Source of the DNA: Rhodohalobacter barkolensis
GTDB lineage: Bacteria; Bacteroidota; Rhodothermia; Balneolales; Balneolaceae
Direction: 5' to 3'
NCBI RefSeq assembly: GCF_002834295.1
Contig: NZ_PISP01000003.1
Coordinates: forward strand, 248,001-312,000
Length of the DNA stretch: 64,000 nt
Positions within the stretch are counted from its first letter, which is position 1, and every line of letters starts with the position of its first letter. Position numbers and translations under genes: made by a program. Shown here piece by piece: positions 1 through 64,000 of the stretch. Below the pieces are notes generated by a model. It saw only the letters and a program-made list of their open reading frames with translations, did no database searches and was not told where the DNA came from.

Positions 1-1
1 G

Positions 2-217
2 ACGCTCCTTCCATGGACGGCTATCAGTGAACACAAAGACTCCTGCTCAAATGCAGTCATCAAGGAGTTCGAAGCCCCGATTCCATCCAGAAAAGTTCGG
101 TTAATCTATGGACGAAAGCACCTGAAGAAAACCGTCATTCAGGCTTTTAAAGAATCTATTACCAACTCCATTCCATCCGAGTTGAAGGACAATGATGAGA
201 AGGTCTTGGTTGAATAA
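2..217 (+). CDS. C-terminal end of an OxyR-like LysR regulator (partial)
   Basis: The window opens inside this gene; 71 codons remain before a TAA stop. The fragment reads LPWTAISEHK and then a stretch containing FEAPIPSRKVRLIYGRK followed by KKTVIQAFKESI and IPSELK. That pattern (F-x-x-P-x-P-x-R-x-V-x-L-x-Y, then a basic helix and a short IP-x-x-L tail) matches the end of the effector domain in Bacteroidota OxyR-type LysR regulators, which sense peroxide through cysteines in the missing part. The DNA-binding domain is outside the window, so the assignment rests on the tail alone. A different LysR paralog is possible. Confidence 0.65.
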   Translation, partial: TLLPWTAISEHKDSCSNAVIKEFEAPIPSRKVRLIYGRKHLKKTVIQAFKESITNSIPSELKDNDEKVLVE

Positions 218-241
218 GCCGTACTCTACTACTCTGCGAAA

Positions 242-268
242 GCACTAAATTTTCTCTACATTTAGTGC
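242..268. repeat. Perfect 9-bp inverted repeat after the OxyR-like gene
   Basis: GCACTAAAT and ATTTAGTGC are separated by 9 bases. They lie 24 bases after the OxyR-like stop and about 40 bases before the next start. No U-tract follows on either strand, so it is a weak intrinsic terminator at best. It could be an operator or a mRNA end hairpin. Confidence 0.4.
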
Positions 269-310
269 CACAACTATTTGTTAGCAATTTTATTAGCTCT
301 CTGGCATTTC

Positions 311-748
311 ATGGAAAACTTTTCGACGCAGTGGTTCCTCGCTTTTTATGTATCCCTTGGTACACTTTTGATTAGCTATGGAGTTTTTTTGCTTTTTAAA
401 ACCGATCAAATGAAAGAGTATTTGTTATCGGCAGCTCAGGATGAGACTCCCCCTGCTTCATGGAAAAAATATCTGAAATATCTGCTTTTATTCACCCTCC
501 CGGGCCTGTTTCTTTCTTTTATTCCATTTTCCTGGATAGAGCTTTTGTTTTCACTTTGGGCATTACTGATTATTTTTGTGGCCGGTCAACTTATTTTGGT
601 CTGGCCACACACTTCTAAGGCGATCATTGCAAATAAGGATAACCTGAAACGGAAAATTCGATTTGTAGCCGCAAATATGATGTCAATCGGGCTCATTCTT
701 TTTTTATTATGCTACGTTCTGCTTGAAAGGTCAGGTACTCTTGTATGA
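311..748 (+). CDS. Small integral membrane protein of unknown function
   Basis: The protein is about 145 residues, starting at ATG 311 (MENFSTQWF). A TTG at 278 would add 11 hydrophobic residues. Four membrane segments are visible: FYVSLGTLLISYGVFLLF near residues 9-26, a pair around LLLFTLPGLFLSFIPF and LLFSLWALLIIFVAGQLILVW, and MMSIGLILFLLCYVLL at the end. I recognise no family motif. Its stop overlaps the ATG of the exonuclease gene (ATGA, 745-748), so the two are almost certainly co-translated. Any link to ligase-associated repair is only contextual. Confidence 0.7.
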   Translation: MENFSTQWFLAFYVSLGTLLISYGVFLLFKTDQMKEYLLSAAQDETPPASWKKYLKYLLLFTLPGLFLSFIPFSWIELLFSLWALLIIFVAGQLILVWPHTSKAIIANKDNLKRKIRFVAANMMSIGLILFLLCYVLLERSGTLV

Positions 749-1728
749 TCATCAAAAAAGCCGGCTACCACGGACTCTATTTTCCTGATTTAGGTATCAC
801 GCTGGATGGTTACCATCCTGAAGCAGATTTTTCTTTCGTGAGTCATGCGCACGCCGATCATATGCCGAGAAATAAAAATACCAAAGCGTATGCAACGCCT
901 GCCACTTTAGAATTGATGGACCGCAGGGGTTTTAAAGGAGAAAAATTTAAAATACAGTTTCACGAATCTATCGCGACAGAACAGTTTCGTGCAACTCTCT
1001 ACCCTGCAGGGCATATTCTTGGTTCGGCCATGATTTACATCGAAACCGACGAAGAGTCGATTTTATATACCGGCGACTTCAAGACTCCTCCATCACCCGC
1101 ATCGGAGGGATTCGAGGCTCCTGATCAGGCAGACCTGCTGATAACAGAAGCCACATTCGGCCTTCCCATTTATCGCTGGAAACCCATGGAGGAATTGATA
1201 CAGGAAATTCAAGACTTTGCAATTTCATCCCTGGATGAAGGCTACACTCCCATATTTCTGGGTTACAATCTGGGGAAAGCTCAAGAGATTATGCACATCC
1301 TCGCCCCTTTGGGATTTCCAATGATGATACACGGTGCGGGGTATAAGTTGTGTGATGTTTATGAAAAATATGGAGTAGACCTGGGCAACTATTCCGCCTA
1401 CGACCGCGAAAACTGCGAAGGAAATATTTTAATCACCCCATCCTCAGCTCTCTCTAAAGGATTTGCATCCAACCTATCTAAAACGAAAGTAGCATACTGT
1501 TCGGGGTGGGCGTCGAACGAGTCCAGAAGGACACAGCTTACGGCAGACAAACTAATTCCACTCTCCGATCATCTCGACTTTTTTGAACTCATCAGTTTCT
1601 GTAAGCAACTCTCACCAAAGCACGTTTATGTAACACATACACCTAATCCGGATGTTGTACAGCACTATCTCACAAATGAAGGGATCTCAAGCTCTTTCCT
1701 GAATGTAGAGTATGATTCGGAAGATTAG
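745..1728 (+). CDS. Ligase-associated DNA exonuclease, metallo-beta-lactamase fold
   Basis: This is a 327-residue metallo-beta-lactamase/beta-CASP-like nuclease. The metal site is SHAHADHM (His34, His36, Asp38, His39), followed by PAGHILGSAM (His90) and YTGDFK (Asp111). The length and motif order match the exonuclease family that accompanies bacterial ATP-dependent DNA ligase (TIGR04122-type). Known operons of this type pair the exonuclease with the ligase, a DEXH helicase and a PdeM phosphoesterase for DNA end processing. Here the ligase lies at 4058-5767 on the opposite strand, with a histidine kinase gene in between. It overlaps the upstream membrane gene by 4 bases and the histidine kinase tail-to-tail by 4 bases. 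Confidence 0.9.
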   Translation: MIIKKAGYHGLYFPDLGITLDGYHPEADFSFVSHAHADHMPRNKNTKAYATPATLELMDRRGFKGEKFKIQFHESIATEQFRATLYPAGHILGSAMIYIETDEESILYTGDFKTPPSPASEGFEAPDQADLLITEATFGLPIYRWKPMEELIQEIQDFAISSLDEGYTPIFLGYNLGKAQEIMHILAPLGFPMMIHGAGYKLCDVYEKYGVDLGNYSAYDRENCEGNILITPSSALSKGFASNLSKTKVAYCSGWASNESRRTQLTADKLIPLSDHLDFFELISFCKQLSPKHVYVTHTPNPDVVQHYLTNEGISSSFLNVEYDSED

Positions 1729-3965
1729 CTGGACTCTTGCTTTACCGTTTCCGGTTTAATCTCATCAGAGCTTTTTCCATTTTGATTCTCTAACTCACTC
1801 TTTTTTGCTTTCGGCAGTGTGAAATAGAATGTGGTTCCTGCTTCGTACTCGCTTTCAAACCAAAGCTGTCCGCCGTGACCTTCAATAAACTCCTTACTCA
1901 GATTGAGTCCAAGTCCGCTGCCTTTCTCATTCTTTGTGCCACGAGTTGTGAAATGTGTATTTCCAAATAATTTGGGTTGATCCTCAGGTTTAATTCCCAT
2001 CCCTTCATCGATCACCTGTACTTCAACAAAGCTGCTTTTAAACTCCGCTTTGACGGTAACCGTGTCATCAGCCTGACTGAATTTAATTGCATTTGCAACC
2101 AAGTTTCTAAGAATCAACTTAACTACATCATAATCTGCAGAAACCAGCACGCCTTTAGAGATCTCCATTTGTAAATCCACTCCCTTATAGCTTGCCTGAA
2201 ATCGGATCTGCTCTATTACTGCTTTTGAGGCTTCAAAAAGATCAAACGTACGTTTATTAAGCTGAATTCCGTTCATCTGCGCTTTTGCCCAGGCCAGCAG
2301 ATTATCCATCATATTCGAATTATCCTGAATATTGCGATCCAGAGAGTCCAGTATATTATCCATCTCATCTTTGGAAAGGTCGTGCTCCCGAATCAGATAG
2401 ATCAGGCTTTGGAGTGAACTCAGAGGTCCTCTTAAATCGTGAGCAATAATTGCAAACAGCTTATTCTTGATTTGATTAACCTGTTCCAGCTCATCATTCT
2501 GCTCTTTCACGGTTTTATTCACTTCCCGAATCTTCAAATTCGAATCTTCAAGTTCAGAATTCACCTCTTTTACTTTTCTGTTCGATTTATTCAATACATA
2601 AGCAACAGCCAATAGAAATCCTCCCAAAGAAAAAGCAAAAATGATCAGCCACCGTTGGAGATTGACCCGCGCCTGAACCTCCTGCTGGCGTGCTTCAATG
2701 ATTTCTGCTCGCTGTTCCCTGGTGCGAATATTGAAAAGTGTTTCATATTCGGCTTGAAGCTCTAATTTCTCATCCGTTGATAGAGAATCTTCTAATTCAT
2801 TTAACCGTTCAAGCCATTGCAGCGCCATGGACGCATTCCCGGCTTCTTTATACACATCGTATAATCTGTTGTACGACTCTTTTTGAAGCCCCCGATATCC
2901 TCTCTCTTCGGCCAGTGACTGTGCCCTTGCAAACCACCGGGCAGCAGCTCCATAATTTCCCTGTTCAGCCTCCAGGTCACCTAAACTGATTGTACTGTTA
3001 TATTGCCCTTCGATACTCCCCAACCGACGGGTCTCCTCCAGGGTGAAAAGAAATATCTCCTCTGACCGAGCAAAATTTCCTCTTTTCGATTCCATTCTGG
3101 CAAGGTTATAGTATATCCTCACTGCCCCCAAGCGATCATTTGCTTCATCGGTTAGGTTCAGAGCTTCCCGGTAATAATCCTCAGCTAAATCATACTCTTC
3201 TATGGCAGTATAAAGATTCCCTTTATTCACCATCACCCTTTTCAGGTTTACGGTGTGGCCAATAGCCCTGCTCACATCTTCTGATGTATCCAGATAAAAA
3301 GAGGCTTGATCGTAATCAGCCATATCTACAAACAAGTGGCCAATATTGTTAGTAGTAATGGCAATGAATGTTGAGTCTTCTTGCTGTTCTGCGAATACCA
3401 ATGCATCGTAATAGTTACGCATGGCTTCAATATCTTCCCCCATGGATCTGTATACTGAACCAAGATTCATTCTTAATCCGGCAACCTGATCTTCCCTGCC
3501 TAATGAGTCAGCAAGCGATATCGCATCTTCAAAAATTTGTGACGAAAGCTCCAGATCACCCGCCATTTGATGGGCCGTTGCCTTTAGGTTGTATAATCTG
3601 TTACGATTTTCGGGGGCAACATCTAACAAATCTGCCTGATCAAACATTATTATCGCAGAGTCCGGCGCTTCCTGAGACAGATATAGTGATCCTAAATTCA
3701 GCAGAATGTCGAACTGGGGTTCATCCTTTTCACTGTCCAGGCGGTCTGAAACTTCAAAACCAAGTAGTAACCACTCTTTTGCTTCGGCAAACTCTCCTTG
3801 CCGGGTAAGCCTTTCGCCCAGTTCGCTAAGAGAATAAACCGTTTCCGGTGTAGTAATAGCCGGATTTACATTAGCCCTCAGGCTGTCTAAATCAGCCTGT
3901 TGTGCATATACCACTCCCTGGAAAAGTAACAGGAGAAAAATGTTCAGGTTGAGCAGTACCCGCAT
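1725..3965 (-). CDS. TPR-repeat sensor histidine kinase
   Basis: The 746-residue protein has a signal peptide (NIFLLLLFQGVVYAQ) and a periplasmic array of tetratricopeptide repeats over about residues 40-400. One transmembrane helix (LIIFAFSLGGFLLAVAYVL, about 440-458) and a coiled coil to about 500 follow. The HisKA domain has the phospho-acceptor in FAIIAHDLRGPL (His509). The HATPase domain shows the N box (NLVANAIKF) and G boxes (DEGMGI, GSGLGLNLSKEF). No receiver or response regulator is adjacent, so it is an orphan sensor. The TPR region suggests sensing through protein-protein contact, but the ligand cannot be read from the sequence. The gene lies 92 bases downstream of the ligase and converges on the exonuclease gene. 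Confidence 0.93.
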   Translation of the reverse strand: MRVLLNLNIFLLLLFQGVVYAQQADLDSLRANVNPAITTPETVYSLSELGERLTRQGEFAEAKEWLLLGFEVSDRLDSEKDEPQFDILLNLGSLYLSQEAPDSAIIMFDQADLLDVAPENRNRLYNLKATAHQMAGDLELSSQIFEDAISLADSLGREDQVAGLRMNLGSVYRSMGEDIEAMRNYYDALVFAEQQEDSTFIAITTNNIGHLFVDMADYDQASFYLDTSEDVSRAIGHTVNLKRVMVNKGNLYTAIEEYDLAEDYYREALNLTDEANDRLGAVRIYYNLARMESKRGNFARSEEIFLFTLEETRRLGSIEGQYNSTISLGDLEAEQGNYGAAARWFARAQSLAEERGYRGLQKESYNRLYDVYKEAGNASMALQWLERLNELEDSLSTDEKLELQAEYETLFNIRTREQRAEIIEARQQEVQARVNLQRWLIIFAFSLGGFLLAVAYVLNKSNRKVKEVNSELEDSNLKIREVNKTVKEQNDELEQVNQIKNKLFAIIAHDLRGPLSSLQSLIYLIREHDLSKDEMDNILDSLDRNIQDNSNMMDNLLAWAKAQMNGIQLNKRTFDLFEASKAVIEQIRFQASYKGVDLQMEISKGVLVSADYDVVKLILRNLVANAIKFSQADDTVTVKAEFKSSFVEVQVIDEGMGIKPEDQPKLFGNTHFTTRGTKNEKGSGLGLNLSKEFIEGHGGQLWFESEYEAGTTFYFTLPKAKKSELENQNGKSSDEIKPETVKQESS

Positions 3966-4057
3966 TCGTAAGTTGGCTAGTTTATGTTAGATACTTCTAA
4001 TATATAAGAATATTCCCAATAAGAGTATTTATATCGTATTAATCAAATAGATTGTAT

Positions 4058-5767
4058 TTAAGGGTTGAAATAAAATGAGGGATTATCCCCTTGAACCAAT
4101 CTCTCTTTTTCTAACCGCTTCTGATATAGCTCTTCAACATCTTTCAAGGAATCGGCATCATTTGGTGAAAGATCCCATCGAATTCGTTTAAAACGAGGCA
4201 GTCTGAGTGTATATCCGGCCTTAGTTCTCTTATTCACCTGTATATCATCAAACTCAAGCTCAATCACTAATCCAGGCAGCAAACCCAGTGTTGGGCCATA
4301 CCTCTCAACCGTTAGTTTTTTAATCTCAGTATTCAATCTTTTCAATTCTTCATCTGTATATCCGCCATACGCTTTACCAATCGGTATAAATTCTTCCTCA
4401 TATCTTTCATCCTCTTTTACTGATATGCCAAGTGTAAAATCAGAATACAGTCCACCTCGTTTGCCGCTGCCGGCGTGGGCATACATCATCACTGTATCAA
4501 GACTCCCTCCCGGCTTTTTAACTTTCAGCCAGGATTTCCCACGTTGACCATATTCGTATGCAGATCCCTTCTTTTTTAGCATCAATCCTTCGTTCCCATG
4601 GGCAAGCGCGCGATCAAAGAGTTCATCCAGCCGATCGGATTCATTTAGCTCAAACTGGTTGGAAATGGGTATGGCATGACTTGCAGCCAGCTGTTCAAGC
4701 ATCTCTCTTCTCTGGTTTAAGGTTTGACCAAATACAGGAACATCATCCATGAAAAGCAGATCATAGGCAATGAAAAGAACGGGCAACTCCTTTACTATTT
4801 TTTTTGATGGCTTCTTTAAACCCATCCTTTTTTGAAGCAGCTGAAACGGCTGGATTTTATCGCCATAATAGACACAAATCTCTCCATCCAGCACTACGCT
4901 TCCCAGCTCTCTATCATTAAAAAAATCCTGAACTTCCGGAAAGGAGTGCGTGATGACATTCAAATCCCTTGAGTAGATCTCAACCCTGTTTCCTGAATAG
5001 TGAACCTGTGCCCTCATACCGTCAAATTTTTCCTCGGCAATATAATCCGACAGATTCTTTACAGCCCGGCTCTCAATCGGTGAAGCCAGCATAAATGACA
5101 ACGGATGGAACTGTTTGAATTCCGCTTCACCCAATCTCTCTTCACTTGCCAAAACAGCAGTTTGCCCAATACTTCCCGTAATCATATGGGCATATCGAAC
5201 CTCATTCTTTTTGTACCCGAACGCTTTGGCAATCGCAGCGACTACGCTTTTAGTTTCAAATCCAATTCTGAGTGAACCCTGCCCTAACATCCGGATGGAG
5301 TATTTTACCTCAACTGGATGCATTTTCATCCACATTTTTTGCAGCAACTCCATTTTGTCATTTCGTGATGAGACCTCAAGCAGCTCGTTAAAGAGCCTGC
5401 TCATCTCCTGAAGTGAAATATTTTCAGATGTTCTTTTTTCAATAGCCTTTGGAATATTATCGAATAATCTCTCAATGGTCTCAGAATTACTCCCTGTAGC
5501 CGTTCTGCAAGGTTTATAAACCAGATCGTAATCGATTTCACAAAACTCTGAGGCGGCCAATCCGGCCGTTCTGCTCCCCACCGATGCACGCTTCCCGCTG
5601 ATGCTTGAAAATGCTCCCTCACCGACAAATTGAGCAGCAAATTCTATCTCATCTGTAGCTTCCAGAGCTTTTAGATACTCTGCAAAAATCGAAATTTTGG
5701 CATTTGTGCCCCGGGTTTCACGAATCTTCTGAATCGTATGGCACAGTTCATAAAAAGTAGCAGACAT
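4058..5767 (-). CDS. ATP-dependent DNA ligase
   Basis: The 569-residue enzyme seals DNA nicks through an AMP-lysine intermediate. The nucleotidyltransferase motif I is EEKFDGMRAQ, with the reactive Lys at residue 247. Later motifs include LDGEICVY, EGLMLKKKGSAYEYG and SWLKVKK, and an OB-fold ends with GYTLRLPRFKRIRWD. The roughly 230-residue N-terminal helical domain and the overall length match the bacterial ligase (TIGR04120-type) that works with the MBL-fold exonuclease at 745-1728. It starts 6 bases after the hemW stop and is probably transcribed with it. The helicase and PdeM partners are not in this window. The replicative NAD-dependent ligase is presumably elsewhere. Confidence 0.93.
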   Translation of the reverse strand: MSATFYELCHTIQKIRETRGTNAKISIFAEYLKALEATDEIEFAAQFVGEGAFSSISGKRASVGSRTAGLAASEFCEIDYDLVYKPCRTATGSNSETIERLFDNIPKAIEKRTSENISLQEMSRLFNELLEVSSRNDKMELLQKMWMKMHPVEVKYSIRMLGQGSLRIGFETKSVVAAIAKAFGYKKNEVRYAHMITGSIGQTAVLASEERLGEAEFKQFHPLSFMLASPIESRAVKNLSDYIAEEKFDGMRAQVHYSGNRVEIYSRDLNVITHSFPEVQDFFNDRELGSVVLDGEICVYYGDKIQPFQLLQKRMGLKKPSKKIVKELPVLFIAYDLLFMDDVPVFGQTLNQRREMLEQLAASHAIPISNQFELNESDRLDELFDRALAHGNEGLMLKKKGSAYEYGQRGKSWLKVKKPGGSLDTVMMYAHAGSGKRGGLYSDFTLGISVKEDERYEEEFIPIGKAYGGYTDEELKRLNTEIKKLTVERYGPTLGLLPGLVIELEFDDIQVNKRTKAGYTLRLPRFKRIRWDLSPNDADSLKDVEELYQKRLEKERLVQGDNPSFYFNP

Positions 5768-5773
5768 ATTTGT

Positions 5774-6910
5774 TTAACCCTTTGAGAGAAGATCTACTAT
5801 TAAGAGATCAGCAAGTTTCAATCCATTTGGTGTCAATCTCACAACGTCGTCCGTTATCGTCAACATTCCATTACGCTCTTGGTAGTCAAGCCAATTTTTC
5901 TGGCTTTCGTTAAACTGATAACCATATCGATTTATGAGTTCTCCCGAGCCAACTCCCCACTTGGTTCGCAATCCCAGCATCAATCGTTCTTCAGCAAGTG
6001 TTTGCAGTGAAAGCTCTTCCGGCTCATCCGAAATTGAAGATGCACGATCCAGATAGTGTTTGATATCAGGTTGATTCTCCCATCGTTTAGCACCATCCTC
6101 TGTCCACCAAAAAGAGTGAGCCGCCGGACCTAAACCGAGGTAATTCTTATGATTCCAGTAGTTGCTGTTATGTACAGCTTCTTTTCCGGGCTTTGAAAAA
6201 TTACTCACTTCATATTGATATATTCCTGCAGAACTCAGTTTTTCGAGCAACAGATCAAAATGTTCAGCCACAGACTCATCCTCAGGAGGTTTTATTCTGC
6301 CCAGTTGAACCTGCTTTCCTAATCGCGTTTGAGGTTCCACAGTAAGTGAGTATGCTGAAATATGCGGTGGATCGAACTGCAGCAGCTGATCGATATCTCT
6401 CTCCAGCATCTCGGGAGTCTGCCCGGGATTTCCGTAGATTAAATCTGCTGTATATGTTGGGAAACCCGCCTTATGAAGATTTTCCAGGGCCTGGAGTGCT
6501 TCCTTTTTGGTATGTGCCCTGTGCATAAACTGAAGTATTTCTTCGTCGAAAGATTGAACCCCCATGCTGGCACGATTAACTCCCAAATCCAGCAGTGAAT
6601 GCAGATAGCCGGGTGTAACATCATCCGGATTCATCTCCATCGTTACTTCAGTCGTATTCAGCTGAAATACGTTGTCTACAGCATCAAATATTCTCTTCAG
6701 CTGTTTTGATGAGAGTTGCGATGGTGTCCCACCTCCAATGTAGATCGTTTCAATTACTTCATCTGACAGCGGAGTATTGGCATAGGACTGGATTTCATCA
6801 ATCAGGGAGTCCGTAAATGGCTCAATTAAGCTTTTTCGGGTTACGAAATAGAAATCACAATAACTGCAGGCCTGCTTACAAAATGGGATATGTATGTAAA
6901 GTCCGGCCAT
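5774..6910 (-). CDS. hemW: HemW-like radical SAM heme chaperone
   Basis: The 378-residue protein begins MAGLYIHIPFCKQACSYCDF, with the radical-SAM cluster cysteines C11, C15 and C18 (CxxxCxxC). The SAM-binding GGGTPS motif follows, and later PHISAYSLTVEP and the HemN C-terminal domain (WGVGSGELINRYG). It lacks the long N-terminal extension of true HemN and fits HemW, which inserts heme into respiratory proteins. Older annotations call this family coproporphyrinogen III oxidase. A strong terminator lies between it and the gene upstream, so it probably has its own promoter within about 17 bases of that hairpin or inside it. It leads into the ligase gene. Confidence 0.9.
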   Translation of the reverse strand: MAGLYIHIPFCKQACSYCDFYFVTRKSLIEPFTDSLIDEIQSYANTPLSDEVIETIYIGGGTPSQLSSKQLKRIFDAVDNVFQLNTTEVTMEMNPDDVTPGYLHSLLDLGVNRASMGVQSFDEEILQFMHRAHTKKEALQALENLHKAGFPTYTADLIYGNPGQTPEMLERDIDQLLQFDPPHISAYSLTVEPQTRLGKQVQLGRIKPPEDESVAEHFDLLLEKLSSAGIYQYEVSNFSKPGKEAVHNSNYWNHKNYLGLGPAAHSFWWTEDGAKRWENQPDIKHYLDRASSISDEPEELSLQTLAEERLMLGLRTKWGVGSGELINRYGYQFNESQKNWLDYQERNGMLTITDDVVRLTPNGLKLADLLIVDLLSKG

Positions 6911-6926
6911 AAAATACTATTGAATC

Positions 6927-6955
6927 AAAAAAGCACGGATTTACCGTGCTTTTTT
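6927..6955 (-). terminator. Rho-independent terminator after the gamma-carbonic anhydrase gene
   Basis: A perfect 12-bp stem (AAAAAAGCACGG paired with CCGTGCTTTTTT) closes a 5-base loop. It ends the minus-strand operon of the DsbA-like protein and gamma-carbonic anhydrase just before hemW. It is symmetrical and could work in both directions. Confidence 0.85.
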
Positions 6956-6966
6956 ACTAAACGCAG

Positions 6967-7515
6967 TTACTGCCTGGGGGTATAGAAAGGATTGGTTTCG
7001 TAAGAATCCACCTGCCGATAAGTACGCTGATACTTCACATAATTCTCAGCCGATTCCCGGATTGATTGGATCTCCTCATCGGTTAATTTCCGATGTTGTT
7101 TGGCCGGAGATCCCATGTACATATATCCAGACTCCAGAACTTTACCGGGTGGTACAAGTGTACCGGCTGCAACGATCACATCCGAATGAATCACAGCCTC
7201 ATCCAATATGGTTGCGTGAATTCCAATCAATACCCGATCATGGATCGTGCATCCGTGCACCATCGCATTGTGGCCAATCGTCACGTCACTTCCGATTTTT
7301 GTGGGCCCGGTTTGATTCATGACATGAATAGAGGCGTTGTCCTGAATATTGGTTCGCTCACCAATTTCAATCCAGTTTACGTCACCTCTAATCGTGGAGT
7401 TGAACCATATGGAACTGTTCTCACCAATGGTTACATCTCCAATAATGTCTGCACTTGGAGCCACAAATACAGACTCATCGAATTGTGGAGACTTTTTTAA
7501 AAATTGATATACCAT
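6967..7515 (-). CDS. Gamma-carbonic anhydrase family protein
   Basis: The 182-residue protein is a left-handed beta-helix with hexapeptide repeats (SADIIGDVTIGENSSIWF, TKIGSDVTIGHNAM and others). Three candidate zinc ligands are present at the expected spacing: His64 (SIHVMN), His82 and His87 (GHNAMVHGC). These correspond to the trimeric gamma-class/YrdA-type enzymes. The Cam-specific N-terminal acidic loop is absent, so the protein may be a weak carbonic anhydrase or act on another substrate. The C-terminal alpha-helix (TDEEIQSIRESAENYVKYQ) is typical of YrdA relatives. It is 3 bases downstream of the DsbA-like gene and therefore in its operon. Confidence 0.88.
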   Translation of the reverse strand: MVYQFLKKSPQFDESVFVAPSADIIGDVTIGENSSIWFNSTIRGDVNWIEIGERTNIQDNASIHVMNQTGPTKIGSDVTIGHNAMVHGCTIHDRVLIGIHATILDEAVIHSDVIVAAGTLVPPGKVLESGYMYMGSPAKQHRKLTDEEIQSIRESAENYVKYQRTYRQVDSYETNPFYTPRQ

Positions 7516-7518
7516 CCT

Positions 7519-8130
7519 TTAAGAGCGATACATATAGAGTTCAACCATAGACTTAAACTGGTCGTAATTCTGAGGGTTTTGCCGTAAACGCTGGCCGTTG
7601 ATGAAGAAAGTAGGCGTTGCATTTACCTGACGCCGAATTCCTTCCTGTCGCTGGCTTTCAACCCGCTGGCGAATTTCTTCCGACTCCAGATCTGCTTCAA
7701 ACTGCTCCATGTCTAACTCGATCTCCTCAGCAAAATCGGTGAAGTAGTTACGGGCATCACCCTGCGACCATGCTTCCTGATATTCAAAAATCAGATCATG
7801 CATCTCTTTGTATTTTCCCTGTTCCCGGGCAGCTTCAGCAGATCGGGCTGCAAGCTCTGCAAATTGATGTCCGCTTAGCGGGAAATGACGATATTCGAAC
7901 TCAATCATGTCGCCAAATTCTCTTTCCAACTCTTCCTGAGCAGGAATGTAGGCTTTACATGCCGGACATTGATAGTCGCTGTATTTCAGGATATGAACTT
8001 TCTGTGGTTCACCTCGCTCGGCTGTAGCTGAGCCATTGTCTGAATTATTATTTAATCCGTAGTAGAGAACACCGGCAGCAATTACTACAAAAGCTACCAA
8101 AGCAATAATTTGTATGTTTTTCTTATTCAT
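7519..8130 (-). CDS. Membrane-anchored DsbA-family thiol oxidoreductase
   Basis: The 203-residue protein has an N-terminal hydrophobic anchor (IIALVAFVVIAAGVLYYGL) and then a thioredoxin fold with active site CPAC (Cys55-Cys58). The helical insertion and the cis-proline segment (NATPTFFINGQRL) follow, as in the DSBA-like thioredoxin family (DsbA/BdbD/DsbG relatives). It should act outside the cytoplasmic membrane in disulfide formation or exchange. No vitamin K epoxide reductase or DsbB partner is adjacent. The gamma-carbonic anhydrase gene follows after 3 bases. Confidence 0.9.
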   Translation of the reverse strand: MNKKNIQIIALVAFVVIAAGVLYYGLNNNSDNGSATAERGEPQKVHILKYSDYQCPACKAYIPAQEELEREFGDMIEFEYRHFPLSGHQFAELAARSAEAAREQGKYKEMHDLIFEYQEAWSQGDARNYFTDFAEEIELDMEQFEADLESEEIRQRVESQRQEGIRRQVNATPTFFINGQRLRQNPQNYDQFKSMVELYMYRS

Positions 8131-8216
8131 AATAGGGGAAAGAGTATGATCTTATTGATATTTTGCGAATTGATAACGGTGAATATAAGAAGAGATTACC
8201 GAGTGTTCCCGAAATT

Positions 8217-8651
8217 TTAATTTTCAGATTTTTGAAGCTTCGATCTGTATGCCATGGCGTAGATTTTCATCTGCTTGATCATCGAAGCCAATCCATTGGA
8301 TCGTGTGGGGGAAAGATGCTCTTGCATCCCAATTTTCTGAATAAAATTCGGATTATGGCTCAGAATCTCATCGGGAGTTTCACCTGAATAAAACCGAACC
8401 ATCAACGCCACTAAACCTTTTGTTATTGCGGCATCGCTGTCTGCTTTGAAAATCACCTGATCGCCATCCAGTTCGGTGTGAAGCCAAACCTGCGATTGAC
8501 AACCGCGTACCAGATTCTCATCCACTTTATACTTCTCGTCAAGCGGTTCCAGTTTTTGGCCAAGTTTAATGATGTGTTTGTAGCGTTCCGGCCAGTCGTC
8601 AAGTGCTTCAAATTCCCGGATAATCCGGTCCTGTTTTTCTTCTATTGTCAT
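8217..8651 (-). CDS. sufE: SufE sulfur-acceptor protein
   Basis: At 144 residues this is a standard-length SufE. SufE takes persulfide sulfur from the SufS desulfurase and passes it to the SufBCD scaffold for Fe-S assembly. The acceptor cysteine is Cys51 in LVRGCQSQVWLH, and the downstream GLVALMVRFYSGETPDEIL and LSPTRSNGLASM blocks match the family. No other suf gene lies nearby, so this copy is away from the suf operon. A consensus-like promoter element sits directly upstream. Confidence 0.95.
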   Translation of the reverse strand: MTIEEKQDRIIREFEALDDWPERYKHIIKLGQKLEPLDEKYKVDENLVRGCQSQVWLHTELDGDQVIFKADSDAAITKGLVALMVRFYSGETPDEILSHNPNFIQKIGMQEHLSPTRSNGLASMIKQMKIYAMAYRSKLQKSEN

Positions 8652-8667
8652 AGCTTTAACTTTTTTT

Positions 8668-8675
8668 CAAAGTTA
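8668..8675 (-). promoter_or_regulatory. Putative Bacteroidota-type -7 element for sufE
   Basis: On the minus strand this reads TAACTTTG, an exact match to the TAnnTTTG -7 consensus of the Bacteroidota housekeeping sigma factor. It lies 16 bases upstream of the sufE ATG, which would give a very short leader. No clear -33 TTTG is present. Confidence 0.5.
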
Positions 8676-8712
8676 CAAAAAAACAGGGGAAATATTGGGT
8701 GTAGAGCAAGCT

Positions 8713-9972
8713 TTAGTGAGATTTATATTCTGATGAGATTTCTGTAGATGTAGCACCCTTGATCGCTTCAACAGTTGTTCGGCTTTTATCCCAGTCAGGT
8801 TTAGCGTAGTCGATTACTTCCACGTAACCGCCTTCCTTACTTTTTATTCGATACTGTTCTGTATTTGGTTTACCATCCATTACAATCTTCAGATGGTCAT
8901 GGAATTTATCGATGTCATCTTTATGCACAATATCCTCAACATTCATCGTCACAGCTTCATCCGCTGTAATTCCTGTGATTTTACTGAAGCTATCTGATAC
9001 ATATTCAAACATAAACTCATCATCGTCAGTTTGGATCAGTTTATAGTTGAAATCTTTGTTCTTTTCGAAAACCCGGTCAAAATCGGCATTTCGCTTGGAC
9101 AACATTGCCATGATTCTCTTTTGAAGTGATTTATTTTCAAAAGACATTCGAACAATTTTCTGTCCATGAACCGTTAACAATCTTGCTGTAGCTTTTACCT
9201 CTACCGGTCCACCTTTTCTGTTTTTGATGACCATCTCATACGATCGATCTTCAAAATCACTGGGTTTAAATGAGTCGAATTTATGCTTGTAAGACTCTAT
9301 AAGTTCATCTTCAAGAATCTCCCAAAACTTAAATTTCTTGAGCTCTTCGTCTGCGTATCCCGTTAAGTCGCGGAATGCTTTGTTCGTGGTGACAATATTA
9401 CCTTGTTCATCCACATCAATCAGGGTTTTCTTACTCTCTTCCCTGAGTTTGTCAAATTCCATTTCTGAATCAACAACCTTCTTCTCAGACCGTTTTCTTT
9501 CAGTAATGTCGTGCTGATATGAAACCCAATGCGTAATTTCACCCTGTTCATTGGTCAATGGATGAATATCCCACTGGTTGATAAACTCAGAACCATCTTT
9601 TCTGTAGTTGACCGTATGGCCAAAAAATGCTTTCCCTTCTTTCAGACGCTCTTTCAGTTTGTCTAATACCGCGCGGTCAGTTTTTGGTCCTTGCAATATT
9701 CGAGGGGTTTTGCCCAGAACTTCATCCCGTGAATATCCGGTCATACGGGTAAAACCTTCATTTACATAAACAATTTTGGGACCCGGCTCTTCCAGCCCAA
9801 GTTCTGTAATTAAAATAGAATCGTAATCACTTCGTATTGCTTTTTCGAGAAGCTCTAAATGCCTTTCAACCTTCTCTTTTTCCCTCTCGATCCTATTTAC
9901 AATCTCCATCAGTTCTTTAAGAGATTCTTTATCTTTCGTGAGAGACTGCAATTTCTGTACTAATTTTTCCAT
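8713..9972 (-). CDS. Multi-PAS sensory protein without an output domain
   Basis: The 419-residue soluble protein starts with a coiled coil (about 1-45). PAS1 (about 45-155) contains IVYVNEGFTRMTGYSRDEVL, GKTPRILQGPKTDR and the PAC end WVSYQHDITERK. Two more PAS domains follow, around residues 165-280 (TTNKAFRDLTGYADEEL) and 290-405 (YVSDSFSKITGITADEAV). PAS1 resembles LOV domains, but the photoactive cysteine position of the GxNCRFLQG motif is proline, so flavin-cysteine photochemistry is not expected. There is no kinase, GGDEF, EAL or helix-turn-helix domain. It may act as a partner or scaffold for another signalling protein. The gene stands alone between sufE and the acyl-CoA dehydrogenase. 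Confidence 0.88.
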   Translation of the reverse strand: MEKLVQKLQSLTKDKESLKELMEIVNRIEREKEKVERHLELLEKAIRSDYDSILITELGLEEPGPKIVYVNEGFTRMTGYSRDEVLGKTPRILQGPKTDRAVLDKLKERLKEGKAFFGHTVNYRKDGSEFINQWDIHPLTNEQGEITHWVSYQHDITERKRSEKKVVDSEMEFDKLREESKKTLIDVDEQGNIVTTNKAFRDLTGYADEELKKFKFWEILEDELIESYKHKFDSFKPSDFEDRSYEMVIKNRKGGPVEVKATARLLTVHGQKIVRMSFENKSLQKRIMAMLSKRNADFDRVFEKNKDFNYKLIQTDDDEFMFEYVSDSFSKITGITADEAVTMNVEDIVHKDDIDKFHDHLKIVMDGKPNTEQYRIKSKEGGYVEVIDYAKPDWDKSRTTVEAIKGATSTEISSEYKSH

Positions 9973-10143
9973 TAAACTACCTATTGATTACCTAATTCTA
10001 TTCGTAAAAGTGAAATTCTTCACGATTCGTTCACTGTCATTTTGCGCAACAAAGTGTGTTAACGAGAAGTTCGTTTGAAATCATTCCAATTATTTGAATT
10101 TTTTTTCAATTAATCCATTTAGAATATTCTCACTTCCCTCTGT

Positions 10144-10181
10144 GCCAAAAAAAGACTGCGAAAAAGTTACTTTCCGCAGTC
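10144..10181 (-). terminator. Rho-independent terminator after the acyl-CoA dehydrogenase gene
   Basis: Read on the minus strand, GACTGCG pairs with CGCAGTC around an inner GAAAG/CTTTT stem, and seven T residues follow. It lies 25 bases past the dehydrogenase stop. Confidence 0.85.
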
Positions 10182-10205
10182 AAATCGTCAATCAGAATTA
10201 CTTAA

Positions 10206-11375
10206 TTATCCCTCTTTCAGGATAATTTTGGCGATGGTAGCAAGCTGCATGTTGGATGTTCCTTCATAGATCTTGCCAATTTTTGCATCTCTGTAGTATT
10301 TCTCGACGGGATACTCTTTCACATAACCGTACCCGCCATAGAGATCAACAGCCATAGAGCTAACCTTTTCTGCAACTTCGGAGCTGTAGTACTTCGCCAT
10401 TGCTGCCTCTTTAAGAAATGGCTGGCCGGCTTCTTTCAAGCGTGCAGCGTTGTAAACCAGTAGTCTCGCCATTTCTAATTGTGTAGCCATTTCACTCAGC
10501 TGAAACTGAACACCCTGGAAATCGGCAATAGCTTTACCGAACTGCTTTCGCTCTTTGGTATAAGAAACAGCCGCGTCGAAGGCTCCCTGTGCAATTCCGA
10601 TCATTTGAGCGCCAATACCGATTCGCCCTTCATTCAGTGTTTCAATAGCCACTTTATATCCTTTTCCTACTTCACCAAGCACATTCTCTTTTGGAACACG
10701 TACATCTTCGAGAAGCAATTCGCAGGTAGAACTCGCACGTATACCCAGTTTATTTTCTTTTTTGGAGACAGAAAATCCTTCCATTCCCCGCTCTACGATA
10801 AATGCTGTAATTCCCTTGTATCCGGCTGATGGATCTACAGTGGCAAAAATCAGAAATATATCCGCTTCTTTTGCATTGGTAATCCAAAGCTTGGTTCCGT
10901 TCAAAATATAGTCGTCACCGTCTTCTTTAGCCGCACATTTCAGCGCAAAAGCATCACTTCCTGAACCGGCCTCAGACAGACAGTAGGCACCTACTTTTTC
11001 GGTTGCCAGCTGGGGTAAAAACTTTTTCTTAACATCATCCGAACCCCAGTTCAAAAATGCGTTGTTCACCAGAGTATTTTGTACATCCATAAATACTCCA
11101 ACGGATGCATCAACCCGGGAAATTTGCTCGATGGCAACAATACTCATAAAAAATGATCCGCCTCCACCCTGATACTCCTCCGGGATTTCGATGCCCATAA
11201 AACCCATTTCAAAAAACTGCTTGATCAGGCCTTCATCCAATTTGGCAGCCTCATCCATTTCATGAACCTTTGGCTTGATTATCGTATCTGCAAACTCAGC
11301 TGCAGCGTCTCTCAGCATCTGCTCATCTTCAGTCAATTGCGTGAGCGGAGAAATTTTATTTTCTGTATCTGACAT
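10206..11375 (-). CDS. Acyl-CoA dehydrogenase, short- or branched-chain type
   Basis: The 389-residue FAD enzyme introduces a 2,3-double bond into acyl-CoA. Family signatures are AYCLSEAGSGSDAFALKCAA and the flavin-contacting LWITNAKEAD. The catalytic base is Glu371 in IYEGTSNMQL, the position used by butyryl-CoA and short/medium-chain dehydrogenases and not by isovaleryl-CoA dehydrogenase. Electrons would go to ETF. It is divergent from mutA with about 150 bases between them. That fits a role in branched-chain amino acid or odd-chain catabolism feeding propionyl- and methylmalonyl-CoA, which is an inference from context. Confidence 0.93.
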   Translation of the reverse strand: MSDTENKISPLTQLTEDEQMLRDAAAEFADTIIKPKVHEMDEAAKLDEGLIKQFFEMGFMGIEIPEEYQGGGGSFFMSIVAIEQISRVDASVGVFMDVQNTLVNNAFLNWGSDDVKKKFLPQLATEKVGAYCLSEAGSGSDAFALKCAAKEDGDDYILNGTKLWITNAKEADIFLIFATVDPSAGYKGITAFIVERGMEGFSVSKKENKLGIRASSTCELLLEDVRVPKENVLGEVGKGYKVAIETLNEGRIGIGAQMIGIAQGAFDAAVSYTKERKQFGKAIADFQGVQFQLSEMATQLEMARLLVYNAARLKEAGQPFLKEAAMAKYYSSEVAEKVSSMAVDLYGGYGYVKEYPVEKYYRDAKIGKIYEGTSNMQLATIAKIILKEG

Positions 11376-11527
11376 AGTCGGTCTTTTTTAGTTATTCAGT
11401 AAATTTTCCGATGTAAATATAGCAGTTTGTAAGCGCTTTTCCGTACCCAATTTCTGTTTTAGTTAGCGAAACAGAGTGCTCCTCACTATTTTACAATCAG
11501 ATTAAAAACAGAATAAAATTAATTGCA

Positions 11528-13516
11528 GTGAAGAAGCAACAAGAAACGAATCTTTTTTCAGATTTTGAACCCGTTAGTCGTAAACAGTGGGAAGAGCAGA
11601 TCAAAAAAGATCTTAAAGGTGCAGACTACAAAGAGAAGCTAAGCTGGGAAACCCTTGAGGGACTTACCCCACTCCCGTTTTATAGGAGTGATGATTTAGA
11701 AAAAGTTAAATATTCTAAATCCAATACGATTCATCAGAAAATTAGCTCAACATGGACAGAGTGCGAGCCCATTTCGGGATCTAAACCTTCCGAGGCTAAT
11801 GAACAGATTAACAAGTCTATCGAAGGTGGTGTCAATGCTTTTCAAATTCGTTGCGATATTTCGTACAGCGATGGAGCCATTGGCGGAAACATGATCGGGA
11901 CTCAACTTCAATCTCAGCACAATTTTGATGAACTGATATCCGGCATCGACTTAACCGACAAAACCCTTTACTTCGACAGCGGGATGAATACCCCGGCACT
12001 TCTGGCCATGCTGCAAAATTCGGATACTGAAATACGAAATGCAGCTTTCTTTTTCGATCCATTCACATTTACCGCAAGCCACGGGCGTGAGCCTTTACCG
12101 ACTGATCAACTAAATAGCATCATTAATCAACTTTCAGGCGATCATGATTTCAAAACTCTGACTGCCGATGGGCTTTTTTATCACACCTCGGGTGCTTCTA
12201 TCATCCAGGAGCTGGGAATTTCACTCGCTATTGCAAGTGAGTATTTAGCTCGCAGTACTAAAGAAAAACTTACTCAAACGGCCCGGTCCATTCTATTTCG
12301 TTTAAGCGCCGGACCGCTCTACTTCCCTGAGATTGCAAAATTCAGAGCTGTCCGAATTCTGTGGGCAAATCTGCTGGATGCATATGGAATAGACAGTTCT
12401 GTTCCGCTACCCATACACGCAGAAACCACACCTCAAAATCAAACGCTGTCAGATCCTCACAACAATTTACTTCGCGCAACTACAGAGGCGATGTCGGCAG
12501 TTATCGGTGGCGTTGACTCTCTTTTGATTCAACCCCATGACAGTCAATTTAATCGATCAAATCCATTTTCATCCCGGATATCTCGCAATATTCATCACAT
12601 TATTAATGAAGAGTCACATTTTGGCAAAGTAGCCGATCCCGCTGCCGGCTCCTACTATGTTGAAGTTCTCACGGATGAAATCGCTGAAAAGAGCTGGGAA
12701 TTTTTTCAGATGATTGAAAAACAGGGTGGATTTATGGAATCTTTGAAAAACAGAGTCATCCAACCAAAAGTGGCTGATTCCAAAAAAAGAAAATTAGAAG
12801 CATACGCAACAGGGAAACGCACATTGGTAGGCACAAATAACTACCCCAATAGTGATGAAGAACTTCCCGATGTAGTCATCTCAACTGATTTTACAAATGC
12901 ATTAGAAGTGACCGATGACTCTGCAGAAATTGATCTATCAAACCTGATCTCTTCGCTCTCCGAAGCATTCAAGAGCGACGCCTTGGTCGGAGATCTTTTC
13001 TCATCATACTTTGAACCGCAAAAAGTTCTCTACACTACGCTTGAACCATTTCGAGCCGGAGAGATCTTCGAATCGATTCGCCGGAGAACTGAAAAGGAAG
13101 TAGAAAAGAACGGTAAAAATACCCGGGTTCAACTGGTACCCATTGGCAACATAAAATGGAGAAAGTTACGGGCAACATTCGCCTCAAACATATTGGGTTG
13201 TGCCGGTTTCGAAATTGATTCACCCATCGGTTACAACTCCGCTGAAGAGGCGTTCAATGAGCTTAAAAATTCAACCTCAGATTTATATGTACTATGTGGA
13301 GCAGACGCGGACTATGAGGAGATGACAAAGTCGTTTTGTGCAAAGTTTTCTAAGCATGGGCTCCTTATTCTGGCCGGCAAACCTGCAGACAGTGACCTTG
13401 AATCAAAATACAGAGATTACGGCATTCAACACTTTATATACTCCGGAATGAATATCCCAAAAGTATTGAGTGCAATTCAGGATCAAATTTTTAATTCAGA
13501 AAAGGCAACATCATGA
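11528..13516 (+). CDS. mutA: Methylmalonyl-CoA mutase small (beta) subunit
   Basis: The 662-residue subunit begins at a GTG codon ([25 protein letters not shown] as the N-terminus, with the family's W-x-x-x-x-x-x-D-L-K-G-A-D-Y block just after). It has the TIM-barrel mutase fold ([34 protein letters not shown]) and a C-terminal flavodoxin-like domain. The cobalamin-ligating D-x-H-x-x-G motif is missing, as usual for the non-catalytic subunit. It pairs with MutB to interconvert methylmalonyl-CoA and succinyl-CoA. Its stop overlaps the mutB start (ATGA). No in-frame ATG precedes the GTG. Confidence 0.95.
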
Positions 13517-15648
13517 GACCTGATTTTTCAAAAATTGAACTAAAAGCCAATTTGGGAAGAGTAAGTAAAACTCCTGACTCTTCATCCCAATCCACCTGGA
13601 AAACCCCTGAAAAAATTGATGTAAAACCCGGGTATTCAGAAAGCAATATTTCGAATTTAGATCATCTCGACTTTGCGGCCGGAATTCCGCCCTATCTTCG
13701 CGGACCGTATTCCACGATGTATACGGTACGGCCTTGGACAATTCGGCAATATGCGGGCTTCTCAACTGCAGAAGATTCCAACGCTTTTTATCGCAAAAAT
13801 TTGGCCGCCGGACAAAAAGGACTGTCCGTGGCATTTGATCTGGCAACACACCGCGGCTACGACTCCGATCATCCCAGGGTTTCCGGCGATGTTGGAAAAG
13901 CGGGTGTCGCCATCGACTCCATTCTGGATATGAAAGTTCTGTTTGATCAAATTCCGCTGGATGAGATGTCTGTTTCCATGACGATGAACGGAGCCGTAAT
14001 TCCGGTTATGGCGTTCTACATTGTTGCAGCAGAAGAGCAGGGAATTTCTCCGGAAAAACTCAGCGGAACCATTCAGAATGATATCCTGAAGGAGTTTATG
14101 GTTCGCAACACCTACATCTACCCGCCGGAACCGTCGATGCGAATTGTGGGTGATATTTTTGAGTATACATCCAAGAAGATGCCACGCTTTAACTCAATCA
14201 GCGTGAGCGGATACCACATGCACGAAGCCGGAGCAACCGCTTGCCTGGAGCTCGCTTACACATTAGCTGATGCCCTAGAATATGTTCGCGCCGGTGTAAA
14301 AAACGGACTGGATGTCGATAATTTTGCACCTCGTATTTCCTTTTTTTGGGGAATTGGAATGAACCATTTTATGGAGATTGCAAAAATGCGGGCCGGACGA
14401 ATGCTTTGGGCAAAATTGATGAAACAGTTCAATCCAAAAAATCCGAAATCACTTTCCCTGAGAACACACTCTCAAACCTCCGGCTACAGCCTTACCGAGC
14501 AGGATCCCTACAACAACGTGGCCCGAACTACGATTGAAGCGATGGCGGCTGTTTTGGGTCATACTCAATCACTACATACCAACGCGCTGGATGAAGCGAT
14601 TGCACTCCCAACGGATTTTTCGGCTCGAATTGCCCGGAATACTCAATTATATCTCCAGGAAGAGACCGGCATTACAAAAGCGATCGATCCATGGGCAGGA
14701 AGCTATTACGTGGAGAGTTTAACCGATCAGCTTGCACGCAATGCACTCGGTCTGATTGAAGAAGTGGAAGAGTTGGGTGGCATGGCCAAAGCTATTGAAG
14801 CCGGTGTCCCAAAAATGAGAATTGAAGAGGCAGCGGCTCGTAAACAGGCACGAATAGACAGCGGAAAAGAGACTATTGTCGGCATAAATAAATATAGGCT
14901 GGCTAAAGAAGAGCCCATCGATATCCTTGAAGTGGATAACGAAAAAGTTCGGCTGTCTCAGATCGAACGGCTTCAAAAATTAAAGACTGAAAGAAATCAG
15001 GATGAAGTAGATACATCTCTTACTGCTCTTACCAAATGTGCTGAATCCGGTGAGGGGAATCTATTGGAGCTGGCTATTGATGCCGCTCGAAAAAGAGCCA
15101 CACTGGGTGAAATATCCGATGCGATGGAAAAATCGTTCGGTCGATACCAGGCAACCATAAAATCTATATCAGGCGTGTACTCATCAGAAATAGACAACAG
15201 CGAAGAATTTAGTAAAGCCAGAGAACTGGCAGACCAATTTGAAGAGAAGGAAGGACGAAGGCCGCGCATCATGGTAGCCAAAATGGGGCAGGATGGTCAC
15301 GACCGCGGCGCCAAGGTGATCTCCACGAGTTTTGCCGACCTGGGATTCGACGTGGATATTGGCCCGCTCTTTCAAACTCCTGAAGAAGCAGCACGACAAG
15401 CCGTGGAAAATGATGTTCATATTCTTGGAGTATCGAGTTTGGCAGCCGGCCATAAATCGCTTGTTCCTAAAGTGATAGAGGAGCTGAAAAAACTAGGACG
15501 TGAAGATATCATGGTGATCGTAGGCGGAGTCATTCCAAATCAGGATTATAAGTTTCTTTACGATCACGGAGTAGCCGCCGTTTTCGGTCCCGGAACTGTG
15601 ATCCCCGAAGCAGCACAAAAGATTTTGAAAATCCTGATGGAGGATTAA
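13513..15648 (+). CDS. mutB: Methylmalonyl-CoA mutase large (alpha) subunit
   Basis: The 711-residue catalytic subunit carries the substrate barrel ([40 protein letters not shown]). Its C-terminal B12-binding domain has [14 protein letters not shown] (D594-x-H596-x-x-G599), in which the histidine replaces the dimethylbenzimidazole ligand of cobalamin. The SSLAAGH and GGVIP loops are also present. All key positions look intact. It is translationally coupled to mutA. In most genomes meaB follows directly; here about 700 bases of repeats and a DUF559 gene intervene. Confidence 0.97.
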
Positions 15649-15658
15649 CCACAATGTA

Positions 15659-15702
15659 ATCTCCCCTCGAGGGGAGTGGGCGCGTAAGCGGTCGAGGGGT
15701 GT
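15659..15702 (+). repeat. 44-bp C/G-rich repeat, copy R1
   Basis: This starts 10 bases after the mutB stop and is identical over 44 bases to the copy at 15852-15895. It starts with the palindrome CTCCCCTCGAGGGGAG and ends in GTCGAGGGGTGT. A second palindrome, GATTTCGAAATC, lies just downstream at 15706-15717. R1 and R2 are direct repeats bracketing a truncated gene. Confidence 0.9.
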
Positions 15703-15748
15703 TTTGATTTCGAAATCGTGCTTATACATTACCCAAAGAATACTTAAC

Positions 15749-15786
15749 CACAAAGGGCACTAAGTTTTTCACGAAGGGACACTAAG
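15749..15786 (+). repeat. Tandem leader repeat before the GxxExxY remnant
   Basis: Two near-identical units, CACAAAGGGCACTAAG (15749-15764) and CACGAAGGGACACTAAG (15770-15786), sit immediately before the remnant start. I recall that GxxExxY-family genes often carry such a CACxAAG...CACTAAG leader, but this cannot be confirmed from one copy. Confidence 0.65.
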
Positions 15787-15787
15787 A

Positions 15788-15851
15788 ATGATGAATATGA
15801 CCGAAAATCAAATTTCTAAAGTTGTCTTAAAGTGTGCTGATGAGTCAACCT
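15788..15851 (+). pseudogene. 5' remnant of a GxxExxY-family gene
   Basis: An ATG-led reading frame gives MMNMTENQISKVVLKCADE. This resembles the N-terminus of GxxExxY proteins (TIGR04256-type, related to PD-(D/E)XK nucleases), which normally continue with a VHxxLGPGLLE block and run to about 125 residues. Here the similarity ends at the edge of repeat R2, and the frame runs into a stop inside that repeat (15878-15880). The gene was therefore cut after about 19 codons, apparently by arrival of the repeat/DUF559 unit or recombination at R2. The family call rests on a short segment. Confidence 0.5.
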
Positions 15852-15895
15852 ATCTCCCCTCGAGGGGAGTGGGCGCGTAAGCGGTCGAGGGGTGT
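15852..15895 (+). repeat. 44-bp C/G-rich repeat, copy R2 (left border of the DUF559 unit)
   Basis: This is a second exact copy of R1. It interrupts the GxxExxY remnant on its left and ends 22 bases before the DUF559 ATG. Together with the inverted R3 copy at 16299-16350 it brackets the DUF559 gene like terminal inverted repeats. Confidence 0.88.
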
Positions 15896-15917
15896 AAAAT
15901 AACCTGCCATTTAATTC

Positions 15918-16298
15918 ATGCCCAACAAAATTCTTCCATACAACCCAAAGTTGAAAAAACTTGCCAGGAAACTGCGCCGTAATATGACCTACGGTGAAGT
16001 ACTGTTATGGCAAGAGATTCGAGGAAAGAAATTAGGGTATCAATTTCACCGACAAGTACCCATAAAAAATTACATCGTTGATTTCTTTTGCCATGAACTA
16101 CAGTTAGCAATCGAAATTGATGGTTGTTACCATAATCATCCTGAAGTATCCATTTCAGATTTGAACAGGCAACAGGAAATTGAAAAAATTGGTGTCAACT
16201 TTCTTAGATTTAATGAGTCTGAGATTCGGAAAGATATTTCAGGTGCTGTAGAAGACATACATAATTGGATCAAATTGAATCAAAATCAAAATTCTTAA
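15918..16298 (+). CDS. DUF559 (Vsr/PD-(D/E)XK-like) endonuclease-domain protein
   Basis: The 126-residue protein carries the full DUF559 pattern: an N-terminal basic helix (KLKKLARKLRRNMTYGE), then LLWQEIRGKKLGYQFHRQ, then YIVDFFCHELQLAIEIDG with the presumed catalytic D and E-x-D residues, and finally NFLRFNESEI. The fold belongs to the very-short-patch-repair/restriction-endonuclease-like superfamily. Its natural target is unknown. It has no functional link to the methylmalonyl genes around it. Its stop codon abuts repeat R3, and it is enclosed by palindromic repeats on both sides, which suggests a mobile unit. It appears intact. Confidence 0.9.
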   Translation: MPNKILPYNPKLKKLARKLRRNMTYGEVLLWQEIRGKKLGYQFHRQVPIKNYIVDFFCHELQLAIEIDGCYHNHPEVSISDLNRQQEIEKIGVNFLRFNESEIRKDISGAVEDIHNWIKLNQNQNS

Positions 16299-16350
16299 CA
16301 CCCCTCCCCATCCCGAAAGAATTCGGGATGGTACTCCCCTCAAGGGGAGA
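16299..16350 (-). repeat. Inverted C/G-rich repeat R3 (right border of the DUF559 unit)
   Basis: On the minus strand this starts TCTCCCCTTGAGGGGAGT and ends GGGGAGGGGTG, matching both ends of R1/R2, while its centre is replaced by another hairpin (CATCCCGAA...TTCGGGATG). It starts directly after the DUF559 stop and ends at the base before the meaB ATG, so its AAGGGGAGA sequence serves as a possible ribosome-binding site for meaB. Confidence 0.8.
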
Positions 16351-17433
16351 ATGTCTATGACAAAATCCAAAAACAAATCGCTTTCAATTAATAAAGGTTC
16401 TGATGTGAACGAATCCATCAATCCAAATTATCGGACAAAGAAACTTTCGAAAAGATCCTTAAAGGAGTATGTGGAAGGAATTAAGAGTGGTGACCGAACC
16501 ATCTTGTCTCAGGCCATTACACTGATTGAAAGTTCAAAAAAGGAGTATAGAGAGTTCGGGCAAGAGATCCTTGAACAGTGTTTATCAGAGACCGGCAATT
16601 CCGTTCGGATCGGAGTTACCGGAGTACCCGGGGTTGGAAAGAGTACATTCATTGAAGCCTTAGGACAGTACCTCATACAGAATGATCACAAACTCGCTGT
16701 GCTGACGATTGACCCGAGCAGCAGCCGCTCCAAAGGGAGTATTCTAGGCGATAAAACACGAATGCAAAAACTTTCTACTGATGACCGGGCTTTTATCCGT
16801 CCGTCCCCCACTTCCGGTACTTTGGGCGGTGTTGCGCAAAAAACCCGGGAAACCATGCTATTGTGTGAAGCTGCCGGATATGACACGATCTTTATCGAAA
16901 CAGTAGGTGTGGGGCAATCCGAAACGACCGTACATTCGATGGTTGATTTTTTCCTGCTCCTGATGTTGGCCGGCGCCGGCGATGAGCTGCAGGGGATCAA
17001 ACGTGGAATTATGGAGATGGCCGACCTGATTGCAATCAACAAAGCGGAAGGAGACAATCTCAATGCATCTAAAAAGGCGAAACAGGAATATGAAAATGCG
17101 TTGTCTTTATTTCCACCATCCCCTTCAGGCTGGAAACCGAAAGTAATGACCTGTTCTGCACTTCAGGCAAAAGGAATTGAAGAAATTTGGGAAGAGGTGC
17201 AGAACTACCTGGAGTTAACTTCCGAAAATAGATTTTTCGAGAAACGCCGAAAAGAACAGGCCGCATTCTGGATGTACGAAACCATTAACCAGGAGTTAAA
17301 ACAGAAATTTTACTCGAATCCGGAAGTGAAAGCAAAGCTCGCAAAGTTCGAGAGGGATGTTCAGACTGGTAAGCTTAGCTCATTTAAAGCGGCTAAAGAG
17401 CTTTTAGATCTATTTAAAATGAATTCAGGATAA
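16351..17433 (+). CDS. meaB: Methylmalonyl-CoA mutase-associated GTPase MeaB
   Basis: The 360-residue G3E-family GTPase (ArgK/MeaB) protects and reloads methylmalonyl-CoA mutase with cobalamin. Its P-loop is GVPGVGKST (91-99), followed by LTIDPSSSRSKGSILGDKTRM, the ETVGVGQSE switch region and the NKAEGDN base-recognition loop. The C-terminal dimerisation arm is present. The ATG at 16351 abuts repeat R3; a second ATG at 16357 is possible. The family's usual N-terminus is shorter and begins near the LKEYVEGI helix, so the first 30 or so low-complexity residues may be lineage specific. It belongs functionally to mutA-mutB. Confidence 0.95.
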   Translation: MSMTKSKNKSLSINKGSDVNESINPNYRTKKLSKRSLKEYVEGIKSGDRTILSQAITLIESSKKEYREFGQEILEQCLSETGNSVRIGVTGVPGVGKSTFIEALGQYLIQNDHKLAVLTIDPSSSRSKGSILGDKTRMQKLSTDDRAFIRPSPTSGTLGGVAQKTRETMLLCEAAGYDTIFIETVGVGQSETTVHSMVDFFLLLMLAGAGDELQGIKRGIMEMADLIAINKAEGDNLNASKKAKQEYENALSLFPPSPSGWKPKVMTCSALQAKGIEEIWEEVQNYLELTSENRFFEKRRKEQAAFWMYETINQELKQKFYSNPEVKAKLAKFERDVQTGKLSSFKAAKELLDLFKMNSG

Positions 17434-17456
17434 AGTCATTGGATTTGACAACATGA

Positions 17457-17712
17457 GAAGTCCCCTCATTCCCAAGGAGGGGCTCCGAGCAAAGCGATTC
17501 CCACGAAGTGGTTTAGGCCTGCCTGCGCTGAAGCTTCGGAAGGCAGGGGTGGTTGAAACCAATATCAGATCAGATTTAAAGCCTGAAATCATTAGGGTTA
17601 CCTCCCCCAACCCCTTCCATCAGTAGCCGGACTGGCTCTTACACCCCGACGTTTCGAGGGCAGGCAGGAGGGGAGAATCATTTTCAAGATTCTTAAGTCG
17701 AACTCACGTTAA
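17457..17712 (+). mobile_element. Miniature palindrome-ended element, copy A
   Basis: This gene-free unit of about 256 bases shares its backbone with copy B at 28054-28210. Shared blocks include GTCCCCT...AGGAGGGG at the left, GGTTGAAACC, CAGATCAGATTTAAAGCCTG, CCTCCCCCAACCCCT and a right tail ending CGAACTCACGTTAA. Copy A carries two or three extra G/C-rich inserts absent from copy B, one with a CCTGCCT...AGGCAGG hairpin. Both ends carry C-rich palindromes in inverted order, like the DUF559 borders. It fills the gap between convergent meaB and cdaA and ends 9 bases before the cdaA stop. Confidence 0.7.
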
Positions 17713-17721
17713 TCTAAACAA

Positions 17722-18534
17722 TCAGTTCATTTCAAGATCTGCTTTTTCTGAACTGAATCCCATATCGCCGCCTTTCTCTTCACCCAATGATTGCTCCATT
17801 TCGGCGCGCAGTTTTTGAATAGACAAACCACTGGTAAGGGCTCCATTTTTGGCAATCGAAATACGTCCCGTCTCTTCAGAAACTATGATCACAAATACAT
17901 TATTGGTTTCACTGATTCCCACTGCAGCCCGATGACGTGTTCCAAAAACAGACGAAATATTAGGATTCTGAGAAATGGGAAGGTAGCAGCTTGCAGCCAC
18001 TATTCGGTTATTACGAATTACAACTGCGCCATCATGAAGAGGTGTATCTTTCTGGAATATCGTTTGCAACAGCTGTGCGTTTACACGTGCATCCAGTTTC
18101 ACGCCCACATCAACCAGATCCTGCAGTGAAGAACTCCGGGCAAAAACTATGAGTGCCCCCGTTTTAACCTGAGCCATATTTTTCACGGCATCAATCACCT
18201 CCTCGATAACCGTGTCGGCTCCCGACCGTCCGATAAACCGGTCAAATGTTGTGTTTTGCCCCAGGCTGTAGAGTAGCTTTCGTATCTCGGGCTGAAAAAT
18301 GATAAATACAGCCAATACACCCACATCCAGAATACTTCGCAATATGAAATTAAGTGTAGTAAAACCTAACAGACTTACGGCACCATTTAAAACAATCACA
18401 AAAAGAAGGCCGAAGGCCGCCTGTATAGCAAATGTTCCCCGTATCCACCTATACAGATAGAACAACACCAGTGCTATCACCAGTGTCTCCAGCAGGTCTT
18501 TAAGACCAAACTCTAAAAATCCTATCGGTATCAC
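17722..18534 (-). CDS. cdaA: CdaA-type membrane diadenylate cyclase
   Basis: The 270-residue protein makes cyclic di-AMP from two ATP. Three N-terminal membrane helices (within about residues 8-82) precede the DAC domain, whose active-site motifs are intact: DGAVVI (D168-G169-A170) and GTRHRAA (R200-H201-R202). It starts at a GTG codon. It follows folP by 20 bases, a gene pair common in Bacteroidota. Cyclic di-AMP usually controls potassium and osmolyte uptake. No phosphodiesterase or c-di-AMP receptor is obvious in the window. Confidence 0.95.
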   Translation of the reverse strand: MIPIGFLEFGLKDLLETLVIALVLFYLYRWIRGTFAIQAAFGLLFVIVLNGAVSLLGFTTLNFILRSILDVGVLAVFIIFQPEIRKLLYSLGQNTTFDRFIGRSGADTVIEEVIDAVKNMAQVKTGALIVFARSSSLQDLVDVGVKLDARVNAQLLQTIFQKDTPLHDGAVVIRNNRIVAASCYLPISQNPNISSVFGTRHRAAVGISETNNVFVIIVSEETGRISIAKNGALTSGLSIQKLRAEMEQSLGEEKGGDMGFSSEKADLEMN

Positions 18535-18554
18535 AGTTTTATTTTATTTGAGGT

Positions 18555-19436
18555 TTATCTGCTATCTGTCTCAGATGACTTTATAGCGTTGTATACTTGA
18601 ATTGAATCAGAGGCTTCCTGAACATCATGCACTCGCAATAATTTAGCACCATTGATCAAACTTTGGTAGTGTACCGCAATTGTGCCCGCCAATCTGCCGG
18701 ATGCAGGTCTGTTATCTAAAATTTGTCCAATCATTGATTTACGGGAAGCACCCATCATTATAGGGTAGCCAAATTTCGTGAATTTATGAAGTCCGGAAAT
18801 GATTTTCAGATTATGCTGAAGAGTTTTTCCAAAGCCTATACCGGGATCAACAAACACATTTTCAACTCCGGCATTTTTCAGAACTTCAATCTGGCGGCTT
18901 AAAAAAGCTATGATGTCCGAAACCACATCTTCATAGTCCGGATTTTTCTGCATCGTCTTGGGATCTCCCTGAGAGTGCATTAACACATAACCTGCATTAA
19001 ACTCCGAACACAATTCAGCAAATCGGGGTTCTTTCCGGAGTCCACTCACGTCGTTGATGATATGTGCTCCTAATTCAAGAGCCTGACGCGCAACCTCATA
19101 TTTTGTTGTATCAACCGAGTAGATTGTATCCGGGAATTTCTCTAACGCTGCCTCTAATACCGGCAACACTCTCGAAACTTCTTCATCAACTGAAACCGGA
19201 TCTGAACCCGGCCGGGTGGATTCTCCTCCAATATCGATAATCTCAGCGCCCTCACGGATCATCTCTTCTATACGTTTGAGCGCAACCTCTTTTTGATTGT
19301 ACTCACCGCCATCCGAAAAGGAGTCGGGGGTTACATTCAAAATTCCCATCACTTTAGGAGTGCTTAAATCCAGCTCTCTATTTCTGATTTTTAGAATGTG
19401 ATGGGATTCTGCAGTTTTACTCAATGACACGGACAA
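18555..19436 (-). CDS. folP: Dihydropteroate synthase
   Basis: The 293-residue TIM-barrel enzyme joins p-aminobenzoate to the pterin pyrophosphate in folate synthesis. Diagnostic motifs are MGILNVTPDSFSDGG (from residue 30), IDIGGESTRPGSDPV, the loop IINDVSGL, and GASRKSMIG near the end. The start is probably TTG at 19436 or GTG six bases inside; no ATG is available upstream of the first motif. It is followed closely by cdaA and preceded by the ferredoxin gene with a 46-base gap. Confidence 0.95.
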   Translation of the reverse strand: MSVSLSKTAESHHILKIRNRELDLSTPKVMGILNVTPDSFSDGGEYNQKEVALKRIEEMIREGAEIIDIGGESTRPGSDPVSVDEEVSRVLPVLEAALEKFPDTIYSVDTTKYEVARQALELGAHIINDVSGLRKEPRFAELCSEFNAGYVLMHSQGDPKTMQKNPDYEDVVSDIIAFLSRQIEVLKNAGVENVFVDPGIGFGKTLQHNLKIISGLHKFTKFGYPIMMGASRKSMIGQILDNRPASGRLAGTIAVHYQSLINGAKLLRVHDVQEASDSIQVYNAIKSSETDSR

Positions 19437-19482
19437 TCTTTAAGATAATTTTAGAAGGAATTCAGGTGCGTCACTTAATGAA

Positions 19483-19821
19483 TTAGTCCCAGTCTTCCTG
19501 TAGAAATTCGAGCTTATTCTCTTTCTCTGCCCAATCATCCGCATCAGGCAGTGCATCTTTTGTCTCATTAATGACACGATCATCCCATTTTTCGGCCAGT
19601 CGTTCGTTCAGCTCAATATAGTGCTCCCACTCTTCGGGAACTTCATCATCTGGATAGATCGCCTCTACAGGACATTCGGATACACAGGCATCACAATCGA
19701 TGCATTCAAGTGGATCAATTGTTAAAAAATTGGGGCCTTCACGAAAAGCGTCAACGGGACAAACCGCCGCACAATTCGTGTATTTACAGTTTACACAGGG
19801 TTCTGTTACTACGTATGCCAT
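19483..19821 (-). CDS. fdxA: Seven-iron (3Fe-4S/4Fe-4S) ferredoxin
   Basis: The 112-residue electron carrier begins MAYVVTEPCVNCKYTNCAAV with the first cysteine set, followed by CPVDAFREGPNF, then ECIDCDACVSECPVEAI for the second cluster. The pattern and the long acidic C-terminal tail (about 50 residues) match the FdxA/Azotobacter FdI type, known in Thermus and Bacteroidota relatives. The redox partner is not apparent. It could be transcribed into folP. Confidence 0.9.
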   Translation of the reverse strand: MAYVVTEPCVNCKYTNCAAVCPVDAFREGPNFLTIDPLECIDCDACVSECPVEAIYPDDEVPEEWEHYIELNERLAEKWDDRVINETKDALPDADDWAEKENKLEFLQEDWD

Positions 19822-19966
19822 TTATCTGTTCAAGTGTTGTTTGGGGTTCTTACACAATGATCAATTGCGTATGGTATTTCATATTCGGCTAAGATGCAAT
19901 TCAAAAAGAGACAATTACTGATGTCAAATTTGAGAAAAAGAGTCTTCAGATTAACTGCATACTGCC

Positions 19967-21208
19967 TTATTGATTCAAAAACTTTCTAACTTCATCCAGG
20001 CTTCCATCGTTCTCAGCCGGTTCAATTTGCAGCAGATAGGCCATCAGTTCATACATATGAACAGACTCAACCGGCCCCTCAATTGCACCGGACTTAAATG
20101 CAGGTCCTTTGGCTGCAAAAAATGTATGCATATCCGGTTCGAAATTGTCAAATCCGTGCATACCGGGAACGACACCTCGCTCCTCAAAATATTCCCGGTT
20201 AGTAATCGTGAATTGATTATCCGCGATCATAATAATCTCCGGGATTCGGTAGTGATTTGAAAAGTGGAACCTCTCCGGCAGTTCATCACGCAAAAACACC
20301 CGGTAATTTTCCTCATTCTCTTTCAGTGCGCGGTAAACTTCATCCGTTTTCCCTTCGTGGGGTTTAATCATAGCAACCGGAGTATAGTCCACCATATCTA
20401 CGTCGTCCAAATTGATAATTTCATCCAGGAATATCACCTTCTCTTCCGATTGGGCTGCCATCCCATGATCCGAGACCAGCAGAATATTGATGTTATCGGA
20501 TAGTCCTACCTCATCTAATTTCTCAAGGAAATAACCCAGCAGACCATCCATTTGCACCACGGCTTCATCCACTTCCGGAGAATCCGGACCGTAACTGTGC
20601 CCGCGACTGTCCACAAAACTGAAGTAGAGTGTGCCAAAATCTGCCTGTACATCACCGGCCGGATCAAACCATGCAGCGATACTGTCAATCCGGGTACTGT
20701 CCGGTATGGAGCCGTCATAATCCACCCACTTCGTGGATTGTAAACCAACAAAAGTAGCCTCAGAGCCCGGCCAGAAAAAGTTCACCGATGTCTTACCCTG
20801 CTTCTCGGCCGTCACCCAAATCGGCTCACCTCCCCACCAGCGTTCATCGTGCTGACCATCCGGAGCTCCATAGCTAAATCGCTCCTCCAGTTCATAGTCA
20901 TAAAAACTGTTGGATATAATTCCGTGATTTTCAACGTACAGACCGGTAGCCAGTGACCAGTGATTTGGAAAGGTTTTGGTTGGGAAAACAGGAATTAAAT
21001 ACTCCGCCTGTACACCTTCTGAAATAAATTCATCAAAATTGGGTGTCTCATTCCGGTCGATATATTTATTCATAAATCCATCAACAGAAATTAGTAAAAC
21101 CGGGGCGGGTTCAGCTTCTGTCCGGTCCGAATCTGAATTTTCACAGCCATTCAGGCTTAAAACGAATACAAGTGCTGTTAACAGGTAGAGAGCGTTCTTT
21201 CGTAGCAT
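19967..21208 (-). CDS. NPP-type phosphodiesterase/alkaline phosphatase family lipoprotein
   Basis: The 413-residue protein belongs to the nucleotide pyrophosphatase/phosphodiesterase branch of the alkaline phosphatase superfamily. A lipobox (LNGC, Cys22) indicates a lipoprotein. The metal ligand Asp43 (LISVDGF), nucleophile Thr79 (FPTKTFPNH) and later metal sites (DSRGHSYGPDS, VSDHGM, GMHGFDN) are all visible. Such enzymes cleave nucleotide or lipid phosphodiesters outside the cytoplasm. It is a tandem paralog of the gene at 21228-22460, with only 19 bases between them, so the two form an operon. The substrate is unknown. Confidence 0.92.
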   Translation of the reverse strand: MLRKNALYLLTALVFVLSLNGCENSDSDRTEAEPAPVLLISVDGFMNKYIDRNETPNFDEFISEGVQAEYLIPVFPTKTFPNHWSLATGLYVENHGIISNSFYDYELEERFSYGAPDGQHDERWWGGEPIWVTAEKQGKTSVNFFWPGSEATFVGLQSTKWVDYDGSIPDSTRIDSIAAWFDPAGDVQADFGTLYFSFVDSRGHSYGPDSPEVDEAVVQMDGLLGYFLEKLDEVGLSDNINILLVSDHGMAAQSEEKVIFLDEIINLDDVDMVDYTPVAMIKPHEGKTDEVYRALKENEENYRVFLRDELPERFHFSNHYRIPEIIMIADNQFTITNREYFEERGVVPGMHGFDNFEPDMHTFFAAKGPAFKSGAIEGPVESVHMYELMAYLLQIEPAENDGSLDEVRKFLNQ

Positions 21209-21227
21209 GATAAACTTGAGTTGAATA

Positions 21228-22460
21228 TTATTTTTGTAAGATATGAATTAATGAATCAAGTCTCCCGTCGTTTGGAGCCGGCTCGAGATCCAGTAGATGG
21301 GTCATCAGTTCATAGAGATGAATATTTTGAAAACCTTCGGTTGTTATCCCCTGCTTGAACGAGGGACCTGCTGCAATAAATAAGCTATGCATTTCAGGAT
21401 ACAGATTGTCATACCCGTGAGCACCACCGGCTACACCATACTCTTCCAATCGATTGGAGGTTGTAATACTATACCCCAAATCCGCTATAAGGATAAATTC
21501 CGGAACACGATCGTGATTTTTAAAATGGAGACGATCCGGCAGATCCTCTTTTTTGTACACGCTGAAATTCTTCTCATTTGCTTTCAACGACTCATAAATT
21601 TCATCTAATTCTCCTTCATTTGGCTGAATCATCGCAACCGGGTTCCAATCGATCATTTCAACCAATTCTAAATCGATAATTTGATCCAGCAAAATAACTC
21701 GTTCTTCGGATACTTCTGCCATTCCATGATCGGAAACGATGATCATATTCAATGTTTCTCCTTTATCAACTCTTTCAAGCTCCGACAGCAAATATCCAAT
21801 CTGTTCGTCTACCTCTTTAACGGCAACCGCTGTGGAATCTGAGTTTGGTCCGTACCGATGCCCATAAGTGTCTACTTTACTAAAATAGAGTGTCATAAAT
21901 CCGGGTGCTTGTTCAGGCTCCATGGTCAGCCAGTGAATGACTGAATCGACCCGGGCACTGTAGGGGTGATAGTCATCATAAGGACTCCAATACGTTGGAT
22001 GAGTTCCGCCAATCGGCGCCTCCGAGCCGGGCCAGAACATGGGTGCCGATTTTACTCCCTGTTTCTCTGCCGTTACCCAGATCGGTTCGCCTTCATACCA
22101 CCGGGCATCCTGAACGGCTTCTCTATTGCCGAGACTGTAGTAAGAGTCCATCTCTGAATCGTACATATTATTGGCAATCAATCCGGTGTTTTCGGTGTAT
22201 CGGCCGGTTACAATGGAGTAGTGATTGGGAAAGGTTTTGGTTGGAAAAACCGGGATCATATAGTCTGCCAGAACTCCCTGCTCAACAATTCGATCCAGGT
22301 TGGGTGTTTCATAATTGTTTAAATAATCGGGATGGAAACCGTCAATAGAAATAAGAAGAAGTTTATTCGAATCAATCTCCTTTCTTTTATCGCAAGCAGC
22401 AACAAAAAGAAGTGTAAATAAAAAGATAAAGGCTGGTATAGACAGTTTTAGCTTGTGCAT
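21228..22460 (-). CDS. NPP-type phosphodiesterase lipoprotein, tandem paralog
   Basis: The 410-residue protein has the same architecture as its neighbour at 19967-21208: lipoprotein signal (LLFVAAC), LISIDGF, FPTKTFPNHYSIVTG with the nucleophilic Thr, VSDHGMAEVSEERVILLDQI and GGAHGYDNLYPEMHS. Long stretches such as GEPIWVTAEKQG are identical in both copies, pointing to a local duplication followed by divergence. It is first in the two-gene operon, just after the terminator of the TonB receptor gene. Confidence 0.92.
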   Translation of the reverse strand: MHKLKLSIPAFIFLFTLLFVAACDKRKEIDSNKLLLISIDGFHPDYLNNYETPNLDRIVEQGVLADYMIPVFPTKTFPNHYSIVTGRYTENTGLIANNMYDSEMDSYYSLGNREAVQDARWYEGEPIWVTAEKQGVKSAPMFWPGSEAPIGGTHPTYWSPYDDYHPYSARVDSVIHWLTMEPEQAPGFMTLYFSKVDTYGHRYGPNSDSTAVAVKEVDEQIGYLLSELERVDKGETLNMIIVSDHGMAEVSEERVILLDQIIDLELVEMIDWNPVAMIQPNEGELDEIYESLKANEKNFSVYKKEDLPDRLHFKNHDRVPEFILIADLGYSITTSNRLEEYGVAGGAHGYDNLYPEMHSLFIAAGPSFKQGITTEGFQNIHLYELMTHLLDLEPAPNDGRLDSLIHILQK

Positions 22461-22479
22461 AAAGTCGGGTATAGGATAT

Positions 22480-22513
22480 AAAAAAAGAGGAGACCGCGAA
22501 CGGCCTCCTCTTT
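22480..22513 (-). terminator. Rho-independent terminator after the TonB-dependent receptor
   Basis: A 13-bp stem with one mismatch (AAAGAGGAGGCCG with CGGTCTCCTCTTT on the minus strand) encloses a four-base loop and is followed by seven T. It separates the receptor gene from the phosphodiesterase pair. Confidence 0.85.
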
Positions 22514-22536
22514 GAAAAATTTGTTTACAGTTGGTT

Positions 22537-25500
22537 TTAGAAGTTGTACTTCACTGTAAACTGCATTTGCCATCTTGAACCGAAGTCGCTGACGTTGAAC
22601 TTGTTTTCGTCTTCTTGTTCAGCCGGGTCGAAGAATACAACCGGCTTGTCAAGATCATCAGCACCTAAACCAAGACCAGGGTTGTTATCGATGAAGTCCT
22701 GGTCTACATACTGCCAGAAATCGACAGCCTGATGGTTGTTAAAGCTAACACCTTGACGTACACCCCACTCAGGATTCAGTAAGTTCAGTACGTTCAGCAT
22801 TGTTGCGCTAAACTCAACAGACTGACCGCTGAAGGTCTGAACCTGCTGACTTACTTTGAAATCGAGGAAGTTTGTCCACTCTTCACGATCAGTGTTACGT
22901 TCTACATGACCACCTCTGTAATCATTCAGTGCATCAGTTCCGGAAATAAATTCATCGAATTCATTCCAGTTGTTGCTCATCAGTACAACTTCACCCTGTT
23001 CAGCAGGCACATAAAGCAAGTCATTATCAAATCGACCGTCTCCGTTGGCATCACCTCTGTAGATGTAGCTGTATGGAGAACCTGACCGTCCGTCATAAAT
23101 CAATGAGAATGTAGTATTGAATCTTTCAGCCCAGTCCAGTCTGTACGAAGCAATACCGAGAATTCTGTGGCGTCTTTCAAAGTCCGCAGTTCCCACTTTA
23201 GCATTATTCACATCAACGTTCTCGTTGTACTGCCAGTTAGAGATCGCACGACTGGAAGTACCGTTATTTACGTTCGTTGCACGGTTATAGGTATAAGACA
23301 ACCTTGTAAAAAACCCGCTCTCAAAACGTTTTTCCAACTCACCGGTGATGCTGTATTGATAGCCGTCATTTGTGTTTTCCAATAAGATCGCATTGGTAAA
23401 GTTCGGATCCAGTCTTGATGGTGTTCCGGATGCATTACCAAAGTTTGAGTTGAATGTGATATCACCATAAATAGGTCTTCCGTATGCAGATGTTCCTTCC
23501 TGTACCAGGTTAATGTTTGAGAAAGTTACATCGTTAATCGCTTTGGAGTAAACCCCTTCAAGTGTACCACGGATACCGTAAGGCAGTTCCTGGTCAACAG
23601 CGAGATTCACTTTCAATGACTGAGGATACTTGAAGTCATCTGCAATCAGGTTAATTTCTGATGTTGCAATTGGATCCAATTGGCCACTGGTGCTTGGAGT
23701 TGGCTGGTTATCAGGGTCCGGGCTAAAAAATCCATCACCTAAATAGTTTCTCTCACTAACACGACCATAGTCTACACCGGTGTTACTGTACTGGTTGGAG
23801 ATCCATACAAACGGAGGTGTACCGGAAAAGATACCCGCTCCACCACGAATTTGTGTGGTTCTCTGTCCCTGACTGGCATCCCAGTTAAATCCAACACGAG
23901 GTGCCCAGAGAATATTTCCGGAAGCAATCTTATCGGTTGAGTATCCCGGGAATGCTGTTGGAACAAGAGGATTGAAGGTTGGCTCATCAGGCAGTACTGG
24001 AATATCAATTCTTAAACCGTAAGTCAGTGTAAGACTGTTATTCACAGTCCATTTGTCTTGTGCGTACAATCCAAACTGCATTCCGGTAAAGTTAGCTGTC
24101 GGGCTTCCGCCTGGCAGAAGGTAGCTGTGAGCATAATCAAATGGATTTCCATCAGCCAGATCATCAATACCTCTAAATGTATATGTACCGAAAGCATCCT
24201 GAACAAACAGGTTATCAAACGTGAAGATCTGGTTGCTTGTACCTAAGGTAAATTCATGATTACCGGAGATGTAGGTGAAGTTGTTGGTTAGCTCAATCAA
24301 ATCCTGGTCCAAACCATTTGCCTGAGAGAAACGCTCAACACCCGCATTGATTGATCCAAATCCACTTCGATCGTCATCATACGGCAAACTAAGTGTAACA
24401 CTTGGGAATCGCTGGGAAGGCACATCTCGTGAATCACGAATTGCTGTGTATACTACCCGAGCTTCGTTAAACGCATTGTCACTGATTCTACTGGTCAGCT
24501 CCGCAACAACTGAGTTCTGCTTACTGTTGAAATCGTACTGACGGTTGGAGAATGTGAACGAGCTTGTCCCCCGACTGATTCCCCTGTCTGCAATAGCGTC
24601 CACATAGTTGTAACGGAAACTCAGTTTGTGGTCCTGATTGATGTTCCAATCCAATTTTGCAAGCACTTTGTCATTATTGGTTTCTGTATCCAACGGTGAT
24701 GTATAGGCGCCTGGATCATATCCGTACTGATTCTCAAGAATATTAGCAATCTGATCAAAAGTAGAAGCCTCAAAGTTTACCTGGTTTGTAGCTCCGCTTC
24801 CAAGAATACCGCCTGTAATTGGGCTGGTTTCACGCTTAAACTCAGCATTCACGAAGAAGAAGAGTTTATCTTCAATGATCGGACCACCAACATTCAAACC
24901 GATGTAGCGCTCAGTAAAGTCAGGAAAATCACTGGACTCATCACCGTCAATCTCATAGTTACCAACCAAACTTTGATTTCTGGTCTGGAAGTAAACAGAT
25001 CCGGTGTACGTGTTTGTACCACTCTTAGTAATCGCGTTAACCTGGCCACCGGTAAATCCGTTATTGGTCACGTCAAAAGGGGCGATATCTACGTTAAATT
25101 CCGCGATAGCGTCGATACTCAACGGAGATCCAACACCTGCCTGAGATCCCGGAGTTGCATCACCCAATCCAAAAACATCATTAAGTGTAGCACCATCAAC
25201 AAGAATATTGTTATATCTGTCGTTCGCTCCACCAAAACTGTTTCCACTGGTAACTTGTGGTGTCAGTCGGGTAAAGTCTCCGAGAGATCGGAATACACTT
25301 GGAGTAACAGCAATATCTTCACTGCTGATGTTGGTTCTGGCGCCGGTTCTGTCTGAGTTAAAAACCTGATCTGCAACCGCAGTTACTGAGATCTCTCCTA
25401 ATTCAAGAGAACCCTCTTCAAGTTCAAAATCCATAGTTACACGTTCACCCAGTTCGACTCTGGTAATCTCTTTAATTTGAGAATTGAAACCGATAAAAGT

Positions 25501-25743
25501 AACACGTACTTCATAAGGCCCCCCAACTCGAACATTTCTGAGAGTGTAGCGACCATCAACACGTGTTGATGTCCCATATTCGGTTCCGGTAGGCATATGC
25601 ACGGCAACCACATTGGCTCCCGGCAGCGGCTCACCCGTTACATCTGTAATTGTTCCTTCAATCGACCCGGATGTGGTACCCTGTGCGAACACAGAAATTG
25701 GCAGCACAAGAAGAGCGACGAATAGTAGTAAATATCGTTTCAT
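22537..25743 (-). CDS. Oar-like TonB-dependent outer-membrane receptor
   Basis: The 1068-residue protein has a signal peptide (YLLLFVALLVLPISVFA) and a carboxypeptidase-regulatory-like domain at about 25-110 (GSIEGTITDVTGEPLPGANV). A plug domain with ILVDGATLNDVFGLGD and GGQVNAITKSGTN follows, and then a long beta-barrel ending in aromatic WQMQFTVKYNF. No classical TonB box, SusD partner or substrate enzyme is adjacent, so this is the Oar/OmpA-related solitary type. Import of peptides or signalling roles have been reported for relatives; here the ligand is unknown. It has its own terminator, and about 210 bases upstream are gene-free. Confidence 0.93.
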   Translation of the reverse strand: MKRYLLLFVALLVLPISVFAQGTTSGSIEGTITDVTGEPLPGANVVAVHMPTGTEYGTSTRVDGRYTLRNVRVGGPYEVRVTFIGFNSQIKEITRVELGERVTMDFELEEGSLELGEISVTAVADQVFNSDRTGARTNISSEDIAVTPSVFRSLGDFTRLTPQVTSGNSFGGANDRYNNILVDGATLNDVFGLGDATPGSQAGVGSPLSIDAIAEFNVDIAPFDVTNNGFTGGQVNAITKSGTNTYTGSVYFQTRNQSLVGNYEIDGDESSDFPDFTERYIGLNVGGPIIEDKLFFFVNAEFKRETSPITGGILGSGATNQVNFEASTFDQIANILENQYGYDPGAYTSPLDTETNNDKVLAKLDWNINQDHKLSFRYNYVDAIADRGISRGTSSFTFSNRQYDFNSKQNSVVAELTSRISDNAFNEARVVYTAIRDSRDVPSQRFPSVTLSLPYDDDRSGFGSINAGVERFSQANGLDQDLIELTNNFTYISGNHEFTLGTSNQIFTFDNLFVQDAFGTYTFRGIDDLADGNPFDYAHSYLLPGGSPTANFTGMQFGLYAQDKWTVNNSLTLTYGLRIDIPVLPDEPTFNPLVPTAFPGYSTDKIASGNILWAPRVGFNWDASQGQRTTQIRGGAGIFSGTPPFVWISNQYSNTGVDYGRVSERNYLGDGFFSPDPDNQPTPSTSGQLDPIATSEINLIADDFKYPQSLKVNLAVDQELPYGIRGTLEGVYSKAINDVTFSNINLVQEGTSAYGRPIYGDITFNSNFGNASGTPSRLDPNFTNAILLENTNDGYQYSITGELEKRFESGFFTRLSYTYNRATNVNNGTSSRAISNWQYNENVDVNNAKVGTADFERRHRILGIASYRLDWAERFNTTFSLIYDGRSGSPYSYIYRGDANGDGRFDNDLLYVPAEQGEVVLMSNNWNEFDEFISGTDALNDYRGGHVERNTDREEWTNFLDFKVSQQVQTFSGQSVEFSATMLNVLNLLNPEWGVRQGVSFNNHQAVDFWQYVDQDFIDNNPGLGLGADDLDKPVVFFDPAEQEDENKFNVSDFGSRWQMQFTVKYNF

Positions 25744-25953
25744 AATTGGCGATATGATTAGAATTAGTTTTTATGTGTTTTTATGTGGTCAGAGATAATA
25801 AGAACTGTTTGTTAAGCGACTATTAACAACGGCGAAAAGGTAATGATTTTTTTAAGAGAATAGAACCCAATACTTCAATTTATAATTTTGATAAAGCGCT
25901 TTCATCGAGACGTGAATAGGCAACTTTTCACGTATCTGTTTAAGAGCCAATTA

Positions 25954-26649
25954 TTAAGATGAAATCTGATTTTTATAAAAGTGAAACAACACTTCCTGGC
26001 TCAACCCCGCATAGTATCCAAGCCAAACAAAAGTGAAAATCAGCTGAAGCCTAATAACACCTACATTTCTGTATTTTCTAGCGGATGTAATGACGTTTCT
26101 TTCTGAAAGATAAAAACTTCCAATTCTCTTTAGGTCTCTCACAATCTTTTGATCTTCCATCACAATCAAATCCTCGTCAAAACCACCTGCCTTTTCAAAC
26201 AGCTTTTTTTGCACAAATAAGCTCTGGTCTCCGAAACGAATTTCTGTTAAACGGAATCGCGTAAAATAGCTATAAAACCGAAGTATCGGATGATCCCAGT
26301 CGAAAACAAGCCGAAAGCATCCAAACCCGTACCCTTTTTGAATTGCTTTTAGAATCTCCCGGTCAAACAGTTTTGGCGGTGTGGTGTCTGCATGTAGGAA
26401 ATAGAGAACATCTCCCCTGGCAGCTCTGGCGCCGGCGTTCATCTGTTTGGCACGCCCTTTATCTGCAACGACTACCTTAGCACCTGCCCGTTTAGCCAAT
26501 TCAGCCGTACGATCAGAACTCCCCCCGTCTACCACAATGATCTCATTTCCATCATCGTATTGAAGCTTTTGAACGTTATTTATCAGTTCTTTAATCTGAC
26601 CCTCTTCATTCAGGACTGGAATAATAATGCTTATTGCTTCTTCATTCAT
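25954..26649 (-). CDS. Family 2 glycosyltransferase, TIGR04283 type
   Basis: The 231-residue GT-A enzyme opens with ISIIIPVLNEEGQIKELI, then VVDGGSSDRTAELA and the metal-binding HADTTPP. The C-terminal part (FGDQSLFVQKKLFEKAGGFD and a hydrophobic FTFVWLGYYAGL) matches the family often found beside radical-SAM or arsenosugar genes. It overlaps the upstream TIGR04282-type gene by 4 bases (ATGA), so they are co-translated. No arsM or arsS homolog is in the window. Confidence 0.9.
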   Translation of the reverse strand: MNEEAISIIIPVLNEEGQIKELINNVQKLQYDDGNEIIVVDGGSSDRTAELAKRAGAKVVVADKGRAKQMNAGARAARGDVLYFLHADTTPPKLFDREILKAIQKGYGFGCFRLVFDWDHPILRFYSYFTRFRLTEIRFGDQSLFVQKKLFEKAGGFDEDLIVMEDQKIVRDLKRIGSFYLSERNVITSARKYRNVGVIRLQLIFTFVWLGYYAGLSQEVLFHFYKNQISS

Positions 26650-27242
26650 ATCCGAAGATCACTTTTCATCAGATCACTCTCTGTATCAATATCATTAAGG
26701 ACGGTTAGTTTACTGTACGTAGCCCCCGATTCTTCAAGTTTTTCAATCGTCGTTTCACAGACGCTGTTAGTACTCCACTCTATATCATCAAATATCTCCG
26801 GTAAAAACCTGCTCATGCCAATCAAATAGTACCCTCCATCGTCTGACGGGCCAATAGTGCAGTCAACGCTTTTCAGCCTATCAAATGCATCATCTATTAA
26901 GTTGCTCGAAATGCCCGGACAGTCACTTCCAATCAGGATGACTCTTTTAAATCCTTGCTCAAAGCCTGCATGAATGGCACTTTTCATCTTCCTGCCTAAA
27001 TCACCGTTCGACTGTACAGTTTTTTCAAATATATTCACATCAAACTGATCATCGATTACCACTGATTTCGAGTAGCTAACCCTTTTTGTTGCATGAACCC
27101 CAGCTGCCGTTTCTGCTGTTATATCCAATAACTTTTTATAAATATTGAGCGCTTTATCATCACCTACAGATGCTGCAAGACGTGTTTTCACCCGGCCTTT
27201 TTCAGGTGTCTTCACGAAAATGATTAATAAATTTTCTCCCAT
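26646..27242 (-). CDS. DUF2064/TIGR04282-type nucleotidyl/glycosyltransferase
   Basis: The 198-residue protein has the GT-A-like pattern FVKTPEKGRVKTRLA near the start, then VILIGSDCPGISSNLIDDAF and the conserved IGPSDDGGYYLIG. These define the DUF2064 family, one branch of which is assigned to arsenosugar biosynthesis. It is first of a two-gene operon with the TIGR04283-type glycosyltransferase. The substrate here is unproven. Confidence 0.88.
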   Translation of the reverse strand: MGENLLIIFVKTPEKGRVKTRLAASVGDDKALNIYKKLLDITAETAAGVHATKRVSYSKSVVIDDQFDVNIFEKTVQSNGDLGRKMKSAIHAGFEQGFKRVILIGSDCPGISSNLIDDAFDRLKSVDCTIGPSDDGGYYLIGMSRFLPEIFDDIEWSTNSVCETTIEKLEESGATYSKLTVLNDIDTESDLMKSDLRI

Positions 27243-27337
27243 TAGAGTACTATCTATTTTTGCTTATTCATTTGAATCATTTTAAAATTAATTCTTAACG
27301 TGAATCATTCACCAAAAGGCTTTACAGAATCGGCGCT

Positions 27338-27416
27338 GTCATTCTGAACGTAGTGAAGAATCTAGTTTTAAAACCAATACTTGCATATAAAGATTCTTCG
27401 ATAAACTCAGAATGAC
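27338..27416. repeat. Inverted repeat of the TCATTCTGAAC...GAAGAATCT family
   Basis: The left arm (27338-27363) begins GTCATTCTGAACG and ends GAAGAATCT; the right arm (27391-27416) begins AGATTCTTCG and ends CAGAATGAC. The two 26-base arms are inverted with a divergent centre. The left arm matches the minus strand of 46316-46341 at 25 of 26 positions. This is a dispersed intergenic repeat that can form a large hairpin. Confidence 0.75.
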
Positions 27417-27537
27417 AAATTGTATAGGTTTTGCAAAGCCATTCACCACTAAAAGCTTAAGGAACTTTTAGTTGCCATACTTGTTAAAGTAACATATACG
27501 TAACTAACTGACTGCGAAATAATTAAATATCATACTA

Positions 27538-28002
27538 ATGAATAAGGCAAAAATTACAATTTTAACATTCGCATTTGCGCTGTTATTTGGAGCAATTTCA
27601 ACTTTGGATGCCCAGTCCAGATATAGCGATACAGAACTTGGTGTAATATTAGGTGAACCCACCGGTATCAGCTTTAAAGCCTGGCAATCAGATAATACAG
27701 CAATTGATGCGGCTTTAGCCTGGTCATTTGGTGACAACGGCTCCGTTCACCTTCATGCAGATTATCTCCGTCACAAGTGGCTAACTGTGGAAAGCGGAAG
27801 CTTGGCTTTTTACTATGGCCTGGGTGCAAGAGCCCTCTTTTCTGATGACTCTAAGTTTGGAGCCCGAATTCCGGTAGGACTACAATATATGTTTCCGGAA
27901 ACCAGATTATCGATGTTTTTTGAAGTAGCCCCAACCCTTGATCTCATTCCCGAAACCAGTTTTGGGGTTAATGGCGGGATTGGTATCCGAATATTTATTT
28001 AA
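27538..28002 (+). CDS. Small outer-membrane beta-barrel-like protein
   Basis: The 154-residue protein has a signal peptide (ILTFAFALLFGAISTLDA, cut near AQS) followed by alternating beta-strand segments with GEPTGISFKAW, AIDAALAWSFGD, FYYGLGARALF and a final strand GGIGIRIFI. This resembles the small eight-strand barrel families (DUF3996-like). No enzymatic motif is visible. It stands alone, and about 295 bases before it hold only the inverted repeat. Confidence 0.75.
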   Translation: MNKAKITILTFAFALLFGAISTLDAQSRYSDTELGVILGEPTGISFKAWQSDNTAIDAALAWSFGDNGSVHLHADYLRHKWLTVESGSLAFYYGLGARALFSDDSKFGARIPVGLQYMFPETRLSMFFEVAPTLDLIPETSFGVNGGIGIRIFI

Positions 28003-28053
28003 TTTTTATAAGCTAACGCGAATTCGATATAAAATGAAGGTAAAGGCATAGAA

Positions 28054-28210
28054 GAAGTCCCCTCCTTATTCAAGGAGGGGATTTAGGGGTGGTTGAAACC
28101 AATGTCAGATCAGATTTAAAGCCTGAAATCATTAGGGCTACCTCCCCCAACCCCTCCTTACACAGGAGGGGAGAATTATTTTCAAGATTCTTAAGTCGAA
28201 CTCACGTTAA
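28054..28210 (+). mobile_element. Miniature palindrome-ended element, copy B
   Basis: At 157 bases this is the shorter version of copy A (17457-17712), nearly identical outside A's inserts. Its left end forms CCCCTCCTT...AAGGAGGGG and its right end CCCCTCCTT...AGGAGGGG, with a body of about 60 bases. It sits between the convergent beta-barrel and metallo-hydrolase genes, ending one base before the latter's stop, in the same strand orientation as copy A. Confidence 0.75.
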
Positions 28211-28211
28211 A

Positions 28212-29315
28212 CTAGGAAACTTTTGCCCTGTTTCCGCTCATTATGGTTTCTGATCGCTTGACAGGAATTCTGATTTCAGCTCCTTCCCTTGTTAAACTAA
28301 CTTTATCAAACGGAGCGCCTTCATACTGTTTAAGTCTACTGTCTCTTCTTCTTAAAACTTCGTCGTTAGTATCAGGGTCGTGATGCGTTAAATATAGATT
28401 TTTCACGCCTGTAGGTTTTACAACTTCAATCACACGCTCCCATGCGGAGTGCCCCCACCCTTCTCTTTCTTTGTACTGCTGAAGTGTATATTGGGCATCA
28501 TGTATCAATACATCCGCATCCTTTATAAACTCCTGGAATTTCTCGACAAACCGGATCGGGGTTGTGTTGAGTGGCAACTCATTATCCGGCGCATAAACAA
28601 TGACACGCCCGCCTATTCTGATCTTATAGATTGCTGTTTTTGTAGAATGATTTGCCACAAAGTACTCAATTGAATAGTGTCCGTAATCCTCTCTCTCCTC
28701 TTTTTGAGTTACATACTCAATGGTTGCATCCAGCATGTCGAGAGTAACCGGGAAAAATGTTTTGGTGAGATGACCGGACAGAATCTCCTGAGCACCGCCA
28801 CGATATTGTTCAGGAAGATGAATTGAAAATTTGTTTTTACTGGAATAGAACGGTTTGAAAAATGGAAATCCCTGAATGTGATCCCAGTGCGGGTGGGTTA
28901 TAAAAATTCTTCCCCTATTGTTCATTTTATCCAGTCGTTCCAGATGATTCCCCAAATTCCGGATACCTGTTCCACTGTCAAATATCAGCAGCTCGTCCAT
29001 GCCGGGGGCATCAATCTCCATGCAGCTGGTGTTACCGCCATATTCAATATTTTCAAAATTCGCACATGGGGTAGATCCGCGAACACCCCAAAATCGAATT
29101 CTTACAGACGGCATAAGCTGTTCATTTACCGCGTCCAGGAGAGATTCATTATCTTTTACAATCCGGAAGCTGTTAAACTGAAGCAAACTCCCGACTCCGT
29201 TATCATCTCTTGTACCCAGATAGACTACCGGAACAAACTTCAGTCCGGGGCACAGTTTAACGGTCTGTTCAAACTGGATGTGATTTTCATCCAGGAAATT
29301 CTTTTCGATAACCAA
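28212..29315 (-). CDS. MBL-fold metallo-hydrolase with a degenerate receiver-like N-terminus
   Basis: The C-terminal ~280 residues are an MBL hydrolase: MPSVRIRFWGVRGSTPC, GGNTSC, THPHWDHIQGFPFF (metal site H-x-H-x-D-H), YAPDNE, LIHDAQYT and YLTHHDPD. An N-terminal segment of about 90 residues (with PDVLVIEKNFLDEN just before and after the TTG at 29315, and FVPVVYL) resembles a receiver domain with Glu in place of the phospho-acceptor Asp. The open frame continues upstream to 29477 without ATG, GTG or TTG, so the start is uncertain: TTG 29315, a non-standard start further up, or the ATG of MPSVRIRF (a pure hydrolase). Function is unknown; relatives include CheY-fused hydrolases. Confidence 0.75.
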   Translation of the reverse strand: MVIEKNFLDENHIQFEQTVKLCPGLKFVPVVYLGTRDDNGVGSLLQFNSFRIVKDNESLLDAVNEQLMPSVRIRFWGVRGSTPCANFENIEYGGNTSCMEIDAPGMDELLIFDSGTGIRNLGNHLERLDKMNNRGRIFITHPHWDHIQGFPFFKPFYSSKNKFSIHLPEQYRGGAQEILSGHLTKTFFPVTLDMLDATIEYVTQKEEREDYGHYSIEYFVANHSTKTAIYKIRIGGRVIVYAPDNELPLNTTPIRFVEKFQEFIKDADVLIHDAQYTLQQYKEREGWGHSAWERVIEVVKPTGVKNLYLTHHDPDTNDEVLRRRDSRLKQYEGAPFDKVSLTREGAEIRIPVKRSETIMSGNRAKVS

Positions 29316-29545
29316 TACATCGGGTTGACGACCATTGAGATCTTTTTCGGCGTCATTGCCGTTGCTGGAAAAGAAAATTTCTACCTCAAGCTCTTCTATG
29401 GAATCCCTAAGGTTTCCTTCGGCAGATTTACTTGCAAGGACGTGAGCGATATTTGAGTATAGATTCTTCAGGATATACTAAGAGTATTCAGACTTGGTTT
29501 ACATAAGAGAACAGCTCTAAAAGTATATGATATTTTTATCAGGTA

Positions 29546-31747
29546 CTATGAATCTTTTTTAATCTGGTCGACCTCTTTCTCCAGATCAGCAAGCTTATCT
29601 TCTTTCTTCTCGAGCTCATTTTCGGCTTTATTGATCTTCTCTTTAACCTCATCCAGCAAACTGCTCGAGCCTCCTGAAGGCTTAAAATAACTTAATGACT
29701 CTTTCATTTGAAGAACTTCGCCGGTAAGCTTACCCACGTCTTTTCTAAGCTTATTAATTTCGTTCTGCTTCTTGCGAATATCAGCAATATCATCGGCTGA
29801 AAAGTTTTCTACATTTTCACGGCCTACCACATCAACTGCAGCTTTTGCAGCTCTGAAGCGATCGTAAATAACATCACAGGTTTCGCGATACTCTTTCCAA
29901 AGGCGATTTTTATGCTTGATTGGCACATATCCCGCTTTTTTAAACTCTTCCTGAAGTGGTTTCGCCTTTTCAACAGCATCTATAGGATCGTCATGAGATT
30001 TTAACTCCGCAAGTTTCTCCAGAACCTCTTCTTTCTCTTTCAGGTTGTCTTTTCTCTCTTCCTTCACTTCTTTAAAGTGGTCTCGGCGCCTGTCATAAAA
30101 ATGATCCATCGCCCCTTTAAACTTCTTCCAGATCTTGCCGGATTTCTTCTTGGGTACAGGACCGATCTCCTTCCATTTTTTCATCAAATCCTGAAGTGCT
30201 TTATGGGTTGCTTCCCAATCTTCAGAATCTTTCAGCTCGTTTGCCTTATCAACGATTTTCAGCTTCTCTTCGTAGTTCTCCTCTTCCTGTTCTCTTAGCA
30301 GATCCAGGTTTTCAGATTTCTTATCATTGAATGCATCCGTTGCCGCTTTGAAACGATCCCACATCTCATTTTCATCCTTCTGCGGGAGGTTGCCTACTTT
30401 TTTCCAGCGGCGGTGCAGTTTATTTACACGGCGAGCTGCATCTGCAAGATCATCCGCATCGAGCAGAGCTTCAGCTTCATCAATCAGTTTCTTCTTCTTA
30501 GACAGGAACTTCTCAATTTCATTTCTGTACTTCTTGTCGTGCTTAAAGCGCATAGAGTGGAATGTATCCTGCGCGCTGTGATATCTACCCCATACTTCAC
30601 GATTCTTATCGGAAGGTACACGGCCGATTTTCCTGAACTGCTTGGTCAGTTCATCAAATTTCTTCTCCTGCTCAGGCCAGTCGGCAGATTCATTCAGACC
30701 GCTTACAAAAGCTTCCATTTTTTCGAGGATCACCAATTTACCGGTTAAATTATCCTCTTCCTTCTGCTTCTGTTTTACAAGGCGGTCTACCTTATGCTCA
30801 TCAAATGTGCTGAGAAGGGATTCAAATTTGGTTTCCAGCTTTTCAGCCTCATCTGCCGGAATGGGCTTAACATGCTCCCAGCGCCCTTTTATTCTACCTA
30901 CATCTTTGGTGTGGCTCCACTTTTTCTCATCTACAATCTCTTTCAGCTGATTCAGCAGATCTTTCTTCTTCTCCAGATTTTCAAGTCGAATACGCTTCTG
31001 TTCTTCGTAATGAGCCTGTTTCTTCTCTTCAAACTGCTCGCGAAGCTGATCAATTTTATCCTTAATGGGCTTGATGTCTGCATCTTCAGGGTCAGGACCT
31101 TCGCCCCAGGAGTTGTCAATATTGTCAAACTCCATCGATACGTATGCCCAATCCGTCATATCCATCAACTCTTCTGCTTTTTTCTCAAGCTCTTTGTAAA
31201 AAGTCAACGGATCGTCCTCGTCTGAAGCGTCTTCAGTTTCAGCAGCTGTTTCTTCATCTTCTGCTTTCACTTCTTTAACCTCATCCACTTCACTCTGCTC
31301 CAAAGATTCGGCCTCTTCACTTGAATCCTCTTCATCTTGATCTTGATCCACCTGATTTTCCTCTTCTGCTGTGGATACAGCTTCTTTCAGCTCTTCATAA
31401 CGATCTTTTGCAGACTGCACCAAATTATCAAAATCACCAACTGCTTCTGCTCCTTTGATTTCATCAATCAATTCGGTCAGCTTTTCATCAGCTTTATCGG
31501 GACTCTCTTTAACGGTCTCCTCGGCACTTTCCAGAAATGTATTCACCTTCTGCTCCAGATTGGAAAATGCTTTTTCAAAAGCTTCCACTTGTGCTTCAAC
31601 CGATTCAGGATCAACTGTGCCCAGTGTTCTCTCTTCGAAAAGGTTTGTTTTTTTCAGTTTCACATCCCCCTCATCCGTCACATAGACAAAATCATTTTCA
31701 AAAAGATGTTTATTATCAGCGGGTTGGGTATTCTTAGAATCAGTCAA
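29546..31747 (-). CDS. Large acidic DUF349 coiled-coil protein
   Basis: The 733-residue soluble protein starts at a TTG codon. It has an acidic low-complexity region (about 130-185, rich in E, D and A) and then four or five DUF349 repeats of the form W-x-x-x-x-x-x-x-I-G-x-V-P-x-x-x-x-x-x-x-W-x-x-F (for example FRKIGRVPSDKNREVWGRY, WKEIGPVPKKKSGKIWKKF). A coiled-coil tail follows. DUF349 proteins are widespread in Bacteroidota and Actinobacteria but have no settled function. A promoter-like TAATTTTG lies upstream. The gene is monocistronic. Confidence 0.85.
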   Translation of the reverse strand: MTDSKNTQPADNKHLFENDFVYVTDEGDVKLKKTNLFEERTLGTVDPESVEAQVEAFEKAFSNLEQKVNTFLESAEETVKESPDKADEKLTELIDEIKGAEAVGDFDNLVQSAKDRYEELKEAVSTAEEENQVDQDQDEEDSSEEAESLEQSEVDEVKEVKAEDEETAAETEDASDEDDPLTFYKELEKKAEELMDMTDWAYVSMEFDNIDNSWGEGPDPEDADIKPIKDKIDQLREQFEEKKQAHYEEQKRIRLENLEKKKDLLNQLKEIVDEKKWSHTKDVGRIKGRWEHVKPIPADEAEKLETKFESLLSTFDEHKVDRLVKQKQKEEDNLTGKLVILEKMEAFVSGLNESADWPEQEKKFDELTKQFRKIGRVPSDKNREVWGRYHSAQDTFHSMRFKHDKKYRNEIEKFLSKKKKLIDEAEALLDADDLADAARRVNKLHRRWKKVGNLPQKDENEMWDRFKAATDAFNDKKSENLDLLREQEEENYEEKLKIVDKANELKDSEDWEATHKALQDLMKKWKEIGPVPKKKSGKIWKKFKGAMDHFYDRRRDHFKEVKEERKDNLKEKEEVLEKLAELKSHDDPIDAVEKAKPLQEEFKKAGYVPIKHKNRLWKEYRETCDVIYDRFRAAKAAVDVVGRENVENFSADDIADIRKKQNEINKLRKDVGKLTGEVLQMKESLSYFKPSGGSSSLLDEVKEKINKAENELEKKEDKLADLEKEVDQIKKDS

Positions 31748-31769
31748 AACAGATTGGATCTTTAAATTG

Positions 31770-31777
31770 CAAAATTA
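31770..31777 (-). promoter_or_regulatory. Putative -7 element for the DUF349 gene
   Basis: The minus strand reads TAATTTTG, matching TAnnTTTG, 22 bases before the TTG start. No clear -33 box is present. Confidence 0.45.
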
Positions 31778-31874
31778 CGGCCCTAAGCCTTCTTATGTAG
31801 CTTTATAGTTTAAACAAGTTTCAATATGGAAGCAACCACCAATTATACTCTGGGAGCCCCTTAACACGTTTTTC

Positions 31875-31903
31875 AAAAAAAAGACCCCGGGGTTGCCGGA
31901 GCC
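31875..31903 (-). terminator. Rho-independent terminator after mscS
   Basis: On the minus strand GGCTCCGG pairs with CCGGGGTC (two G-U pairs) around a five-base loop, followed by eight T. It lies about 27 bases after the mscS stop. Confidence 0.8.
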
Positions 31904-31929
31904 TTGTAAACATTTGAGAAATATCACGT

Positions 31930-32751
31930 TTAGTTCTCTTTGAAGAGATGTACATCCGTTTGAGGGAATGGGAAGCTGACATCATTCTTATCAAACTCCT
32001 CTTTCACCTTCTTGGTCACATCAAAACGAAGAGGCCAGACGTTTGCATTTTCCACCCAGGGACGCGCTATAATATCTACAGAACTATCTCCTAAATTACT
32101 AACTGCTATCTGTGGTGCAGGATCTTTCAATACGCGCTCGTCCGCATCCAAAACTTTCTTAATGATCTCCATCGCTTTATCCATGTCATCGCTGTAATCG
32201 ATACCGAATACCATATCTACACGTCGTTTTTCAAACTTTGACATGTTCTGTATTTCAGTTCCCCAAACATTTGAGTTTGGCATGGAGATTCCAATATTAT
32301 CAAACGAGTGCATTTCAGTTGTGAACAACCCGATAGAATCCACCACACCCGTTGTGCCTCCAATATTTACGGCATCGCCAACTTTAAACGGACGTAAAAT
32401 CAGAAGCATTACGCCTGCGGCTACGTTACTGAGTGTACCCTGCAACGCCAGACCGACAGCCAATGCAGAAGCACCAAGAACTGCTACAATACTTGTAGTC
32501 TCAATTCCAAATTGTCCCAATACTGCCAGTATTGTTATGACCAGAATCAAAATCTTTATGGTCTGACCAAGTATGGGGACGAGAGTATCATCAATCCCTT
32601 TTGATGCAGATGCTTTAGCTACAACTTTTCTTTTTCCCCAACCGGCTAGCCACCAGCCAAGCATCAGTATTACAATTGCACCAACTACACTTAAACCGTG
32701 CTCAACAATCATTGGTGTTAGCTCTTCAAATTGTCCTTCAAGATTTTCCAT
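31930..32751 (-). CDS. mscS: Small-conductance mechanosensitive channel, MscS family
   Basis: The 273-residue channel has three membrane helices (VVGAIVILMLGWWLAGW, LILVITILAVLGQFGI and the pore helix ALAVGLALQGTLSNVAAGVML). The beta domain (FKVGDAVNIGGTTGVVDSIGLFTTEM) and alpha/beta C-terminal domain follow. It is of E. coli MscS length and releases solutes on hypo-osmotic shock. Monocistronic, with its own terminator. Confidence 0.95.
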   Translation of the reverse strand: MENLEGQFEELTPMIVEHGLSVVGAIVILMLGWWLAGWGKRKVVAKASASKGIDDTLVPILGQTIKILILVITILAVLGQFGIETTSIVAVLGASALAVGLALQGTLSNVAAGVMLLILRPFKVGDAVNIGGTTGVVDSIGLFTTEMHSFDNIGISMPNSNVWGTEIQNMSKFEKRRVDMVFGIDYSDDMDKAMEIIKKVLDADERVLKDPAPQIAVSNLGDSSVDIIARPWVENANVWPLRFDVTKKVKEEFDKNDVSFPFPQTDVHLFKEN

Positions 32752-32863
32752 CTTCTATTCGTATTTTTCAATTAATGTTTATTGCAGAGAGAGAAGCATT
32801 AATAAAAGTCCCCACTATTAAATAACAACCGCTTACATCTTGTATACCCAATAGTTTAAATAA

Positions 32864-32899
32864 AAAAATCCGGCTCTGCATGTGCAAAGCCGGATTTTT
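32864..32899 (-). terminator. Rho-independent terminator after dps
   Basis: A perfect 12-bp stem, AAAAATCCGGCT with AGCCGGATTTTT, encloses a 12-base loop with T residues beyond. It lies 12 bases after the dps stop and is symmetrical enough to act on both strands. Confidence 0.85.
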
Positions 32900-32910
32900 A
32901 AAGTTTCAGA

Positions 32911-33414
32911 TTATTCCAGATGGCTCCTTAGCATCCAGGCCGTTTTGGAATGAACATCTAATCGCTCCGTAATCAGATCGATTGTAGCTTCATCGCCGGC
33001 CTCTTCACAAGCAGGCAGCACTTCCCGAGCTGTTCTTAATATCGTTTCATTATCAAGAGCCAGTTGTCTCACCATCTGTAGAGCATCCGGTTGATCGGTA
33101 TCCTCTTCTATGGATGTGATCTCAGAAAATTCCCGAAATGATCCGGGAGCAGGATACCCGATTGATCGAATTCTTTCAGCTATTTCGTCGATGGCTTCAG
33201 CCAACTCTGTGTACTGCTCTTCGAACATTCCATGAAGAGAATGAAAGAGCTGCCCGGTCACATTCCAATGGTAATTGTGGGTTTTCAGGTACACCATATA
33301 GCTGTCGGCCAATACTCTTGAAAGCCCCTCAGCTATTTTCTTTCTGTGTTCGTCAGAAATTCCAATATTGATGTCCATCTTGTCTGTTCCGTTAACTGTT
33401 TTGATATCAGGCAT
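32911..33414 (-). CDS. dps: Dps ferritin-like DNA-protection protein
   Basis: The 167-residue four-helix protein forms dodecamers that oxidise and store iron and shield DNA. The intersubunit ferroxidase motif is visible: KTHNYHWNVTG (His49), FHSLHGMFEEQYTEL (His61, Glu65) and AIDEIAERIR. A purine-rich GGAGAAG precedes the ATG. An OxyR-like regulator lies at the start of the window but is far away. Regulation by it is only a possibility. Confidence 0.95.
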   Translation of the reverse strand: MPDIKTVNGTDKMDINIGISDEHRKKIAEGLSRVLADSYMVYLKTHNYHWNVTGQLFHSLHGMFEEQYTELAEAIDEIAERIRSIGYPAPGSFREFSEITSIEEDTDQPDALQMVRQLALDNETILRTAREVLPACEEAGDEATIDLITERLDVHSKTAWMLRSHLE

Positions 33415-33546
33415 AATACTTCTCCGATAGATTCAAATTTTCATTATTTATTTAAATGACAAATCTGAACCTGATATCATTCCATATAAAACAGTACGTT
33501 AATCGACCCTCCGAGACCCTAAGGGAATGGAGGTTAGCGAGTTGAA

Positions 33547-33897
33547 TCAGGCGTCGATCTGATGGACTTCCTTAAGAATGGCTTTGGCATTTTTGTCTTT
33601 CCCCTGCATTACACGATGCTGGAGGTTGGTGATAATTTCCGATTCCGCTCTCTCGTAGGCCATCTCCTTAGCCTCTTTTTCCGTTCCGGTTCTCAGAAGA
33701 TCATAGATATCATCAGCACGTACAATGCTATAGATATTATCTTCATTGAAGGCATGAGAGCGAAGATCTTCAAACTTTTGAAAAAGTGCCGGAAACTCAT
33801 TGTTATCGTCAGCCCGGTCAACAACTTCAACATCCTCAGGGCCTTCAGCACTTAATGGTGTTTTGCAGAGATAGTAAAATTTTTGCTTATAGATCAT
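33547..33897 (-). CDS. Conserved-looking hypothetical protein
   Basis: The 116-residue soluble, acidic protein begins MIYKQKFYYLCKTPL and has a helical C-terminal half (EKEAKEMAYERAESEIITNL). I recognise no motif, signal peptide or membrane segment. The single cysteine lies at position 11. It is monocistronic, on the minus strand between dps and the S46 peptidase. Its codon use and good start support a real gene. Confidence 0.6.
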   Translation of the reverse strand: MIYKQKFYYLCKTPLSAEGPEDVEVVDRADDNNEFPALFQKFEDLRSHAFNEDNIYSIVRADDIYDLLRTGTEKEAKEMAYERAESEIITNLQHRVMQGKDKNAKAILKEVHQIDA

Positions 33898-34008
33898 CTG
33901 ATTGTCTGATATCTTTTTATTTTAAGCGAATATACAACAATTGTATCAAAGTTCTGACTAAGTATAGCTATTGCAACACGTCAGAATCAACCAACGTTTT
34001 TCGGGGAT

Positions 34009-36237
34009 ATGAAATCTATTTTATTCGGGTGTATCATTTCGTGTTTCATCCTGTTCACGGCCTGCAGCACTCACCAAACCGTTACTGAATCTGATCCTTT
34101 CCCTCCCTCATCTCCCGATCATTCGGGAATGTGGTTGATGCCTCAGTTACAGGGTGAACTTTATGAATTACTTAACGAGCGGGGACTTACATTAACCGAA
34201 GATGAAATTTATAGCAATACCGAACCTTCACTTCATCGCGCAATAACACGCATTAATATCGGAAATGAAGGGGGAGGCACCGGATCTTTTGTCTCAGATC
34301 AAGGACTCATACTTACCAACCATCATGTAGCTTACGATGCCATCACTTCGGCAAGCTCAACCGATCACAACTACCTCATTAACGGATTTTACGCTCAAAC
34401 AGCCAAAGATGAGATTCCTGTTCCCGGCTACACCGTGCATATCCCCCTCGAACAAATTGATATTACGAACGAAATCACTTCCCGGCTGGACTCTGAACTG
34501 ACGTATCAGGAGGAAGCTGAACAAATTGAAGTCATAAAACAGCAGCTTATTGAAGAGTACACCACTGATGATGCGGATATTACAGCAGAAATTGACGATA
34601 TCTGGAGCGGTAACCGGTATATTCTTTCATCCTATCAAATCATCCGGGATGTTCGCTTGGTATATGCGCCGGAAGAAGCGATCGGTAAATTTGGCGGTGA
34701 TATCGACAATTGGATGTGGCCGCGACATACCGGGGATTTTACTTTTCTGCGGGCTTATGTATCTCAGGATGGTACCGCACAAGAGTACCAGCCTCAAAAT
34801 GTACCATATCAACCGGACTACACGCTTCCTATTAAAAACGGGCTATTGAATCCCGGCGATTTCACTATGACTCTCGGGTTTCCTGGCACCACCTATCGCC
34901 AGGAGAGCAGTTACGCATTCGATTTTTACGAACATCGGCAGTTTCCTGTTTTGGAAAAAGCGTTCCGTGCTTATCTGAACGGGTTGGAATCAGTCTCTTC
35001 ACCTCAGGACGGTAATACTGAAGTAGCTGCAGAAAAAGCATCCATTGCGAATACCTTAAAGTATTACAATGGAATCAGAGAAGGGTTTGAAAAACACAAT
35101 ATCACTCAACAAAAGAGCCAATTTGATGACCGGTTTTATGAATGGGTCAAATCCGATTCCCTACGAAACCTAAAATATGGGCGAGTGTTGCAGCAATTAG
35201 AACAAAGCTATTCCATTGCCGGACAAACTGGAGATGTTCTCTACCTGAGTTTCTACGCTCTTCAATTTAGTAAAATACTCCAGGCAGCCTCCCTTTTTGA
35301 TGAAATCTATTCAACCTCCCCAGATGATGAAGTTCAGCAATCTGATGAGGAGAAGCTTATGATGTATGATTTTTTCAGGCAGCTTCACCAGGCTTACAAT
35401 CCGGATTCAGAACGGATCATTTTGAGAGATCTGCTCTTTGCTTTTGCAGAACTCCCGGAAGACAGAAGACCCCTCATCTACTACAGGTTTTTTGATGGAG
35501 CAGCTACGGATGAACTTCAACATGAACTGCAGCAGTTTATAGACCGGCAATTTAGCACTTCAGTTTTAACAGACACTTCAGCTGCCAGGGATTTGATTTT
35601 TTCAGAATACAATCCTTCTGAGCAGTCCCGGCCCGATAGCCTCTACCTCATTGCCAATGACATTCACGAAATGTTTGAACAGAGCAGAGAGAATTACGTT
35701 CGTCACTTTCGATATCTGCTGCCTGCACAAAAACGGTATGTTGAGGGGGTTCAGGAGATGAATCCGGAAAATCTTCATCATGCCGATGCCAATTTTACAC
35801 TGCGTTTAAGCGCCGGCGAAATTATGGGTTACAAGCCGGAAGATGGTGTTTATAATCTGCCTTTCACAACACTCAGCGGTATGTTTGCCAAAAACCGTGA
35901 CGAATTTCCATTTTCAGTTCCCGAAAAATTAACAACATATTCTGCAAATCAGGCAGACTTTTCAGGCTACGAAAATTACGATGGGGATTTGATGCTTAAT
36001 TTTCTTTCAACCAACGATATCACAGGCGGGAATTCCGGAAGCCCCGTTTTAAACAGACACGGAGAGTTGATCGGTTTAGCTTTTGATGGAAATATCGAAG
36101 GGATTGTCAGTGATTACTTTTTTATTCCTCAACTTAGCAGAACATTGAGTGTAGACATCCGGTTCATCCTATTTATGATGGATGAAATTGATAACACAGA
36201 CCGGCTGCTTGATGAACTCAGAATTATATCCGACTAA
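34009..36237 (+). CDS. S46-family dipeptidyl-peptidase, lipoprotein
   Basis: The 742-residue serine peptidase removes dipeptides from peptide N-termini (DPP7/DPP11 family). A lipobox (LFTAC, Cys19) directs it to a membrane. The chymotrypsin-like active site shows GGGTGSFVSDQGLILTNHHV (catalytic His at 105/106) and GGNSGSPVLN (Ser676). After this, GLAFDGN has Gly at the position I believe corresponds to the S1-pocket residue (Gly in DPP7, Arg in DPP11), which would favour hydrophobic P1 residues; that alignment is from memory. It points to peptide nutrition. It overlaps sixA tail-to-tail by 4 bases. Confidence 0.93.
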   Translation: MKSILFGCIISCFILFTACSTHQTVTESDPFPPSSPDHSGMWLMPQLQGELYELLNERGLTLTEDEIYSNTEPSLHRAITRINIGNEGGGTGSFVSDQGLILTNHHVAYDAITSASSTDHNYLINGFYAQTAKDEIPVPGYTVHIPLEQIDITNEITSRLDSELTYQEEAEQIEVIKQQLIEEYTTDDADITAEIDDIWSGNRYILSSYQIIRDVRLVYAPEEAIGKFGGDIDNWMWPRHTGDFTFLRAYVSQDGTAQEYQPQNVPYQPDYTLPIKNGLLNPGDFTMTLGFPGTTYRQESSYAFDFYEHRQFPVLEKAFRAYLNGLESVSSPQDGNTEVAAEKASIANTLKYYNGIREGFEKHNITQQKSQFDDRFYEWVKSDSLRNLKYGRVLQQLEQSYSIAGQTGDVLYLSFYALQFSKILQAASLFDEIYSTSPDDEVQQSDEEKLMMYDFFRQLHQAYNPDSERIILRDLLFAFAELPEDRRPLIYYRFFDGAATDELQHELQQFIDRQFSTSVLTDTSAARDLIFSEYNPSEQSRPDSLYLIANDIHEMFEQSRENYVRHFRYLLPAQKRYVEGVQEMNPENLHHADANFTLRLSAGEIMGYKPEDGVYNLPFTTLSGMFAKNRDEFPFSVPEKLTTYSANQADFSGYENYDGDLMLNFLSTNDITGGNSGSPVLNRHGELIGLAFDGNIEGIVSDYFFIPQLSRTLSVDIRFILFMMDEIDNTDRLLDELRIISD

Positions 36238-36731
36238 ATCTCCTTGGGCGACACAATCCAAAGCAATTTACAACTGCTCTGCCGGATGTCGTTCCAGGAT
36301 TCGGCACTCGTTTCAAAACAGGCCAGGGCTGAAGTTGGAACATGATGTGTAAAAGATTGCTTAGAGAGTGCACTCATAACTTCAGCCGTCATCGGATTGT
36401 GGCCAATGGTCATGACAACTTCACTTTTTGCATCTGCTGACCTGATGGCATTTAAATAAGCCATCGGCTCTCCATGGTAGAGCTCTTCATCCCAGTTGAT
36501 TCTCTCAACATTGAATCCAACCTCCTTTGCCACGGCCTGAGCTGTTTGTTGGGCCCGTTTTGCCGTAGAGCTAAATATTTGCCCTGGGATGATCCCCAGT
36601 TCCTTTAGATAAGCCCCCATTCTTGGTGCATCTTTCATTCCCCTTGAATTCAATGGCCGATCAAAATCGCGTAGTTTTTCATCGCTCCAGGAGGATTTCG
36701 CGTGTCTCATCATCAAGATTTTCTTTTTCAT
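36234..36731 (-). CDS. sixA: SixA-type histidine phosphatase
   Basis: The 165-residue protein has the phosphoglycerate-mutase/histidine-phosphatase signature at its start (KILMMRHAKSSW, R9-H10), with IFSSTAKRAQQTA and the second catalytic region VVMTIGHNPMTAEV. Length and the KSSW tail of the motif fit SixA, which dephosphorylates histidine phosphotransfer proteins. The target here is not known; the orphan histidine kinase at 1725-3965 is one of many possibilities. Confidence 0.88.
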   Translation of the reverse strand: MKKKILMMRHAKSSWSDEKLRDFDRPLNSRGMKDAPRMGAYLKELGIIPGQIFSSTAKRAQQTAQAVAKEVGFNVERINWDEELYHGEPMAYLNAIRSADAKSEVVMTIGHNPMTAEVMSALSKQSFTHHVPTSALACFETSAESWNDIRQSSCKLLWIVSPKEI

Positions 36732-36811
36732 TCTTATCTCCTTTTATCTCTATATCAGTTATACTAAGATGCTGTTTTGCAAGCTCATCCACAATATTTC
36801 GTTTAAAATAA

Positions 36812-38113
36812 TTATGGAATTTTATTCAAAATTCTACCCGGGAGGTAGAACATTAGCGCGGCTCCTCTCACAATCATAAACAGGAGCATAGCCAGCCACA
36901 ATCCATGAATTAAAATGAGTTCTGTTCCAATATAGTAGGCAGGCAAAAAGAATAGAAAAGTAGCTGCAAGCATTGTATTTCGCATCGGTCCTGTTTCCGT
37001 AGCCCCAATAAAAACACCATCCAGAATATAACAGAAACTGGAAACAAGCGGTGCCATCACTGTCCAGAAGAGAACAACTTTTGCGAGTTCAATCACCTCT
37101 GCATTGTTGGTAAAGATTCTTAAAATAGCATCACCGAACACACCGTAGGCAATTGTCCCAATCATCCCCAAAACCAATCCCCATCCAAGGTTGTAGTAAA
37201 CGGCCTTTCGAAGTCCCTCCTGATCGCGCCGCCCTTTGTACTTCCCAACCAGACTTTCTGCGGCGTAAGCAAAACCGTCAATTCCGTACGATGCAACCAT
37301 CCAAAGCTGAAGCAGAATTGTATTGGCAGCCAAAACCAAGTCACCTTGCTTGGCCGACATTGCTGTAAAAAACGAGAAGGTGAAAATCAGGCAAAGCGTA
37401 CGGATAAAAATATCCCGGTTTACCGAAAAATATCTCTTCAGTTCATCCGGATTAAACAGCTCTGTTCTGATAAAATGAGACAGGTATCGCTTGTACCGTT
37501 TCACATAAAGGTAAACAGCCAGGCCGAGGGCCAGGTAAGTAGAAATCAAGGTTCCATACGCCACACCGTCTACATGCATATCCAAGACCTGGATAAAAAA
37601 GATGTTGAGAACAATGTTCAGCAGATTATGAACAATCGTCACAATCATCGGGTATTTGGCGTTTTGCATCCCGAGGAACCAACCATTCAGTCCGTAAAGT
37701 GCTAAAACAGCCGGCGCCGTGTAGATCCGAATATCGAAGTAGACCTTTGTAAAATTCGCAACTTCGCTGCTGCTATCGATAACCCACAAACTGAACAGCG
37801 CAATGGGTGACTGCAACAGGATGATCAGCAGCCCCATCGACCAGGCAATGAGCTGCACCCTGGCCAGTATCATCATCATACCCTGCCGGTTGCGTCCGCC
37901 ATACTCTTGCGCCGTTAATCCGGTAGTCCCCATTCTCAAAAAGCCAAATCCCCAGAACAAAAAATTAAAAATCATGCCCCCTACCGCCAGCGCTCCTAAA
38001 TAGTACACCTGATCTAAGTGACCGACCAGCGCTGTATCCACCACACCGAGCAGCGGAACCGAAAGGTTGCTGATGATATTGGGAATGGCCAGTTTAAGTA
38101 TATTCTTGTTCAA
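36812..38113 (-). CDS. MATE-family efflux transporter (DinF/NorM-like)
   Basis: The 433-residue polytopic protein has about 12 membrane helices. The start (NILKLAIPNIISNLSVPLLGVVDTALVGHL) carries the MatE pattern, and the repeat in the second half (YGIDGFAYAAESLVGKYKGRRD) supports the DinF-like branch. It exports drugs or metabolites using sodium or proton gradients. The start appears to be TTG. It is divergent from the TPMT-like gene with 72 bases between. Confidence 0.9.
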   Translation of the reverse strand: MNKNILKLAIPNIISNLSVPLLGVVDTALVGHLDQVYYLGALAVGGMIFNFLFWGFGFLRMGTTGLTAQEYGGRNRQGMMMILARVQLIAWSMGLLIILLQSPIALFSLWVIDSSSEVANFTKVYFDIRIYTAPAVLALYGLNGWFLGMQNAKYPMIVTIVHNLLNIVLNIFFIQVLDMHVDGVAYGTLISTYLALGLAVYLYVKRYKRYLSHFIRTELFNPDELKRYFSVNRDIFIRTLCLIFTFSFFTAMSAKQGDLVLAANTILLQLWMVASYGIDGFAYAAESLVGKYKGRRDQEGLRKAVYYNLGWGLVLGMIGTIAYGVFGDAILRIFTNNAEVIELAKVVLFWTVMAPLVSSFCYILDGVFIGATETGPMRNTMLAATFLFFLPAYYIGTELILIHGLWLAMLLFMIVRGAALMFYLPGRILNKIP

Positions 38114-38185
38114 GAAAAGATGGTTACATTGGCGGCGGAATAAGCGTCAAAACTATCGTAAAATTTCTAAGAAAGAAAACCTGAT

Positions 38186-38851
38186 ATGGAATTGAGTTAT
38201 TGGGAAAGCCGATGGAGAAAAAATAAAATCGGATTTCACATGCCGGACGGATATCTCGCACTTGAAAAACATCTGAAAACGCTGACCTTTCCTCAAGATG
38301 GCACAGTTCTGGTACCTCTTTGTGGGAAAAGCGTAGATTTGATCACGCTCTCAAAATATTTCGGGAAAGTGATGGGGGTTGAGTTTTCGGAGAAAGCTAT
38401 CCTGGAATTTTTTCGCGAACAGAATCTGGAGTATTCGGTATCAACTTTCGCAAATTTCAAAATATATACTTCGGGAATATTTGAGCTCTGGTGCGGTGAT
38501 TTCATGAAACTGCCGGCGCACAAAATCAAACCTGTAGATCTTATTTACGACAAGGCTGCACTCGTTGCTCTGCCTGAAAACAGAAGAGGCGGGTACATGG
38601 AAAAACTGTTAAGTCTCACCTCAGATCATACCGATATTCTGCTTCATCACTTCATTTATGCTCAGAATGAAATGCCGGGTCCGCCGTTTAGTGTTCCCGA
38701 TGATGAGCTAATGCACTATATAGGCTCTGATTACCAAACTAAAATCCTGGAAGAGAACAGAATTGACATAAATCGGTTCAAAAAATTCCAAAAACGGGGT
38801 CTGAAGAGCGGACTAATGGAAAGATTTATTCTTTTTACATCTAAAAGTTGA
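38186..38851 (+). CDS. Thiopurine S-methyltransferase (TPMT)-family protein
   Basis: The 221-residue SAM-dependent methyltransferase begins with YWESRWRKNKIGFHMPD, the TPMT N-terminal signature, followed by VLVPLCGKSVDLITLS (SAM site) and VMGVEFSEKAI and the YDKAALVALP block. Bacterial members methylate thiols, selenite or tellurite. The environmental substrate is unclear. It is well aligned across its whole length and appears intact. Confidence 0.92.
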   Translation: MELSYWESRWRKNKIGFHMPDGYLALEKHLKTLTFPQDGTVLVPLCGKSVDLITLSKYFGKVMGVEFSEKAILEFFREQNLEYSVSTFANFKIYTSGIFELWCGDFMKLPAHKIKPVDLIYDKAALVALPENRRGGYMEKLLSLTSDHTDILLHHFIYAQNEMPGPPFSVPDDELMHYIGSDYQTKILEENRIDINRFKKFQKRGLKSGLMERFILFTSKS

Positions 38852-38977
38852 AGAAAACCTTCAATATTTGTTAAGATTAGCCTTTATTCGAGTAAGAAGG
38901 TTGCATATCAAATTACCTGCAATTATTTTCTGATTCGCATTTACATTCCCATATCGTAAACCAACATATTTTCTCAC

Positions 38978-39454
38978 ATGGATTTATACACGCGCAACAA
39001 GATTTTAACAGTCGTTCTCGGTATTCTTATCGTAGCCCTGTCATATTTTCTGTACCGGTCTATCGTTGACCCTTACCAGGAAGTTATTGAAGAAAGAGAA
39101 ATGGTAGAACGTGAACGACACCGTATGGAGTTGGTTCGCGATGTTTTAGTACAGTATCGAAATAGAAGAGGAAATTTCCCTCCAACTGATGGCGGACTTG
39201 ACAGTCTTGTTCAGTTCCTGAAAACTGATGAATTCATTGTTGAACGAGCTGATTCTCTCTTCACATTTATGCCCCCCAGCACGTACAGTGCCGACTCTTT
39301 GGTTTTCTCTCCAAGACCTCCGCACAATAAGTTTGAGTATACCCTGAACGATACGATCCGACCACGGCTCTATCTTCTTGAAAATCCGGGCACGGATGAT
39401 AAGATTGGCGACCTACAGCGAACTACGTTGCTGAACGCGCCTAACTGGAATTAA
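38978..39454 (+). CDS. Single-pass membrane protein, pseudopilin-like segment
   Basis: The 158-residue protein has one N-terminal membrane helix (ILTVVLGILIVALSYFLYRSI), a charged helix (EEREMVERERHRMELVRDVL) and then RRGNFPPTDGGLDSLVQFL, which resembles the mature region of type II secretion pseudopilins (YPTTxxGLxALV). There is no prepilin-peptidase G|F-T-L-x-E site. It lies 1 base upstream of the DUF3822 gene and begins a likely four-gene operon with DUF3822, rsmD and coaD. Function unknown. Confidence 0.7.
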   Translation: MDLYTRNKILTVVLGILIVALSYFLYRSIVDPYQEVIEEREMVERERHRMELVRDVLVQYRNRRGNFPPTDGGLDSLVQFLKTDEFIVERADSLFTFMPPSTYSADSLVFSPRPPHNKFEYTLNDTIRPRLYLLENPGTDDKIGDLQRTTLLNAPNWN

Positions 39455-39455
39455 T

Positions 39456-40343
39456 ATGGCAATTGGTGGTTCTTGTCTCGGGGTTTCATATGCCGACAAT
39501 CATTTGTTCTACTCGGTTAATGACCCCGAAAAAAAGGACCATCTGAACCATATTGGCAGCATCGATTTTAATTTCGATGTACAGCAAGCCATTATTACGG
39601 GGAGCGAAAATGGGTTTCCCGCTATAAAAAGCTCTCTCGAAAATCTAAAAGAGAAATTCAACTGCTCTACAGTTAAAATTCTCTCCCCCGCAACAGAAGA
39701 GTGCTGGACCATTGTTCCCCGCTCTGTGTATGAAGATTCCTCCGAACGCGAGGCACACATCTCCCTGCTTATGCACGGTGTTCAACGCAGCCAGGTTGAA
39801 ACCACATGGATTCCAGTAAGCAATGCCGATTACAAACTGCTCCTGCTCAGAAACACAGAAACAATGCAGGGGTTTAATTACCTTCTGGGCGAATTTACAG
39901 ATTCAGAATACGTTGCTGAGTTTGAAATAGGCGCCGATTGGCAGACACACAGCCGTGCCAGCGGCTCTTTTATGAAAGTTTATTGCCAAAAAAACTATAT
40001 CTCTGCGGCTTCATTTATTTTGGGAAAACTGAGGGGTTGTACATTTATCCGGCATGAAAATGCGGCCGACCTGCCCTATCTCTGGAATATGTATGCCGAT
40101 AAACTGAGTTGGATGAATGGGCTGCACGACACGATTTATGTATATGGCCAACACAGCCACTCAGTAATTGAATCACTCAGTACGTTTTGGGACGATTCCG
40201 GACCCGTTCAAGTGATGAACTCACTTCAGGCAATGCATGTTGATGCGGATGAAAAAACGTATGGGTTTAAGCTGGAAAGTGCTTACCCCGCTATTATGAT
40301 GAGTTTGAATAAAGACGCTGAAATTGAAGACCCGACGTCATGA
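39456..40343 (+). CDS. DUF3822-family protein
   Basis: The 295-residue protein lacks enzymatic motifs I can name. The order directly before rsmD (4-base ATGA overlap) and coaD, the length and the ASKHA-like N-terminal strands (GVSYADNHLFYSV) fit the DUF3822 family, which in Bacteroidota is habitually linked to rsmD. A structural relation to type II/IV pilus-assembly PilM-like ATPase folds is conceivable given the preceding pseudopilin-like gene, but that is speculative. Confidence 0.75.
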   Translation: MAIGGSCLGVSYADNHLFYSVNDPEKKDHLNHIGSIDFNFDVQQAIITGSENGFPAIKSSLENLKEKFNCSTVKILSPATEECWTIVPRSVYEDSSEREAHISLLMHGVQRSQVETTWIPVSNADYKLLLLRNTETMQGFNYLLGEFTDSEYVAEFEIGADWQTHSRASGSFMKVYCQKNYISAASFILGKLRGCTFIRHENAADLPYLWNMYADKLSWMNGLHDTIYVYGQHSHSVIESLSTFWDDSGPVQVMNSLQAMHVDADEKTYGFKLESAYPAIMMSLNKDAEIEDPTS

Positions 40344-40894
40344 GAATTATTACAGGCAAACTGAAAGGGCGAAACATTCCGGTCCCAAATACAGACCTGT
40401 TGCGCCCCACTACTGACCGTACCAAAGAGGGAATCTTTGCCGTCATTGATGCACGAACCTATTTTGATAATACCCGTGTACTCGATCTTTTTGCTGGTAG
40501 CGGAAACCTGGGTTTTGAAGCTATTTCCAGAGGGGCTTCCTCCGTTTTGTTTGTAGACCAGGAAATTGATCATATCAAACAGATTGAAAAAACTGCAAAC
40601 CTGTTTGGTGTCGAAAATCAGATCAGTACACTAAAGCTCGAAATTGAAAACTTTCTGGAAAAAACAGAGTACGGCTCATTCGATTTCATCTTTGCCGATC
40701 CACCTTACGATTACTTCTGGATGACAGAAATGATCGGTCAGGTTATGGAAGGATCGCTTCTAAAGGATGACGGTTGGTTTATCCTGGAACACGATAAACG
40801 GCACGATTTTTCTGACCACCCACAATGCCGGTTTTCAAAAGCGTATGGCCGAACCATTGCATCCATATTTCGCCATACGGACGAAGGATTTTAA
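40340..40894 (+). CDS. rsmD: 16S rRNA (guanine966-N2)-methyltransferase RsmD
   Basis: The 184-residue enzyme starts MRIITGKLKGRNIPVP. Its SAM-binding motif is VLDLFAGSGNLGFEA and its amino-methylase motif is FADPPYDYF (DPPY). RsmD modifies the small ribosomal subunit RNA. It overlaps the DUF3822 gene by 4 bases and precedes coaD by about 115 bases, a very common order. Confidence 0.95.
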   Translation: MRIITGKLKGRNIPVPNTDLLRPTTDRTKEGIFAVIDARTYFDNTRVLDLFAGSGNLGFEAISRGASSVLFVDQEIDHIKQIEKTANLFGVENQISTLKLEIENFLEKTEYGSFDFIFADPPYDYFWMTEMIGQVMEGSLLKDDGWFILEHDKRHDFSDHPQCRFSKAYGRTIASIFRHTDEGF

Positions 40895-41010
40895 CTCACC
40901 ATAATCCGAGTTCACTTCCCGTATTATCATATTTACATTCCAGGGATTGGTGTATCAATTTGAATATCTATACTTTATTCAGAAATCTACACTTAATGAA
41001 TCACTCTCAA

Positions 41011-41502
41011 ATGGAACGTATTGCACTCTACCCCGGATCGTTTGATCCCTGGACAAACGGCCACCTCGATATCCTGAGCCGAGCCGTTAAAATGTTTGAT
41101 AAGATTATTGTTACTGTTGCGGTCAACAATAAAAAAAATGCAGTCTTCACCGGAGAGGAGAGAATTGAGTTAATCAGAGAGTCGATTCAAGATTATGACT
41201 GGTCAGATCAGGTAGAGATCATTCAATTTACGGGACTGCTGATTGATCTGGCCCGAAAGAAAGATGTCAATGTATTGCTGCGCGGAGTTCGGCAGATTTC
41301 AGATTTTGAATATGAATTCAGAATGGCTTTAGCCAACCGGCGCCTTGCCCCGGAGGTTGATACGGTCTTTCTGATGCCGGATGAACAACTCACCTTTATC
41401 TCTGCCACCATCGTTAAAGAGATCGCTGCCTGGAATGGCGATTTAAACAGTTTTGTCCCTGATAATGTGGCAAAAGCCCTACGGGAAAAATACAACAGTT
41501 AA
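41011..41502 (+). CDS. coaD: Phosphopantetheine adenylyltransferase
   Basis: The 163-residue enzyme performs the penultimate step of coenzyme A synthesis. MERIALYPGSFDPWTNGHLDI contains the nucleotidyltransferase T/H-x-G-H motif; later RGVRQISDFEYEFRMALANR and FISATIVKEIAAWNGD match CoaD. I place the start at ATG 41011 because it gives the standard family N-terminus and length. An ATG at 40996 adds five residues, and a longer open frame upstream overlaps rsmD and is unlikely. Confidence 0.95.
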   Translation: MERIALYPGSFDPWTNGHLDILSRAVKMFDKIIVTVAVNNKKNAVFTGEERIELIRESIQDYDWSDQVEIIQFTGLLIDLARKKDVNVLLRGVRQISDFEYEFRMALANRRLAPEVDTVFLMPDEQLTFISATIVKEIAAWNGDLNSFVPDNVAKALREKYNS

Positions 41503-41655
41503 ACCCTGACGCGCCCCTTCTCAGAAACCGTTTGCCACGTGCATCAATTAATGTGTATTATAAAAGTCTGTCATTATTTGAGTGCAGTTTTGAGAACGAA
41601 ATGCAAACTGTTTGGAGTTATATCAACCAAACATTAACAAAAAATAGCAGCATAG

Positions 41656-42129
41656 ATGATTTCAAAAGGAGAAAAAATTGATACGGATTTTACGTTAAAC
41701 GTTGTTGAAAACGGCAAGGAGAAAGAAGTTCAATTCTCAAATTTATTGACTCGCCCAACCATCGTTTCTGTTTACATGCGTAACAATACCAGTGGTTGCG
41801 ACAAACAGAACAGGAGCCTTGCAGAACACGCAGATGAATTTGACAAGAAAGGATTCAATCTTGTTGCATTGAGTAAAGACACCTGTGGTTCGCATAAAAA
41901 TTACGCCGAAAAACTCGACATCAACTACACACTGGCATCCGATCCTGATTTTAAATTTGCCAATGCAACAGATTCCATTGTAGAGAAGAAGATGTACGGG
42001 AAAACATTTGACGCACCTTCTCGTTCTGCCTTTATCATCGATACGGATGGAACTGTACTTGGAGTTATCGAAAAAATCAATACCAAAGCACATGCCGAAG
42101 AGTTATTTGAGCTGATTGAAACGCTTTAA
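41656..42129 (+). CDS. Peroxiredoxin (AhpC/TSA, BCP-like)
   Basis: The 157-residue thioredoxin-fold protein has the peroxidatic cysteine in RNNTSGCDKQ (Cys48). The usual P-x-x-x-T-x-x-C motif keeps Thr45 but has Met in place of Pro. A second cysteine (LSKDTCGSH, Cys77) could resolve the disulfide. The C-terminal RSAFIIDTDGTVLGVI block is typical. It should reduce peroxides using thioredoxin. It precedes topA by about 65 bases. Confidence 0.85.
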   Translation: MISKGEKIDTDFTLNVVENGKEKEVQFSNLLTRPTIVSVYMRNNTSGCDKQNRSLAEHADEFDKKGFNLVALSKDTCGSHKNYAEKLDINYTLASDPDFKFANATDSIVEKKMYGKTFDAPSRSAFIIDTDGTVLGVIEKINTKAHAEELFELIETL

Positions 42130-42194
42130 ATAGAACCGGCATCCTTATGAAACCGATGGAAACTGCATCGGTAAACCTGAAGATAGATTACCAC

Positions 42195-44744
42195 ATGAAA
42201 TCGTTAGTAATAGTAGAGTCCCCTACAAAAACAAAGACAATTAAGAAGTATCTGCCTAAAGGTTATGTGGTGGATTCTTCCATGGGGCATATCCGCGACC
42301 TCCCCTCATCCGCAAAAGAGATACCGGCCAAGTATAAAAAAGAGGAGTGGTCAAATCTTGGCATTAATGTAGACGACCGTTATGACCCACTCTACGTGGT
42401 TCCCGCCGGAAAGAAAAAGATTGTTACAAAGCTGAAAAAAGAGCTGAAAGATGCCGATGAGCTGATACTCGCAACGGATGAAGACCGGGAAGGTGAAGCA
42501 ATTTCATGGCACCTGACCGAGCTGTTAAAACCAACAGTTCCGGTAAAACGGATGGTGTTTCGAGAGATTACAAAGGAAGCTATTCAAAATGCACTCGAAA
42601 ACTTTCGGGATATCGACATGAACCTGGTTCATGCTCAGGAAACACGCCGTATTCTGGATCGACTTGCCGGTTATACCATCTCTCCGCTGCTGTGGAAGAA
42701 AATTGCTCCCGGACTTTCTGCAGGACGTGTTCAGTCTGTTGCCGTTGAGTTCCTGGTTTCCCGCGAGCGGGAACGGATGAAATTCAGAAGTGCTACCTAT
42801 TTCGACCTGAAAGCACAGCTCTCTAAAGAAGGTGATAAAAAGAATAAATTTTCAGGTGATCTCACTCACCTGAATGGCAAGCGCCTGGCCAGCGGTAAAG
42901 ATTTTGATGAGAATACCGGCAAACTGAAAAAGCCGGACAGTGTAGTTCTTTTAGAAAAAGAGGATTCTGAAAACCTTCGGGACCTTCTCAATGAGGCTGC
43001 CTGGTCTGTTACGGATATTGATGTAAAAACTCAGAAGCGAAATCCCGCTCCTCCATTCATTACCTCAACGCTTCAGCAGGAAGCAAACCGGAAGTTTGGA
43101 TTTTCGGCCCGAGATACGATGAGTATCGCACAAAAACTGTACGAAAACGGTTTGATTACCTACATGCGTACAGACTCCATGAACCTTTCCGGTCAGGCAA
43201 TTAATGCCGCACGGAATGAGGTTGAAAAACAGTATGGGGAAGAGTATCTGTTTAAGCGTGTCCGGAATTACGGGAAATCGAAAGGAGCTCAGGAAGCCCA
43301 CGAGGCTATTCGTCCGGCCGGCTCAAGTTTCGTTCATCCGGAAAAGGCCAAGCTAAGCGGACGCCAGTTTAAACTCTACGATTTGATCTGGAAACGTACC
43401 ATTGCGACTCAGATGGCGGAAGCAAAACTGGAGTTTACCAACGTAACCATTACGGCTAAAAAAGACGATACAGAAGCTGATTTCCGTTCAGGCGGTAAAA
43501 AGATTCTATTCCCCGGTTATTTCCGTGCCTATGTGGAGGGAAGTGACGATCCGGATGCTGCGCTCGAAAACCAGGAAATTTTTCTGCCCGACATGAAGGA
43601 AGGTGAAGGAATTGATCTGCATGATCTGGAATCCATTTCTCACGAAACAAAACCACCTGCACGCTTTACTGAGGCTACTCTTGTCAAAGAGCTTGAAAAG
43701 AGAGGCGTAGGACGCCCCAGTACGTACGCTACAATTATCAGCACCATTCAGGATCGCGGTTATGCTCAGAAAGCAGGGAAAACCCTGGTCCCGACGTACA
43801 CCGCATTTGCTGTAACTGAGCTTCTTGAAAAACACTTCCCTGAAATTGTAGACAGTGACTTTACCTCATCGCTTGAAGATAAGCTGGATCAAATTGCCAA
43901 AGGCAAATACGACCCGGTAAAATATTTGGATGACTACTACAAAGGTGAAAACGGACTAAAGGAGAAAGTCGATCAGCGTGAAGATAAAATTGACCCGCAG
44001 GAAGCCAGATTACTGGACCTGCCTATTGAAGGGTTAAACGGAATGCAGGTTCATGTGGGTCGTTACGGTCCCTATGTAAAGGGAGAGATTGACGGTGAAG
44101 AAGTGACGACTTCACTTCCGGTTGATCTGGATCCGGGAGAGCTCTCTGCTGATAAAATCAGAGAGTTGATCAAGGCTGAAAAAGAGGGGCCTAAATCGCT
44201 TGGAAACCACCCGGGTACCGGAGAGCCCGTGTTTGTGCTTTCGGGCCGTTACGGGCCTTATGTGCAGCTCGGAGAGGTAACAGAAGAGAACAAGAAGCCT
44301 AAACGAGTATCCCTTCTGAAGGGAATGAAACCGGATGACGTTGATTTTGATCTGGCCGTCTCACTACTGGAACTCCCTCGAACTTTGGGTGAACACCCTG
44401 AAACCGGCAAAGTTGTAAAAGCCGGAGTAGGCAGATACGGACCTTATGTATTGCACGACGGTACATTCAAATCCTTGAAAAAAGATGACAATGTCCTGAC
44501 GGTTGATCTCGACCGGGCCGTTCAATTGCTTAAAGAGAAGAGCAAGGGAAGCCGGGGAAGTTCAACTATTGCAGAGCTTGGAAACCATCCTGAAACGGAC
44601 AAGCCGGTAAAAGTAATGACCGGACGATACGGTCCCTACCTGAAATATGGCAAGAAAAACGTGTCGCTTCCCAAAGGAACAGAACCCGAAAAAGTATCGA
44701 TGGGAGATGCAGTTCGCTTAATTGAAGAAAAAGGGAAGAAGTAA
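42195..44744 (+). CDS. topA: DNA topoisomerase I
   Basis: The 849-residue type IA topoisomerase relaxes negative supercoils. MKSLVIVESPTKTKTIKKYL opens the Toprim domain, and ATDEDREGEAISWHL carries its acidic metal motif. The catalytic tyrosine is Tyr323 in GLITYMRTDSMNLS. Instead of zinc fingers, the C-terminus has four GRYGPY-type repeats, as in many Bacteroidota. I choose ATG 42195; an in-frame ATG at 42147 would add 16 atypical residues. A strong terminator follows. Confidence 0.97.
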   Translation: MKSLVIVESPTKTKTIKKYLPKGYVVDSSMGHIRDLPSSAKEIPAKYKKEEWSNLGINVDDRYDPLYVVPAGKKKIVTKLKKELKDADELILATDEDREGEAISWHLTELLKPTVPVKRMVFREITKEAIQNALENFRDIDMNLVHAQETRRILDRLAGYTISPLLWKKIAPGLSAGRVQSVAVEFLVSRERERMKFRSATYFDLKAQLSKEGDKKNKFSGDLTHLNGKRLASGKDFDENTGKLKKPDSVVLLEKEDSENLRDLLNEAAWSVTDIDVKTQKRNPAPPFITSTLQQEANRKFGFSARDTMSIAQKLYENGLITYMRTDSMNLSGQAINAARNEVEKQYGEEYLFKRVRNYGKSKGAQEAHEAIRPAGSSFVHPEKAKLSGRQFKLYDLIWKRTIATQMAEAKLEFTNVTITAKKDDTEADFRSGGKKILFPGYFRAYVEGSDDPDAALENQEIFLPDMKEGEGIDLHDLESISHETKPPARFTEATLVKELEKRGVGRPSTYATIISTIQDRGYAQKAGKTLVPTYTAFAVTELLEKHFPEIVDSDFTSSLEDKLDQIAKGKYDPVKYLDDYYKGENGLKEKVDQREDKIDPQEARLLDLPIEGLNGMQVHVGRYGPYVKGEIDGEEVTTSLPVDLDPGELSADKIRELIKAEKEGPKSLGNHPGTGEPVFVLSGRYGPYVQLGEVTEENKKPKRVSLLKGMKPDDVDFDLAVSLLELPRTLGEHPETGKVVKAGVGRYGPYVLHDGTFKSLKKDDNVLTVDLDRAVQLLKEKSKGSRGSSTIAELGNHPETDKPVKVMTGRYGPYLKYGKKNVSLPKGTEPEKVSMGDAVRLIEEKGKK

Positions 44745-44766
44745 TTTTTTGCATTTAACCTGAAGA

Positions 44767-44797
44767 AAAGCCCAACAGTACTGTTGGGCTTTTTTTT
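44767..44797 (+). terminator. Rho-independent terminator after topA
   Basis: The near-perfect palindrome AAAAGCCCAACAG/CTGTTGGGCTTTT is followed by a run of T, starting 22 bases after the topA stop. Confidence 0.9.
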
Positions 44798-45152
44798 CTG
44801 TACAGGAGTTTCAGAAGGCGCACTAAATACTCCATCTTGAGATTTATCACATTTCCTACAGCTTACTTCTAAAGTATTTTCTCCAAACACGATCCGCAAT
44901 CGCGGATCAAATGTGAATAGCCCCGACTGCAAGTCGGGATAGTAGAAAAAGGTGATTATTTAGAATCCTGAAGGGGTTCAATATTTACCAGAGTTCGACT
45001 CATAGTATAATCTTTTGGCGAAACAGAAATCCATCGAAATCATATAATTTTATATTAAAACTCAGAGAATGACACCCCTTGCCACCTTCAAAGAGGGAAT
45101 TTTTAAACCCTTTGTCTAAACTAAAAATCAACCTTCAACGGGAATTAACTAC
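44798..45152. other. Gene-free stretch between topA and tag
   Basis: No gene is supported here. It holds a pair of palindromes (44891-44938). On the minus strand a short open frame runs through them and ends inside topA; it reads GENTLEVSCRKC, which looks protein-like but has no good start. The remaining 200 bases are A/T-rich and featureless. Confidence 0.6.
44891..44938. repeat. Two tandem palindromes, REP-like
   Basis: GATCCGC-AATC-GCGGATC (44891-44908) and CCCGACT-GCA-AGTCGGG (44922-44938) are 13 bases apart. Each can form a compact hairpin. This style of paired palindrome resembles dispersed repeats in related genomes, but only one copy is visible here. Confidence 0.6.
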
Positions 45153-45731
45153 TTACTCAGGATTCAGATCATGATATCGAAAACAGTCTGTGGTATGGTC
45201 GCTCACCAAACCGCACGCCTGCATATAGGCGTAAACGGTAGTACTGCCTAAGAATGAAAAACCTCTTCTTTTCAAATCCTTTGCTATTTGATCAGACAAT
45301 ACCGTTTTAGCAGGTACATCTTTCAGGGATTCAGGCGAATTTACGATTGGTTGGTGATCAACAAATTCCCAGATATACTTGTCAAATGAACCGAACTCTT
45401 TTTGTACTTCTAAAAAACACTTCGCATTGTTAATCGCAGATCGGATCTTCTTGTCGTATCGCACAATTCCTTCATTTTCCATCAATCGCGCCACATCCTC
45501 ATCTCCAAATCCTGCCACAACATTTGGATCAAAATCTGCAAATGCACTGCGGTACGCCTCTCTCTTTTTAAGAATGGTACTCCAGCTCAATCCGGCCTGG
45601 GCACTTTCAAGGATCAAAAATTCAAAGTGGACACGATCGTCATGCACCGGCACACCCCACTCCTCATCGTGATAGCGGACATACTGTTCAAAAGTATTTA
45701 CAACCCAGCTGCATCTCTTTTTTTGATCCAT
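45153..45731 (-). CDS. tag: DNA-3-methyladenine glycosylase I
   Basis: The 192-residue enzyme excises 3-methyladenine. Starting at ATG 45731 it reads MDQKKRCSWVVNTFEQYVRY, then HDEEWGVPVHDD and FLILESAQAGLSWSTILKKR, all Tag signatures; the zinc-binding cysteine and histidines (Cys near 7, and HTTDCFRYH at the end) are present. A TTG nine bases upstream is also in frame. It follows the YciI gene by 15 bases on the same strand and is probably co-transcribed. Confidence 0.95.
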   Translation of the reverse strand: MDQKKRCSWVVNTFEQYVRYHDEEWGVPVHDDRVHFEFLILESAQAGLSWSTILKKREAYRSAFADFDPNVVAGFGDEDVARLMENEGIVRYDKKIRSAINNAKCFLEVQKEFGSFDKYIWEFVDHQPIVNSPESLKDVPAKTVLSDQIAKDLKRRGFSFLGSTTVYAYMQACGLVSDHTTDCFRYHDLNPE

Positions 45732-45746
45732 CTCAAACAAAACTAA

Positions 45747-46175
45747 TTATTGTACAGTTGATCCTTTTGCCAGCCACCAGGGATGAACTTCAACCTCCAG
45801 ACGCCCTGCCTTCACCATCGGGTCTTCGCTCGCCAGTTTCTCCGCCTCTTCAATTGTAGCAACACTATAAACTGAAAATCCGCGAATATCACTCTCATCA
45901 CCGGTCGGCCCATTCAAATTAATAATCCCCTTTTCATACAAATTGCCCAAATACTCCAGGTGTTGCTGTTGAAGCCGGGCAGCTTCTTCGGGATTCTGAC
46001 TCCGCTCAGGTCCCGACTTCAGAAAAACGATGAAGTACTTCTGCATCGTCATCTCTTCACCGGCCCACTCATATACAAACGTTTCCGGAACAGCTGTAGA
46101 ATCGGTCTGCTGTGCTTCAGCAGTCATTACTGTTGCCGCCAAAGTCAGACCTAATGTTAAAAGTATTCTTCTCAT
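45747..46175 (-). CDS. Exported YciI-domain protein
   Basis: The 142-residue protein has a clear signal peptide (ILLTLGLTLAATVMTAEAQ), followed by a YciI/YCII-related ferredoxin-like domain (about 40-135) with YFIVFLKSGPER, HLEYLGNLYEKG and a final HPWWLA. YciI domains normally act in the cytoplasm, so export is unusual. The His-Asp pair of the family is partially recognisable (ASEDPMVKAGRLEVEVHPWW). The ligand is unknown. Confidence 0.85.
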   Translation of the reverse strand: MRRILLTLGLTLAATVMTAEAQQTDSTAVPETFVYEWAGEEMTMQKYFIVFLKSGPERSQNPEEAARLQQQHLEYLGNLYEKGIINLNGPTGDESDIRGFSVYSVATIEEAEKLASEDPMVKAGRLEVEVHPWWLAKGSTVQ

Positions 46176-46315
46176 CTTTTATCTGTCTTTTGATTTGAGT
46201 TATGATAGAGAAGCTACAAAGTTTTATTTTATAATAAATAGTCGGAATGTTTTGCAGAACTTTTTTTGATTTATTCTGAGTTTAGCGAAGGATTTCGGGT
46301 AAAGTTTTTTGTGGG

Positions 46316-46341
46316 AGATTCTTCACTTCGTTCAGAATGAC
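46316..46341 (-). repeat. Second copy of the TCATTCTGAAC...GAAGAATCT repeat
   Basis: The minus strand matches the left arm at 27338-27363 with one mismatch in 26 bases. Degenerate relatives (TTCAGAATGATG, TTATTCTGAG) flank it within 60 bases, so this gap of about 270 bases before the epimerase gene is largely repeat-derived. Confidence 0.65.
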
Positions 46342-46442
46342 GCAGCAAGTTAAGAATGGCTCATTTGGTTCAGAATGATGCAGCTGGTTCTTTAAAGCAC
46401 TCACTAGTACAAATTTCTTTAATGACATCTAAAAAACACACT

Positions 46443-46844
46443 ATGCACATCGATCATATCGGAATTGCAGTAAAAAATCTGGATGAAGCCGTTAAAACGT
46501 ACGAGAAAATTCTCAATACAACTTGCTACAAAAGAGAAGTTGTTGAAGGTGAAAAAGTTGATACCGCATTCTTACAAACCGGAGAATCAAAAGTAGAATT
46601 GCTGGGAGGAACCTCTCCGGATTCCGTCATAAACACCTATATCGAAAAACGCGGTGAAGGTATTCATCACGTCGCTTTTGAAGTAGATGATATAATTGCA
46701 GAGATGAAACGTCTGAAAGAAGAAGGCTTTACACTCCTGAACGAAAAACCCAAAAAGGGAGCTGATAACAAGCTGGTTGCATTCCTTCACCCCAAAGGAA
46801 ATCATGGCGTATTGGTTGAACTCTGTCAATCGCAGAACAAATAA
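46443..46844 (+). CDS. mce: Methylmalonyl-CoA epimerase
   Basis: The 133-residue glyoxalase-fold enzyme interconverts the S and R forms of methylmalonyl-CoA for MutAB. MHIDHIGIAVKNLDEAV, VELLGGTSPDSVINTYIEKRGEGIHHVAFEVDDI and VLVELCQ supply the metal-binding His, Gln/His and Glu residues. I choose ATG 46443 because it gives the standard start; an ATG at 46422 adds seven residues. It lies about 29 kb from the mutase genes. Confidence 0.93.
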   Translation: MHIDHIGIAVKNLDEAVKTYEKILNTTCYKREVVEGEKVDTAFLQTGESKVELLGGTSPDSVINTYIEKRGEGIHHVAFEVDDIIAEMKRLKEEGFTLLNEKPKKGADNKLVAFLHPKGNHGVLVELCQSQNK

Positions 46845-46936
46845 AACAACTCAACCCGGACGGTTTCCTTTTCACTTCCGCGGGAACAGTCTTACCTTTA
46901 CGATTCACAATTTAAAAATTAAGTCAACCGATCAAC

Positions 46937-47362
46937 ATGCAAGACGGCGCACGTTTTTTTGCTTATGCTACTTGGACAGTGATGATTTCACTGGCTATCA
47001 TTCTTTTTACCAATCGCTTTCTTGATTTTATTTCTGAACCGGGATTTACAGGTACACTGGTACTGTTAGCTTTCGGGTTCCTCTATATGAATTTAACCTA
47101 TGCCGCCGTGAAGCGATACATTCGCAAGGTACCGGCTCCCACCAACCTTCATATACTGCTTACCGTATTGGTTTTTCTCCCACCCGCAGCATGGGTAACT
47201 GCGTTTGCCGAACCCTTTACAACTACTGAAATCTTAATTCTTGTGGTTCTGGGAATTTCCTGTATTCTGGGAATGATCTACGGTAACCGGGCAGGCATTA
47301 AGGCTCGCTACGAGTATATCCAGGAGCTGAAAGAGCATCAAGCAAAAAACGGACACTCTTAG
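46937..47362 (+). CDS. Four-helix integral membrane protein, unknown
   Basis: The 141-residue protein has four predicted membrane segments (TWTVMISLAIILFTNRFL, TLVLLAFGFLYMNLTY, HILLTVLVFLPPAAWV, ILILVVLGISCILGMIYG) and a charged C-terminus. I recognise no motif. It starts 92 bases after the epimerase and may be co-transcribed with it. It converges on the AGCS gene. Confidence 0.6.
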   Translation: MQDGARFFAYATWTVMISLAIILFTNRFLDFISEPGFTGTLVLLAFGFLYMNLTYAAVKRYIRKVPAPTNLHILLTVLVFLPPAAWVTAFAEPFTTTEILILVVLGISCILGMIYGNRAGIKARYEYIQELKEHQAKNGHS

Positions 47363-47388
47363 ATCATTTTTTAAGACATTCTGTAAAT

Positions 47389-47411
47389 CAGCCGACCATA
47401 AAGGTCGACTG
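47389..47411. terminator. Possible bidirectional hairpin between convergent genes
   Basis: CAGCCGACC and GGTCGACTG form a 9-bp stem with one mismatch around ATAAA. No T-run follows, so termination is uncertain. Confidence 0.35.
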
Positions 47412-47440
47412 TTTAGTAAAGGTCGAGTTGGTAATTAGAA

Positions 47441-48859
47441 TTAGTAGTGATCGAAATCCCCTCTTTTTTTCCGCATAAAATAGTCCTTCGAAGCGTCTAC
47501 AACTTTTGGCGCCAGCATGAGTGTTCCGATCATTGTTGGCAGTGCCATCATGGCAAACATTCCATCAACCAGGTTAACGACCATATCAATTGTTGTAATA
47601 GACCCGATGAAGATTGAGAAGATGTAGAAGTAGTTGTAGTAGTGTTTTCTGTGTGCACCGCCTATAAAATTCAAACATTTAGTACCATAGTACGAATAGG
47701 TGAACATGGTAGTAATGCTGAAGATAAACACGCAGATCAGTAACAAATAGGTACCGAATACAGGAATTCCGGTATCGAAAGCTACAGCCGTCATTGTAAT
47801 TCCGTCAACAGTATTATCGGTCCAGGCGCCGGTCATAAGCAGCGCAAAAGCCGTCATAGTACAAACAAGAAGTGTATCAATGGCCGGCTCCAGCATTCCA
47901 ACCAATCCTTCGCGAACCGGTTCTCTTGTTTTTGCAGCACCGTGTGCCATCGCTTCAGTACCGATTCCTGCTTCATTTGAAAATGCACCCCGGCGAATTC
48001 CATTCGAAATCACAACACCCAAAGCACCGCCTGCAGCAGCCTCTCCGGTAAATGCATCTGTTACTATCAGCCAAAAATAGTGTGGTACATCCACAATATT
48101 GTTGATAATGATATAGACAACCGTAAGAATGTAGAGAAGTACCATCAACGGTACCAATCGCGCAGCTACGTGCCCAATTCGCTTAATTCCGCCAAAAATA
48201 ACCAGTGAAACCAAGGCAACCAGAATTAAACCCACGATAATATCGGAGAGGCGAAATCCCGTTTCTGTAAGAAAAGACCCGGCAAGGATCATCGTCTCAT
48301 ACCCCAGCAATCCGTTTTCAGCCAGCATGGTATCCCGAACAATCTGTGTTAGCTGATTCGACTGGAACATTGGAGTACAACCAATCAAACCGGCAATACT
48401 AAAAAAGATGGCAAGTGGCTTCCATTTTTCACCCAGTCCCTCTGTGATATAATACATAGGCCCACCCTGTATTTTTCCACTGGAATCTTTCCCGCGATAC
48501 ATAATTGAGAGCGTACAGGTAAAGAATTTTGTGGCCATACCTACAATAGCCGTCACCCACATCCAAAAAATAGCACCGGGACCGCCCACACCTAAAGCAA
48601 TGGCAACTCCACTGATATTCCCCATTCCAACGGTTGCCGCAAGCGTACTGGAAAGTGCCTGAAAATGGTTGATGTCACCGGGTGCATCGGGATCTTCATA
48701 CTTACCGGAGAGGACTTCAATTCCATGCTTAAAGTTCCTGTAGGGCATAAATCGGCTAAATACGAGAAAAAATATCCCACCGCCTACAAGCAGAACCAAG
48801 AGAGGAGTTCCCCAGGCGTAATTAGCAAAATCGACAAACAGTTGTTCTAAAAATTCCAG
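47441..48859 (-). CDS. AGCS-family alanine/glycine:sodium symporter, start codon unusual
   Basis: About 472 residues and 11 membrane helices import alanine or glycine with sodium. Family signatures include GNISGVAIALGVGGPGAIFW, GGPMYYI, FSNEAGIGTEAMAHGAAK and the C-terminal SYYGTKCLNF. The in-frame N-terminus LEFLEQLFVDFANYAWGTPL upstream of TTG 48799 is typical for the family, but it has no ATG or GTG. The only in-frame ATG (48872-48874) is followed at once by a TGA. I place the start at CTG 48859. The alternatives are TTG 48799, which shortens helix 1, or a second-codon nonsense mutation. Confidence 0.85.
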   Translation of the reverse strand: MEFLEQLFVDFANYAWGTPLLVLLVGGGIFFLVFSRFMPYRNFKHGIEVLSGKYEDPDAPGDINHFQALSSTLAATVGMGNISGVAIALGVGGPGAIFWMWVTAIVGMATKFFTCTLSIMYRGKDSSGKIQGGPMYYITEGLGEKWKPLAIFFSIAGLIGCTPMFQSNQLTQIVRDTMLAENGLLGYETMILAGSFLTETGFRLSDIIVGLILVALVSLVIFGGIKRIGHVAARLVPLMVLLYILTVVYIIINNIVDVPHYFWLIVTDAFTGEAAAGGALGVVISNGIRRGAFSNEAGIGTEAMAHGAAKTREPVREGLVGMLEPAIDTLLVCTMTAFALLMTGAWTDNTVDGITMTAVAFDTGIPVFGTYLLLICVFIFSITTMFTYSYYGTKCLNFIGGAHRKHYYNYFYIFSIFIGSITTIDMVVNLVDGMFAMMALPTMIGTLMLAPKVVDASKDYFMRKKRGDFDHY

Positions 48860-48910
48860 AGCTGTACCTCACATTGGGTTTGGTTATTGGATGAATGAAA
48901 GTCGAGGCTT

Positions 48911-49378
48911 TCACCGTCCGGATCGATAATCAGCGTAATCAATCTTCGGCGGCTTAATATCACAATTTCTGAGAAAAAGTGAAATTTGAGCACGATGATA
49001 TTCGCCATGAACGATAATATGTCGGCATATTTTATTTAAAACAGCACTTTTTTTAACTCTTTTTTCTGTTAAATAATAAATTTCGGCGTCAAGATTTACT
49101 TCGTGATCGCCGATCAAATCGATCCATTTTCTGTTTAACTGCTTTGCTTTTCTTCGAAGTTCTGCGGGTTTATACTCATCCCATTTTTCAGATTCAGACA
49201 TGGATGTATCCACCACACGGCTGTACCAGACATCCTGAATATTTACAATGTGCGCTAAAAATGCCCGGCAAGCCACTTCATTTTTAAAAGGAGTTTGTCT
49301 GCTGATGTGATCCAGCAGTTTACGGGTACACCAAAGATCGTAGGTGAAAAGAAGCTGAAGAGGCTGTCGCTGATCCAT
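48911..49378 (-). CDS. DinB-family four-helix metal-binding protein
   Basis: The 155-residue protein fits the DinB/YfiT fold: YDLWCTRKLLDHI, the first histidine region AFLAHIVNIQDVWYSR, and the H-x-x-x-H-x-x-x-H-type site HIIVHGEYHRAQI. The family includes damage-inducible proteins and thiol S-transferases (mycothiol or bacillithiol). The substrate here is unknown. It starts 4 bases after the marC stop and is in its operon. Confidence 0.88.
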   Translation of the reverse strand: MDQRQPLQLLFTYDLWCTRKLLDHISRQTPFKNEVACRAFLAHIVNIQDVWYSRVVDTSMSESEKWDEYKPAELRRKAKQLNRKWIDLIGDHEVNLDAEIYYLTEKRVKKSAVLNKICRHIIVHGEYHRAQISLFLRNCDIKPPKIDYADYRSGR

Positions 49379-49382
49379 TAAA

Positions 49383-50093
49383 TTATGAAATTCCGAAATA
49401 TCTGCCGATTCCGCTTAAAATAAATTGAACACTGATGGCCAGCGCGATGAAACCCATCAAACGAGTCATAACATTCAACCCTGTGTGTCCAATATATTTG
49501 GCCGATATCGGAGCGAGTCTAAGCAGACCATATGTTGTTATAACTACCAAACCGATTGAAATACCATTAATTAGATAGTCGAACATACTCTCTGCCTGTG
49601 TGGCAAAACCAATCACAACAGCAATACTTCCCGGACCGGATAATAGTGGGAGAGCCAATGGACTGAATGAAATATCCTCTTTTTCCATCGCAGCTTTCTC
49701 ATCCTCTTCTGTTAGCTTTCTCCCGGACTTTTCCGGATTTAACATAGAGTAAGCTGTCCGCATAATGATTAATCCTCCGGCTATTCTAATACCGGGAAGT
49801 GATATTCCAAAAAAACTAAGTATAAACGTACCAAGCAGCAGAAAAACGATAAGTACGCCTAACATATAAAGAGAAGCCCAGAGTGCAGTCTGATCTCGTT
49901 CAGCATCGCTAAATCTGTCCGTTAATGATAGAAAAAGCGGCATTGCAGCAAGCGGGTTAACCACAGAAAAAAGAGAGGTAAAACTTGCAAAAAGAAGTCC
50001 ACCCCAGTTTAAAAAGTGTGATGCCGTTCCATCTGTAATTGTATCGGGTATCCATTCAAACATAGCGTCAAAGATAATGAGGATTAGCTGCAT
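49383..50093 (-). CDS. MarC-family integral membrane protein
   Basis: The 236-residue protein has six membrane helices with the MarC/UPF0056 hallmarks SVVNPLAAMPLFLSLT, GTFILSFFGISLPGIRIAGG, PLALPLLSGPGSIAVVIG and MTRLMGFIALAISVQFILSG. It was once thought to take part in multiple antibiotic resistance; its role is unresolved. It is divergent from the GAF reductase gene with a promoter-like element between. Confidence 0.92.
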   Translation of the reverse strand: MQLILIIFDAMFEWIPDTITDGTASHFLNWGGLLFASFTSLFSVVNPLAAMPLFLSLTDRFSDAERDQTALWASLYMLGVLIVFLLLGTFILSFFGISLPGIRIAGGLIIMRTAYSMLNPEKSGRKLTEEDEKAAMEKEDISFSPLALPLLSGPGSIAVVIGFATQAESMFDYLINGISIGLVVITTYGLLRLAPISAKYIGHTGLNVMTRLMGFIALAISVQFILSGIGRYFGIS

Positions 50094-50142
50094 TTTAAAT
50101 CAAAATTTTCACCAATCATTCAAACAAAAAACGAATAATTTG

Positions 50143-50150
50143 TACCTTTG
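50143..50150 (+). promoter_or_regulatory. Putative -7 element for the GAF reductase gene
   Basis: TACCTTTG matches TAnnTTTG and is 40 bases before the ATG at 50190, leaving a leader of about 33 bases. The -33 box is weak. This also argues against any start before 50150. Confidence 0.55.
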
Positions 50151-50189
50151 CAGTCTACTTGCAATCCTACATCAAATTTGATTTATACA

Positions 50190-50645
50190 ATGGATACCTC
50201 AGAGATTTTAGAAAAGGCGAAACAGATTATAAACGGATCTGAAAGCAGAAATGAGAAATTACAGTCTATTTGTGAGCTTTTAGACGAAAACGTTGACGTT
50301 TTTGACTGGACCGGATTCTATTTGGTAGCTGAGGATGAAGAGAACATGCTGGAACTGGGTCCCTATGTTGGAGAAGCAACCGATCATACCCGAATCCCGT
50401 TTGGAAAAGGAATTTGCGGGCAGGCCGCAGATACGCTGAAAACTTTTGTTGTTCAGGATGTAAATAAAGCGAACAACTACCTGGCATGCAGTATTCATGT
50501 GAAATCTGAGATTGTAGTCCCTATCTTAAAAGGAGAGCAATTTGTGGGTGAACTCGATATCGACTCTCATACCAAAGACGCAATATCACCTGAATTACAA
50601 ACTCTTTGTGAAGAGATTTGTAAATCGTTAGCCCCAATATTCTAA
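50190..50645 (+). CDS. msrC: GAF-domain free methionine-(R)-sulfoxide reductase-like protein
   Basis: The 151-residue single GAF domain has the fRMsr pattern FDWTGFYLV, IPFGKGICGQAA (Cys76), YLACSIHVKSEIVVPI (Cys100) and GELDIDSH. Of the three cysteines known from the E. coli enzyme, the first (in the vACxRI segment) is histidine here, DHTRIPFG; the other two remain and could still form the catalytic pair. It reduces free methionine sulfoxide if active. ATG 50190 is chosen because the upstream part overlaps the promoter. Confidence 0.85.
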   Translation: MDTSEILEKAKQIINGSESRNEKLQSICELLDENVDVFDWTGFYLVAEDEENMLELGPYVGEATDHTRIPFGKGICGQAADTLKTFVVQDVNKANNYLACSIHVKSEIVVPILKGEQFVGELDIDSHTKDAISPELQTLCEEICKSLAPIF

Positions 50646-50656
50646 GCGCATTTACC

Positions 50657-50794
50657 TTACGAATCCACTCTGCCGAACGATTCTTGAGAGGGGGTGGTTT
50701 TTTCCGGGCTGAGAGCAAACGGTTGAATCTTTTTTCCGTCTAATACCCACGTGTCTTTTTTATAGTTTACTCCATCAATGGAAGTTGTAATAAA
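50657..50794 (-). pseudogene. Possible C-terminal remnant of a degraded gene
   Basis: The minus strand has 45 codons reading protein-like: SIDGVNYKKDTWVLDGKKI, then PFALSPEKTTPSQESF and a TAA stop. A stop codon lies directly upstream and no start codon is available. The composition looks coding, but I recognise no family. It lies between two plus-strand genes and may be a relic. Confidence 0.3.
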
Positions 50795-50878
50795 TTATAA
50801 AAAATAGGGTTTTATGTGTGATAAATTGTATCACTTCAGAAAAACTGACGTACGAGTTCTTACATTTTTAATTTACCA

Positions 50879-52243
50879 ATGTTAACTAAAAATACTATTC
50901 GGTTGAAAAAGCTACTTTACCTTTCAAGCGCTATTCTATTCATCCTTTTGACCTCTTCCTGTAGTTCTGAAGATTCGGATAATATGTCACCCAACCGTCC
51001 CGGCGGCTTTGGTGAGGGCCCTGCAGCCAGCGTAGAGGTTGTTCCTGTTCAAACAGAATCAATTTCTGACCAGGTCCGATCTTATGGCACCATTCGGGCT
51101 CAGGATGTTGTTTCTGTCACCCCGCAGGTAACCAATCAGGTTACCCGTATTTTAGTTGACCTGGGAGATAATGTCAGCCGCGGACAAGTGATGGCAGAAA
51201 TTTACGATGTGCCCTTCCGTGATGCCATGGAACAAGCTCAGGCACAGATTCGGCAACAGGAAGTAGCATTTGAAAGAGACAGTTCAGAGTTTGCCCGCCA
51301 GCAACAGCTTTTTGATCGTAATCTTATCAGCCGGTCTGAACTGGATAATGTTCGTGCCACTTACCTGAACAGCCGGGCTCAGCTCGAAGCAGCCCGTGCC
51401 AACCTGACCCAGAGCCGGGAGAATCTGGAACACACCAAGATCAAATCGCCGGTTGATGGTGTTGTTCTAAGCCGCTCTATTGCCGAAGGTGATATTGCAT
51501 CGTCCGGACAGGTTGCTTTTGAAGTAGCTAATCTTGTTGGTTTTGAAACCCGTGTATTTTTACCTCTTCAGGACTGGGAGCTGATCCAGCCGGGGCAATC
51601 TGTATCCCTCTCACTCTCAAGCCGGTCTGATGCAATAGCTGAGGGTGTTGTTTCCCGTATCAGCCCGCAACTGGACCCTACTACCGGACTTGGTGAAGTT
51701 GTGATTACTCTAACCGATACAGAATCAAATATCTACCAGGGAGCGTTGGTTCAGACACGAATCAACCTGCAGACCCGCGAAAATGCGGTTGTCATTCCGA
51801 GATCTGCTATGGTAGAAAAAGTGGATACATACATTGAACCGGAAACCGGAACGATTGAATTGGAGAGAACATACTCTGCATTTGTAAATCAGGGCGATTC
51901 CATAGCGGTTCGCCGGGAACTGGAACTTGGTATTGAACAGGGAGACCGAATTGAGGTCATAAGCGGACTGCAGGCAGGAGACGGTTTAATTGTAACCGGT
52001 CAACGAAATTTAAATGACGGAGCCAGAATTCGGGTAGCTGGAGCCATAGAAACAGAACAACCCCAACAAGCCGAATCTGATTCGGGGCAGTCATCAGAAA
52101 ACCTCAGGGATTTAAGTCCTGAAGAGCGCAGGGAGAGGATTCAAAATATGTCGCCCGAAGAGCGTCAGAAAATGCGAGAGCAAAGGCAGCGGAGCGACAG
52201 TGCCCGATCCGGTAATCGTCAGCAATCCGGCAATAACAATTAG
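50879..52243 (+). CDS. RND efflux membrane-fusion (periplasmic adaptor) protein, lipoprotein
   Basis: The 454-residue adaptor links an RND pump to an outer-membrane channel. It has a lipobox (LLTSSC), a barrel-sandwich half-motif (VTRILVDLGDNVSRGQVMAEI), an alpha-hairpin of two long helices (about 110-190), the second lipoyl half (TKIKSPVDGVVLSRSIAEGD) and a beta-barrel domain. The polar tail repeats SPEERRERIQNMSPEERQKM. It lies 12 bases before the first pump gene. No TolC-type channel is in the cluster. Confidence 0.93.
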   Translation: MLTKNTIRLKKLLYLSSAILFILLTSSCSSEDSDNMSPNRPGGFGEGPAASVEVVPVQTESISDQVRSYGTIRAQDVVSVTPQVTNQVTRILVDLGDNVSRGQVMAEIYDVPFRDAMEQAQAQIRQQEVAFERDSSEFARQQQLFDRNLISRSELDNVRATYLNSRAQLEAARANLTQSRENLEHTKIKSPVDGVVLSRSIAEGDIASSGQVAFEVANLVGFETRVFLPLQDWELIQPGQSVSLSLSSRSDAIAEGVVSRISPQLDPTTGLGEVVITLTDTESNIYQGALVQTRINLQTRENAVVIPRSAMVEKVDTYIEPETGTIELERTYSAFVNQGDSIAVRRELELGIEQGDRIEVISGLQAGDGLIVTGQRNLNDGARIRVAGAIETEQPQQAESDSGQSSENLRDLSPEERRERIQNMSPEERQKMREQRQRSDSARSGNRQQSGNNN

Positions 52244-52255
52244 GTATCGGGATTT

Positions 52256-55200
52256 ATGAATAATCTACCCAAAATTGCTGTTAACCGGCCGATTACCTTC
52301 ATGATGATCAGTATTATTCTGATCGGATTTGGTCTCTACGGACTGAATAATCTAAGGCTGAATCTCTATCCGGATGTCTCCTTTCCTACAATAACCGTCT
52401 ATACAACATTTGAAGGAGTTGCTCCCGAAGATATTGAGGCGCTGATTACCCGTCCAATCGAAGAACAGGTTGGGAGTATTTCCGGAGTACGCCGGGTTCG
52501 GTCACTATCGAGCCAGGGAGCTTCTGTTGTAAAACTGAACTTCAACTGGGGTACCGATCTCTTTATTGCCGAAACAGAAGTTCGAAAACGGCTTGATATG
52601 ATTCGGCGATCACTGCCGGATGAGGTTGAACAGCCCATTGTTTTCTCCTACGATCCCAATGACGAGCCGGTGCTGGTTCTGGCATTGACATCAGAGACAA
52701 GAAGCCCGCGGGAGCTGCGAACTATTGCCACCAGGCAAATTGAGCAGCGTGTTGAACGCATAGAAGGCATCGCCTCAGCAGAAACGGCCGGTGGTTTTGA
52801 CCGTCAGATCAACGTTCGGATCAGTAACGCCCAAATGCTGACCTATAATCTGGACGTGGGTAATATTTCGAGTCGACTGAGGCAGGAGAATGTCCAGGTC
52901 CCGGCCGGTGAGCTCACTGAGGGGGAAACTGTTTTTTCGTTGCGCACAATCGGCGACTTCAAAAATATTGAGGAAATTCGAAACAGTATTATATCGGTTA
53001 CAGACGATGGCAATCCCGTTTACCTGAAAGATATCGCCAGAGTAGAAGATGGTATTGCACAACCCATCGGCAATGTGCGGGTGCAAGGCAACGATGGGGT
53101 GATCATGAACATCTACAAACAGAGCGATAGCAATATTGTAAGTGCTGCCGGTGGTGTTGTAAACTCTCTGGATGAGATCCGAAATGTACTGCCAGGTGAT
53201 GTAAGCCTCGAAATTCTCACCAACAAAGCAGACTTTATCAGTCTTTCGATTAATAACCTGATCATGACCGGCCTCCAGGCTGTGGTTCTGGTTATCATCA
53301 TGCTTCTGCTATTTTTGAGAAATGGGCGGTCTGCGCTGGTTGTGGCGATTACAATTCCGATCTCTATCATAGCCACATTCAGTATTATGGATTTCTCGAA
53401 TGTGAGTATGAATATTATCTCACTTTCCGGACTCACGCTCGCAGTGGGTATGGTAGTTGATAACGCCGTTGTGGTTTTGGAGAATATTTTCCGGTTTAAA
53501 GAAGATGGAGAAGACAGTAAAAACTCCGCAATTTCGGGAGCTCAGGAAGTTGCCGCACCGGTTATCGTCTCCACTCTGACCACACTTGTTGTATTTCTGC
53601 CAATACTTTTTGTACCCGGTATCGCCGGATTACTCTTCCGCGATCTTGCCTTAACTATCTCCTTTGCTCTGATTGTCTCTGTACTGATTGCCATCACATT
53701 GATTCCGGTACTGAGTTCGCGCCTGTTTGACAAAGAACTGATTGATGCAGATAAAAAAGATCCCGCCAAAAACCTGATGAACAAACTGCTGGTGTGGCGC
53801 AGACAAAATGTATTCACACGCATATTAGCCATTCCGCTTTTTATCGTTTACTTCTTACTATGGCCTTTTCTTAAAATCTGGGCGTGGTTTGCTTCCCGAT
53901 CAAAAGCACTCTTTTCCGATCGGGTGGGACCCTGGCTGGGCAGACAATTTGACCGTCTTGAAAACAGCTACAAAAATACATTGGACAAAAGCCTGAAAAA
54001 AAGCGGTTTAGTAGTATTTGGAGCTTTTGCACTTCTGATTGCATCGCTTCCAATCTATTTCCTTTTGGGCGGCGAGTTTTTCCCTCAGGTAGATGAAAAC
54101 TTCATCATCCTTGAAGTTCAAAGAGAACCGGGTGTCAGTTTACTTGAACTGGAAAGAACCATTATTCAGGCAGAGGATATTATTCGTCAGGAAGTACCGG
54201 AAGCACGACTGATCGTTTCGGACTACGGTGATAAAATCGGAATTGAAGGAGCAGACAGCCCGGGTGGAAATCAAGGCCGGATACGAATTGAATTGACAAA
54301 AGTAGAAGAGAGGGATCGTAGCCAGATGGATATCGCCTCATCGGTTTTAACAGCTTTGAATGCTGTTCCGGGAGCTAACATCAGAGAAGTACGCGAAGAT
54401 CCGTTAAGCCCGGATGGAGAGACAGGGTTGATTGTACAGATTTATGGATTTGACCAGGATGTTAAACGTACTATAGCATCAGATGTAATGGCGGAGTTGA
54501 ATGATATCAACGGATTTGTCAATGTATTCAGCTCAGCTGATCAGGGGCGTCCGGAACTTCGCGTGGAAATGGACAGGGAACGAATTGCCCGTGTAGGAAT
54601 GACAACCTCACAGGTAGCAACTTCCTTAAGTAATGCCGTTCAGGGTGCTACTGCAACTACGTTCGTTGATGAGGGACTGGAATTCGAAGTCCTCGTTGAA
54701 ATGGATCCGATTGACAAAGCACAATCAACATCCCTTGAGGAGCTTCAAATTCAGATTCCCGCAGGAGACTGGATGCCTCTCAAGAATCTGGCAAGTGTTG
54801 AACGTTACACCGGACCATCCAATATTTTGCGTGTTAACCAGGAACGGATGGTTGAAGTTGAAGGTGATTTGGGTGGAATTGATCTGCGCACCGCCACCGA
54901 TCTTGCAAATTCGGCCATAAGCACTATTAACTTCCCGGAAGGTTATCGATATGAACTGGGAGGTTCTGCCGAAGAGCAGCGAGAGTCATTCTTCTATTTG
55001 ATGATCGCTTTTCTGATTGCCGGAATTTTGACATACATGGTCATGGCTTCTCAGTTCGAAAGTCTTGTGGAACCGTTTATCATCATTGTAACCATTCCAC
55101 TGGCTTTAACCGGTGTACTCTTAATTCTCTGGATAACATCCACCCCAATCAGTGTAACGGCAATGGTCGGTCTGGTACTGCTAACAGGGATTGTAGTAAA

Positions 55201-55528
55201 CAACGGTATTGTGATGATCGACTACATAAAAATTCTGCAATCTCGCGGACAAAACCGTCATGATGCAATTGTAAATGGTGCCGGACGAAGGTTACGACCC
55301 ATTTTGATGACTGCCTTCACCACTATTTTGGCGATGGTTCCCCTGGCGCTTCAGCTGGGCGCCGGAGCTGAGACCTGGAGCCCGATGGCCCGTGCCGTTA
55401 TTGGAGGATTGACCATGAGTACCATACTAATGCTTTTTGCCGTTCCTTGTATGTATAATATGATCAACGCCCTGGTGGAAAAAGCGGGGTTTGACGCGGT
55501 TCATAAGGAAGATCCTTTGAAAAATTAA
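52256..55528 (+). CDS. RND multidrug efflux permease 1
   Basis: The 1090-residue pump of the AcrB/MdtB/HAE1 superfamily has 12 membrane helices. The proton relay is recognisable (GLTLAVGMVVDNAVVVLENI), with porter repeats and the GLVLLTGIVVNNGIVMIDYI half in the second repeat. It is some 50 residues longer than AcrB owing to a hydrophobic/basic stretch around residues 505-570 (LAIPLFIVYFLLWPFLKIWAWF) between the two halves. It is co-transcribed with the adaptor. The second pump follows after a 505-base interruption. Confidence 0.93.
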   Translation: MNNLPKIAVNRPITFMMISIILIGFGLYGLNNLRLNLYPDVSFPTITVYTTFEGVAPEDIEALITRPIEEQVGSISGVRRVRSLSSQGASVVKLNFNWGTDLFIAETEVRKRLDMIRRSLPDEVEQPIVFSYDPNDEPVLVLALTSETRSPRELRTIATRQIEQRVERIEGIASAETAGGFDRQINVRISNAQMLTYNLDVGNISSRLRQENVQVPAGELTEGETVFSLRTIGDFKNIEEIRNSIISVTDDGNPVYLKDIARVEDGIAQPIGNVRVQGNDGVIMNIYKQSDSNIVSAAGGVVNSLDEIRNVLPGDVSLEILTNKADFISLSINNLIMTGLQAVVLVIIMLLLFLRNGRSALVVAITIPISIIATFSIMDFSNVSMNIISLSGLTLAVGMVVDNAVVVLENIFRFKEDGEDSKNSAISGAQEVAAPVIVSTLTTLVVFLPILFVPGIAGLLFRDLALTISFALIVSVLIAITLIPVLSSRLFDKELIDADKKDPAKNLMNKLLVWRRQNVFTRILAIPLFIVYFLLWPFLKIWAWFASRSKALFSDRVGPWLGRQFDRLENSYKNTLDKSLKKSGLVVFGAFALLIASLPIYFLLGGEFFPQVDENFIILEVQREPGVSLLELERTIIQAEDIIRQEVPEARLIVSDYGDKIGIEGADSPGGNQGRIRIELTKVEERDRSQMDIASSVLTALNAVPGANIREVREDPLSPDGETGLIVQIYGFDQDVKRTIASDVMAELNDINGFVNVFSSADQGRPELRVEMDRERIARVGMTTSQVATSLSNAVQGATATTFVDEGLEFEVLVEMDPIDKAQSTSLEELQIQIPAGDWMPLKNLASVERYTGPSNILRVNQERMVEVEGDLGGIDLRTATDLANSAISTINFPEGYRYELGGSAEEQRESFFYLMIAFLIAGILTYMVMASQFESLVEPFIIIVTIPLALTGVLLILWITSTPISVTAMVGLVLLTGIVVNNGIVMIDYIKILQSRGQNRHDAIVNGAGRRLRPILMTAFTTILAMVPLALQLGAGAETWSPMARAVIGGLTMSTILMLFAVPCMYNMINALVEKAGFDAVHKEDPLKN

Positions 55529-55532
55529 CGTC

Positions 55533-55998
55533 TTAAAGTTAAAGGTTTAAGATGATATGAAAGTTGAAAGGTTTGAAGATCTGGAAATATGGCAACTTGC
55601 CCGTGAGCTTTGCAAAGATGTATATCAAATAACCAATTTTGGAGCATTTGCTAAGGACTTCAAACTTAGAAATCAAATTCGAGGATCATCCGGATCTATA
55701 ATGGATAACATTGCAGAAGGATTTGAGCGTGGAGGCAATAAAGAATTCATACAGTTTTTGAGCATCGCTAAAGGATCTTGTGGTGAAACACGTTCGCAAT
55801 TGTACAGATCATTTGACTACGAATACATTACAGAAACTGAATTTGAGACACTTGTAAACAAAGCAGTTTTTATCAGTAAGAAAATTTCATCTTTAATGAA
55901 TTATCTCAGTAAATCTGATCTTAGAGGTTCGAAATTCAAACAGTAAATAAACAGGTAAGACAATGTTTTTGAGGTAAACCTGAAACCTTAAACTTTAA
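55533..55998. mobile_element. Four-helix-bundle gene unit with imperfect terminal inverted repeats
   Basis: The left end (55533-55551, TTAAAGTTAAAGGTTTAAG) and the inverted right end (55980-55998, TTAAAGTTTAAGGTTTCAG on the minus strand) match at 17 of 19 positions. The unit starts 5 bases after the RND permease 1 stop and ends 36 bases before permease 2. It contains a single gene. Such direct borders suggest an inserted cassette. Confidence 0.6.
55557..55946 (+). CDS. Four-helix-bundle protein (23S rRNA IVS-protein/S23-like)
   Basis: The 129-residue protein has the family pattern FEDLEIWQLARELCKDVYQ, KDFKLRNQIRGSSGSIMDNIAEGFERG, EFIQFLSIAKGSCGETRSQL and ITETEFETL. It is the TIGR02436/S23-type four-helix bundle also encoded in 23S rRNA intervening sequences, and it is related to the Avd accessory protein of diversity-generating retroelements. 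No reverse transcriptase or variable repeat is near. It interrupts the RND operon and is flanked by inverted repeats. Its role is unknown. Confidence 0.92.
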   Translation: MKVERFEDLEIWQLARELCKDVYQITNFGAFAKDFKLRNQIRGSSGSIMDNIAEGFERGGNKEFIQFLSIAKGSCGETRSQLYRSFDYEYITETEFETLVNKAVFISKKISSLMNYLSKSDLRGSKFKQ

Positions 55999-56033
55999 AC
56001 CTGAAACGCTTTCCCTTTGGGAAGCATCTCGAT

Positions 56034-59000
56034 ATGAAAAAAATCACAATAACTGAAAGAATACTGAAGCGACCTGTAACGGCCATTATGATGTCTTTGC
56101 TGGTTATTGGCTTTGGCATCTTCTCGCTGTTAAACCTGAAGGTCACCCTTTACCCAACCTTCAACATTCCGGTGATGGCTGTTTCGGTAAACTACTCCAA
56201 TGTAGCTCCCGATGACATGCTCAGACTTGTGGTTGAGCCGATTGAAGGTGTTATTATGGGAGTAGAAGGAGTAGAATCTCTCGACTCCAACGTTCGGCGC
56301 GGAGGCGCTTTCCTTATTCTTCGCTTAAAACCGGGAACCAACATTATGGTTACCGAACAGAAAGTTCGCGAAGCCGTTGATCGAATTCGTCCTCAGCTTC
56401 CTTCGGAAGCCAACGAACCGGTTATATTTCAGTTTGATCCCGATCGGGCTCCAATTATGCAGCTCAGTGTGGAATCGGACGTGCTGGGTCTGGATGAACT
56501 GCGCACACTCGCTCTCGAATTTATTGAACCACGTTTCGAACGTATACCCGGTGTAGCATCGGCTGACACCCGAGGAGGGCTTAATCGGAATATATATGTA
56601 GATCTTATCCCCGAAGCAATGTCGCGGCACAGGTTACTTCCGGCACAGGTAAGCAGTGCCATTCAAGGTAATAATGTACAGCAACCTGTGGGAAGCATTG
56701 TCACAGATCGCACCAGCTACAGCATTCGTGCAAGTGCCATGTACGACAATGTTGATCAAATTGATCAAACCATCATTACCATGCGTGATGATGTCCCTAT
56801 TCGGGTTCGTGACGTAGCAGAAGTGCGGGACGATTATGAAGACATCACCAATATTGTTGAAATAAACGGGCGGAACAGTGTTACCATAGAAGTTCAGAAG
56901 CAGTCGGACGCAAACACCCTTGATGTTGCACAGCAGGTAATCAGAACCATGGAAGAGTTCACTCCAAACCTGCCGGCCAGTGTAACCATGCAGGTTCTCA
57001 ATAACGAAGGGCAATTTATTGAAGATTCAATATCAAACCTTGCTCAATCTGCTCTCATCGCTCTGGTAGTAGTTATTTTAATTCTACTTCTCTTTATGGG
57101 CGGATGGCGAATCGCATTCGTTGTGGCTATGAGTATTCCGGTTTCGCTTACCGCAACATTCGCATTCATGTACTTCCTGGATATCACCCTGAACATTATC
57201 TCCATTACCGGACTTGCGCTTGCAATTGGACTATTGGTTGATAATTCCATTGTAGTATCCGAGAGTATTGCCAGTCAGCTCGAAAGCGGTAAAAGCAGGT
57301 TTCAGGCAGCACTAAACGGTACCAATGAGGTCGGCGGTGCACTATTGGGCTCAACGCTTACCACACTTGCCGTTTTTATTCCAATTATGGGACTATCCGG
57401 TTTTCAGGGAACCGTTGCAAAAGATTTAGCCCTCACAATCTCCATCTCCATTACCAGCTCGTTTATTGCTTCAATTGTACTCATTCCCGTTTTGGCCTCA
57501 CTGGTTTTAAAACGAGAAGAGTTCATGAAAAAGAGCTACACCTTTGCATGGATCAAATCGCTTGAAAACAACTACATCAGCATTCTTGAATGGATCCTTG
57601 CCCGCAAGTACGTCATTACGATAAGTATTGTTCTGATTATAGCAGGTGCCGGGTTCCTGTTTCAGGATATTCAGAAAGAGTTTTTCCCGGAAACTGATGA
57701 AGGTCAATTTGACCTGCGAATTGAACTCCCGGCCGGCACAAATCTGGCTACAACCGCTGAAAAACTTCGGGAATACACAAACATCCTTGTAGACTCACCG
57801 GAGGTACAAACCGTTATTACCAACATCGGCCGACGTGGCAGAAGCACATTAACCAACGGCGGAACATTAAGTGTTACACTGGTTGACGAAAACCTGAGAG
57901 AAGCCACAACAAGCGATGTTGCTTCAGAGCTACAAGACAGGCTTCGGGAGCCGGAAATTAACATTGAAATTGCTAACCTGGGCGGCGGTGGCGGTATTCC
58001 CATGGGCCGTGGAGGCTGGGGTGGACGTGGCATTCGCGTTAGCCTGATTGGCCCCGATGTAGAGGTACTTCAACGGCTCACCCTCGAAATGGAAAATGCA
58101 TTAATTGATGATCCAATGGTGATGTCGGTCAGTAATCCCCGATCAAGACCCATGCCTGAATTGCAGTATCAATTAGACAGAAACCGAATTAGCCGTACCG
58201 GAGCCACCTCGCAGGGTGTGGCCAGTGCTCTTGGAGCTCAGGCCCGTGGTAATCGAGCCGGGTTTTTCCGGGAAGAAGGTCGCGAAATTGCCATACAGGT
58301 ACGGAATAACCGGGATCAGTTTCAGAACCGCGAAGACCTTTTTGGTTTAGAACTGGTACAGTTTGAGGATCAGCGAATTCCTGTTCTTGGTTTGGGTGAC
58401 TTTGTTCCGGTTGAGGGATTAAGCACAATTACGCGGCGAGACCGTGAAACACTTCTGGATGTAGCTGTTATGGTGCGCGGAGATATGGAAGAGTATCAGC
58501 AGCGAATAGTCGATCTGCTGGATAATGAAATAATTTTACCTGACGGATATCGATACGAATTTTCCGGGTCCGTTTTCTCCCAGCAACAGAGTTCCGGAGA
58601 GATCATGATTGCACTGTTTCTTGCACTGCTGCTAACCTACATGGTTATGGCATCCGTTTTTGAAAACCTGCGGGATCCATTTATTGTCATGTTCTCCGTG
58701 CCTTTGGCATTCTTCGGTTCCCTTCTTTTTCTATACATCACAGGAACACCGCTGAGTGTACCGGCATACATCGGTATTGTAATTCTGATCGGTATTGTTG
58801 TAAACAATGGGATAGTACTGCTCGATTACATTCACCTGAGAACTAAAGGAAAGGAAGATTCACCCGATTATGCCGCACTCTTCCTGGAAGCATGTAAGCG
58901 CCGGATGAGACCCATTCTGTTAACCGCAATGACCACTATTTTCTCCATGATTCCGCTTGCACTTGAGTTAGGTGCCGGATCGGAAACCTGGAGTCCGCTG

Positions 59001-59123
59001 GCACGTTCTGTAATTGGAGGGTTGGCGTTTGCCACAATTCTAACACTGTTTGTGGTCCCAACAGTGGTGGTCGGGATATCCAAAAAGAGACGAAAAGTTA
59101 TCAAAAAAGCACTTTCTGACTAA
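56034..59123 (+). CDS. RND multidrug efflux permease 2
   Basis: The 1029-residue pump has the same fold as permease 1 (GLALAIGLLVDNSIVVSESI and IVILIGIVVNNGIVLLDYI). Only one adaptor serves two distinct pumps, an arrangement like MdtABC where two permeases form a mixed trimer. A glycine-rich insert with LGGGGGIPMGRGGWGGRG lies near residue 650 in the periplasmic domain. The ends of both pumps appear intact. The gene converges on the PlsC-like gene. Confidence 0.93.
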   Translation: MKKITITERILKRPVTAIMMSLLVIGFGIFSLLNLKVTLYPTFNIPVMAVSVNYSNVAPDDMLRLVVEPIEGVIMGVEGVESLDSNVRRGGAFLILRLKPGTNIMVTEQKVREAVDRIRPQLPSEANEPVIFQFDPDRAPIMQLSVESDVLGLDELRTLALEFIEPRFERIPGVASADTRGGLNRNIYVDLIPEAMSRHRLLPAQVSSAIQGNNVQQPVGSIVTDRTSYSIRASAMYDNVDQIDQTIITMRDDVPIRVRDVAEVRDDYEDITNIVEINGRNSVTIEVQKQSDANTLDVAQQVIRTMEEFTPNLPASVTMQVLNNEGQFIEDSISNLAQSALIALVVVILILLLFMGGWRIAFVVAMSIPVSLTATFAFMYFLDITLNIISITGLALAIGLLVDNSIVVSESIASQLESGKSRFQAALNGTNEVGGALLGSTLTTLAVFIPIMGLSGFQGTVAKDLALTISISITSSFIASIVLIPVLASLVLKREEFMKKSYTFAWIKSLENNYISILEWILARKYVITISIVLIIAGAGFLFQDIQKEFFPETDEGQFDLRIELPAGTNLATTAEKLREYTNILVDSPEVQTVITNIGRRGRSTLTNGGTLSVTLVDENLREATTSDVASELQDRLREPEINIEIANLGGGGGIPMGRGGWGGRGIRVSLIGPDVEVLQRLTLEMENALIDDPMVMSVSNPRSRPMPELQYQLDRNRISRTGATSQGVASALGAQARGNRAGFFREEGREIAIQVRNNRDQFQNREDLFGLELVQFEDQRIPVLGLGDFVPVEGLSTITRRDRETLLDVAVMVRGDMEEYQQRIVDLLDNEIILPDGYRYEFSGSVFSQQQSSGEIMIALFLALLLTYMVMASVFENLRDPFIVMFSVPLAFFGSLLFLYITGTPLSVPAYIGIVILIGIVVNNGIVLLDYIHLRTKGKEDSPDYAALFLEACKRRMRPILLTAMTTIFSMIPLALELGAGSETWSPLARSVIGGLAFATILTLFVVPTVVVGISKKRRKVIKKALSD

Positions 59124-59131
59124 GCCACACT

Positions 59132-59899
59132 CTATCTGGTTGGCTCAAAAATTTTAGACATTCCCTGATGAAGTTTTTGAGCCAATATTTTTCGGTCTCC
59201 ACACTGCACGGGCGTACTGCAAAACCGGATGGTGCAATCAACGCGTCTGTTCTTTGCCAATTTCATAACATGTTTATGAAAAGGGTCTCGCTTTCCATAA
59301 AAACAGACGCTTATATCTGCCGGTGGGTCACCCTTTTCTTCAGCCGTTGAATACCAGATTGTGGAATAATAAACCGGAATTTCTTCACTTGCCGGATAAT
59401 CGAGCAGTGACGGACGAAATGGAAGCAGTTGATCGCCGCCAGATGTGGTTCCTTCCGGAAAAAGAATCATCCCCTGGTATTTATTCAAGCTTTTAGATAG
59501 AATTTCGTTCACCCGGGTAACATCCCGCTTTATGGAGCGATCAATAAATATCACCCCCATCGTTTTCACCATAAATCCAAGCAGTGGCCAGGATCTGACC
59601 TCTTTTTTTGCTACAAATGTACATTTCAGGTTTAGGTAGAGAGGAATAATATCAATATAGCTGAGATGGTTAGACACCAAGAAAAATGGAGCCTCAGGCG
59701 GTTCGCCTTCCGTCTTAACTCTGATATTCAGAACAATACACATCCCCTTCGACCACGTATACATATAGAGATTTCGAAGCGGTTCGTAAGGCAGTCTCAC
59801 CAAACGAACAAAAGCATAAGCCAGCAAATAGATCAGGTAGAGCGATAGCGTAAAAGTAATCAACAAGAAAATTTTAACGGATGCTATTAAAGTCCTCAT
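59132..59899 (-). CDS. 1-acyl-glycerol-phosphate/N-acyl lipid O-acyltransferase (PlsC family)
   Basis: The 255-residue membrane-associated enzyme has an N-terminal hydrophobic helix and the PlsC motifs SNHLSYIDI (H-x4-D) and LFPEGTTSGG. ATG 59899 (MRTLIASVKIFLLITF) is chosen; a longer start at 59977 would overlap the upstream gene by 44 bases. It follows the OlsB/GlsB-like gene, giving a probable two-step pathway: N-acylation of an amino acid, then O-acylation by this protein (OlsA/GlsA role). Confidence 0.9.
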   Translation of the reverse strand: MRTLIASVKIFLLITFTLSLYLIYLLAYAFVRLVRLPYEPLRNLYMYTWSKGMCIVLNIRVKTEGEPPEAPFFLVSNHLSYIDIIPLYLNLKCTFVAKKEVRSWPLLGFMVKTMGVIFIDRSIKRDVTRVNEILSKSLNKYQGMILFPEGTTSGGDQLLPFRPSLLDYPASEEIPVYYSTIWYSTAEEKGDPPADISVCFYGKRDPFHKHVMKLAKNRRVDCTIRFCSTPVQCGDRKILAQKLHQGMSKIFEPTR

Positions 59900-59933
59900 G
59901 ATACTTTTATGAGATTTTGATCCCTGATGGGTA

Positions 59934-60689
59934 TTAACCAAAAAACATTTTCCTGGTTCGGTCTGATATTTCTTCAATGTCCAGCAAGATCATAAAGTGA
60001 ATTAAATCGAGCTTTTTATCGTACGACGGACCGGCTATCACCTTCGACCCAACGTCAAGATAGTTTTTAAAAAGAGGCGGAATTTCATGTTCGTCAGTTT
60101 CCTCTTTAAACTGATCCGGGGTCGGCTTAAAGTCCTCATTTGGCTCAATATAATATTTGGGATGGAGATGTCCCTCCTCTTTTAAATAGCGATATGTGTT
60201 CTGAGCCACCTTCATATTGTTGGTATCCAATGCAGCATATCCAAACAGATAGCGCTTATTGAAATGCTCGAGGTATCCCGCAAATCCTTTCCAGAGAAGG
60301 AAAAGCACTCTGCCGCTTCTGTGCTCTTTACTGATACATGCCCGGCCCACTTCAACTGCATTCTCAAGCACATCCATGGGAAGATCCTGAAGGTTAAATC
60401 GAACTTCACTCGTAAATCCGTTACCGGCTTTCGCTTGTTCGTACGTCTGCATCCGGTAAGTACCCACGATCTTCTGTGTTTCATTATCCACTACAATCAG
60501 ATGGTGAGCCTGATCATCGTACTGATCCTTCTCTTTTCCGGCATCAAATTGAAAATTGCGCTGCAGCTCTTCTTTAAACACCTCATATCTGAGTCGCAAC
60601 GCAGCATCAACTTCTTCCTCATTTTTAGCAAACTTAATGGTGTATTGCTGACTTTTAACTTCTTTTAGAACCCGATTTTTTATGAACAA
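59934..60689 (-). CDS. N-acyl amino acid lipid acyltransferase, OlsB/GlsB-like
   Basis: The 251-residue GNAT-type protein has the hemolysin/OlsB pattern: LRLRYEVFKEEL, HLIVVDNETQKIVGTYRM, VEVGRACISKEHRSGRVLFLLWKG and a central YLFGYAALD. OlsB adds a 3-hydroxy fatty acid to ornithine, and the Bacteroides enzyme GlsB to glycine; both then need a PlsC-type partner, which is the next gene. It uses TTG as start; no ATG is in frame upstream. The amino acid used here is unknown. Confidence 0.85.
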   Translation of the reverse strand: MFIKNRVLKEVKSQQYTIKFAKNEEEVDAALRLRYEVFKEELQRNFQFDAGKEKDQYDDQAHHLIVVDNETQKIVGTYRMQTYEQAKAGNGFTSEVRFNLQDLPMDVLENAVEVGRACISKEHRSGRVLFLLWKGFAGYLEHFNKRYLFGYAALDTNNMKVAQNTYRYLKEEGHLHPKYYIEPNEDFKPTPDQFKEETDEHEIPPLFKNYLDVGSKVIAGPSYDKKLDLIHFMILLDIEEISDRTRKMFFG

Positions 60690-60888
60690 AGCAGTACTAA
60701 TTATTTATTATCGATATAACCAACGGATGGTAACAAATTTGACAAAAAATTGTATCAGAAATTATAAACTATCTCCGAATGAACGAAAATGATTACAAAC
60801 GTTTTCTTCTATTCTCTGATAAATGGCCTATTTTTCACCCTTTAAAATTATTAATCTGACGTGAAATCGTAAAATAAATTATTCTTTT

Positions 60889-62094
60889 TTGAGCACAGCT
60901 GAAACCCAGAAGGGTCTATTTAAAGACGTCAATCTTTACATCATCTTTGGAGTGACACTCACTTCCGTAATGGGAGTGTCCAGTATAGCGCCTGCGTTTC
61001 CCTCTATTGCGCGCTCACTGGATGTAACAACAGATCAAATTGGTCTGCTTATTACATTTTTCACACTTCCGGGCATCTTTTTCACTCCCATTTTCGGGAT
61101 CCTGGCCGACAGATACAATCGTAAGGTGATACTGATTCCCTCACTTTTTCTTTTTGGTATTGCCGGTACAGCCTGTGCATTTGCCACATCCTTCGATCAG
61201 CTTCTGCTTTTCAGGGCATTTCAGGGAGTTGGGAGTGCTGCGCTTGGAGTCCTCAATTTAACACTGATTGGAGATCTCTACTCCGGTAATCAGCGCGCTT
61301 CTGTGATGGGCTACAACGGCAGTGTGCTCAGTATTGGTACGGCTATGTATCCGGCAATTGGTGGTGCGCTGGCCATCTTAGGCTGGAATTACCCCTTTTT
61401 CCTCACCCTGATTGCGATTCCCGTTGGTCTCTTTGCACTTTTCTTTCTGGACCAAAAAATTGAAAAAAATGGATTGGGAATAAACCTTTATCTGAAAGAG
61501 ATCAAATCGGCATTGATGTCAAAAATGGTGCTGGGTTTATTTATAGGTATGTTTTTGACCTTTATCATTCTCTATGGAGGCTACATCACATTCTTTACCA
61601 TCCTGCTTGATGAGAAGTTTGAAAAGAGTTCGCTTGCCATTGGAATCATCCTCTCCGGATCTTCCCTGGTTACTGCCGTTACATCAGCCCAGCTGGGTCG
61701 TTTAACCAAGCGTTTTAGTGAGAAAAATCTGATTTCCGCAGCAGCGATTCTGTATACGGTAATCTTTTTAATGATCCCAATGGTTGAGAATATCTGGTAC
61801 TTCACTCTGCCAATTGCTCTATTTGGAGTTGCCCAAGGAATGAACATACCAAGTATTTTGAACCTTTTGACCGGCTATGCACCTAAAGAATATAGAGCTG
61901 CTTTCCTATCAGTAAACTGGATGGTGATGAGAATTGGTCAGGCGTTAGGCCCGTACGTTCTGGGATTGGTTTATCTGTATCTCAGCCTGGATGGTACGTT
62001 TTATGTTACAGCCATTGCCGGCGCCCTGTTTGTAGTAAACAGCCTGACGTTAATACGTACCGGGAAAAGAAAAGCAGACCTTACAACCAGCTAA
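60889..62094 (+). CDS. Major facilitator superfamily exporter
   Basis: The 401-residue protein has 12 membrane helices, with motif A between helices 2 and 3 (FGILADRYNRKVIL) and GFAFQ-type helix-4 residues (LFRAFQGVGSAAL). It starts at TTG (MSTAETQKGLFKDVNLYIIF). It resembles drug-efflux members of the DHA1 group. The substrate is unknown. It overlaps the ABC ATPase gene tail-to-tail by 14 bases. Confidence 0.9.
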   Translation: MSTAETQKGLFKDVNLYIIFGVTLTSVMGVSSIAPAFPSIARSLDVTTDQIGLLITFFTLPGIFFTPIFGILADRYNRKVILIPSLFLFGIAGTACAFATSFDQLLLFRAFQGVGSAALGVLNLTLIGDLYSGNQRASVMGYNGSVLSIGTAMYPAIGGALAILGWNYPFFLTLIAIPVGLFALFFLDQKIEKNGLGINLYLKEIKSALMSKMVLGLFIGMFLTFIILYGGYITFFTILLDEKFEKSSLAIGIILSGSSLVTAVTSAQLGRLTKRFSEKNLISAAAILYTVIFLMIPMVENIWYFTLPIALFGVAQGMNIPSILNLLTGYAPKEYRAAFLSVNWMVMRIGQALGPYVLGLVYLYLSLDGTFYVTAIAGALFVVNSLTLIRTGKRKADLTTS

Positions 62095-62842
62095 GCATAT
62101 CATCACTTCTGCCGCCCGACTCAACATACTGTTCAAATATTTCGCTCAGGTTCGAATTTTTTTCTAGCTCTTTGCGTGTTGCTGAATCCAGATAGGCCAG
62201 GATTTTTCCTTTGTGCAGAATCGCGATGTCATCGCATAAATTCTCCACCACTTCGAGAATATGGCTGGTAATGAAAATCGTAGTCCCCTTCTGTTTTAAT
62301 CTTCGAATTACATTTTTCATACGCCCGATCGATATCACATCCACACTTTCGAACGGCTCATCTAAAAAAAGAAGCTTCGGCTCTGTTAAGATTGCAGCAC
62401 AGAACGCCAATTTCTTACGGCTGCCGGAAGAGAGCTGCTTCGTTTTCACATGCATGAATTCCGTGATTTCAAAATAGTCGAACAGAGATTCTATTTTTTT
62501 ATTCAGTCCGTGCGCCGGAATACTGTACATTTCGCAAACGTACGTTACAAATTCGTGAGATGTAAAATTCTCGAACAGCAACGGAGGTTGCAATACAGAA
62601 GCCACATCCTTTTTTATTTCGATCTCATTGGAGGAATTATAACTCAATCCGTTGATCACAATAGAGCCCTGGTTATAATCTAACAGACCGGTTAAGATAC
62701 CAATCAGGGTACTTTTCCCGGCTCCGTTTGGACCAATCAGGCCAAATATTGTACCGGTAGGCACCTCCAGGTCCAGCTCGGTTAAAACAGGTTCCTTGTC
62801 GTAAGCTTTTGTAAGCTTTTCTATAATTAAAGCTCGTTCCAT
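62081..62842 (-). CDS. ABC transporter ATP-binding protein
   Basis: The 253-residue ATPase has Walker A GPNGAGKST (37-45), the signature LSSGSRKKL and Walker B LLFLDEPFESVD, with a GLI(G)PNG export-type sequence. The His switch is FITSHILEVVE. It overlaps the permease gene by 16 bases at its start, a close coupling. The class (ABC-2 type) fits exporters of lipids, bacteriocins or drugs, with no substrate clue. Confidence 0.93.
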   Translation of the reverse strand: MERALIIEKLTKAYDKEPVLTELDLEVPTGTIFGLIGPNGAGKSTLIGILTGLLDYNQGSIVINGLSYNSSNEIEIKKDVASVLQPPLLFENFTSHEFVTYVCEMYSIPAHGLNKKIESLFDYFEITEFMHVKTKQLSSGSRKKLAFCAAILTEPKLLFLDEPFESVDVISIGRMKNVIRRLKQKGTTIFITSHILEVVENLCDDIAILHKGKILAYLDSATRKELEKNSNLSEIFEQYVESGGRSDDMLSWL

Positions 62843-63996
62843 AAATGAGGGATCACTTTTTTGTTGAAGGAGATTGACACCCCTTTCAGTTTCTTAATAT
62901 ACATAATCAGCAGTATTACGTTGCCCACACCAAGTGCGGCAATATGATACCACTGAACATTTTCGTAAACCGGAAAAGTCACAACACCCAATAAAAGCAC
63001 AATAAACATTCCCGAAAAATTAACGGATGCAGGTACAACCGGATTTGAAACCGACATCAGGCTAACATCTTCAATTTTTTTATAGTTGTTCATGGAGCTT
63101 TTAAAAACATAATGAGAAAACACCATGGTAATAAACAGCACTCCCATAAAAACCTGAACCATAGTCAACGGCGACTGGTATAGAAACGGAATAAACACCA
63201 ACACTGAGATCAAACCAACCAGCGTGATTTTAAAAGCCGTAAAAAACCGTTCAATAATAATTTTTTCCCGTTTAATGGGCGCCTGAAGAGTGAGTAAAAG
63301 TTCTCTGTTTTCAAATCCAAACATGTTTGCCATCATTACCATCAGAAAAATAACTGGAATCAGGGAGAGCAGAACGGAAGTCATAAATCCACCATTTTCC
63401 GTTCCGGTTGACACAAACACGATATAGGGGATCACAAAAAAGTAGGTCAGCAGAATTTGAGTTTTACTGAATGGGTGTTTCCACACCGAGTAGAAAAATT
63501 TACCTCCTTGCCTGCCCAGCCATTTGATAAAGAAGCGAATACCATTTGAATGATCTTCAGATGAATCGCTGGCCAATGGAGTAAGCAGGGCTTTTCGGGT
63601 TTGAAGGTAGAGATCTTTTTGGAGCACAAATCCACAGATCATCACTGTGATGAATACCACTAAAAATACCAGCTCACCGGGTATCCATGCAGCTGCGGAA
63701 TAGAAGATCATACCGGGTGAGTAGACCAGCCACTCGTTAATTTTGGGTGCAAAAAATTCAGGGTAAGCAACAAAATTCGTCAGATCGATCTGAGTAGCAA
63801 AGAGAATTAAGATCATGACGATCAATCCAAGTAATCCATTCAGCCATTTTGAATTTTCTGACGTAAACGTTTTGAATCTCCATTTAATCGCATTGATCAG
63901 GCCGTAGTTCAACACAATCAAAACGGAGACCATCACGGCCTGGTACACAGTTGTTGCCATCAATCCAAGATATACAAACCAGAATATGTTGAACAT
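62827..63996 (-). CDS. ABC transporter permease (probably cut by window end)
   Basis: About 389 residues with some eight or nine membrane helices are visible (for example LLGLIVMILILFATQ, LVFLVVFITVMICGFVL, FFVIPYIVFVSTGTENGG and FGFENRELLLTLQAPIKREKI). The last pattern is typical of ABC-2-type permeases that remodel on overexpression of the matching ATPase. The ATG at 63996 is four bases from the window edge, so the true start may be further upstream. It forms an operon with the ATPase gene downstream. Confidence 0.75.
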   Translation of the reverse strand: MFNIFWFVYLGLMATTVYQAVMVSVLIVLNYGLINAIKWRFKTFTSENSKWLNGLLGLIVMILILFATQIDLTNFVAYPEFFAPKINEWLVYSPGMIFYSAAAWIPGELVFLVVFITVMICGFVLQKDLYLQTRKALLTPLASDSSEDHSNGIRFFIKWLGRQGGKFFYSVWKHPFSKTQILLTYFFVIPYIVFVSTGTENGGFMTSVLLSLIPVIFLMVMMANMFGFENRELLLTLQAPIKREKIIIERFFTAFKITLVGLISVLVFIPFLYQSPLTMVQVFMGVLFITMVFSHYVFKSSMNNYKKIEDVSLMSVSNPVVPASVNFSGMFIVLLLGVVTFPVYENVQWYHIAALGVGNVILLIMYIKKLKGVSISFNKKVIPHLWNEL

Positions 63997-64000
63997 CAGA

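Follow-up and report, generated by a model that had tools for sequence, protein, structure and literature searches.

The window, by which we mean the whole stretch of 64,000 nucleotides analyzed here (Rhodohalobacter barkolensis contig NZ_PISP01000003.1, positions 248,001 to 312,000), contains a DUF559 gene with hairpins on either side and two gene-free repeats, copies A and B, whose parts are collected in Table 1. The near-identical body attributed to the two copies in the preliminary description is borne out (97% over a 71-bp core and 96% over a 52-bp right part), as are the extra G/C-rich inserts of A and the nesting that they suggested, since palindromic inserts lie both behind the left hairpin and within the right one. 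Portions of the first insert can be found again by eye in two other loci (L002 and L006). The CCCCTC...GAGGGG palindromes, described earlier as terminal, do form hairpins in both copies, but they are subterminal, the true ends being some 40-45 bp further out. Each hairpin module consists of a CCCCTCC/GGAGGGG stem and a GGGG[T/A]GG tail directed inward, and two modules are arranged as an inverted dimer. As single-stranded DNA, copy B folds better than all of 200 shuffled sequences (z -4.2); an Rfam search of the window at gathering thresholds returned no match. The left end of copy A probably lies at 17411. Its left arm, with the start of the hairpin included, gives a local alignment score of 39, a value reached by none of 2000 simple shuffles (maximum 28). 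The two target duplications of B differ by one mismatch.

Table 1. Features of the DUF559 gene and of copies A and B, in positions of the window
Feature	Position	Strand	Remark
Upstream DUF559 hairpin with GAGGGGTGT tail	15852..15895	+	identical 44-bp copy at 15659-15702
DUF559 gene (PF04480)	15918..16298	+	hairpin class unlike that of A/B
Downstream inverted DUF559 hairpin	16299..16349	+	contains an inserted palindrome
Copy A	about 17411..17712	+	MITE enclosing a DUF559-type hairpin dimer; left end decayed, palindromic inserts present
A left arm, variant AATCATTGAATTTGG	17411..17460	+	overlaps stop codon of ORF 16351-17433
A left hairpin CCCCTC...GAGGGG	17461..17482	+	
A insert	17483..17544	+	G/C-rich, palindromic, between left hairpin and tail
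A core	17545..17610	+	tail AGGGGTGG, body, tail CCTCCCC
A right hairpin	17611..17673	+	broken up by palindromic inserts
A right terminal inverted repeat TTAACGTGAGTTCGA	17698..17712	-	
B left target duplication TAAGCTA	28009..28015	+	
Copy B	28016..28207	+	complete MITE with DUF559-type hairpin dimer
B left hairpin TCCCCTCCTTATTCAAGGAGGGGA	28058..28081	+	
B left tail TTTAGGGGTGGTT	28082..28094	+	
B right tail (reverse complement TTGGGGGAGGT)	28140..28150	-	
B right hairpin CCCCTCCTTACACAGGAGGGG	28151..28171	+	
B right terminal inverted repeat TTAACGTGAGTTCGA	28196..28210	-	
B right target duplication TAAACTA	28208..28214	+	

The ends of the A/B family are formed by a terminal inverted repeat (TIR), TAACGTGAGTTCGA, with target duplications of the form TA-N2/3-TA. 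At one mismatch or fewer the TIR is present in 27 of 28 genomes of the genus, while a control with the reversed pattern gave 0-2 matches per genome; at two mismatches in the R. barkolensis genome itself, the count is barely higher than the control (26 against 19). Allowing up to 3 mismatches, we obtained 60 TIR-bounded segments, a few of them overlapping or doubtful pairs (L007, L265, L298), compared to 3 with the reversed motif and 0-1 with six shuffled motifs in the identical loci. A target-site duplication, proposed earlier as something to look for, is indeed found at the TIR ends. Across 36 combinations of offset and length, and in 59 of the 60 segments (one was left out for its short flanks), a perfect 7-bp TANNNTA duplication occurs 10 times, with 0.53 expected and a maximum of 4 in 500 shuffles, and a perfect 6-bp duplication likewise occurs in 10 of 59, with 1.08 expected.

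The arms do not always enclose the same core. Of the segments with the arm pair P/Q, 10 have CCCCTCC cores and 4 a CGTC-like core, the core labels having been assigned by eye and pattern. CCCCTCC-type cores account for 30 of the 60 segments by one classification rule and 35 by a second, shares that are tilted toward this type because B was the query by which some of the loci were retrieved. The family carries no transposase gene, is small (87-426 bp) and has many dispersed copies, and these properties, together with the TIR and short target duplication, are those generally known of bacterial MITEs; the interchangeable palindromic cores set it apart from them. Among the matches listed for the genus we saw no autonomous element carrying TAACGTGAGTTCGA and found no transposase gene, yet the outer arms of A and B were presumably moved by such an enzyme.

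Copy number and distribution agree with a mobile family. Copy B has 46 dispersed matches in its own genome (E at most 1e-3), and in 17 of them the match covers 115 or more of the query's 157 bases. Matches were found in 20 of the 40 genomes searched, counting its own, all 20 within the genus, and in none of 15 genomes from other families. At the site of copy A, the relatives G009 and G019 have only 34 and 39 bp between the orthologous flanks, compared to 322 and 325 bp, respectively, in R. barkolensis. Copy B is also missing from the orthologous site in both relatives, with the position of the junction approximate.

The hairpins were previously likened to the borders of DUF559 genes. This is true of two such genes elsewhere in the genome (C3:110304-110663 and C1:1474323-1474706, among the flanks of 12 of 16 loci), which are flanked by a matching hairpin and GGGG[T/A]GG tail, but not of the gene in the window, which has the stem CTCCCCTCGAGGGGAG. 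The similarity is statistically significant, half-modules of B matching DUF559 flanks at 93% (41 query bases, E 1.8e-9) and at 91% (43 query bases, E 1.5e-10).

The association of DUF559 genes with hairpins extends to many phyla. We kept 127 of 135 DUF559 hits, dropping those with flanks off the contig, ORFs longer than 260 aa and repeated proteins, and compared them with 109 control ORFs, which are putative genes, taken as open frames of at least 110 aa in 58 loci. Pyrimidine-first hairpins flank both sides of 76 of the 127 DUF559 genes and of 2 controls, and this polarity is preferred (on both sides, 76 against 4 of the 127). An inverted-flank score of at least 28 is reached by 82 of the DUF559 genes and 4 of the controls (p 3.5e-21). 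The flanks are repeated directly (the direct-repeat score has a family median of 43) as well as invertedly, because a palindrome matches in either orientation. Inward-pointing tails are seen in 62 and 51 of the 127 flanks, and outward-pointing ones in 30 and 27. Similarity of the hairpin flanks climbs with similarity of the DUF559 proteins (Mantel rho 0.27, p 0.003), and protein clades tend toward their own stem and tail. CGTC-like repeats were considered as general DUF559 partners and rejected, being present in 3 of 127 DUF559 flanks and 1 of 109 control flanks.

Within the genus, the density of A/B-type modules, based on no more than 150 scored candidates in each genome, has a median of 14.9 per Mb in 11 genomes with the cognate DUF559 clade and 1.5 in 17 without it (p 7e-5, kinship ignored). 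TIR density likewise follows the clade (p 7e-4, kinship ignored). Some genomes without the cognate clade nevertheless have modules (41 in G015, 34 in G005, 19 in G018 and 22 in G081).

The DUF559 product belongs to PF04480/PF18741 and is related to 3hrl and 3r3p, with 3hrl and I-Bth0305I as relatives in sequence and fold. It has an EDxHD/Vsr-like fold in which D55, E66, D68, H72 and D81 are invariant and E27 nearly so, and some of these residues are presumably catalytic. I-Bth0305I and Caulobacter VsrA, as described in the available portions of PMC3943268, PMC12907096 and PMC9403480, resemble it in nuclease fold and have conserved acidic and histidine residues compatible with its own, but the DUF559 genes are distinguished by their flanking tailed hairpins. 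In the open-access literature searched, the word DUF559 appears in 14 papers but in none of their titles or abstracts, and passages of PMC1189080 are silent on it.

The closest parallel is with REPINs and REPtrons, judging from the portions of PMC3116915 and PMC3733652 available. Like REPINs, A and B contain short palindromes with a conserved unpaired tail in inverted dimers; like a REPtron, the cognate DUF559 gene sits between the same palindromes, and a genome may hold several types of gene and palindrome. The enzyme differs, however, being a Vsr/EDxHD-like nuclease in place of the HUH tyrosine transposase (RAYT), and so does the tail, GGGG[T/A]GG 3' of the stem in place of the GTAG tag. GTAG is absent from the left tail, GGGGTGGTT, and in the right tail, GGGGGAGGTAG, it occurs only about 8-10 nt from the stem, on the 3' side. 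According to PMC3733652, in the part available, REP dimers lie inside longer palindromes in A. variabilis (GTAG-15) and H. neapolitanus (CGTC-1), and no target palindrome free of REPs was found in these two species. These resemble A and B in having hairpin dimers within a longer palindromic sequence, but the enclosing palindrome here is an element with TIR and target duplication that also takes other cores.

We consider it fairly probable that two layers of mobility are superimposed in A and B. In the first, these are MITE copies, whose arms, with the TIR and its TA-N2/3-TA duplication, would be moved by a transposase. In the second, the inverted dimer of tailed hairpins at the MITE's center is most likely the REPIN-like unit in a system of repeats driven by DUF559, because tailed hairpins flank DUF559 genes and their stem and tail tend to be particular to a protein clade. 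The Vsr/EDxHD-type nuclease may recognize its cognate hairpin, perhaps in single-stranded or cruciform form, and nick beside it, which would allow the dimer, or a gene between two hairpins, to be copied to new places. DUF559 would thereby mobilize the hairpins, and dimers landing in the palindromic center of a MITE could then be spread passively by it. Weighing against this reading are the modules in genomes that lack the cognate clade, the TIR density that follows the clade too, the direct repeats and outward tails at DUF559 flanks, and the TIR count at two mismatches, which hardly exceeds its control.

A different role for the nuclease, that of a homing endonuclease with the gene-free dimers as empty targets into which the gene is copied by repair of the cut, we regard as rather unlikely. 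The EDxHD homing endonuclease I-Bth0305I is among its relatives, and by eye DUF559 genes with differing hairpin types lie beside the same genes across genomes (L104, L118, L154, L155). Cognate DUF559 genes also occupy several unrelated sites, however, and homing itself does not explain high-copy dimers.

We think it quite improbable that A and B are plain MITEs in which the hairpins are passengers or terminator-like and DUF559 merely survives in repeat-rich intergenic space. The TIR and target duplication alone would account for movement, and several kinds of hairpin fit the same arms, but such a reading leaves aside the far higher frequency of hairpins at DUF559 flanks than at control ORFs of the same loci, the preferred polarity and the tracking of flank similarity with protein similarity.

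The proposal that A and B are a non-autonomous derivative of the DUF559 unit survives in part: they are non-autonomous, mobile and multi-copy, but do not appear to be deletion derivatives. In its strict form, with the gene lost, the borders kept and movement provided by DUF559 in trans, we judge it decidedly doubtful. The hairpins and tails do match cognate borders, and in G019 a C-terminal fragment of the gene is retained in what appears to be a deletion remnant. The shared outer ends that had been predicted are not there, as the A/B ends lie outside the hairpins and, of the 147 loci retrieved for DUF559, only 2 contain the TIR when two substitutions at most, and no indels, are allowed. One of these matches is copy A itself, and the other lies some 1.1 kb away from the gene (L205). 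The 51-base core has no detectable DUF559 remnant, matching no DUF559 gene, and its one strong hit (in L034) is copy A itself. The same test recognizes the true remnant in G019, although its power is limited because the core is only 51 bases. Since identical arms also surround other palindromic cores and no remnant is seen, we conclude that A and B are MITEs with a nested hairpin dimer and not deleted DUF559 units. Mobilization of the hairpins by a RAYT or other Y1 transposase is very improbable: of the 17 Y1_Tnp matches in the genome 8 loci were fetched, and six of these lack CCCCTCC/GGAGGGG, which occurs once in each of the other two, at some 440 and 1,000 bases from the Y1_Tnp match. The close flanks carry other short palindromes by eye.

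Returning to a nested dimer with a DUF559 partner, the A/B family and the DUF559 borders together hint at an unrecognized nuclease-and-hairpin system in bacteria. A wider generalization, which we hold only tentatively and would not yet call probable, assigns to DUF559 nucleases, as its dedicated enzymes, a very large superfamily of tailed hairpins (C-rich/G-rich stem, GGGG[T/A]GG-type tail) in Bacteroidota, Nitrospirota, Patescibacteria, Cyanobacteria and other phyla. Together they would make up a selfish system similar to a REPtron but based on a PD-(D/E)XK/EDxHD nuclease and not an HUH transposase, and MITEs would act as landing pads, their palindromic cores being swapped among unrelated repeat families. 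DUF559, a common domain, has no assigned function, and a hairpin partner that is specific to the clade and occurs across phyla would supply a testable role for it. If correct, the pairing gives REP-like repeats a second enzymatic route and opens to direct test the question of what mobilizes repeats lacking a RAYT, and a MITE with exchangeable palindromic cores would be a natural record of hairpin landing places. At the DUF559 gene at C1:1474323, one flank carries a weak TIR-like string, TTAATGTGAAGTTCTAT, containing an indel, and TIRs may therefore once have flanked that gene.

A and B, the two gene-free miniature copies in the window, share a near-identical body, as the preliminary description had it: a 71-bp core is common to both at 97% identity, and a right part of 52 bp at 96%. 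A genome-wide count with B as query returned 46 matches at E<=1e-3 in the organism's own genome (3.6 Mb), 17 of which cover at least 115 of the 157 bases. When B was extended by its outer arms, matches were found in 20 of the 40 genomes searched (this one counted in), all of them within the genus, which supplied 25 of the 40, and in none of the 15 from other families. A and B thus represent a dispersed family rather than a duplication present only twice. The single-stranded fold of B is more stable than that of any of its 200 shuffles (z -4.2), and in the minimum-energy fold its ends are paired, with two hairpins inside whose tails pair with each other.

Coordinates of the features in the window
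Feature	Position	Position as first described
Copy A	~17411-17712	17457-17712
Copy B	28016-28207	28054-28210
DUF559 gene	15918-16298 (+)
ORF upstream of A	16351-17433
Overlap of that ORF with A	17411-17433
Hairpin + tail upstream of DUF559 gene	15659-15702
Hairpin + tail upstream of DUF559 gene	15852-15895
Small palindromic insert in A	17483-17544
Small palindromic insert in A	within 17611-17673

A and B are MITEs, gene-free elements with a terminal inverted repeat (TIR) and a target-site duplication (TSD), inside which a hairpin dimer is nested. The CCCCTC palindromes had been taken for the ends of the element, but aligned copies stay conserved past the hairpins on both sides, out to TAACGTGAGTTCGA. 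At no more than one mismatch, TTAACGTGAGTTCGA occurs in 27 of 28 genus genomes, up to 77 times, as against 0 to 2 occurrences per genome for the reversed pattern; at two mismatches the own genome gives 26 matches and the control 19, and a single TIR match at such a looser setting therefore means little. The fetched loci contain 60 segments (87 to 426 bp) bounded by inverted copies at up to 3 mismatches, compared with 3 for the reversed motif and 0 to 1 for six shuffled motifs. Among the 59 with full flanks, with 36 offset and length combinations tried, a perfect 7-bp duplication of the form TANNNTA was found in 10 (0.53 expected; no more than 4 in any of 500 shuffles), a 6-bp duplication in 10 (1.08 expected) and a 5-bp inner match, a class overlapping the 7-bp one, in 12 (0.85 expected). 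The duplication at B, TAAGCTA/TAAACTA, has one mismatch.

In two relatives, G009 and G019, B is missing between orthologous flanks, which leave 126 and 128 bp there versus 261 and 263 here, in a diverged spacer where the junction is not base-resolved. A is missing from both as well (34 and 39 bp versus 322 and 325 in the own genome). It overlaps the end of the upstream ORF, including the stop codon. We take the product of this ORF to be MeaB-like; its final residues, MNSG, have no counterpart in either relative and, together with the stop codon, probably derive from A's arm.

The same arms enclose differing palindromes. CCCCTCC-type hairpin dimers, as in A and B, are among them, CCCCCTT-type hairpins are likewise enclosed, two further enclosed repeat types resemble the CGTC class in our judgement, and a single CCCCTCC-type hairpin stands within about 105 bp at two loci (L309, L285). 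Of the segments bounded by one arm pair, P/Q, 10 hold CCCCTCC cores, 4 a CGTC-like core and 1 another core. The location of REP dimers within longer palindromes, described in two species by Di Nocera et al. (PMC3733652, section 7), is a precedent for this arrangement, although an element with TIR and TSD whose cores can be exchanged is a step beyond it. CGTC-tagged REPs are without a dedicated transposase (PMC3733652), and many MITE copies at L277 and L293-L306 enclose repeats resembling them. The suggestion that elements nest was borne out by eye: parts of A's small G/C-rich inserts recur in L002 and L006, and the right-hand insert does so in L005 and L020. Small palindromic inserts within or beside hairpins, some common to several copies, are seen at these four loci and at L008 and L157.

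The module of the A/B dimer, a CCCCTCC/GGAGGGG stem with a GGGG(T/A)GG tail, is that of one clade of DUF559 genes. DUF559 matches in this genome comprise seven full genes and a further marginal one. On visual inspection each full gene lies between inverted hairpins that bear G-rich tails; the stems vary among genes and are imperfect or interrupted on one side in two cases (L033, L035). Stem and tail of A and B match the hairpins around the genes at C3:110304 and C1:1474323 (contigs of this genome), and also those around relatives of these genes (at least 110 bits) elsewhere in the genus, some with a hairpin on one side only; such a relative is present in ten genus genomes. The window's own DUF559 gene is flanked by a different stem, and the claim that A and B share their palindromes with DUF559 borders stands for the two former genes and fails for the latter.

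Tailed hairpins commonly flank DUF559 genes, and the hairpin type tends to follow the protein. We compared 127 distinct DUF559 genes (56 of the own family and 71 named records from many phyla) with 109 ORFs of the same loci taken as controls. An inverted flank similarity score of at least 28 was reached by 82 of the 127 (40 of the 71 named records) versus 4 controls, and pyrimidine-first hairpins stand on both sides of 76 genes versus 2 controls, with purine-first hairpins on both sides of 4 genes. Direct flank similarity is also high, with medians of 43 for the family and 25 for named records against 18 for mismatched pairs; palindromes, and the position of some genes in arrays, would lead one to expect this, and orientation was therefore judged from the tails, which point inward in 62 upstream and 51 downstream flanks of the 127 and outward in 30 and 27. 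Flank similarity increases with protein similarity (Mantel rho 0.27, p 0.003, 299 permutations).

The hairpin copies upstream of the window's DUF559 gene are identical over 44 bp and in direct order. Long direct repeats of entire hairpin modules flank DUF559 genes at L100, L106 and L113, like a gene within an array. At L104, L118, L154 and L155, genes with unlike hairpin types have common neighbours by eye (an upstream gene in the first three; a downstream efflux-type gene in L104, L118 and L155), possibly reflecting a hotspot or in-place replacement.

The window's DUF559 protein matches PF04480 and PF18741. Searched against solved chains, a profile built from the seven proteins picks up 3hrl (E 1e-28) and I-Bth0305I, a homing endonuclease (3r3p, E 2e-6). 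The predicted model (mean pLDDT 85.8) is likewise similar to these two, at E 3e-6 and 2e-3 respectively, and less so to Vsr (E 0.05). Across 34 sequences five residues (D55, E66, D68, H72, D81) never vary and E27 hardly does, a pattern compatible with an EDxHD-type site, to which we tentatively assign them. DUF559 proteins are termed Vsr-like in PMC12907096 and EDxHD in PMC9403480.

Our preferred reading is that a DUF559 nuclease, possibly acting on single strands, mobilises its own hairpins much as a REPtron, a gene with its own REP palindromes, does; its own spread would be by transposition or homing. Hairpin dimers would then land in the palindromic centre of the MITE and hitch-hike. By covariance model, the median density of half-modules is 14.9 copies/Mb in the 11 genomes that carry the cognate clade versus 1.5 in the 17 that lack it (p 7e-5; p 0.001 for 7 versus 11 high-quality genomes). 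Modules also occur without the clade (41, 34, 19 and 22 copies in G015, G005, G018 and G081), and TIR density differs between the two groups too (p 7e-4), so shared ancestry is a possible source of the association. A and B had also been likened to non-autonomous derivatives of the DUF559 element. On G019 contig 12 (L151, L168), two DUF559 genes lie close together, and there is at least one short remnant in which, next to cognate hairpins, only the C-terminal end of the coding sequence is left; this apparent deletion derivative looks unlike A and B, one reason why we do not class them as deletion derivatives.
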